Part shown: one piece after another, positions 1 to 22,888 of the stretch
Position numbering within the stretch: the stretch's first letter is position 1
How the letters are laid out: the number at the start of each line of letters is the position of its first letter
Virus record (IMG/VR): IMGVR_UViG_3300037587_000666
Location: 1 to 22,888 of that record
Source of the DNA: a virus
Length of the DNA: 22,888 bases
Strand: one strand, 5' to 3'
Notes under the pieces: model-generated
Told to the model about the DNA's origin: nothing
Database searches by the model: none
What the model saw: only the letters and a program-made list of their open reading frames with translations
Position numbers and translations under genes: made by a program

Positions 1-654
1 GGGCTGACCGACGACGATATCAGCCAGATCAAAGAACGTTGCACCTACATGCAAAAGTCGGTAGGAGGAATCAAGCAGACATCCAAGGGCAAAATCTTGT
101 TGGATCAGCCGGGGCGATTGTACGTGAACGGGCTATTTGTCTGTGAAACGCAGTTGCAGTATGGCTACGACATGAAACCGCAGTACTTGAGGCTGGAGCG
201 CGACAGGCGAACGGTTGATTCATTCGATTTGGCTTGGACAACGAGCGGGATGTGGGGCGAAATCGAAGACCTCGATCACGTATCCGAAATGATCGAGGGC
301 GAGGTGGAGGACGTGAAGTACATCAGCCACTCCGCGCCTCTAATGGTCAAAGAGGCTTGCTACAACCTGTTTAGAAAAAAGAACCCCGGCGCAGTAGCCG
401 TTAAAAATCAGGCGGAACTTGACGATTGTGTCGAGAGGAGGATGACTAACACCGTTATCGTGAATGACAGTTATCATTCCTGTATCACCGGATCAAGGTC
501 ATATAAATCGAGCGGGGTAGCGGTCCCGGCACCGACTCCGCATGAACTGCTGACCACCTATTTCGAGAAGAACAAAAAGTATATGCGAACGCCCGCCATC
601 GTGGCAATGAAAAGTTTAGTCAAAAAATCCGAAAAATGGCGAAATAAAAAGTAG
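1..654 (+). CDS. Phage protein of unknown function, 5'-truncated (possible C-terminal part of a GHKL-type ATP-binding protein)
   Basis: The reading frame is open from the first base of the window, so the gene begins upstream; the Met at base 49 is probably internal. 217 residues are visible. The stretch just after the edge (short basic segment, then a strand-rich 'GRLYVNGLFVCETQ' and 'LRLERDRRTVDSFDL') resembles, from memory, the region after the ATPase core in phage-encoded histidine-kinase/HSP90-like ATP-binding proteins, but the ATP-binding motifs themselves are not in the window. The C-terminus is lysine-rich, ending in KSEKWRNKK. The stop codon lies two bases before the -35 box of the next promoter, so this gene closes the upstream operon. 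Function is not established; the GHKL suggestion is a low-confidence family resemblance only. Confidence 0.6.
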   Translation, partial: GLTDDDISQIKERCTYMQKSVGGIKQTSKGKILLDQPGRLYVNGLFVCETQLQYGYDMKPQYLRLERDRRTVDSFDLAWTTSGMWGEIEDLDHVSEMIEGEVEDVKYISHSAPLMVKEACYNLFRKKNPGAVAVKNQAELDDCVERRMTNTVIVNDSYHSCITGSRSYKSSGVAVPAPTPHELLTTYFEKNKKYMRTPAIVAMKSLVKKSEKWRNKK

Positions 655-656
655 GG

Positions 657-685
657 TTGACACCGCCACAGGGACGTGGTATAAT
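657..685 (+). promoter_or_regulatory. Perfect-consensus sigma-70 promoter P1
   Basis: TTGACA at 657-662 and TATAAT at 680-685 are separated by exactly 17 bases, a full match to the bacterial housekeeping consensus. The spacer holds a CCAC...GTGG dyad (666-669 and 676-679) that could be an operator. Bases 656-687 recur identically at 8947-8978 as promoter P3. P1 should drive the rightward genes from 713 onward. Confidence 0.93.
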
Positions 686-699
686 AACATCTGGAACTG

Positions 700-712
700 A
701 GAGCGTAGAGAG
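700..712 (+). repeat. Early-leader box, copy 1 (AGAGCGTAGAGAG)
   Basis: This purine-rich leader sequence also occurs, with small changes, at 2909-2922, 6213-6229 and 9004-9020, each time in an untranslated leader upstream of a gene. Here it directly abuts the ATG at 713. Its first half (GAGAG, 699-703) is at a suitable distance to act as the Shine-Dalgarno site. Confidence 0.55.
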
Positions 713-889
713 ATGAATTTGAAAGCCGATAAATCATGTGAGGCGTCAACAGTAGCCGAATCTCTATGGCGGCATTTGCAATGTGGCAGTTGTGCAAGCT
801 GGTTTGTAGTGGAAGATGACAAAAAAGAGCAATACTTCTGCGCCCATTGTGGAATCCTAAATAAAATCCCTAAAAGTGAAGGCAATTAA
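713..889 (+). CDS. Small zinc-ribbon-like protein (58 aa)
   Basis: This short open frame begins with an ATG 28 bases after the -10 box of P1 and ends two bases before the ATG of the next gene. The product has two CxxC knuckles: C24-G-S-C27 and C43-A-H-C46, 15 residues apart and followed by Gly, the arrangement of a small zinc ribbon; an extra Cys is at position 9. GAGAG at 699-703 gives a plausible ribosome binding site. As the first gene behind a consensus promoter it is probably made very early. Small zinc ribbons in phages often bind nucleic acid or host proteins, but no specific role can be assigned. Too short for many gene callers, yet position, spacing and Cys pattern support it. Confidence 0.7.
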   Translation: MNLKADKSCEASTVAESLWRHLQCGSCASWFVVEDDKKEQYFCAHCGILNKIPKSEGN

Positions 890-890
890 T

Positions 891-1220
891 ATGAATGACG
901 TAAAACAAGTAGTTTGGGTGGTGCAGGAAGGCCGAAATGACTATCACTCCGCAGAAGAGTTTGGCGAGGTTCGCTTCGTCACAACTGGCGACTATCGCCC
1001 GATGCGTGAATCACGGCAAAACGTGGAAGTGGTAACAGACATTCGTAAATTCAAGTCCCAGTACATCCCCGGCGTGGATTACGTGATTCCGGTAGGCAAC
1101 CCAATGGTAGTAGCGCTTGTGACAATGGTCATGGGTAACGGCGACCACAAATTCTTGAAGTGGGATGGGCGTAAAGCTGCGTATATCCCATTCACTCTCA
1201 ACCCTCAAATGGTGAAATAA
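891..1220 (+). CDS. Conserved-type phage protein of unknown function (109 aa)
   Basis: I chose the ATG at 891 over the upstream in-frame GTG at 876 because GAAGG at 878-882 sits 8 bases before it and because the upstream choice would overlap the zinc-ribbon gene. The product is soluble, with no signal peptide or membrane segment. It mixes beta-type stretches (VKQVVWVVQE, VDYVIPVGNPMVVALVTMVM) with a basic patch near residues 40-60. No motif is recognised. It lies in the P1 operon one base before the next gene's ATG, with which it is almost certainly co-translated. Function unknown. Confidence 0.75.
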   Translation: MNDVKQVVWVVQEGRNDYHSAEEFGEVRFVTTGDYRPMRESRQNVEVVTDIRKFKSQYIPGVDYVIPVGNPMVVALVTMVMGNGDHKFLKWDGRKAAYIPFTLNPQMVK

Positions 1221-1221
1221 G

Positions 1222-1824
1222 ATGGCACAATTCGAAGAATGGATGGGAACTCCCGATGTAGCGACGACGATGGAGATTATTATAACCCGGTTGGTTAAAG
1301 CGGCCATGGAAGGTAAAGCGTCAGATGAGGACTTTGGTAAAGCCATGCGCACCGGAATGGTCATGGCATTCGAAGCTGGCACCGAAGCGGCCATGACCGC
1401 TTCCATTGATGCCGATGGATATGAGGCCATGACGGTGGTACAACTGGCCGCCGAGTTAAAACGCCTAAAAACCGAACTGGATGCATTCGGCGCAACCAAA
1501 ACCGCGTACCAGAAAGGCTACGATTACCTATCCATCAGCATACTGCCGGAACGGATGGATGAAGAAGGCATCGGCACAATGAAAGTTACCGGTGTTGGCC
1601 GACTGCAGGTTGCCAGTGACATTCGCTGCAGTGTCCCAGCCGCCAACAAAGAAGCGGTCCAGAAATGGCTGAAGGACCACGGGCACGGCTCCATGATATC
1701 GCCCACCACCAATGCATCGACTCTCAAGGCATTTGTCCGGGAGATGATGAAAGAAGAAAAAGAATGGCCCGAAGAGTTGCTGAAGGTCGAAGCATACTCC
1801 CGTGCCACCGTAGTCAAGGCGTAA
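1222..1824 (+). CDS. Phage protein of unknown function with a central coiled coil (200 aa)
   Basis: The start is the ATG one base after the preceding stop, with only a weak GGTGA upstream, suggesting coupled translation. Residues 1-60 are helical. Residues 72-92 (AAELKRLKTELDAF) look like a short coiled coil. The C-terminal half is a mixed alpha/beta domain with 'GVGRLQVASDIRCSVPAANK' and 'WLKDHGHGSMI', patterns I associate loosely with uncharacterised phage replication-region proteins. There are no catalytic motifs or membrane segments. The setting between small early genes and the presumed ssDNA-binding-like gene suggests a DNA-metabolism role, which is inference only. Real coding is supported by length, tight spacing and codon pattern. 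Confidence 0.8.
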   Translation: MAQFEEWMGTPDVATTMEIIITRLVKAAMEGKASDEDFGKAMRTGMVMAFEAGTEAAMTASIDADGYEAMTVVQLAAELKRLKTELDAFGATKTAYQKGYDYLSISILPERMDEEGIGTMKVTGVGRLQVASDIRCSVPAANKEAVQKWLKDHGHGSMISPTTNASTLKAFVREMMKEEKEWPEELLKVEAYSRATVVKA

Positions 1825-1834
1825 GGGGAACCCC

Positions 1835-2059
1835 ATGCCAGAATCCTATGTCACATTTGGCCAAATTCACGCGCATCACGTTAATAATGTAACCTTTGAC
1901 AAAGATAGCATTGCTGTGATACAATGTGATAACTCAGAACACGGTCGGCAGCTAGCATTTGAGCTGTTCGGCAAGAAATTCTGCTTTGTGTACCATGAAG
2001 GCGAGTTCGACCAAGATTGTATGCGATACTTTCCTCGTGGGTACATCAAAGCAAACTGA
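1835..2059 (+). CDS. Small conserved phage protein of unknown function (74 aa)
   Basis: The ATG at 1835 is preceded by AAGGGGA (1823-1829), a strong Shine-Dalgarno site. That site also lies in the short palindrome GGGGAACCCC (1825-1834) touching the start codon, which could partly mask it in the messenger. The product reads as a compact beta-rich protein: an N-terminal 'FGQIHAHHVN', a central 'VIQCDNSEHGRQLAFELFG' and a C-terminal 'YFPRGYI'. From memory, this pattern recurs in short uncharacterised proteins of many tailed phages. No function is known to me. An 83-base gap with no clear promoter separates it from the next gene. Confidence 0.75.
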   Translation: MPESYVTFGQIHAHHVNNVTFDKDSIAVIQCDNSEHGRQLAFELFGKKFCFVYHEGEFDQDCMRYFPRGYIKAN

Positions 2060-2142
2060 AGAATTAGCAATAGCTGATCGAGCGCACACCTCGTTAACCT
2101 GTGCAAAACTAACCTTAATAAATAGCAATTAGGAATAAAGAT

Positions 2143-2862
2143 ATGACAACTAAAAACGTAGCAACTACTGCCGATCAATTGCCAGCCTATATCAAGCAAG
2201 GCCAAAATCGCGGTAACGAAAACGTAACGCAGGAAGATTTGCAACTACCGCGAATCGACGTGCTGCAAGCACTGTCACCGCAAATCAACAAGAAGAAAGA
2301 CGAATACATCGAAGGTGCCGAAGTCGGCATGTTGTTCAACACTCTGACGGGCGAACTCTACCCGGACGGCGTTAACATCACTCCCATCAGCTTCGTCAAG
2401 CGCCATCTCGTCTGGGTCGATCGTAAGAAAGATGCTGAAGGCGGCTTGCGTAGCGTCTTTGACACGTCGGAAGAAGCCGAAGCGTTTGTTGAAACTCAGG
2501 ATGATGAAGATAAGTTGGAGGTCGTACCGACCGCTGAACATCTCGTCTTGCTGACCGATGGCACTGAAGTGATTCTGTCGATGGCGAAGTCAAAAATGAA
2601 GGTAAGCCGTAAGTTCAACAGCCTCGTGCGGTTGAACGGTGGCGATCGCTTCGGACGCAGCTACCTGATTACCACGGTGGATGACAAGGGGCCGAAGGGC
2701 GAGTTCCAAAACATTAGTGTCGCCAATAACGGTTTCCCGACCGAAGAGGTCTACCTGAAGGCTGAAGCGCTGTACGAAGCGATCCAATCCGGTGCCAAAC
2801 AAGCATCCGGCAATTACGATAGCGCCGGTAGCGCCGATGGTACTGCCGAACCTGAGTTCTAA
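2143..2862 (+). CDS. Putative single-strand DNA-binding-like replication protein (239 aa)
   Basis: The start ATG follows an AGGAAT ribosome binding site (2131-2136). The N-terminus carries 'ENVTQEDLQLPRIDVLQALSP' followed by 'YIEGAEVGMLFNTLTGELY', a pattern I have seen in phage proteins encoded beside polymerases. The middle holds 'SKMKVSRKFNSLVRLNGG' with several Lys/Arg and aromatic residues. The C-terminus is a flexible Gly/Ser/Ala tail ending in acidic residues and a terminal Phe (DGTAEPEF), like the protein-docking tails of SSB proteins and T7 gp2.5. Together with the position just before thyX and the polymerase, this suggests an ssDNA-binding or annealing role. No OB fold can be shown from the sequence alone. 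The gene is followed within 15 bases by a stable hairpin. Confidence 0.75.
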   Translation: MTTKNVATTADQLPAYIKQGQNRGNENVTQEDLQLPRIDVLQALSPQINKKKDEYIEGAEVGMLFNTLTGELYPDGVNITPISFVKRHLVWVDRKKDAEGGLRSVFDTSEEAEAFVETQDDEDKLEVVPTAEHLVLLTDGTEVILSMAKSKMKVSRKFNSLVRLNGGDRFGRSYLITTVDDKGPKGEFQNISVANNGFPTEEVYLKAEALYEAIQSGAKQASGNYDSAGSADGTAEPEF

Positions 2863-2877
2863 GCACCAAGCACCATC

Positions 2878-2902
2878 GGGTGTCCTTCGGGGCACCCACT
2901 TT
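2878..2902 (+). terminator. TTCG-tetraloop hairpin between the SSB-like gene and thyX
   Basis: Bases 2878-2885 pair with 2890-2897 in an 8-bp stem (one G-T wobble) closed by the very stable TTCG loop. A short ACTTTCT tail follows, too poor in T for a strong intrinsic terminator. It may attenuate transcription, or act as an RNA-processing or 3'-stabilising hairpin. It also makes the GTG at 2880 an unlikely start for thyX, since that codon lies inside the stem. Confidence 0.6.
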
Positions 2903-2908
2903 CTATCA

Positions 2909-2922
2909 AGAGTCGAAGAGAG
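2909..2922 (+). repeat. Early-leader box, copy 2 (AGAGTCGAAGAGAG)
   Basis: This is the same element as at 6213-6229 and 9004-9020 with a one-base insertion. It lies just after the TTCG hairpin and 23 bases before the thyX ATG. No convincing -35/-10 pair precedes it here, so it may mark a processed or attenuated leader rather than a new promoter. Confidence 0.45.
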
Positions 2923-2945
2923 CAACAACACAGAGGCTAAGCGCT

Positions 2946-3701
2946 ATGCTCGATGCAAACGGAAAAAATGTCACGCTATCAGGCGTGGTCGATAGCAAAA
3001 TTGATGTCCTTGATCACGGTCATGTACGGCTGGTGGATCACATGGGCAGCGACCTGTCAATTTCACGCAATGCGCGTGTTTCTTACAATGCGGAATGGCG
3101 AGCGGGGGAAGACAAAGGCAGTGACACGAAGCTGATCAACTATCTGTACAACAACGGTCATAACACGCCGTTTGAATCAGTGACATTCACCTTTGACGTG
3201 AAAGCGCCGATTTTCGTGTTCCGCCAGTGGCATCGGCATCGCACCCAGAGTTTCAACGAGGTCAGCGCTCGATACACCGAACTGCCTGAAGAGTTCTACG
3301 TACCGGAGCCTAACTTGATCGGCCAACAGCATTCTGATAACAAGCAGATGCGTACTACAATCACGTGGGAAGAATTTACCCAACTGAGTGATGTTGACCG
3401 GGCCATGATGGAATCAGCCTGCGTCTACATGAAAGAAGCGAATGCGGCTTCGTTCAGAAGTTACCATCAAATGATAAAAGATGGCGTTCCTCGTGAGCTG
3501 GCACGATCAGTACTGCCGGTGGGTACTTATAGCCACATGTTTGCGACAGTCAATCTCCACAACCTATTTCGGTTCTTGGCGGAGCGGATGCACCCACATG
3601 CCCAATACGAAATCCGGGTATACGCCGAAGCAATGCTGGAGCTGATCCGGCCCATCGTGCCGGTGGCAGTAGCAGCGTTCGAAGAAAAATTCGAAAAATA
3701 G
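2946..3701 (+). CDS. thyX: Flavin-dependent thymidylate synthase ThyX (251 aa)
   Basis: ThyX methylates dUMP to dTMP with methylene-tetrahydrofolate, FAD and NADPH. The diagnostic RHRxxSxNExSxRY motif is complete at residues 97-110 (R97, H98, R99, S102, N104, E105, S107, R109, Y110). It is preceded by 'NNGHNTPFES', the usual ThyX lead-in. The later 'DGVPRELARSVLPVGTYS' (about 179-196) is the conserved substrate-binding segment, and length fits the family. The ATG at 2946 has a GAGG site at 2933-2936. A longer frame from GTG 2880 starts inside the hairpin and is rejected. The gene lies next to the DNA polymerase. In a phage that rebuilds its purine pool, ThyX would supply dTMP, the pairing partner of Z. 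Identification is secure. Confidence 0.96.
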   Translation: MLDANGKNVTLSGVVDSKIDVLDHGHVRLVDHMGSDLSISRNARVSYNAEWRAGEDKGSDTKLINYLYNNGHNTPFESVTFTFDVKAPIFVFRQWHRHRTQSFNEVSARYTELPEEFYVPEPNLIGQQHSDNKQMRTTITWEEFTQLSDVDRAMMESACVYMKEANAASFRSYHQMIKDGVPRELARSVLPVGTYSHMFATVNLHNLFRFLAERMHPHAQYEIRVYAEAMLELIRPIVPVAVAAFEEKFEK

Positions 3702-3715
3702 CAACAATTAAGGGT

Positions 3716-3731
3716 GGGGCGTAATTGCCCC
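3716..3731 (+). promoter_or_regulatory. Small GC hairpin in the thyX-polymerase junction
   Basis: GGGGC (3716-3720) and GCCCC (3727-3731) can pair around a 6-base loop. The only purine-rich Shine-Dalgarno-like sequence (AAGGGTGGGG, 3710-3719) overlaps its left arm, and the ATG at 3747 follows 15 bases after it. It could tune polymerase translation. No T-run follows, so it is not an intrinsic terminator. Confidence 0.35.
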
Positions 3732-3746
3732 ATTTGGCCGATCAAA

Positions 3747-5597
3747 ATGAGTTTTCCCAACATTCTAGCATACGACGAATTAGCGTTCGACACCGAAACC
3801 ACCGGCTTAAATCCGATGGACGGTGCCCGAGTATTCGGGTTTAGTATTTCCACTGCGGATGCCGACTACTATTGGGACATCCGCCAACAGCCTAACGCGG
3901 TTCTCTGGTTCAATGACCAGATGAAGAAGTATAAAGGCACCATTATCTGCCACAACTTATCATTTGACTATCGGATGTCCCATGCGACCGGAATCTACTT
4001 CCCGTTAGAACAGGCCGTTGACACATGCATTCTGGCCTGCCTGATCAACGAACACGAGCACAGCTACGCGCTCGACAATCTGGCAAAGAAATACACCAAA
4101 TCATTTAAAAAGGGTGATGAGCTATATAAAAAGTTGGCTGAGCTATTTGGGGGGCGGGCGACTAAAAATGTGCAAGTCAAGAACTTCGCCAGAGCACCAG
4201 TAGAAGTCATGGCCCCCTATGCCAAGGCCGACACACGCGCCACATTTGATCTGTACCAATGGCAAAAACGACAGATTGTAGAGCAAGGGTTGGAAAAGAT
4301 AGTTGCTTTCGAACGCGAAGTGACACCGGCTATCATCGAAGCCGAAATGCATGGGATCAGGGTTGATATCCCAGCGGCAGAACGTGCCGTAGGCCCGATC
4401 ACAGAAGAAGTTAACCGCATGCAAAAGGAACTGGACAGCATCGCGGGCTTCCACTGCAACCCACAACCGAGCGGCGATATCAAAAAACTGTTCAAACCGG
4501 AATGGCGAGAGGAACGATGGTGGGCCAATGATGGGACGCCATTAGCAAATACAAACGCCGGGAATCCAAGCCTAGGAGCTGAGGCCCTGCGGGCAATGTC
4601 CCACCCAGCCGCGAAGTTGATACTTGATTTACGCAGTATGATCAAGACACGTGACACATTCTTAATGGGCCATGTTCTTGAGTCAGCCTGTAATGGCCGC
4701 GTCTACCCTACTATCAACCAAACGAAAGGTGACGAAGGCGGCACCGGTACAGGGCGGCTGTCATACACTACCCCCGCACTGCAGCAGATCCCGGACCGGA
4801 ATAAGAAGGTTGCCGAGATTGTAAAGCAGGTCTTCTTGCCAGACGAAGGCCACTCGTGGGTGGACGCTGATAAGGCGTCATTCGAGGTTCGGATGTTTGC
4901 TCACTTAGTGGGCACACGTGATATCTGTCAAGTGTACGAAGACAACCCGGAGACTGACTTTCATCAATATGTGGCTGATCTAACGGGCTTGGTACGAAAT
5001 GCCACATATACCGGCCAGCCGAATGCCAAGCAACTGAATTTAAGCATGATCTTCAACCAGGGCAATGGGACTACTGCTGAAAAAATGGACTTACCATGGG
5101 AGTGGGAAAGCTTCGTGCCGAGAGACAGCATCGACGGCGAAGAAGTCGTGTTCAAGAAGGCAGGGCCAGAGGCAATGGCGGTGATCAATAAGTATCACCA
5201 TGAACTGCCGGGAGTACAAAAATTAGCTGATGGCTGCAAGAAAGTAGCAATTGACAGGGGCTACATCTTCACCCGTGCCGGACGTCATTTGCGATTCCCA
5301 CGGGGATACAAGGCGTATAGTGCATCAGGGTTGCTGATCCAAGCAACATCGGCGGACGAAAACAAGCGGAGCTGGATGCGGATTCGTGAGGCACTGAGTG
5401 GCACCGACGGCAAAATGCTGATCAACACGCACGATTCCTACAGCATGTCGTTGCCGATCGGTAAAGAGCAGCAAATAGCTAAATTGGTGAAGGAAGCGGT
5501 AGAAGCGGATCGCGGGCTACGCGTTCCACTGATACTTGAAGTCAACCATCCCGGTAAAAATTGGTGGGAATCTAAAAGCGCAGGGCGGTGGATGTGA
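3747..5597 (+). CDS. dpoZ: Family A DNA polymerase with 3'-5' exonuclease, DpoZ type (616 aa)
   Basis: This is the phage replicative polymerase, and the linked purZ-mazZ-datZ genes mark it as the DpoZ type that copies with dZTP. Numbering is from ATG 3747; an in-frame GTG at 3714 would add 11 residues, and neither start has a good ribosome site. The exonuclease domain is intact: Exo I D15-T-E17, Exo II N70...F73-D74, Exo III Y158...D162. Polymerase motif A is DKASFEVR, with D375 as metal ligand and E380 as the ribose-side gate. Motif B has K428 but Gln four residues before it, Leu where Pol I has Phe762, and Phe where it has Tyr766. Motif C reads H562-D563-S564 instead of HDE. There is no 5'-3' nuclease domain. 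The gene overlaps the next by one base. The family A call is secure; Z preference is inferred from context. Confidence 0.93.
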   Translation: MSFPNILAYDELAFDTETTGLNPMDGARVFGFSISTADADYYWDIRQQPNAVLWFNDQMKKYKGTIICHNLSFDYRMSHATGIYFPLEQAVDTCILACLINEHEHSYALDNLAKKYTKSFKKGDELYKKLAELFGGRATKNVQVKNFARAPVEVMAPYAKADTRATFDLYQWQKRQIVEQGLEKIVAFEREVTPAIIEAEMHGIRVDIPAAERAVGPITEEVNRMQKELDSIAGFHCNPQPSGDIKKLFKPEWREERWWANDGTPLANTNAGNPSLGAEALRAMSHPAAKLILDLRSMIKTRDTFLMGHVLESACNGRVYPTINQTKGDEGGTGTGRLSYTTPALQQIPDRNKKVAEIVKQVFLPDEGHSWVDADKASFEVRMFAHLVGTRDICQVYEDNPETDFHQYVADLTGLVRNATYTGQPNAKQLNLSMIFNQGNGTTAEKMDLPWEWESFVPRDSIDGEEVVFKKAGPEAMAVINKYHHELPGVQKLADGCKKVAIDRGYIFTRAGRHLRFPRGYKAYSASGLLIQATSADENKRSWMRIREALSGTDGKMLINTHDSYSMSLPIGKEQQIAKLVKEAVEADRGLRVPLILEVNHPGKNWWESKSAGRWM

Positions 5598-5794
5598 TGG
5601 AACTAGCCCAAGTTAACACGAACTCGATTTATTTTTGCAACAGAGCGAAGTCTTACTGTTGCATCGTCGGCAGCTATTGGGATGACGGAGCGACACTGAT
5701 AGCATGCAAATACGAAAATGGAGATGTGACGGATCAATTATTTATCACTGAATCATCATGCCTAATGCCACTAGTGGGGGCCAGCGATGGATGA
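5597..5794 (+). CDS. Small protein of unknown function (65 aa)
   Basis: The ATG at 5597 shares its A with the polymerase stop codon (TGATG), a typical translational-coupling overlap, with AGGGCGG about 9 bases upstream. An in-frame GTG nine bases earlier is less likely. The product is small, beta-rich and acidic, with four Cys residues (including the pair in 'SYCCIVGSYWDDG') that do not form a recognisable zinc motif. It overlaps the following gene by eight bases. Tight coupling on both sides suggests expression with the polymerase. No family is recognised. Confidence 0.65.
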   Translation: MELAQVNTNSIYFCNRAKSYCCIVGSYWDDGATLIACKYENGDVTDQLFITESSCLMPLVGASDG

Positions 5795-6050
5795 CGTGAG
5801 CAGAACGTGGGCTGAACACAAAAAACATAGCCAAGACAAGCGAGCGAGCAACCGCGCAGCCAGCGCCGGGATACTGATCAGGGCCGGGATAAAATTCGAA
5901 TCGAAGAATCAGGGAGCGCACCTAGTAGTGGCATCGAACCGTGGCAAAATTGATTTCTGGCCCGGAACAGGGAAATGGATTCTGAGGGAGGGCGGAGCAA
6001 CAGGACGCGGCGTTAATAACCTACTTACGGCAATGAAGGTGGTGCAATGA
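5787..6050 (+). CDS. Conserved small phage protein of unknown function (87 aa)
   Basis: The ATG at 5787 overlaps the previous gene's end, with a GTGGGGG site at 5774-5780. The N-terminal third is a charged helix rich in Arg, Lys and His. The rest reads 'AGIKFESKNQGAHLVV' then 'IDFWPGTGKWI' and a basic 'GRGVNNLL'. From memory, the 'FESKN.GAHL' and 'IDFWPGTG.W' pair typifies a short uncharacterised protein found beside phage polymerases and nucleases. Overall it is strongly basic, which would suit nucleic-acid binding, but no experimental role is known to me. It ends in an ATGA overlap with the next gene. Confidence 0.75.
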   Translation: MDDVSRTWAEHKKHSQDKRASNRAASAGILIRAGIKFESKNQGAHLVVASNRGKIDFWPGTGKWILREGGATGRGVNNLLTAMKVVQ

Positions 6051-6193
6051 AAATTTGTTATCAGTGTGAAAAGGACGTGAATTACTTATTTGGCGATTCC
6101 CGCTGCGGCGAATGTACTCGATTAACGCCGGAAGAAGTAAGGGGAGATATTGAGCCAGAAGAGCCAACGATCACGGTTGACGACGACGACTAG
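6047..6193 (+). CDS. Small zinc-ribbon-like protein with acidic tail (48 aa)
   Basis: This short frame starts in a four-base ATGA overlap with the preceding stop. Two CxxC knuckles, C4-Y-Q-C7 and C20-G-E-C23, lie 12 residues apart, as in a compact zinc ribbon. The second half is very acidic, ending in four Asp. The ribosome site GAAGGTGG is at 6035-6042. The last codons contain the -35 box of promoter P2. It is the second tiny two-knuckle protein in the block (compare 713-889), but the two share no other obvious sequence. Function unknown; an acidic zinc ribbon could bind a host protein, which is speculation. Confidence 0.7.
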   Translation: MKICYQCEKDVNYLFGDSRCGECTRLTPEEVRGDIEPEEPTITVDDDD

Positions 6194-6205
6194 GCGTGAT
6201 ATAAT
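6177..6205 (+). promoter_or_regulatory. Sigma-70 promoter P2 ahead of the HNH-purZ-mazZ-datZ genes
   Basis: TTGACG (6177-6182) and TATAAT (6200-6205) are spaced by 17 bases, one mismatch from full consensus. The -35 box lies inside the end of the previous gene. The spacer differs from that of P1 and P3 and lacks their CCAC...GTGG dyad, so P2 may be regulated differently. It gives the Z-biosynthesis genes their own transcription start. Confidence 0.85.
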
Positions 6206-6212
6206 GGGTTCT

Positions 6213-6229
6213 AGAGCGAAGAGAGAAAT
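6213..6229 (+). repeat. Early-leader box, copy 3 (AGAGCGAAGAGAGAAAT)
   Basis: These 17 bases are identical to 9004-9020. The GAGAG part ends 7 bases before the ATG at 6233, so it doubles as the ribosome binding site of the HNH gene. It begins 8 bases after the -10 box of P2. Confidence 0.6.
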
Positions 6230-6232
6230 CGC

Positions 6233-6550
6233 ATGTTGGCAGGCAAATACAGGCGCAAGATAAAAATTAATCTTCTCACCAGTTGCGTCGATGGCACGTC
6301 GTGCTGGATATGGCAGGGCGAGTTAAACAGAAACGGCTATGGCAGGTTATACGAACGTGGATCTAGGCCAATGGCTCACAGACATATTTATCGGCTGTTA
6401 GTGGGGAATATTGGGAAAAGGCAATTAGACCACCTCTGCTATAACCGCGCCTGCGTAAATCCACGGCATATGGAGAAGGTCACTAACAAGGTAAACAGTA
6501 GAAGAAGATCGCAACGAATTAAACAACTCAAAATCAATAAGGAATATTAA
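6233..6550 (+). CDS. HNH endonuclease, homing-type (105 aa)
   Basis: This is a small free-standing nuclease of the HNH fold. The hallmark segment is present: 'AHRHIYRLL' at 48-56 (H49/H51), then D66-H67-x-C69-x-N71-x-x-C74-x-N76-P77-x-H79, the usual DH.C.N..C.NP.H signature of phage homing HNH proteins. An upstream 'CWIWQGELNRNGYGRL' matches the N-terminal strand pair of the same family, and the C-terminus is basic. The ATG follows the leader box in P2's transcript, and the gene ends one base before purZ. Such genes move by cutting related genomes that lack them. Its site between promoter P2 and purZ suggests insertion into the Z cassette, although it may instead have a role in packaging or exclusion. 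Confidence 0.88.
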   Translation: MLAGKYRRKIKINLLTSCVDGTSCWIWQGELNRNGYGRLYERGSRPMAHRHIYRLLVGNIGKRQLDHLCYNRACVNPRHMEKVTNKVNSRRRSQRIKQLKINKEY

Positions 6551-6551
6551 A

Positions 6552-7640
6552 ATGACGACTAAGGCGTATATGATTCTCGATTTACAATTCGGCTCCACTG
6601 GCAAAGGGCTGCTGGCAGGTTATCTGGCTAAACAAATGCAGCCGGATGTAGTGGTCACTGCTTGGGGGCCGAACGCAGGGCACACCTATATTGACGAAGA
6701 AGGCCGGATTTTTATCCACCGGATGTTGGCCAATGGCATTGTTTCGCCAAAGCTCAAGGCGGTGCTTATAGGTCCCGGCTCGGTACTGGATCTGGATGTG
6801 CTAAACGCCGAAATCGAGTCGTGCAAATCTCTACTGATCGGGAAGTGTTTAGTAATTCACCCGCAGGCGGTTGTAGTGACCGACGAGCACCGGAAAACGG
6901 AAGTGCGAAACGTTAAAATCGGCTCCACGATGAAGGGCACCGGCGCAGCGGTGATCGAGCGTATTGAGCGGGATCCGGACAACAACCCAACGGCCATTTC
7001 AGCCATTCCGCGTAGCTGGCTGGACAACATCGCCCAAATGGGCATTGGCATTGAAGTATCGTCCCGCACATATGACTACTTCATGTCGAGCGCCGAAAAA
7101 ATTCAAATCGAAGGCGCTCAAGGGTACAGCCTGTCGATTTATCACGGCTTTTACCCGTACGTCACCTCCCGTGATGTAACTCCTGCACAAGTCATGGCCG
7201 ACTGCGCCATTCCATTTAGCATCATTCCCGAAGTGTACGGCACCCTTCGAACGTTCCCCATTCGAGTGGCGAATCGTTATGATGAAGATGGCAGAATGAT
7301 CGGCACCAGTGGTCCCAGCTACCACGATCAACAAGAACTGGATTGGGGAGATATTGGGTTAGAGCCTGAATTGACTACGGTCACTCAGTTGCCGCGCCGA
7401 ATCTTTGATTTCAGCTTTGACCAGTTGAAAGAAGCGGTCTACCGTTGTGGCCCAACAAAGCTGTTTTTGAACTTCGTTAACTATCTGGATCACGAAGACG
7501 CCTTGCAACTCATCGGCAGAATCAATGCCGAAATCGATGGTCGCCATTGCCGGATAGAATGGGTCGGTGTCGGGCCTGCACACCAGGACGTGCTAAGCAC
7601 TGTTCATTGGGCCGACACGAATAGCAAGAGGGGGTCGTAA
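6552..7640 (+). CDS. purZ: PurZ, 2-aminoadenylosuccinate synthetase (362 aa)
   Basis: PurZ is the adenylosuccinate-synthetase paralogue that joins dGMP to aspartate, giving the precursor that host PurB splits to dZMP. The fold is clear from the P-loop-like Q12-F-G-S-T-G-K-G19, 'GPNAGHT' at 39-45 (H44), 'EGAQGYSLSIYHGFYPYVTS' from 188, 'TLRTFPIRVAN' from 231 and the C-terminal 'VGVGP'. In PurA the glycine loop is GDEGKGK and its Asp is the catalytic base; here Ser15 takes that place, the hallmark of PurZ over PurA. At 362 residues it is shorter than bacterial PurA (about 430). The start ATG has an AAGGAA site (6539-6544). It is two bases from the kinase-mazZ fusion. Identification is strong; substrate use is inferred from the family. 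Confidence 0.95.
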   Translation: MTTKAYMILDLQFGSTGKGLLAGYLAKQMQPDVVVTAWGPNAGHTYIDEEGRIFIHRMLANGIVSPKLKAVLIGPGSVLDLDVLNAEIESCKSLLIGKCLVIHPQAVVVTDEHRKTEVRNVKIGSTMKGTGAAVIERIERDPDNNPTAISAIPRSWLDNIAQMGIGIEVSSRTYDYFMSSAEKIQIEGAQGYSLSIYHGFYPYVTSRDVTPAQVMADCAIPFSIIPEVYGTLRTFPIRVANRYDEDGRMIGTSGPSYHDQQELDWGDIGLEPELTTVTQLPRRIFDFSFDQLKEAVYRCGPTKLFLNFVNYLDHEDALQLIGRINAEIDGRHCRIEWVGVGPAHQDVLSTVHWADTNSKRGS

Positions 7641-7642
7641 TC

Positions 7643-8401
7643 ATGAAATTGATGGTATGTGGACATGGTCGCCACGGAAAAGATCAGTTTTGTGAATTCA
7701 TGGGCCTAAAATACGTCAGCTCGTCAATGGTGGCGCTGGATAAGATAATCTGGCCTGAATTCAGCAATGCGTACGGCTCAAAGCAAGAGTGTTTCGATGA
7801 CCGAGTAAATCATCGGGCTGGCTGGCACCGCCTGATCACCGAGTATAACACGCCTGATAAAACGAAATTGGCCCGCGATATTTTCGCGGAGAACACCGTT
7901 TATTGCGGCATTCGCAACCGGGAGGAATTCTACAAGGCCAAAGAAGAAGGGTTGTTTGATCTGTCAATCTGGGTGGATGCCAGTAGCCGCCAACCACCTG
8001 AGAGCGATGCCAGTTGCAAACTGCTGATATCTGATTGCGACATCATCGTGACTAACAACGGGTCGTTGGAGGAACTCGAAGAAAAGGCGTTGCGCCTTAA
8101 GGCTGCGTTGGGACTGGGTGAAATCTCGGTAAAAGATCTGATCGTTGATTGGGCCGATGAAGCATTCCCGGATCGCACAATCACCAACGCGATCCAGAAA
8201 CTCGTGCTGGAAGAAATCCCGGAGTATCTTACCTCCCAGCAAGATCCGATGGAGTTGGCCGATTTGGGCATTTTGCTCTATGACATTGCCCATTTAGCCG
8301 GTGTCGATTTGGAAAGTGCCATTCGCAAGAAAATGGAAATCAATAAGGGCCGAACTTGGGCCATTGATAAAGTAACCGGCCTAATGCGCCACGTGGAGTA
8401 A
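7643..8401 (+). CDS. mazZ: Fusion of a P-loop dNMP kinase-like domain and MazZ (MazG-type dGTP pyrophosphohydrolase), 252 aa
   Basis: Residues 1-155 look like a phage deoxynucleoside monophosphate kinase: a Walker A loop G7-H-G-R-H-G-K-D14 with the GKD ending of that family, 'YCGIRNREEF' at 87-96 with R91, 'LSIWVDASSR' at 107-116, and 'IIVTNNGSLEEL' at 134-145. Residues 165-240 form an all-helical MazG domain with metal ligands in E190-E-x-x-E194 and E204-L-A-D207, then 'KKMEINKGRTW' at 229-239. In Z phages the MazG-type MazZ makes dGMP from dGTP for PurZ. The ribosome site GAGGGGG is at 7630-7636. The gene lies between purZ and datZ. The kinase part might raise dZMP or dTMP to the diphosphate; that substrate is inference. 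The whole frame is uninterrupted, so the fusion is real in this sequence. Confidence 0.88.
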   Translation: MKLMVCGHGRHGKDQFCEFMGLKYVSSSMVALDKIIWPEFSNAYGSKQECFDDRVNHRAGWHRLITEYNTPDKTKLARDIFAENTVYCGIRNREEFYKAKEEGLFDLSIWVDASSRQPPESDASCKLLISDCDIIVTNNGSLEELEEKALRLKAALGLGEISVKDLIVDWADEAFPDRTITNAIQKLVLEEIPEYLTSQQDPMELADLGILLYDIAHLAGVDLESAIRKKMEINKGRTWAIDKVTGLMRHVE

Positions 8402-8406
8402 CCTAT

Positions 8407-8913
8407 ATGATCCTCGATTTCAGTGTACGGGAAATTATGCGACTGTCTAACATCAAACGATGGGGGATAGTTGAAATGGCTCGCAGCCAGTCGGTCGCGG
8501 AGCATTCATACAACGTGGCGATGATATCGTTGGCCATAGCATCTGAAATCGAGGTTCCGTGGGCAGAAGTGTCACGCAGTGAAATCCTTTATTGGGCTTT
8601 GCTACACGATGTACCAGAGGTGGTGACGGGCGATATCCCAACCTCCCTAAAAGGATATCTGGACGTAGAGAGTATGGAAAGGGAGTTATGTCCGAAGTAT
8701 AAAAGCTTCGAGGACTCGATAAAAGGGACGTTAGCAAAAACCGTGGTCAAGGCCGCTGATTACATCGAGGCATTACAGTTCGCTGAAAAATTCTGTGTGG
8801 ATAGCAGAAAGAACGAGATCATATACGACATCCAAAGTAACATGGTGTCGTTCTTAGATAAAAAAGAGAACATCCGTGTTGCTCTTGCCGTGGAGAAGTT
8901 AGATTTTGAGTAG
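8407..8913 (+). CDS. datZ: DatZ, HD-domain dATP triphosphohydrolase (168 aa)
   Basis: DatZ removes dATP, leaving deoxyadenosine and triphosphate, so that A is not incorporated. The HD-fold ligands are visible: H33 in 'VAEHS', H67-D68 in 'LLHDVPEVVTGD', and D118 in 'KAADY'; E71 and D76 lie where YfbR-type phosphohydrolases have theirs. R18-W19 at the end of helix 1 is the conserved base-binding pair. I21 and P78 sit at the spacing I recall for the S-2L enzyme residues that block the 2-amino group of dZTP (I22, P79). Length (168) is close to known DatZ (about 175). The gene follows mazZ by five bases. A generic 5'-nucleotidase of the YfbR family is the alternative, made unlikely by the purZ-mazZ linkage. 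Confidence 0.92.
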   Translation: MILDFSVREIMRLSNIKRWGIVEMARSQSVAEHSYNVAMISLAIASEIEVPWAEVSRSEILYWALLHDVPEVVTGDIPTSLKGYLDVESMERELCPKYKSFEDSIKGTLAKTVVKAADYIEALQFAEKFCVDSRKNEIIYDIQSNMVSFLDKKENIRVALAVEKLDFE

Positions 8914-8947
8914 AGCGGAGAATTGAAACTTTGATTAACGAAAATAG

Positions 8948-8976
8948 TTGACACCGCCACAGGGACGTGGTATAAT
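8948..8976 (+). promoter_or_regulatory. Perfect-consensus sigma-70 promoter P3, duplicate of P1
   Basis: TTGACA at 8948-8953 and TATAAT at 8971-8976 have a 17-base spacer. Bases 8947-8978 are identical to 656-687, spacer included, while the flanks differ. The shared CCAC...GTGG dyad within the spacer (8957-8960 and 8967-8970) suggests that the conserved block also binds a regulator. The rest of the 8914-9023 gap holds only the leader. Confidence 0.93.
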
Positions 8977-9003
8977 AAGTTATCGGGTTGAGACACAGCC
9001 CCA

Positions 9004-9020
9004 AGAGCGAAGAGAGAAAT
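9004..9020 (+). repeat. Early-leader box, copy 4 (AGAGCGAAGAGAGAAAT)
   Basis: This copy is identical to 6213-6229. Its GAGAG ends 7 bases before the ATG at 9024, the same spacing as in copy 3, so it acts as the ribosome binding site and is conserved beyond what a Shine-Dalgarno match needs. It starts 28 bases after the P3 -10 box. Confidence 0.6.
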
Positions 9021-9023
9021 AAA

Positions 9024-9281
9024 ATGGCAAATCTCACTAAAAACTACAACCGCGAAGCAATGAAGCCTAGCCAAATCGAAGCCATCAACCTAGTTTTTAA
9101 GATGAACATAATAGTTGCAATGCATGACGGCAACGATTGCGAACTTTCAGGAAACGAGGACGGACAAGGCGGTTTCGAGTTTATGCTTAAGGTAGCAGGC
9201 AAGAGCCATCAGCGTGCAAGCATCGGACCATTAGGTAAGATTTTATATAACGAAAACTTCATCTGCGGGACTTGGGCATAA
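9024..9281 (+). CDS. Small protein of unknown function, first gene after P3 (85 aa)
   Basis: The ATG at 9024 sits at the right distance from the leader-box GAGAG; a longer frame from TTG at 8988 would read through the leader and is rejected. The N-terminus is basic (NLTKNYNREAMKPSQ), the middle has 'NIIVAMHDGNDCELSG' and the C-terminus is Gly-rich with no membrane segment. No motif is recognised. Being first behind a duplicated consensus promoter, it is probably strongly and early expressed, a location where phages commonly keep host-takeover or regulatory proteins. Function is unknown. Confidence 0.65.
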   Translation: MANLTKNYNREAMKPSQIEAINLVFKMNIIVAMHDGNDCELSGNEDGQGGFEFMLKVAGKSHQRASIGPLGKILYNENFICGTWA

Positions 9282-9290
9282 CTGCGACAC

Positions 9291-9704
9291 ATGAGTAGAG
9301 CGGAAAACTCGTTCAAAAAGTATCTGATGGGAATAATGGGCACCCGATGGGATGCCCAGTCCCATGAGGACAAATACTCATCCGGAATACCCGATCTTTC
9401 CTACGGTGCCAATGGCATTAACGGGTGGATCGAATTGAAGCATATAAAGTCGTGGAAAGGCGATCGGCCCGTAAAGCCTGATAAGTATACCGTTATACAA
9501 GTCAACTGGCTGAATAAAAGACAAAAATGTGGTGGTCATTGCTTTATCATGATTAAAATTGCTGATGATTATTACCTGTTGGACGCAATTAAAGCAAAAG
9601 CAGTAAAATCAGGCATGACTAAACAGCAGTATGAGACAAATAGCATATCACATTGGCACCGGTCAGTATCGCCCCAAGGGCTGCTATGTTTGCTAACTCA
9701 ATAA
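9291..9704 (+). CDS. PD-(D/E)XK nuclease-like protein, VRR-NUC/resolvase type (137 aa)
   Basis: The sequence has the core of a PD-(D/E)XK nuclease: 'GIPDLSY' with D35, then 'GWIELK' with E48 and K50 on the following strand, preceded by a helix with 'SFKKYL' and H25. A later 'QVNWLNKRQKCGGHCFIMIKI' (from about 69) matches the helix and strand that follow in VRR-NUC and Holliday-junction-resolvase-like families. At 137 residues it is the size of stand-alone phage VRR-NUC proteins. The start at 9291 lacks a clear Shine-Dalgarno site. A role in resolving replication or recombination intermediates, or in degrading host DNA, is inferred. The pattern is convincing for the fold, less so for the exact subfamily. 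Confidence 0.75.
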   Translation: MSRAENSFKKYLMGIMGTRWDAQSHEDKYSSGIPDLSYGANGINGWIELKHIKSWKGDRPVKPDKYTVIQVNWLNKRQKCGGHCFIMIKIADDYYLLDAIKAKAVKSGMTKQQYETNSISHWHRSVSPQGLLCLLTQ

Positions 9705-9749
9705 GGCTTGGGGAAAGTTTCCATTAACGCGTTGCAAAAGGGATTCATC

Positions 9750-10064
9750 ATGACCAAGCTAGATATTGAAGTGTATATAACGTCTCATTTTCACACGATA
9801 ATTCTCAGACGTCACATGCAAGGTCAAGGGTTCATAAGACAGGCTAAGGATTACTGCGGGGACGACGAAGAACTCGTCAGCCACTTCACGAAAGTGTGTA
9901 TCGAGCAGCTAGAGTTGGTAAAAAGTTTCCGTCCGCTGGTCGGCATTCTGCTTGTTATCTGTATCTCGTTTGCCAACCCCTTTGTCGACAATGATAACAC
10001 TCTCCGATGCAGGGCTAGAACTAGAGTCAACAGAAAGGAATTGATAGCGATCCGGTGCTCTTGA
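9750..10064 (+). CDS. Last rightward gene, unknown function (104 aa)
   Basis: The ATG at 9750 has a strong AAAGGGA site at 9737-9743; a longer frame from TTG 9708 lacks one. The first 60 residues read as an ordinary soluble helical domain (LDIEVYITSHFHTIILRRHM, QAKDYCGDDEELVSHFTK). From about residue 55 the coding sequence lies antisense to the convergent gene at 9909-10400, and this C-terminal part (a short hydrophobic stretch, then an Arg-rich end) may be read-through that the protein tolerates rather than a conserved domain. No terminator is seen after it. No family is recognised. Confidence 0.55.
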   Translation: MTKLDIEVYITSHFHTIILRRHMQGQGFIRQAKDYCGDDEELVSHFTKVCIEQLELVKSFRPLVGILLVICISFANPFVDNDNTLRCRARTRVNRKELIAIRCS

Positions 10065-10400
10065 TTCTATCCTTTTGTCCAATGCGGGGCTGACTACGGT
10101 CAGCCATGCGGCCACAGCGGCCCATGCTATTCCCGCACAAAGTAGAGACACTCTGGCTGTCGTTAAAATAGAAGCTTGCTTCGTCTCGACGTTTCCTATC
10201 CGGTTTTCAATAAGCTTGTGTAAAGTGTCGTAGTGTGCTTCTTCCTTGCGAGTTTGTTCCATGCCTTGCAAGCGAATGTCTTCTAATGTTGCTTTCATGT
10301 GCGAAAAGTCGAACTCCAATCTTTCTACTCTAATAGGCATGTTGGATAATTTAAGCACTTCGTTTTCCACGACAGCCACCCGCTCACGCAATTCATCCAT
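9909..10400 (-). CDS. Coiled-coil membrane protein of unknown function, last leftward gene (163 aa)
   Basis: Residues 1-75 form a long charged heptad-like region (ERVAVVENEVLKLSN, RVERLEFDFSHM, LEDIRLQGMEQT). A single membrane segment lies at about 83-104 (RVSLLCAGIAWAAVAAWLTVV), followed by a polar tail. The layout of N-terminal coiled coil plus one transmembrane helix resembles small phage membrane proteins encoded near holin and endolysin genes. It could be a lysis accessory, but no lipoprotein box or typical spanin signal is present. The start ATG at 10400 has a weak ACGGAA site. An intrinsic terminator lies between it and the holin gene, so it needs read-through or its own promoter. Its 3' end overlaps a convergent gene by 156 bases. 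Confidence 0.75.
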   Translation of the reverse strand: MDELRERVAVVENEVLKLSNMPIRVERLEFDFSHMKATLEDIRLQGMEQTRKEEAHYDTLHKLIENRIGNVETKQASILTTARVSLLCAGIAWAAVAAWLTVVSPALDKRIESRAPDRYQFLSVDSSSSPASESVIIVDKGVGKRDTDNKQNADQRTETFYQL

Positions 10401-10446
10401 GGTAATTTTGTTCCGTAAGTTATTGGATTATGTGAAATCTGATCAT

Positions 10447-10478
10447 AATAAAAAGGCCCAACGGCACGACGCCGTTGG
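10447..10478 (-). terminator. Intrinsic terminator ending the leftward structural and lysis operon
   Basis: Read on the minus strand, an 8-bp perfect stem (10471-10478 with 10458-10465, loop of five bases) is followed by GGCC and then a TTTTTATT tract (10454-10447). This is a textbook rho-independent terminator just after the holin stop codon. On the plus strand the hairpin has no T-tract, so it acts in one direction. Confidence 0.88.
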
Positions 10479-10497
10479 ACAACGGGAAACGGCCACG

Positions 10498-11031
10498 CTA
10501 TTTGCCGAGCGCCTTCGCTCGTTTTTCATGCCCTCTATGGTGGGAAGCGATGCCCAAAATAGCACCCGGTATGCCGAACAACATTGTGAATGAAGTTATC
10601 ATTTGAGGGATCATAGCCATTGCATTTGTGTCATTATCAACAATGCCTTTATATGCCAAACAGCATACAAAAATAACGCACACTAAAAAGGCAACCCCGG
10701 TTATATATCCAATAAATGGCCTCCAACCGGACACCCACCATTTATCTGATTGAGCTTCGGTTTGCATCGTAGAGTTTACAATTTTCAGCCGCTCCACCGA
10801 TAGCTTTTCCAATTCGACTTCAAAAGATTGGTTGGCTTGCTGAATCTTCAGCATGGTTTCAGGATCGGCATTTTTAACAAAGGCTGAAAGCTGGGTTTCG
10901 TTCTGGATGTCCTCACCTGTAGCATCCGCAATGGCTTTCAATGCAAGCTGGGGAAGTGTAGCCCCGCCTGATAAGACAGCCGATGCAATGCTTGGCGCAT
11001 ACTCTTTCAATTTATCTAACCATTTACTCAT
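10498..11031 (-). CDS. Holin, 3TM superfamily-like (177 aa)
   Basis: Holins permeabilise the inner membrane at lysis so that endolysin can reach the wall. The N-terminal segment (SIASAVLSGGATLPQLALKAI, 14-34) is mildly hydrophobic. A charged helical middle with 'KIQQANQSFEVELEKLSVERLK' follows, then 'WWVSGWRPFIGYITGVAFLV' (98-117), the W.vSGwRPFigY signature I associate with the phage 3TM holin family. Two clear membrane helices lie at about 105-128 and 140-162, and the tail is very basic (HHRGHEKRAKALGK). Its ATG overlaps the endolysin stop by four bases. The terminator lies directly downstream. Holin assignment rests on this motif plus context. Confidence 0.85.
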   Translation of the reverse strand: MSKWLDKLKEYAPSIASAVLSGGATLPQLALKAIADATGEDIQNETQLSAFVKNADPETMLKIQQANQSFEVELEKLSVERLKIVNSTMQTEAQSDKWWVSGWRPFIGYITGVAFLVCVIFVCCLAYKGIVDNDTNAMAMIPQMITSFTMLFGIPGAILGIASHHRGHEKRAKALGK

Positions 11032-11429
11032 GGGTAAGCCTCCCAGCTAAGTTGGAAATGAGGACCGTCTTTAGGCTTGCGCCACAAACCACCCCATTCA
11101 ATTTGAATATTTAATTCGATAGCGGCCCTGAACATTGCTTTGGCGATCTTTTGATAAACCCAAAAATCCCAAGATACATCCCCAGCAATATACCCAGCGA
11201 GGTCAACCGCGCAAGCGAGGCTACATTCGTTGTTGGCCACAACATGACGGCTATTTAAGGTCGCCGAATCCCCGTTTTTTACTCGCTGCACTTGGGCTTC
11301 TTTTGACCGGGGACCTTCTGTAACGCCAAAATCAACTTCCGAATAACTAAGTGCCAGAATAACGACACTCACTAAAGCAGGGTGGACCCCCTCAAGCCGG
11401 GACTTTGATCGCTGACTAAGTTGGTACAC
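11028..11429 (-). CDS. Endolysin, M15-type L-alanyl-D-glutamate/D-Ala peptidase (133 aa)
   Basis: This enzyme cuts peptidoglycan cross-bridge peptides at the end of infection. The M15/VanY core is complete: 'DFGVTEGPRSKEAQ' at 33-46, zinc ligands H62 in 'NSRH' and D76 in 'ACAVDL', and the C-terminal 'IEWGGLWRKPKDGPHFQL' with E111 or its neighbourhood as catalytic acid and H124 as third ligand. There is no signal peptide, so it depends on the holin. The GTG at 11429 is chosen because AGGGGAG lies about 8 bases upstream. The first 14 bases overlap the preceding gene and its stop overlaps the holin start. The length matches single-domain T5-type endolysins. Confidence 0.92.
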   Translation of the reverse strand: MYQLSQRSKSRLEGVHPALVSVVILALSYSEVDFGVTEGPRSKEAQVQRVKNGDSATLNSRHVVANNECSLACAVDLAGYIAGDVSWDFWVYQKIAKAMFRAAIELNIQIEWGGLWRKPKDGPHFQLSWEAYP

Positions 11430-11766
11430 TAGGGCGCTCCCCTCTAATTACTCCGCCGATCACATGGTCACGTAGCGCATTACGATAGGCACCCCATTGA
11501 GGTTTAGTTCCAACAACTCGCCCGTGCGAGTCATCGTGTTTGTTGACTTCCTTATCGGCAGTGATTAGCTCTTGCTCGACCCACGCCTGTTCTGTTGCTA
11601 CGGCTTGCGCATCAATCTCAGCCTGCGTGAATTCGGGGTCGGGCGTGTTGCCTTCCGCGATCCACATTTGCACGGCTCGATAGTCACTGTTGCCGGGAGC
11701 GCTGGGCACGCTATGCGATCCGTTAACTAGGTACCCGGAGCCAATTATTTTTACTGTATTAATCAT
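11416..11766 (-). CDS. Tail-fibre-associated protein, assembly/chaperone-like (116 aa)
   Basis: The central sequence 'YRAVQMWIAEGNTPDPEFT' followed by a helical, Glu/Ala-rich stretch resembles the small proteins encoded after fibre genes in many phages (tail-fibre assembly or XkdW-like families, whose hallmark is a 'Y..W...GNTP.P' motif). The N-terminus is a short beta-hairpin-like stretch (TVKIIGSGYLV). The ATG follows the fibre gene stop by two bases, with CGGAG upstream, and the 3' end overlaps the endolysin start. The protein may help fold or attach the fibre encoded before it. The motif is short, so the role is moderately sure only. Confidence 0.65.
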   Translation of the reverse strand: MINTVKIIGSGYLVNGSHSVPSAPGNSDYRAVQMWIAEGNTPDPEFTQAEIDAQAVATEQAWVEQELITADKEVNKHDDSHGRVVGTKPQWGAYRNALRDHVIGGVIRGERPSVPT

Positions 11767-11768
11767 GC

Positions 11769-13151
11769 TTAAAGCTCCGCAGCTAAGAATATCTTAGCGT
11801 TGCTATTCCCAGCCCTTAACATGGCTGGCCGTAGACTAGTCGAAGCGTGAGTAATGTTCATAGACACGTTGTTCTCACTAGTCGATCCTGCTGTTAATGC
11901 AGATACTGATAAAGATGACACCCCCTCTGAAAGCGTGAAATCAGATGCCGCGCTAACAGAAAATGTTGGGGCTACCCGCATAGGGGTGGTTATCGATAAT
12001 GCCTGATTGGTGGATGTATATGGAGCTGCTGGGGCTGTCGTGCCGCCGCCAAGACGCTGCCCTGATGTATATGAGTACCTTTGAAAATACCGGCTACATA
12101 ACGCCAGTTCTTCGGCGATCGCCCGCACTTCAAAAAGCGTTTCTTGATCGCCCGATTCTAACTGCATGTTGGCGAATTCCATCGTATAGGTGCCGAAACT
12201 ACTTTCTTCTCTGATCTGTAGTGATAGAGAATCGTCACCGTTAGACCCTAGCGTTTTGCCGCTGATGGATGGAATGGCTATCGTTGTCGTGAAGCGCTGC
12301 CATGTAGTAGTTGCTACAAACGTGCCGCCCGATGTAGCAGTAGCGCCGGAAGGGCTACCGCCGGTACCAAAATTTTGACGTAGCGATATAGCAAGAGTTT
12401 TGGTACCTGAGGCAACCCTAGCCCGGAAAGATACTGTTGCATTGCGACCACTTAGGGTTTCGACTCCCTCCACCCGCTGGATTAAGATAGGGACCACGCT
12501 AGATACAGCAACGCTCTGTAGGTGCCGAAGGAAATATTTAGGGTTGTTCGGCACGTCTGTTTGGCCTAATGTGAACGCCTGCCTTGTTATTGTAGCGTTG
12601 CCGGTACCTCCACTAACGCTATCACTTAAGAACCTATCCGCAGTGTATTCACCGTCCGGGTCTGTAAAACTAGTGCCGCGCTGCCAGATATCAAAGCCAC
12701 CGTTTATGAGCAGGTTCTTCCGGTGGACATCGATCAAATCATAACCGTCACCGGCAGCGTTTACTGCCAACCCTGATCCTTGATCAGATGCAACCAGAGT
12801 TGGCAGTTGTGTGAGGATACTATCCATATCTAGATCGATGTCTTGCAACGCTCGTTGCAACAACACCGCAGTTTCAATATCACCCTTGACCGGGAAAGGA
12901 TACGATCGGTTGGCCGTGAAATCCTTTGTGATAGCATAGGTCTTGCCGGTACCAGTCACCCCGGCATAATTAGCGGCAAGGGTGATTTGTAGGTCTGTAT
13001 CAATTGTGGCTACCGAATACCAAACCGCGTCGTTGACCACAGTAAGGATATCACCAGCCGCCAAACCATCAGTCAGCCAAGTTGTTCCAAGACCGGTGAC
13101 AACAGCCGAGCCATTAGTTACCGAAATTGTTCCTGTTTTGATTTGAGCCAT
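11769..13151 (-). CDS. Tail fibre or receptor-binding protein with a carbohydrate-binding-like domain (460 aa)
   Basis: The N-terminal 100 residues ('GTISVTNGSAVVTGLGTTWL' onward) have the short beta-rich pattern seen in virion-attachment parts of fibre proteins. From 'KNLLINGGFDIWQRGTSFT' (about 145) starts the 'NGGFDIWQRG...YTADRF' domain found in many phage fibres and likely to bind surface sugars; it runs to about 340. The C-terminus is Ser/Thr-rich with a final beta region. I chose ATG 13151 over TTG 13172 because AAAGGTG lies just upstream of the former. It is 30 bases downstream of the repeat-fibre gene. The precise receptor cannot be read from sequence. Confidence 0.8.
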   Translation of the reverse strand: MAQIKTGTISVTNGSAVVTGLGTTWLTDGLAAGDILTVVNDAVWYSVATIDTDLQITLAANYAGVTGTGKTYAITKDFTANRSYPFPVKGDIETAVLLQRALQDIDLDMDSILTQLPTLVASDQGSGLAVNAAGDGYDLIDVHRKNLLINGGFDIWQRGTSFTDPDGEYTADRFLSDSVSGGTGNATITRQAFTLGQTDVPNNPKYFLRHLQSVAVSSVVPILIQRVEGVETLSGRNATVSFRARVASGTKTLAISLRQNFGTGGSPSGATATSGGTFVATTTWQRFTTTIAIPSISGKTLGSNGDDSLSLQIREESSFGTYTMEFANMQLESGDQETLFEVRAIAEELALCSRYFQRYSYTSGQRLGGGTTAPAAPYTSTNQALSITTPMRVAPTFSVSAASDFTLSEGVSSLSVSALTAGSTSENNVSMNITHASTSLRPAMLRAGNSNAKIFLAAEL

Positions 13152-13181
13152 TTCAACACCTTTGCTGAACAAAATTATAAA

Positions 13182-14636
13182 TTATTGTGCACCAACCTTT
13201 TGCCATGTTGTCGATCCACTAGTATTAATATATAAAACACCAACACTTGTTACCCACATTGAGCCAATGGCCGCAGAGTGTGTAGGTGCGGATGCGCTAG
13301 CCGAAGCCACAATTCGCAACGGGGTAGCGTTTGCGCCAGTGCCACCCGTTGTTTCACACCGGACACCTTCTTGAGCACTTTGACCAAAGACGCCTATTGT
13401 ATTTCCAACACCCTGAACACCCCTGCCGGTAGCGCTCGTGTTCAGGCCGACAACAGCGGCAATCGATGCACTAATAGAAGTGGTTGTACTAAAGAACCCT
13501 GCAGAGTTGTTTGCCGAAGTGGCCTCTATGCAGATAGCGCCTCCCGAGAAAAATGCAGCAGCCACGTTTGTACCACTTCGACATAGCATTCCTCGTTTGG
13601 AATAACTGGCATTATTACTGCCAATTTCTAGAAAGTAGTCGTCGCCTGCTACATTTGACACGCCGATATTAAGAACCTCATCAACGGTGCCGTCGCCCCG
13701 ATCAGCGAAGAATAACATTTCATTACTGGAGTCGCTGATTTCAACTCGTTGACCAGACCCGCTTGATGTTTTAAACCCGCCGACTATCTCAAGGTCGGTA
13801 CCATCCCATTTAAATGATTTGACTGCATTACCAAAATGCAACTTCCCAACGCCTGAATCCCTGCCAACCCACCAACCGGCAGCGGTGCTAGCGAATGTTG
13901 CTTTGCCAGAATAGATGGCACCTGTGTCTGTAGTTATGTTAATAGCCGAGTTAATGTTAATCTTATCGGCAGTGACCCCATTGACCGCGATCTCACTAGC
14001 GGTGATTGTCAGCGCAGCTATTTCGTTGGCAGTGATTGTGCCTGCTGATATTTCTGAGGCAGTGATAGTGTTGGCAGCTATTTGAGCAGCGGTAATTGTC
14101 AACGCCGCTATTTCAGCAGCTGTGATAGTATTTGCAGCTATCTCATTAGCAGTAACGGCATTAGCAGCTATCTTAGGAGTGGTCACGGCATTAGCTGTGA
14201 TCTTTGTTTCGGTGATAGCGTTGTCTACAATCTTCACCTCGGTAACAGCATCGTCGTCTAGTTTGGGAGTTGTGACAGCCCCGTCATCTAGTTTGGGGGT
14301 TGTCACAGCGCCATCTGCGATACCTCCGGCGGGGAGCTGGGTGGTAGTAAAAGAGGCTTCCAAAGTTTGCCCGCCATCACCGAAACCGTCAACAGATGTG
14401 ATTCTGAAAAAGAATTCAGTGTTAGGTACCAGCCCCGATATGACTGCTGGGTTATCTAACCCCTCAAATATGAGCGTGTCGTCATCAGAAGTGAAACCAG
14501 GAGTTAAACTCATATGGATTTTAATACCAATAAAATCCAAATCGGCAGGCGCTAAATAGGCGAACGACGTGGTATCTATAGCCGATGTAACTACAATGTT
14601 TGTTGCGATAAACGGCGCTGGATTAGTTACACTCAT
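13182..14636 (-). CDS. Tail fibre protein with FN3-like head and decapeptide repeats (484 aa)
   Basis: Residues 1-100 look like one fibronectin type III domain ('FIGIKIHMSLTPGF', 'GLVPNTEFFFRITSVDGFG'). Residues 109-228 are twelve uninterrupted 10-residue repeats of the form x-[AT]-[VI]-T-x-x-[KEQ]-[IL]-x-x, expected to form a thin triple-stranded shaft. The remainder is beta-rich and glycine/serine-rich, with 'GVQGVGNTIGVFGQSAQEGV' near 400 like the short Gly-Val repeats of adhesive phage tips. The gene starts in a four-base ATGA overlap with the tail hub gene, and so is probably attached to it. Assignment as a fibre is firm; adhesion target unknown. Confidence 0.85.
   Translation of the reverse strand: MSVTNPAPFIATNIVVTSAIDTTSFAYLAPADLDFIGIKIHMSLTPGFTSDDDTLIFEGLDNPAVISGLVPNTEFFFRITSVDGFGDGGQTLEASFTTTQLPAGGIADGAVTTPKLDDGAVTTPKLDDDAVTEVKIVDNAITETKITANAVTTPKIAANAVTANEIAANTITAAEIAALTITAAQIAANTITASEISAGTITANEIAALTITASEIAVNGVTADKININSAINITTDTGAIYSGKATFASTAAGWWVGRDSGVGKLHFGNAVKSFKWDGTDLEIVGGFKTSSGSGQRVEISDSSNEMLFFADRGDGTVDEVLNIGVSNVAGDDYFLEIGSNNASYSKRGMLCRSGTNVAAAFFSGGAICIEATSANNSAGFFSTTTSISASIAAVVGLNTSATGRGVQGVGNTIGVFGQSAQEGVRCETTGGTGANATPLRIVASASASAPTHSAAIGSMWVTSVGVLYINTSGSTTWQKVGAQ
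13953..14312 (-). repeat. Twelve tandem 30-bp units encoding fibre decapeptide repeats
   Basis: On the minus strand the units encode a series that begins GAVTTPKLDD twice, drifts through DAVTEVKIVD and NAITETKITA, and ends in NTITAAEIAA-type and LTITASEIAV-type copies. The first two units are the same decapeptide; later ones differ at the third, fifth to seventh and last positions. Copy number could change by slippage or recombination. Confidence 0.85.
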
Positions 14637-17578
14637 AAGATTGCCGGTTGTGCTGATCGTTGGTTTTGTCTTCCCCGAGCAAATACTTTAAATGTCAGGG
14701 TTCTATTTGTGCCGGGAGCGTTGTTAAGTTTGTCGAAATCCTCAGCATTCTTCTCAAAGGTGTAGGTGTATGAAATGTCAGTCAAAAATTCAACACGTAG
14801 GAGCTTGTTAGAACCGTCAAACACTTCGACTTCGTAATCTTTAAAATACCAATCAATGAAGCCAGAACTTGCCCCATAAGCCTCTGATCCTATTTCAAAA
14901 GACTCGGAAATACCAGCGGCTCGCCATTTAATTTTGACATCTTTACCAGTCCACTGATTAGAATGCGCTTGTCCACCCTCACCGCCTAAATCCAGTTCAA
15001 GCCCGGAAACACGTGGCGGTAACGCAGCGACATCTATATTGATCGCTAATGCCTCGCCGGGACTGGTTGACCCTATTACGTTAGTGGCGTACACAGTAAC
15101 GATATAACCTGCTGCATCCAAATCAGGAACCAAGATAGATGTATCTCTAGTCTTTATGTCGTTAACCAGACGTCCTTCAGTATCTGCAATAGTCACCCTG
15201 TAATCGAACAAGAAAGTGTCATTGGGGGCAATCCATGTTAATAACCCGCTACCGCGTACCCGATAAATATCTGCTGAGAATGTTAAAGATGTGACAGGGC
15301 CGATATTAAATGAATCGGGGAGATTAGTGTCGGGAGCAGGGTCAATGGCAGTAGCCTCCCCGTGATTCCAATCATATGACGCACTGGCTTCCTCCTGCAA
15401 TACTAAATCAACACCGCCGTCAGAACTGAGTCGCCAAGATATAATGACGAATTCCTTATTGACCCAACCAAGTTGATCTATGTTCAGTTTTACATTGTCG
15501 AAGGGGGATAACTCCAAGGCCGATAAGTTGGCTGGAAAATCCACAGTAATACCTTGACGCGACTTTTCAAGGTGTATTTTGGCAATCCTTTGAGCTTCAT
15601 AAGAGGTATTGGTGTACGGTAATTCTATATCCCTATAAATAACCTCATCGCCATCTTGAGTGGCAAAGGTCGCGTTGGTAATGGCCGGGAAATCAGTGGC
15701 TTGGTAAAAGTTAGAAGCACTCAAATACGTGCCCCGAACAGCATTAAACAATTCACGCCTTGAAATTCTGGGTCTGACCTTAATCGCACTGCGGAGGTTG
15801 TCCTCGTTGAGCGTTATGACAGCAGCGTTATACACACCTGCTTTCAACTTATATTCGCCTTGGGTGTAAGTAACTGCCCCGGCCCCGGCTGTGGTCATCT
15901 GTTCCAATATCGAGTTGGGCTTGTTATCGGTATCAACAGCTCCGTTACAAGTATACCGTTTTTGGGTAGCGATAGATTTCTCGCTGAAAGATAGTACATC
16001 AGCAAAAGTGTCTTTAAATGCGCTCGCAAAAAATAACGGGAAGGTTGGACTGGCTAAAGAGGTATATTGTAACACATCATTGATATAATACTTAACAGTT
16101 GCCCCACTATCGACCCTGATTTCCAAATCGTTTGAAGTACTGCCATCGCTAACCACAGTTGTGCTGAACTTAGAAACACCGGATTCAAATACTTCCATTG
16201 TGTAAGTAAAGGTGCCCAAAACAAAATCAGTACATCTCCATGAAAATTCAAAGTCATCCGGGTCAATTGATGAGGCACTTGTGGATAGCCCCAAACCAAA
16301 TTCCCGGTCTGTGTCGCCATTGTCTTTATCAAAATCCAACAAGAAAAATAGTTGGCCATTTAGATTAGACACTGAATCTGTTTCGGTGGTGATGGTTTCT
16401 TTTGAAACGGTGCCTGCGTCATAAACACCTTCAACTCCGTCCTTTTTAACAAGCCAGCCTTGGTTCCAAGTAAATCCTGCATTAGTTTGAACAACCCAGT
16501 TAGGGCTAAAATGATTAATTGTGGACTCATCAGCACTATTCGCAGCGGCAATAAACGAAGCATCGTTGACTTCGGTGCTATCCGCTCTCAGGCCAAATTG
16601 TGCAGTAAGGTAATCCCGGACACATAATGCCCAGTTATCGCTAAACACAGTTGTTGATGATCGGGGGTCAAATACCTTACGCCCCCGCACAACAGCCTTT
16701 ACGTTTGGAATACCATTTGGGAATACATCCGCGTCGAATTCTAAGCGCACATAAATATAGGCAATATCCAATAACCGATGGTCTGTAGTCCACTCTTTAA
16801 CTTCGCTAACCAAATCAGAGTCAGCAACTTGGGTAGCTGTTCCAAGATGTTTCTTAACCCGGATATTAGATTCACTGAAATTATAATCCACACTGGCATC
16901 AGTACCCCCGGTGACTGACCCGCCGAAGGTTATAGTAGAACCAACTAAAACAAAATCTGTGACAACCACCCATCTAAAGACGGTGCTTGTGTGGATACTA
17001 GTAGGATCAGTAATGGTTTGTGCGGTGAGCACCCTAATCTGCTTTATCGAATCTGGAATATCGTCGAGGGTGATAGCTTTACTTGACGTCGGCACTCGGT
17101 GGCGTTCATCGTTGCGAGAAATTTGCTTCCTTAGCGCAGGCAGGAGCACATTGCCTGAACCATCTATTTCGGATACTAGGACGCGTTCATCATTGAAATA
17201 GACGTCCGTGATTGCCTCCACTTCATGCCCTGCCAATGGAATAACCATATGAAGGAATTCGTTTTTATCACCCGTGGATGTGGCAAATACCAACGGGCCA
17301 GAAGTTATCGTTTCCCCATAAATAATCTTGTGGCTTGCAATCGCTGAACGGATTACTTGGCTTCGTTCCTTGGCTTCTGCTGTAAAGTTAGGCGAGCCGC
17401 CTAACTTGCCCAATCCCAATGCACTGGACGCTAACGACGCAGCGGCCATAGCAGCGGTGCCTGCCAGCACGGAGACACCAATGGTCCCTATAGCAGCGGC
17501 AAAAGCTGTGCCGACTAATGCTGCAGTGACGGCAGAACTAGCGGCTATGGCAACTATAACAGGAATAGCAGGTGGCAT
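14633..17578 (-). CDS. J-like tail tip / host-specificity protein (981 aa)
   Basis: This is the central tail-tip protein that caps the tail tube and carries receptor specificity. The first 60 residues are very Ala/Gly-rich and hydrophobic. 'SGPLVFATSTGDKNEFLHMVIPLAGHEV' (93-120) and 'VYFNDERV' (126-133) are typical for the J family. A hub region with 'VVVRGRKVFDP'-like text (to about 350) and 'RYTCNGAVDTDNKP' (541-554) followed by 'AGAGAVTYTQGEYKLKAGVY' match J-type proteins. Residues 765-970 hold FN3-like domains. A stretch of about 185 residues (354-538) interrupts the hub. It overlaps the next gene by four bases. Function is confidently inferred from family and order. Confidence 0.88.
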   Translation of the reverse strand: MPPAIPVIVAIAASSAVTAALVGTAFAAAIGTIGVSVLAGTAAMAAASLASSALGLGKLGGSPNFTAEAKERSQVIRSAIASHKIIYGETITSGPLVFATSTGDKNEFLHMVIPLAGHEVEAITDVYFNDERVLVSEIDGSGNVLLPALRKQISRNDERHRVPTSSKAITLDDIPDSIKQIRVLTAQTITDPTSIHTSTVFRWVVVTDFVLVGSTITFGGSVTGGTDASVDYNFSESNIRVKKHLGTATQVADSDLVSEVKEWTTDHRLLDIAYIYVRLEFDADVFPNGIPNVKAVVRGRKVFDPRSSTTVFSDNWALCVRDYLTAQFGLRADSTEVNDASFIAAANSADESTINHFSPNWVVQTNAGFTWNQGWLVKKDGVEGVYDAGTVSKETITTETDSVSNLNGQLFFLLDFDKDNGDTDREFGLGLSTSASSIDPDDFEFSWRCTDFVLGTFTYTMEVFESGVSKFSTTVVSDGSTSNDLEIRVDSGATVKYYINDVLQYTSLASPTFPLFFASAFKDTFADVLSFSEKSIATQKRYTCNGAVDTDNKPNSILEQMTTAGAGAVTYTQGEYKLKAGVYNAAVITLNEDNLRSAIKVRPRISRRELFNAVRGTYLSASNFYQATDFPAITNATFATQDGDEVIYRDIELPYTNTSYEAQRIAKIHLEKSRQGITVDFPANLSALELSPFDNVKLNIDQLGWVNKEFVIISWRLSSDGGVDLVLQEEASASYDWNHGEATAIDPAPDTNLPDSFNIGPVTSLTFSADIYRVRGSGLLTWIAPNDTFLFDYRVTIADTEGRLVNDIKTRDTSILVPDLDAAGYIVTVYATNVIGSTSPGEALAINIDVAALPPRVSGLELDLGGEGGQAHSNQWTGKDVKIKWRAAGISESFEIGSEAYGASSGFIDWYFKDYEVEVFDGSNKLLRVEFLTDISYTYTFEKNAEDFDKLNNAPGTNRTLTFKVFARGRQNQRSAQPAIL
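15965..16519 (-). other. Extra beta-sandwich-like domain inserted in the J-like protein (codons 354-538)
   Basis: In J-like proteins the 'AAN.xDE' segment leads within a few residues to 'RYTCNG'. Here about 185 residues separate them, from 'FSPNWVVQTNAGFTWNQGW' to 'ADVLSFSEKS'. The insert is rich in alternating aromatic/hydrophobic strands (LFFLLDF, FGLGLST, FEFSWRC, EIRVDSGATVKYYIND), as in concanavalin/LamG-type sugar-binding folds. Boundaries are approximate and the fold is inferred. Confidence 0.6.
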
Positions 17579-17988
17579 TATTCAACTCTCCATGCACTGT
17601 GGCAATCTAACGTCGGTACGTACACAATATCGCCACTCAACGCTACGAATGCCGACTTTTCGCCAACACACAATCCGACTGTATTGCCCATGCCATCGAA
17701 TTCATAACAAACCATACCGCAGCGCTGAGCAAAGGAAGGGCGGATGGAAATAAACTTAGAATTCATCATGCTTAACACATCCCCGCCCCCGTGTCTCTTC
17801 AACGCTCTTGCCGCCCCGACAGCCGTTGTGTATTTGCCCCGGTATTCGGCAGCGTAATCAACCCCGGTTATCATTTTGAGGTAATTTGCGACGAAAAGGC
17901 AGCAATCATGGTTTCCCCAGACAAACGGTTTACCATCGATGTCCGACAGGTATTGATTTAATATTGCAGCACTATTGCTCAGCTTCAT
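17578..17988 (-). CDS. Tail assembly protein, DUF6950/NlpC-like (136 aa)
   Basis: The motif 'FVWGNHDCCLFVANYL' near residue 22-37 carries the Cys of an NlpC/P60-like site, followed by 'GVDYAAEYRGKYTTAVGAARAL' and 'HGGGD', a pattern I associate with the DUF6950 family encoded directly before J in siphoviruses. Position equals that of lambda K. His residues near the C-terminus ('LDCHSAW') might complete the site, but this is not certain. I prefer the ATG at 17988, in an ATGA overlap with the preceding gene; ATG 18000 adds four residues. The protein probably assists tail-tip assembly or trims peptidoglycan during entry. Confidence 0.8.
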   Translation of the reverse strand: MKLSNSAAILNQYLSDIDGKPFVWGNHDCCLFVANYLKMITGVDYAAEYRGKYTTAVGAARALKRHGGGDVLSMMNSKFISIRPSFAQRCGMVCYEFDGMGNTVGLCVGEKSAFVALSGDIVYVPTLDCHSAWRVE

Positions 17989-18542
17989 GCTCGGCCCCAT
18001 ACCAACGTTCGTTCGACCATTTGCGGCGTGAATTCAAACCCTTTATCGGTCGGATGATTCACTATTTGGTCTTCATGGTTGTATCGTCTGACCCTTGGTT
18101 TGTCCCAATCCGCCATTCTTGATTGGACAGTCATGGAAATAGTAGCTGTCTCCCCGATAACCATGTCCATAGTGTCGATCCGCCCTCTGAACAACAAAAC
18201 AGGGTCTGCGATCAGTTGATGTTCAGAGTCCAACATCGCTAGGAAGATTTTAGCGTCCCGACCTTGGTATTGTTCATTTAACGTTACTGAAATCAAAGCA
18301 GCCGGAACGCCGGATAGGGTCAGGGATATGGAATACGGCTTACTGGCCACGCTTTCGGACACTGGGGATACGTCACCGAAGGTGCCAACCCCAAGATAGT
18401 CATCACCGCCAAAAGGTATCGTGGAAACCCCCGTGTTGGCCGCGACAATGCCACTGGCAAAATCAAGTCGAGCCATTATGACATAGCGAATTGACTCTTT
18501 CTTTGATTCCGTTACGACTAACGAGTCTATAGTCCTGGTCAT
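17985..18542 (-). CDS. Minor tail / tail-tip protein (185 aa)
   Basis: The sequence is beta-rich, with 'YVIMARLDFASGIVAANTGV' and 'IPFGGDDYLGVGTFGDVSPV' at 20-60, 'LFRGRIDTMDMVIGETATISMTVQSRMADW' (117-146) and the end 'RRYNHEDQIVNHPTDKGFEFTPQMVERTLVWG'. The '.SR..DWe...RRYnhedQ...yp.DkGFefv' pattern is known from tail proteins between tape measure and J in GTA-like and other siphoviruses (DUF2163-like). Its role is probably in the distal tail or baseplate hub. It starts in an ATGA overlap with the upstream gene and ends in one with the next. The family assignment is from memory. Confidence 0.75.
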   Translation of the reverse strand: MTRTIDSLVVTESKKESIRYVIMARLDFASGIVAANTGVSTIPFGGDDYLGVGTFGDVSPVSESVASKPYSISLTLSGVPAALISVTLNEQYQGRDAKIFLAMLDSEHQLIADPVLLFRGRIDTMDMVIGETATISMTVQSRMADWDKPRVRRYNHEDQIVNHPTDKGFEFTPQMVERTLVWGRA

Positions 18543-19141
18543 TGGAATGCCTCGACAGCGGAAACACTAAAGCTTGAAAATGTGCCGGGGCGGTTAACCC
18601 ATCTGGCTTGAGCATCGTCTTGCAACATCATCGTTGCTGTGGCTTGAGTAACAGTTATCACTGCATTATTAGCAGGGCTTGATCGCATAGGAGGCTCAAC
18701 CGTCAGTGTTGCATTACCACCGCCATCGCTATTCACATCGGCAACAACCATCTTCAACTCATTGTTGAATTCAACATAGTCACCGGCCCGCATGATGTTA
18801 GTTTGGCTTGGTGTCCACCCGTCAGTAATCAGCGAGGTCCCTGTTTGACTTGCCCCATTTACCAGCGGTGAACCGGTGCCAACTCCGCGAGGGCTCGAAT
18901 GAGAATGGTCAAACAAAAAGAACCGACCGGACTGCCCGCGCAATTGGGCTAGAAACGCGGCCAAAACCCTAGCTTCTGTGTTGGACAGATCAGTGAAGAT
19001 CATGTTCGCCAGCCAACGTGAGCCGGTTAATTCACGGGTTTGGATGGACCGGCTCAAAGGTGAATTGAACGACTGGGTATTGCTTTCCAGCGCCCACTCA
19101 GTTCTCATCGGCACGATACTTGGGAATGTTAGTGTGGCCAT
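18539..19141 (-). CDS. Distal tail-like minor tail protein (200 aa)
   Basis: The N-terminal 'FPSIVPMRTEWALESNTQSFNSPLSRSIQTRELTGSRW' and 'FTDLSNTEARVLAAFLAQLRGQSGRFFLFDHSH' (about 49-82) recall the tail proteins that follow the tape measure in many siphoviruses (DUF2460/distal-tail-like), with the aromatic 'GRFFLFD' strand typical of them. The rest is a Gly/Thr-rich beta domain ending in an amphipathic strand. It begins at the tape measure's stop (one-base overlap) and ends in a four-base overlap with the next gene. A role at the tube-tip junction is inferred from gene order. Confidence 0.75.
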   Translation of the reverse strand: MATLTFPSIVPMRTEWALESNTQSFNSPLSRSIQTRELTGSRWLANMIFTDLSNTEARVLAAFLAQLRGQSGRFFLFDHSHSSPRGVGTGSPLVNGASQTGTSLITDGWTPSQTNIMRAGDYVEFNNELKMVVADVNSDGGGNATLTVEPPMRSSPANNAVITVTQATATMMLQDDAQARWVNRPGTFSSFSVSAVEAFQ

Positions 19142-21063
19142 TATCCTAAAGAACCCCTGATTGGACCCGATGTTGCAAAGTCTTGAGCCACTAATTCATA
19201 GCCCATGCGAGCACCTTCAACCACCGCTTGTCTGATTTTGTTTTCCATTCCGGGCGTAGCGCCTCGCGCATCGACATTGATATGTTGCGTAATGGAAGTG
19301 CCCGAGCCGCCTCCCGCCAACACCTGTTTTGTCTCCCCCGCTGGCACAACCGTTCCAGCAGTGTCAGGGATAAACAGCTCAGGACCCCGCTCCCCAACTA
19401 TTGCCGGTACGCCGACATCAGGACGACCGCCATTGGCAAAGCGAGAAGCTTCGAAGGCCGAAGTAGGTGCCGACCCACCGCCGCTGAATGCGCCAGAGAG
19501 AGCCGAAGTAAGCCCTTGAACAATCGGACCTGTGACTTGTTGCTGGAACACAATCTTCGCCATATCTTGGATGATACTTTGGGCGAAGTCACTAAAGTTG
19601 ACTTTACCTCTGGACATCTGATCAGCTAGGTTATCGCCCCAATTGGTAATTGTTTTACTTAGGCTATCAAAGAGATCTTGCTGTTTCTCTATTGCTTCAA
19701 TCTGGTCAAACATGGCTAGTGTCGCTGCAATCTGCTTTTCAGTAGCTTGGGCAGTTAAAAGATCCCCTTCTAATATTTGACGATTGCTTAATTTTTGAAC
19801 GGCAGCTTGGCGCTCTATAGTCTCTATTAGTTTTAATCGGGTATTCTTTAATTCTTCTGCTCTTTTGGTCGCTGCCTCTTCGATTGCTTTAGTTTCAGCG
19901 GCGGCTTGTGCAGCGGCTATTTCAGATCCTCGTAACGCTTCGGCAGCTTTTTGACGCTCAGCAGACGCTTTAATTGCCACTTGGCGCGCTTTTTCTATTG
20001 CTGCAATTTCTTCATTAACCCGTTTAAGTGCTTGTATATTTATATCAAGACCACCAAGGATGTCAGCAAACAAAGCAGGATCAGCTATACTATCTTCTAA
20101 TAACCTACGCTGTTCAATTAACTGGTCAAAAATGGTCTCTTCTGATGGATCAATTATGTTTTTAAGACCCTTAACAGCGTTAGCCATTGCCTCCACGACT
20201 ACTGTGGTGGCTTGTAAGGGACCTGAATCGCCAATAGCCTCCATCAGGTTATTCCATTCAAACGCTAAGGAGTCAGCTTGGCCCGCTAGACCGCCCGCTT
20301 CACCTTTACCAGCGCCGCCCACCTGACCAGCGAGCTTATCAAGAATCAATCCTTGCGCTTCAGCAACCTTACCGGTTTCTTGTAAGCTTTTGATAACGTC
20401 TCTTTCAGCCTCTGTGAACGATACGCCGCTACGCTTCAGAGCGGTCAGACCAGTGGCCGGATCTTCAAGGGCTTTGCCGAGCTGTAAAGTGGCGGCGGTC
20501 AGACTAGTGCCCATTACCGCAGCGAGGTCTTGGGCCAGTTTCAATGTCCTCGGGAAAGCCTCGCCGCCAATAGATCTGAAGGTGGCCAGCAGAACAGCCG
20601 CGTCCCGTGCTCCAGCCGCACTAGCTAGGGTAGTCGCATCCAGCGCCCGAGCCATTTCGTCTAATTCTTTGGCGGTGAATCCAGCAGCGCCACCAGTCGA
20701 TTTAACAACCGCTTCCATTTTAAACATTTGCCGTTCGAGCTGGGAAGCAGCGCCGATAGACTGCTTCATGATGATTGTGGCTGCAGACGCAGCGGCACCG
20801 AAAGCGATTATAGCAGGGCTAATTGAACCGAAGGCAGACCCGAGAGCAGATAGCCGACCTGCAACACCGCCCAACGGACCTTCCATAATGGCCGCTGAGG
20901 ATGCGGCATTTTTAAAACTACTGGATAGTTTCTTTGTGGACTTGTCTACACGACCAACCTTCTTTTCAAAGTTACCTAGATTACGCTCAGCAGTTTTTAC
21001 TTCCTTACGTAATCTGGAAACATCAGCATCAATTTGAACCGTTACATCTTCTACCGTTGCCAT
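19141..21063 (-). CDS. Tail tape measure protein (640 aa)
   Basis: The tape measure sets tail length and is expelled during DNA entry. The N-terminus (VTVQIDADVSRLRKEVKTAERNLGNFEKKVGRV) is the usual charged coiled coil. A hydrophobic segment at about 82-99 follows, then long Ala/Glu/Lys-rich helices (about 340-450). Near the C-terminus, 'DFAQSIIQDMAKIVFQQQ', 'FANGGRPDVGVPAIVGERGPELFIP' and 'ITQHINVDARGATPG' match the lambda-H-like tape measure C-terminal region. By the rough rule of 1.5 angstrom per residue it predicts a tail of about 90-100 nm. The start lies inside the end of the frameshifted chaperone frame, with a GAGG site upstream. Confidence 0.93.
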   Translation of the reverse strand: MATVEDVTVQIDADVSRLRKEVKTAERNLGNFEKKVGRVDKSTKKLSSSFKNAASSAAIMEGPLGGVAGRLSALGSAFGSISPAIIAFGAAASAATIIMKQSIGAASQLERQMFKMEAVVKSTGGAAGFTAKELDEMARALDATTLASAAGARDAAVLLATFRSIGGEAFPRTLKLAQDLAAVMGTSLTAATLQLGKALEDPATGLTALKRSGVSFTEAERDVIKSLQETGKVAEAQGLILDKLAGQVGGAGKGEAGGLAGQADSLAFEWNNLMEAIGDSGPLQATTVVVEAMANAVKGLKNIIDPSEETIFDQLIEQRRLLEDSIADPALFADILGGLDINIQALKRVNEEIAAIEKARQVAIKASAERQKAAEALRGSEIAAAQAAAETKAIEEAATKRAEELKNTRLKLIETIERQAAVQKLSNRQILEGDLLTAQATEKQIAATLAMFDQIEAIEKQQDLFDSLSKTITNWGDNLADQMSRGKVNFSDFAQSIIQDMAKIVFQQQVTGPIVQGLTSALSGAFSGGGSAPTSAFEASRFANGGRPDVGVPAIVGERGPELFIPDTAGTVVPAGETKQVLAGGGSGTSITQHINVDARGATPGMENKIRQAVVEGARMGYELVAQDFATSGPIRGSLG

Positions 21064-21622
21064 TTTCGTTTATTCCTCAATTTCTCTTCGGCGGCTTGAG
21101 CTTTGGCGTTCAATTGTGCTTGCTTCTGTTCCTCGTTTTCGACTATGCGCAGGGCCATCAACTCCGATAACTGTTTGCTGGTCACACTGGCTAGCATGAG
21201 ATCGACGTTGATGTAGCCGTATTCGCGGGCTAGCTCTAGGTAGTACCGGCGTGGAGTCCGGCCCCTTAGTTTCCCGCTAGTTTCTCAACATCGGAAGAGT
21301 CTAACGCATTGAGGCGAGAAGCAACGTTGAAAGCTTTTTGAATGCCTTTGATGCTCTTCAGTCCAAGGGCTTTGATGTCATCGACACCAAACACTAAATT
21401 GCCTTCTTCGTCGACAATAGTGTGGGCTAGAAGAGTTGCTCGGATATTGGCCATGTTTTCATTGGCATCCTTAGAACGAGTAGCCAAGATATGCTGCTCA
21501 TATCGGTCCCGTGCGGTTCCAGACATCGAATGGATGCGGACAGTGCCGCCCCATACTTCGATTTCTTCAACTTCAATGTCATCAAACGCGAGGATCTGGT
21601 CTTTCGTCAGTAATTTGCTCAT
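21051..21622 (-). CDS. Tail assembly chaperone, long form made by -1 frameshift (gpGT-like, about 190 aa)
   Basis: Without frameshift, translation stops at 21266. A one-base backward slip on GGGAAAC (21269-21275) continues from CTA through 72 open codons to a TAG at 21053-21051, inside the start of the tape measure gene. The extension reads LRGRTPRRYYLELAREYGY..., then a basic, Gln/Ala/Glu-rich helix ending KLRNKRKW. It has no start codon of its own near its beginning, as is usual for the T part. In long-tailed phages the G and GT forms bind the tape measure and tube subunits during tail assembly. The same start at 21622 is used. The slip site, frame and location just before the tape measure make this a confident call. 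Confidence 0.88.
21266..21622 (-). CDS. Tail assembly chaperone, short form (gpG-like, 118 aa)
   Basis: This is the in-frame product that ends at the TAA directly after the slippery site. The start at ATG 21622 (MSKLLTKDQILAF) has GGGAA about 8 bases upstream; the longer frame from 21718 would overlap the preceding gene by far more and is rejected. The protein has an N-terminal beta region ('VEEIEVWGGTVRIHSM', about 18-33) and a helical half with 'LLAHTIVDEEGNLVF' and 'IQKAFNVASRLNAL', matching the layout of tail chaperones in siphoviruses. It overlaps the small gene upstream by 41 bases. Confidence 0.87.
   Translation of the reverse strand: MSKLLTKDQILAFDDIEVEEIEVWGGTVRIHSMSGTARDRYEQHILATRSKDANENMANIRATLLAHTIVDEEGNLVFGVDDIKALGLKSIKGIQKAFNVASRLNALDSSDVEKLAGN
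21269..21275 (-). promoter_or_regulatory. Programmed -1 ribosomal frameshift site GGGAAAC
   Basis: Read on the minus strand as G GGA AAC in the chaperone frame, this is a canonical X-XXY-YYZ heptamer touching the TAA stop (21266-21268). A weak CCGG...CCGG hairpin may follow. The open -1 frame beyond it, and its place between the tail-tube and tape measure genes, support real use. Confidence 0.88.
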
Positions 21623-21812
21623 TTTTAATTTCCCGTAGTTCATATTTTTGAACGATCGTATCGTCGTTCTTATTGGTATTGATGAAGCTTTCGATTTCCA
21701 CGGTGGCGGCTTCGCCAACCCTCAATCGAATGGTGCACTGGACGACATCGTTATCCGGCAACCCAAAGAGTCGCCGGATAACTTCGTAAGCATCTTGACC
21801 AGTAACTGGCAT
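21582..21812 (-). CDS. Small tail-region protein of unknown function (76 aa)
   Basis: The gene starts one base into the stop region of the tail-tube gene and ends inside the chaperone gene. The protein has an N-terminal helix (GQDAYEVIRRLFGLP), a central beta-hairpin of alternating residues (VVQCTIRLRVGEAATVEIESFI) and a basic, then acidic C-terminus. The position between tail tube and tail chaperone is often occupied by small uncharacterised proteins. It is translationally coupled on both sides. No motif is recognised and function is unknown, though a role in tail assembly is likely from context. Confidence 0.75.
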   Translation of the reverse strand: MPVTGQDAYEVIRRLFGLPDNDVVQCTIRLRVGEAATVEIESFINTNKNDDTIVQKYELREIKNEQITDERPDPRV

Positions 21813-22222
21813 TAAGGAGTGATATCCCGTACCAGAGTGCCAGCGGCTTGGATGGTGATTGGCGCAACCAAAAGCTCGCCAATAGAACCGCCGATTGGCG
21901 TATAAGATTCCAGAATACCTGTTCCGCCGTAACTCGGGTTCGTTGCTGAAATAGCACCTGAAGTCGGCTGAACGGCCACTGTGAATTCGGCACCGACCAG
22001 CGGGAACAAGGTTGCATCCACGTTGGCAGCGGCGTAGTCTTGGCTGAACTCAATATCCATCGACCAATTTTTCAAACCGCCTTTCATCAAATGGGTGTCA
22101 TCACCCATATTGGTGTCTTCAACCATATCGGCGGAATAGTTAATTGTGACCGACCGAACATGATCAGAAAGATCAACTGCGTTAATTATTACTGAGGCAT
22201 CAGTTAATACTAATGTGCCCAT
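21812..22222 (-). CDS. Tail tube protein paralogue A (136 aa)
   Basis: The sequence 'VDLSDHVRSVTINYSADMVEDTNMGDDTHLMKGGLKNWSMDIEFSQDYAAA' (residues 16-67) is characteristic of siphovirus major tail tube proteins, in which the 'GD.t....GL..w....f.qDy' stretch shapes the ring interface. The C-terminal half has 'YGGTGILESYTPIGGSIGELLVAPITIQAAGTL', the remaining strands of the tube fold. The gene is followed by a one-base overlap and precedes the chaperone, as expected. Its upstream neighbour (22235-22888) is a clear paralogue. Which of the two forms the bulk of the tube cannot be told. Confidence 0.82.
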   Translation of the reverse strand: MGTLVLTDASVIINAVDLSDHVRSVTINYSADMVEDTNMGDDTHLMKGGLKNWSMDIEFSQDYAAANVDATLFPLVGAEFTVAVQPTSGAISATNPSYGGTGILESYTPIGGSIGELLVAPITIQAAGTLVRDITP

Positions 22223-22234
22223 GATTCAATCCTC

Positions 22235-22888
22235 TTAGATGATTCCCAAAACTACAACGAAAGTGAATGATGGCCCAGCGCCGCCGATAGTAAAGTTTAC
22301 ACGCCACCAATCATCTGTGACAGGACCGACTTTGCTGAGCCATTGGCCTTCGACTCCAGTTGCCTGAGCGAACGTGATTTGGTTTGTTGGGCTAGTCATG
22401 CCAGAATTATCATCGCTCTGAATTACGACATCCAGAGTAGGCGACCCACCGCTCGCTGCGATAACATGCAAGGCGGCAAACATTGTTTGGCTAGAGTCAG
22501 CGAGAGCACCCAATTGACGAGCTGTGCCGTTGCCGCTGACAGCCTGGGCCGCGTTATGCATGATAGTCCCGCGTACCAAACCATCGCTGCTCGATTCTGC
22601 AGTGACCGAAAAGGCGAACATTTCTCCGATAGAAGCGCCGGGACTGTATTCCCCGATGATCGAGCGCAAACTATAGGCCCGCTCGCCGTCGGCACCGGTT
22701 TCAACACCGATAGAAATAGGCTTGTCCGCGATGGCCAGATTGGAAAACAGAATGTCATCCACGGCGTCAGTCCCGCCATTCCAGAACCCCTCGTGAGCCA
22801 TAGTGGCTACTTTTAGCCCACCTTTGTTGCTATGGGTGTCGTCGCCAAAAACGGTGTCATCCAGCATATCCGCTGAGTAATTCAGCGC
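22235..22888 (-). CDS. Tail tube protein paralogue B, 5'-truncated by the window (217 residues visible)
   Basis: The frame is open to the last base of the window, so the true start lies beyond; the Met at 22867 is internal. The first visible residues 'ALNYSADMLDDTVFGDDTHSNKGGLK' align with 'TINYSADMVEDTNMGDDTHLMKGGLK' of the following gene, showing common origin. After that the two diverge, and this one is longer, with 'LRSIIGEYSPGASIGEMFAFSVTAESSSDG' as the counterpart of the 'ESYTPIGGSIGELLVAPITIQ' segment and an extra C-terminal domain of about 90 residues. It is probably a tail tube or decorated tube subunit. Thirteen bases separate it from paralogue A. Confidence 0.8.
   Translation of the reverse strand, partial: ALNYSADMLDDTVFGDDTHSNKGGLKVATMAHEGFWNGGTDAVDDILFSNLAIADKPISIGVETGADGERAYSLRSIIGEYSPGASIGEMFAFSVTAESSSDGLVRGTIMHNAAQAVSGNGTARQLGALADSSQTMFAALHVIAASGGSPTLDVVIQSDDNSGMTSPTNQITFAQATGVEGQWLSKVGPVTDDWWRVNFTIGGAGPSFTFVVVLGII

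Follow-up and report, generated by a model that had tools for sequence, protein, structure and literature searches.

The phages in which adenine (A) is replaced by 2,6-diaminopurine (Z) include the Acinetobacter phage SH-Ab 15497, which carries DpoZ, SSB, PurZ, a DUF5664-MazZ protein and DatZ, the cyanophage S-2L, with PurZ, MazZ, DatZ and a PrimPol, and the Vibrio phage phiVC8, with PurZ, DatZ and DpoZ. The host enzyme for dZMP is reportedly guanylate kinase, according to the 2021 Science papers. Moreover, the steps leading from dSMP to dZTP have been assigned to enzymes of the host (PMC12884076; PMC8342488). A DUF5664-DUF550 fusion has been described as well (PMC12884076), and DUF5664 precedes MazZ in SH-Ab 15497, PSA28 and K21lambda1. 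On the other hand, no description of a kinase-MazZ fusion or of a phage dZMP kinase was found in the literature searched, subscription papers aside. The locus presented here is a variant of the known Z-genome system, and what is new in it is a dNMP kinase placed at the N terminus of MazZ.

The stretch of DNA analysed (the window) spans the 22.9 kb of a virus record that is probably a fragment, and a megablast search of its whole length against the phage collection retrieved no close relative. Genes for nucleotide and DNA metabolism point rightward across approximately 0-9.7 kb; from approximately 10 kb onward they give way to tail genes with a leftward orientation. The original prediction had proposed a complete Z pathway in one rightward block, with PurZ, MazZ and DatZ adjacent and the polymerase about 1 kb upstream, and all four genes were recovered at those positions on the + strand, as each of them matched curated models or the solved phiVC8 or S-2L enzymes. 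These are DpoZ, a family A DNA polymerase with 3'-5' exonuclease (3747..5597, +, 616 aa from ATG), PurZ, the (2-amino)deoxyadenylosuccinate synthetase (6552..7640, +, 362 aa), the open reading frame containing MazZ (7643-8401, +, 252 aa) and DatZ, an HD-domain dATP triphosphohydrolase (8407..8913, +, 168 aa). An alternative GTG start of DpoZ appears at 3714, upstream of the ATG at 3747. The gaps measure 2 bases between PurZ and the MazZ frame and 5 bases between the latter and DatZ, and 954 bases separate the end of DpoZ from PurZ, containing two small ORFs and an HNH endonuclease (6233..6550, +; PF13392, 28.1 bits vs. a cut-off of 24.8) that lies outside the Z pathway. No HNH-like ORF was found at the DpoZ-PurZ position of the other PurZ loci; relatives of this endonuclease were seen at other places in two of them (L026 and L058).

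The closest described arrangement is that of SH-Ab 15497, whose enzymes, gene order and orientation agree with those of the window, with identities of 48% for PurZ and 52% for the MazZ domain, and which also shares with the window the upstream gp33-like and orf876-like genes. However, the position of its SSB gene is occupied in the window by the small ORFs and the HNH endonuclease, the N-terminal partner of MazZ is DUF5664 in SH-Ab 15497 and a dNMP kinase in the window, and its 43-kb genome has neither ThyX nor a kinase of either of the two families considered below. S-2L resembles the window in having PurZ, a MazZ of the MazZ-1 type and DatZ, all with matching active-site residues, but its MazZ is a lone 105-aa domain, unlike the window fusion, and its polymerase is a PrimPol instead of DpoZ. 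Furthermore, phiVC8 provides the best or near-best solved relatives of the window PurZ (6fm1) and DpoZ (7pbk), although no MazZ of the window type was found in it by HMM, nor a kinase of either family, nor ThyX.

The four window proteins were aligned with their counterparts from S-2L, phiVC8 and SH-Ab 15497, and the active-site and specificity residues named by the structural papers (PMC8342488, PMC8065100, PMC8599892) were checked. PurZ scored 359.2 bits against NCBIfam NF038379 (cut-off 300), with S-2L PurZ standing beside 6fm1 among its best or near-best solved relatives, and the residues of its dGMP pocket (in S-2L numbering G22, S23, N49, A50, S131, T132, R146, Q190, Y203, T205, V241, T273 and R280) were kept apart from conservative changes. 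DpoZ reached 847.5 bits against NF038380 (phage_DpoZ_1; cut-off 500) and an E-value of 1e-192 against 7pbk, which is among its best solved relatives. It retains the exonuclease residues D15, E17 and D74, as well as the DpoZ-type residues L432, F436, G528 and S564 and three insertions, the first three residues corresponding to the phiVC8 marks L455 and F459 (helix O) and G548. In the case of DatZ, matches were obtained to the PHROG family phrog_7076 ('dATP triphosphohydrolase', 3e-29) and to S-2L DatZ (6zpa, 7e-9), and R18, W19, I21, Q28, A31, H33, H67, D68, E71, K82, K115 and D118 were kept. Among the DatZ marks considered (S-2L R19, W20, I22, P79, K81 and K116, plus the HD metal site), only P79 differed, being S80 in the window and Val in phiVC8. 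Finally, the MazZ part scored 33.2 bits against PF04447 (dATP-dGTP_PPHyd; cut-off 23) and kept E190, E191, E194, E204, D207, I210, D214, K230, N234, R237 and W239. It presents the marks of the dGTP-specific MazZ-1 type (DUF550), since the Mn ligands E34, E35, E38, E50 and D53 of S-2L are E190, E191, E194, E204 and D207 in the window, the guanine contacts I56 and D60 are I210 and D214, and R83 is R237.

The Ser claimed in place of the catalytic Asp of PurZ was also confirmed, as S15 aligns with the Asp of E. coli PurA (residue 14 counting Met), and this position is Asp in both E. coli and archaeal PurA. Moreover, the phylogeny proposed as a counter-test, in which PurZ might have fallen inside PurA, placed it outside: ten PurZ sequences, including that of the window and the proven ones, formed a clade (100/99) apart from PurZ0, E. 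coli PurA and archaeal PurA. The earlier interpretation of a Z pathway therefore stands, DNA chemistry apart. Judged from the sequences, with curated-model scores above their cut-offs and published residues mostly kept, all four known phage genes for the replacement of A by diaminopurine are present, a set far beyond chance, and the phage would be an addition to the Z-genome phages, with securely predicted Z enzymes. Its virion DNA would accordingly be expected to contain Z and, as originally proposed, to resist restriction enzymes with A in their sites.

The account of the pathway was right in its four enzymes but incomplete, as both a kinase fused to MazZ and a nearby ThyX had been overlooked. 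In particular, the third protein had been described as a MazG-domain protein, which holds for its MazZ part (PF04447), while its N-terminal 157 residues constitute a separate domain. This frame encodes a two-domain protein, with a P-loop dNMP-kinase-like domain in residues 1-157 (7643..8113, +) and the MazZ domain, a dGTP pyrophosphohydrolase of the DUF550/PF04447 family, in residues 160-252 (8120..8398, +). The kinase domain has the P-loop sequence GHGRHGKD and matched phrog_38514 (3e-34) and phrog_139 (dNMP kinase, 4e-8), and no Pfam match to DUF5664 was found in the fusion protein, where the kinase domain sits instead. The AlphaFold (AF2) model of the fusion showed a pLDDT of 96.3 and a pTM of 0.73. 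Its MazZ half fitted S-2L MazZ (7ody) with 45% identity, a Z of 11.8 and 1.8-1.9 A.

The kinase fold is well supported by this model, in which VIA-align gave Z values of 10-14 to NMP and related kinases and the P-loop Lys is intact. The T4 dNMP kinase gp1 with dGMP (1dek; PF21448) presents the same fold over residues 1-157, with a Z of 11.7, 2.9 A, 152 residues and 22% identity, several other P-loop kinases equalling or exceeding that score. Both enzymes share the P-loop GxxRxGKD and a C-terminal ITN/VTN-x-GSLEEL motif; however, the window domain comprises approximately 157 aa vs. 241 for the T4-type DNMK, and it remained below the cut-off of the Pfam DNMK model (PF21448; 13.1 vs. 27.1 bits). 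A search of the PDB with the kinase profile returned chance-level matches only, the likeness having come from the fold comparison. The family of the window kinase is common in other phages, with at least 584 relatives in IMG/VR. It also occurs in the Rhodobacter and Roseobacter phages RcRudolph, RcSimone-Hastad, RDJL Phi 1 and RD-1410W1-01 (39-48% identity), where its fusion partner is either a pyrophosphohydrolase or ThyX; in the former fusions MazG comes first, the reverse of the window, and belongs to PF01503 and not to MazZ. No PurZ appeared among the genes shown around these MazG-kinase and kinase-ThyX fusions.

The domain is presumed to be catalytically active on a deoxynucleotide substrate. 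Its position is that of DUF5664 in the SH-Ab type of phages, and residues 15 and 85 are Gln and Thr, where most relatives have Thr and Asp, respectively, all of which would also suit a dead kinase retained as a structural or regulatory replacement of DUF5664. However, every residue invariant over 44 members of the family is kept in the window, including Lys13 and Asp14 of the P-loop, the kinase half is conserved as much as MazZ, and in another phage (L202, see below) this position is taken by a dNMP kinase of a different kind, so that the loss of activity seems very improbable.

The fusion was found as one open frame in the window and in the contigs L009, L011, L020 and L202, and it is not an assembly accident. 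L009 and L011 are contigs of one second species, with a PurZ 74% identical to that of the window, and the identity of PurZ drops to 62-63% in L020 and 63% in L202. Between the window and L009, the kinase and MazZ halves showed 68% and 64% amino acid identity, respectively, with saturated third codon positions, and the counting of dN/dS gave no usable value because of this saturation of synonymous sites. In L202 the MazZ domain is 73% identical to that of the window, but its N-terminal half is a Pfam DNMK (PF21448, 79.9 vs. 27.1 bits) related to T4 gp1 (1dek, 4e-10), with no BLAST similarity to the window kinase (E 3.8). L202 is the clear case of a different kinase: one dNMP kinase has been replaced by another with the layout of the protein unchanged, an indication that it is the activity as such that is selected. 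For L020, its kinase grouped with those of the window and L009 in 0/200 bootstraps, with one clade not rejected by the AU test (p 0.25).

Among the at least 103 distinct PurZ loci listed, the short kinase was joined to MazZ in at least 3 and DNMK in at least 1, whereas DUF5664 preceded MazZ in at least 11, MazZ had another or no N-terminal part in at least 73, and no MazZ was visible in at least 15. These counts are lower bounds, since the IMG/VR scans were pattern-based. Many of the records are fragments. Kinase-MazZ appeared in only four of these loci, which fall in one clade of the PurZ tree (SH-aLRT 98). Neither kinase family was found elsewhere over the full length of 57 PurZ records, many of them fragments and with SH-Ab 15497, S-2L and phiVC8 included, beyond those same four. 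Thymidylate kinase (PF02223) was also absent from the 57 records, and guanylate kinase (PF00625) was covered by a P-loop pattern near PurZ rather than by its family model. Scanning IMG/VR with the fusion protein as a single query produced no matches, the relatives having come from alignment scans, and a PurZ scan of genome contigs for prophage or cellular copies yielded three contigs from MAGs, in none of which a kinase match was seen. Some 38 MazZ proteins of Z-phages (e.g. L012:9025-9606) bear an N-terminal part of 60-110 residues, as judged from predicted starts, that is neither kinase nor DUF5664.

Fusions between nucleotide enzymes are frequent in phages and take many forms (DUF5664-MazZ, MazG-kinase, kinase-ThyX), and an ordinary Z cassette could have acquired its fusion as a neutral accident of no functional meaning. 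Such an accident is hardly to be expected here, as the fusion persists across a clade in which PurZ diverges to 62-63% identity, the protein is conserved despite the saturated third positions, and the type of kinase was swapped with the arrangement unchanged.

As regards its substrate, a flavin-dependent thymidylate synthase, ThyX, lies upstream of DpoZ (2880..3701, +; TIGR02170, 187 bits vs. 87.9), and its true start may be downstream of 2880. ThyX appeared in 3 of the 57 PurZ records, all three being kinase-MazZ phages (Fisher p 1e-4 among loci with enough upstream sequence, shared ancestry uncorrected), and the L020 enzyme shares no more than 30% identity with the window ThyX and is located at another place. 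In addition, members of this kinase family have other fusion partners in phages that are not Z-phages: ThyX in an N4-like roseophage (L014:3989-5512), and a MazG/HisE-like domain, in the order opposite to kinase-MazZ, in Rhodobacter phages (L005:4392-5513 and L013:3365-4564); in L005, L013 and L015, thymidylate synthase is the gene next to the kinase with the MazG-like domain. From these contexts and the co-occurrence with ThyX, dTMP is a serious alternative or additional substrate. The kinase half might even serve dTMP alone, following ThyX (dUMP to dTMP to dTDP), with no relation to Z and with the fusion merely gathering enzymes of the nucleotide pool. This explanation is considered rather unlikely, though well above the two preceding ones, as the partner in the fusion is MazZ within a purZ-mazZ-datZ operon and not ThyX, and the 39.7-kb contig L009, perhaps incomplete, has the fusion but no ThyX. 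The T4 dNMP kinase acts on dTMP, dGMP and HMdCMP, and not on dAMP or dCMP (T4 record note). By analogy, a T4-type specificity would be a useful starting point, as an enzyme accepting a 2-aminopurine and not A would suit dZMP.

Overall, the reading considered probable is that of a Z-DNA phage equipped with a dNMP kinase that acts on dZMP, on dTMP or on the two of them. In this proposal, the window would be part of a tailed phage genome with A replaced by Z, MazZ would convert dGTP to dGMP, PurZ would join dGMP and aspartate into dSMP, and host PurB would release dZMP from it, to be raised to dZTP, with DatZ destroying dATP and DpoZ preferring dZTP. Within the kinase-MazZ clade, the phage dNMP kinase would be carried in front of MazZ on one chain, phosphorylating the monophosphates of the Z:T pair, that is, dZMP, dTMP (from the phage ThyX) or both, and either phosphorylation would serve this pair. 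With a kinase supplied by the phage, the phosphorylation of dZMP or dTMP would no longer depend on host kinases, and PurB and nucleoside-diphosphate kinase would still be provided by the host. As a counterpoint, a kinase accepting dGMP would undo the product of MazZ, so it must discriminate or else create a wasteful cycle. Moreover, the family is common in other phages and lies several times beside or fused to ThyX, hence dTMP may have been the substrate ancestrally, and dZMP is perhaps never used; nor is the kinase essential to the Z pathway, because most Z-phages do not have it.

The narrower assignment of kinase-MazZ as a phage dZMP kinase (dZMP to dZDP), with dNMP kinases from two or more dissimilar families fitted to MazZ within the clade, is put forward tentatively, and a real dZMP kinase activity of the window domain is likewise given somewhat under an even chance. 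If true, the phage would have its own enzyme for a reaction usually credited to host enzymes, and this enzyme would be useful for the laboratory production of Z-DNA, where hosts may phosphorylate dZMP poorly. Kinase-MazZ marks a group of Z-phages that seems to take over one host-ascribed step and, through ThyX, to provide the partner base T as well, and the protein is a defined candidate for dZMP kinase activity.

Regarding the remaining genes of the neighbourhood, a VRR-NUC-like nuclease adjoins DatZ (9291..9704, +; phrog_2165, 1e-26, with the PHROG label 'DNA helicase'). Such a nuclease is often found 3' of the cassette in Z-phages, with phmmer homologues in many PurZ loci. Upstream, the ORF at 876-1220 has homologues in many PurZ loci (47 phmmer matches), and the Pam3 gp33-like ORF at 1222-1824 and the Pam3 gp34-like ORF at 2143-2862 had 56 and 63 phmmer matches among PurZ loci, respectively, some duplicate loci being included in the three counts. 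In L020, a small ORF between DpoZ and PurZ (L020:5630-5995) looks acyl-carrier-protein-like by eye (GLDSLDQVEL motif). Finally, a probable tail protein of the window (13182-14636, -) contains a run of short repeats (ITANEIAALTITAAQIAANTITASEIS...).

Follow-up and report, generated by a model that had tools for sequence, protein, structure and literature searches.

MazZ-1 of cyanophage S-2L (structure 7ody; PMC8342488) is a stand-alone protein of about 105 amino acids encoded between purZ and datZ. Fusions at the N terminus of MazZ-1 were known in general from earlier work (PMC8342488), and in Acinetobacter phage SH-Ab 15497 the N-terminal partner is DUF5664, a dNTP hydrolase family, within a DUF5664-DUF550 (MazZ) protein (PMC12884076). 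The steps from dSMP to dZTP have been assigned to host enzymes (PMC12884076, PMC8342488). Among phage kinases, T4 gp1 (1dek) is a free-standing P-loop enzyme of 241 amino acids, and its database record notes dTMP, dGMP and HMdCMP as substrates. In the PRA-PH-kinase proteins of the Rhodobacter phages RcRudolph and RcSimone-Hastad and of Roseobacter phage RDJL Phi 1, an all-alpha NTP pyrophosphohydrolase is joined to a kinase of the family described here (40-48% identity), and in the N4-like roseophages (for example RD-1410W1-01) an N-terminal kinase of the same family (41% identity) is joined to the thymidylate synthase ThyX.

We analysed a 22,888-nucleotide stretch of viral DNA (the window; positions 1 to 22,888 of IMG/VR record IMGVR_UViG_3300037587_000666) in which a 156-residue kinase stands in front of a MazZ-1 domain. 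The equivalents of the S-2L metal ligands, guanine contacts I56 and D60, and R83 are kept; as in SH-Ab 15497, MazZ-1 is N-terminally fused at the same operon position, but the partner is a kinase instead of a dNTP hydrolase. With T4 gp1 the protein shares the P-loop kinase fold, the GKD P-loop, R-x3-E and N-(D/N)-G-S-L-E-E-L, although identity is ~21%, GKDQ replaces GKDT and the PF21448 score lies below the cut-off. The PRA-PH-kinase proteins differ in their reverse domain order, their PF01503 hydrolase and their ThyX-dCMP deaminase-DHFR operons, and neither they nor the kinase-ThyX proteins occur with PurZ. Among the main texts of the openly accessible papers searched, none joins the Z pathway to a dNMP kinase, and the word 'kinase' does not occur in the two main papers on Z gene clusters. 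The initial annotation had considered the arrangement undescribed; this holds for the kinase partner, which is not named in PMC12884076 or PMC8342488, but not for N-terminal fusion of MazZ-1 as such, already reported in PMC8342488. We propose a two-domain nucleotide-pool enzyme in which MazZ would start Z synthesis and the kinase would most likely act on dZMP, a reading to which we assign a probability of about 0.45. The analysis establishes the identity of the domains, the predicted fold, the operon, the recurrence of the fusion and its repeated joining. We infer the catalytic activity, the substrate and the benefit of the protein from its sequence and predicted structure, by which the kinase could act on a later step of the Z pathway.

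The kinase-MazZ gene and its operon

The kinase-MazZ gene is one ATG frame encoding 252 amino acids in two domains, neither of them identified by a chance match. The features of the locus are as follows.

2880-3701 (+): ThyX, apart from the fusion (TIGR02170, 187 bits, cut-off 88)
3714-5597 (+): family A DNA polymerase, candidate DpoZ (PF00476, E 2e-38)
6177-6205 (+): sigma-70-like promoter TTGACG-17-TATAAT (11/12 match), upstream of the HNH-PurZ-kinase/MazZ-DatZ run
6552-7640 (+): PurZ, succino-amino-deoxyadenylate synthase (NF038379, 359 bits, cut-off 300; phrog_1211, E 2e-85)
7627-7634 (+): ribosome-binding-like GA-rich stretch AGAGGGGG, read from the sequence
7643-8401 (+): kinase-MazZ fusion gene, a single ATG frame; same fusion in L018/L137 and L138
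7643-8110 (+): N-terminal compact dNMP-kinase-like domain, residues 1-156 (phrog_38514; AF2 model; T4 gp1 1dek_A)
7661-7684 (+): Walker A GHGRHGKD, residues 7-14; the next residue, Q15, takes the place of the T of relatives
7904-7930 (+): CGIRNREEF, residues 88-96; G89, R91 and E95 are invariant in the kinase family
8054-8077 (+): NNGSLEEL, residues 138-145, a C-terminal motif common to T4 gp1
8126-8398 (+): C-terminal MazZ-1 domain, residues 162-252, predicted dGTP pyrophosphohydrolase (7ody; PF04447; invariant catalytic and guanine residues)
8210-8224 (+): MazG metal motif EExxE, residues 190-194
8252-8263 (+): MazG metal motif ExxD, residues 204-207
8407-8913 (+): DatZ-like HD dATP triphosphohydrolase (phrog_7076, E 3e-29; PF12917, E 2e-19)

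The initial annotation had described one frame with a kinase-like half and a MazG half, and the five motifs that it named (Walker A at G7-D14, CGIRNREEF, NNGSLEEL, EExxE and ExxD) are all where it had placed them. The gene order is PurZ, kinase-MazZ, DatZ with gaps of 2 and 5 bases, so that the MazZ half sits between purZ and datZ (6552-7640, 7643-8401 and 8407-8913). ThyX lies 3.9 kb upstream of the fusion, and a siphophage block of tail and lysis genes fills the rest of the window. The family A polymerase shares 75% identity with the one that lies upstream of PurZ in a complete relative (contig L137, genome G001), in which a similar sigma-70-like site is found at 18718, just upstream of PurZ. 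The window phage is predicted to carry Z-DNA (2-aminoadenine for A). An HNH endonuclease gene (6233-6550), with no match in G001 or G002, lies between the polymerase and PurZ. Two perfect TTGACA-17-TATAAT promoters (657-685 and 8948-8976) have identical 17-base spacers, and the 17-base sequence AGAGCGAAGAGAGAAAT occurs exactly twice in the window (6213-6229 and 9004-9020; 0.01 expected), each copy lying between a near-perfect sigma-70-like promoter and a start codon, as a shared leader.

The C-terminal half matches the S-2L MazZ crystal structure 7ody (E 1e-12) and, above its cut-off, PF04447 (E 6e-8), and is 52% identical to the MazZ domain of SH-Ab 15497, its nearest characterised MazZ relative. 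In S-2L MazZ, E35, E38, E50 and D53 are metal ligands, R83 acts on the transition state, and I56 and D60 contact guanine (PMC8342488). The window counterparts of the first five, E191, E194, E204, D207 and R237, and of the guanine-reading pair, I210 and D214, are all invariant in the MazZ alignment. Because the metal, transition-state and guanine residues of S-2L all have identical counterparts, the domain can safely be predicted to have dGTP pyrophosphohydrolase activity. As modelled in the full-length protein, the MazZ half consists of helices and a pair of strands at its C terminus, at a lower confidence (60-79) since just three alignment rows cover it. By eye, the extensions before MazZ-1 in five other loci (L105, L106, L107, L196 and L199) resemble DUF5664; the MazZ-1 N terminus seems to be a repeated joining site.

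Occurrence of the fusion among Z phages

Among 47 Z-phage records (the window, 42 from IMG/VR and 4 from INPHARED), the kinase profile was found in three (the window and two others), in each case as the fusion, and most Z phages therefore do without it. The PurZ/MazZ loci that carry the fusion are the window, L018 and L098/L137 (one phage species), and L138, and the order PurZ, fusion, DatZ is the same at every one of them. The L137 and L018 fusion proteins are identical at 271 of 272 residues. An assembly or frameshift artefact was ruled out, as independent contigs (L137 and L018; L138) carry the fusion uninterrupted and agree in gene order. Neither guanylate kinase (PF00625, E 0.01; the control matched 11/14 genomes) nor thymidylate kinase (profile search; the control matched 13/14) was detected in any of the 47 records. 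Searches with PF00625, PF02223 and PF21448 found no other nucleotide-monophosphate kinase in the Z phages, PF21448 being a weak probe that at E 0.01 misses even the fused kinase of G001.

From an exact direct terminal repeat of 127 bp, the L137 contig is read as a complete 39.7-kb genome. It contains the fusion, and searches of it detected neither a thymidylate synthase (ThyX or ThyA) nor a guanylate or thymidylate kinase. ThyX was detected in three of the 47 records, including the window and L138; these two ThyX proteins are 30% identical and differently placed, and ThyX was therefore not inherited with the fusion. No class I RNR small subunit was found in the window, L137 or L138. The suggestion in the initial annotation that the kinase might use dTMP from the linked ThyX is weakened by this complete genome, which carries the fusion without ThyX or ThyA; the same genome rules out a partnership with ThyX as the sole reason for the fusion.

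Fold and family of the kinase half

The N-terminal half matches phrog_38514 (E 3e-34), phrog_139 'deoxynucleoside monophosphate kinase' (E 4e-8) and the kinase region of the thymidylate synthase profile phrog_85 (E 3e-8), and its best relatives are 48% identical (E 8e-37). The AlphaFold (AF2) model of residues 1-156, built from a 34-sequence alignment, is a compact P-loop nucleotide kinase (mean pLDDT 94.7, pTM 0.87). T4 gp1 with dGMP (1dek_A) is found by Foldseek at E 2e-4 and by VIA-align with Z 11.7 (152 of 156 residues aligned, rmsd 2.9), and the kinase fold on which the initial annotation had staked its proposal is thus present in the predicted structure. Adenylate kinase-like 3lw7 (13.8), phosphomevalonate kinase 3ch4 (13.3) and dephospho-CoA kinase 2grj (11.8) score as high as T4 gp1 or higher in VIA-align; the substrate therefore cannot be read from the fold by itself. 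Among the nearest viral structures is the kinase that an N4-like roseophage carries fused to ThyX. The T4 gp1 profile match spans the R-x3-E helix and the N-N-G-S-L-E-E-L end, and R91 and E95 align with R177 and E181 of T4 gp1. PF21448, the T4 gp1-type dNMP kinase family, gives 14.9 bits (E 0.02) for the window protein, below the Pfam cut-off of 27.1 bits, and matches 20/34 members of the kinase family at E <=0.01 (best 4e-6). The guanylate kinase family PF00625 does not match the window protein at E 1.

Outside the Z phages, too, the kinase family is widespread: many phages that lack PurZ encode a member, mostly close to thymidylate synthase. The family is carried by 35 phage records in INPHARED, and at least 577 stretches in IMG/VR encode relatives. 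Free-standing members occur in Ssp-JY40, PS6, KASIA, MA9V-1, phi13:2, MedPE-SWcel-C56 and ParMal1; in the N4-like roseophages the kinase is N-terminal to ThyX, and in RcRudolph, RcSimone-Hastad and RDJL Phi 1 it is C-terminal to a PF01503-type NTP pyrophosphohydrolase, in genes directly upstream of ThyX, dCMP deaminase and DHFR. PurZ was detected in 0/40 kinase records searched, a search that had no internal positive control; a related search with NF038379 was above cut-off in G001 and only below cut-off in bacterial genomes, consistent with host PurA. The initial annotation had asked whether the domain pairing occurs only with purZ. The wider pairing does not: Rhodobacter and Roseobacter phages have fusions of the kinase with another NTP pyrophosphohydrolase in their ThyX operons, and the idea that the pairing belongs to the Z pathway as such is not supported. 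Its view of the fusion as a piece of the Z pathway stands in part, in that the fusion is real, lies in a PurZ-MazZ-DatZ operon and recurs in other Z phages, whereas the kinase family is also found without PurZ.

Two further layouts are of note. Genes annotated in GenBank as 'MazG-like' or 'Cof hydrolase' (L002:11392-12516, L003:11365-12567 and L008:4512-5558) are pyrophosphohydrolase-kinase fusions adjoining ThyX, with PF01503 present in those of L002 and L008. In a large group of myovirus-like contigs (L043:5980-6486 and L068:5995-6504), a free kinase lies directly upstream of an apparent tail sheath gene, identified by eye, an arrangement reminiscent of T4, in which gene 1 adjoins tail gene 3.

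The two halves of the fusion have different histories. Between the window and L137, identity is 64% for MazZ and 66% for the kinase; the two halves are about equally conserved, and the kinase half is therefore not decaying there. Between the window and L138, it is 66% for MazZ and 39% for the kinase. The three MazZ halves form one clade (support 100/99), and the kinase halves do not: a tree that forces them together is worse by 34 log-likelihood units (AU p 0.0028; p 0.01 with nine more rows). The window and L137 kinases group near a free-standing kinase (L220; 55% identity, GKDT) on a Microbulbifer contig that also holds phage genes, and that of L138 groups with a free viral kinase (98/92); used as a scan query, the L138 kinase returned itself as the sole match. 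A kinase was therefore joined or swapped onto one MazZ lineage at least twice, in a test that draws on three fusions, one of which (L138) forms a long branch. This recurrence suggests selection for the kinase-MazZ pairing. Between most fusion pairs dS is saturated, giving no reliable dN/dS.

Candidate substrates and the active site

By homology to the assayed S-2L enzyme, the C-terminal MazZ would cut dGTP to dGMP, the substrate of PurZ; PurZ would make dSMP and host PurB would convert it to dZMP. The N-terminal T4 gp1-type dNMP kinase would then most likely phosphorylate dZMP to dZDP, with dTMP perhaps as a side substrate, and a phage-encoded kinase would take over a step at present attributed to the kinases of the host. 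The layout would mirror that of the PRA-PH-kinase proteins, in which the hydrolase would feed the neighbouring ThyX and the kinase would take the ThyX product. By this analogy a kinase on the same polypeptide would best fit the pathway output dZMP, as the PF01503-kinase fusions may flank ThyX. We tentatively favour dZMP as the main substrate over a general dNMP or dTMP kinase, given that the fusion sits in the PurZ-DatZ operon and not beside ThyX, and that the complete L137 genome has it without a thymidylate synthase. The predicted kinase fold, the retained invariant residues, the sustained conservation of the kinase half and the repeated joining also speak for this reading. Phages with unusual nucleotides do bring kinases, since T4 gp1 acts on HMdCMP and PBS1/2 infection induces a dUMP kinase (PMC12697855). 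Against dZMP count the residues at position 15 (Q, Q and E in the three fusions), the R58 that L138 has lost, how rarely the fusion occurs, the presence of the family in phages without PurZ, the use of dGMP by T4 gp1, which here would undo the work of MazZ, and the ThyX of the window. If true, phosphorylation of dZMP by a phage enzyme would lessen the reliance of the Z pathway on the host, help to explain host range and provide a ready part for Z-DNA production in laboratory strains. Because kinases have repeatedly been joined to a single MazZ lineage, a single purified protein and a few nucleotides would be enough to address the question.

A general phage dNMP kinase, acting on dTMP and perhaps dUMP or dCMP, might instead have been joined to MazZ for co-expression and raise dNTP supply with nothing specific to Z. 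We regard this as quite possible, though on balance somewhat improbable. Relatives are found beside or fused to ThyX, ThyA, DHFR and dCMP deaminase, the family is common without PurZ, and the window and L138 carry ThyX; since the family occurs without PurZ (0/40) and often beside thymidylate synthase, dTMP may be its ancestral substrate. However, L137 keeps the fusion in a complete genome with no thymidylate synthase, the ThyX proteins of the window and L138 were not inherited with it, the sole kinase copy lies inside the Z operon, and activity on dGMP would work against MazZ. Phosphorylation of the MazZ product itself, dGMP alone or in a mix, would set a dGTP-dGMP balance in place of one-way flux. 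T4 gp1 uses dGMP and structure 1dek was solved with it, but such a kinase would waste ATP and compete with PurZ for dGMP, and no sequence feature indicates dGMP; we consider it very improbable. A kinase for DNA bases (hypermodification) was dropped as a candidate, as no modification genes were recognised nearby.

Across 43 relatives, or in the first alignment of the family, ten kinase residues do not vary, and the window keeps them all (G7, G12, K13, D14, S28, R54, R58, G89, R91 and E95). Residue 15 of the P-loop is Thr (GKDT) in 39/43 relatives; the window and L137 have GKDQ and L138 has GKDE. The L138 kinase half (L138:7044-7600) has also lost R58, invariant in 43/43 non-Z relatives, with the other active-site residues kept. 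Judged from these sequences, altered or lost kinase activity is possible in all three fusions. The N-terminal domain might then no longer be a kinase but bind nucleotides and regulate or scaffold the MazZ tetramer, as other MazZ-1 extensions such as DUF5664 might. The P-loop Thr was lost in parallel in both kinase origins (to Q and to E), while the nearest free relatives, L220 and L019 (49%), retain it; L138 has no R58; and unrelated N-terminal domains are found on MazZ-1 elsewhere, namely DUF5664 in SH-Ab 15497 (PMC12884076) and the similar-looking extensions of L105-L107, L196 and L199. We nevertheless think the loss of kinase function unlikely, as the window and L137 keep all ten invariant residues, including K13, D14, R54, R58, R91 and E95, 66% identity has been maintained between them, and free-standing relatives that lack the Thr have K, E or F in its place. 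For the favoured dZMP reading, a stricter form, in which a dedicated dZMP kinase was gained at least twice by one MazZ lineage and retuned for dZMP, with dGMP left to PurZ, is rather doubtful; such retuning would possibly have involved the P-loop (T15) and residue 98. The free kinase of L220, a Microbulbifer okhotskensis contig, has the same shortened first helix as that of the window and adjoins lysis and terminase-like genes.
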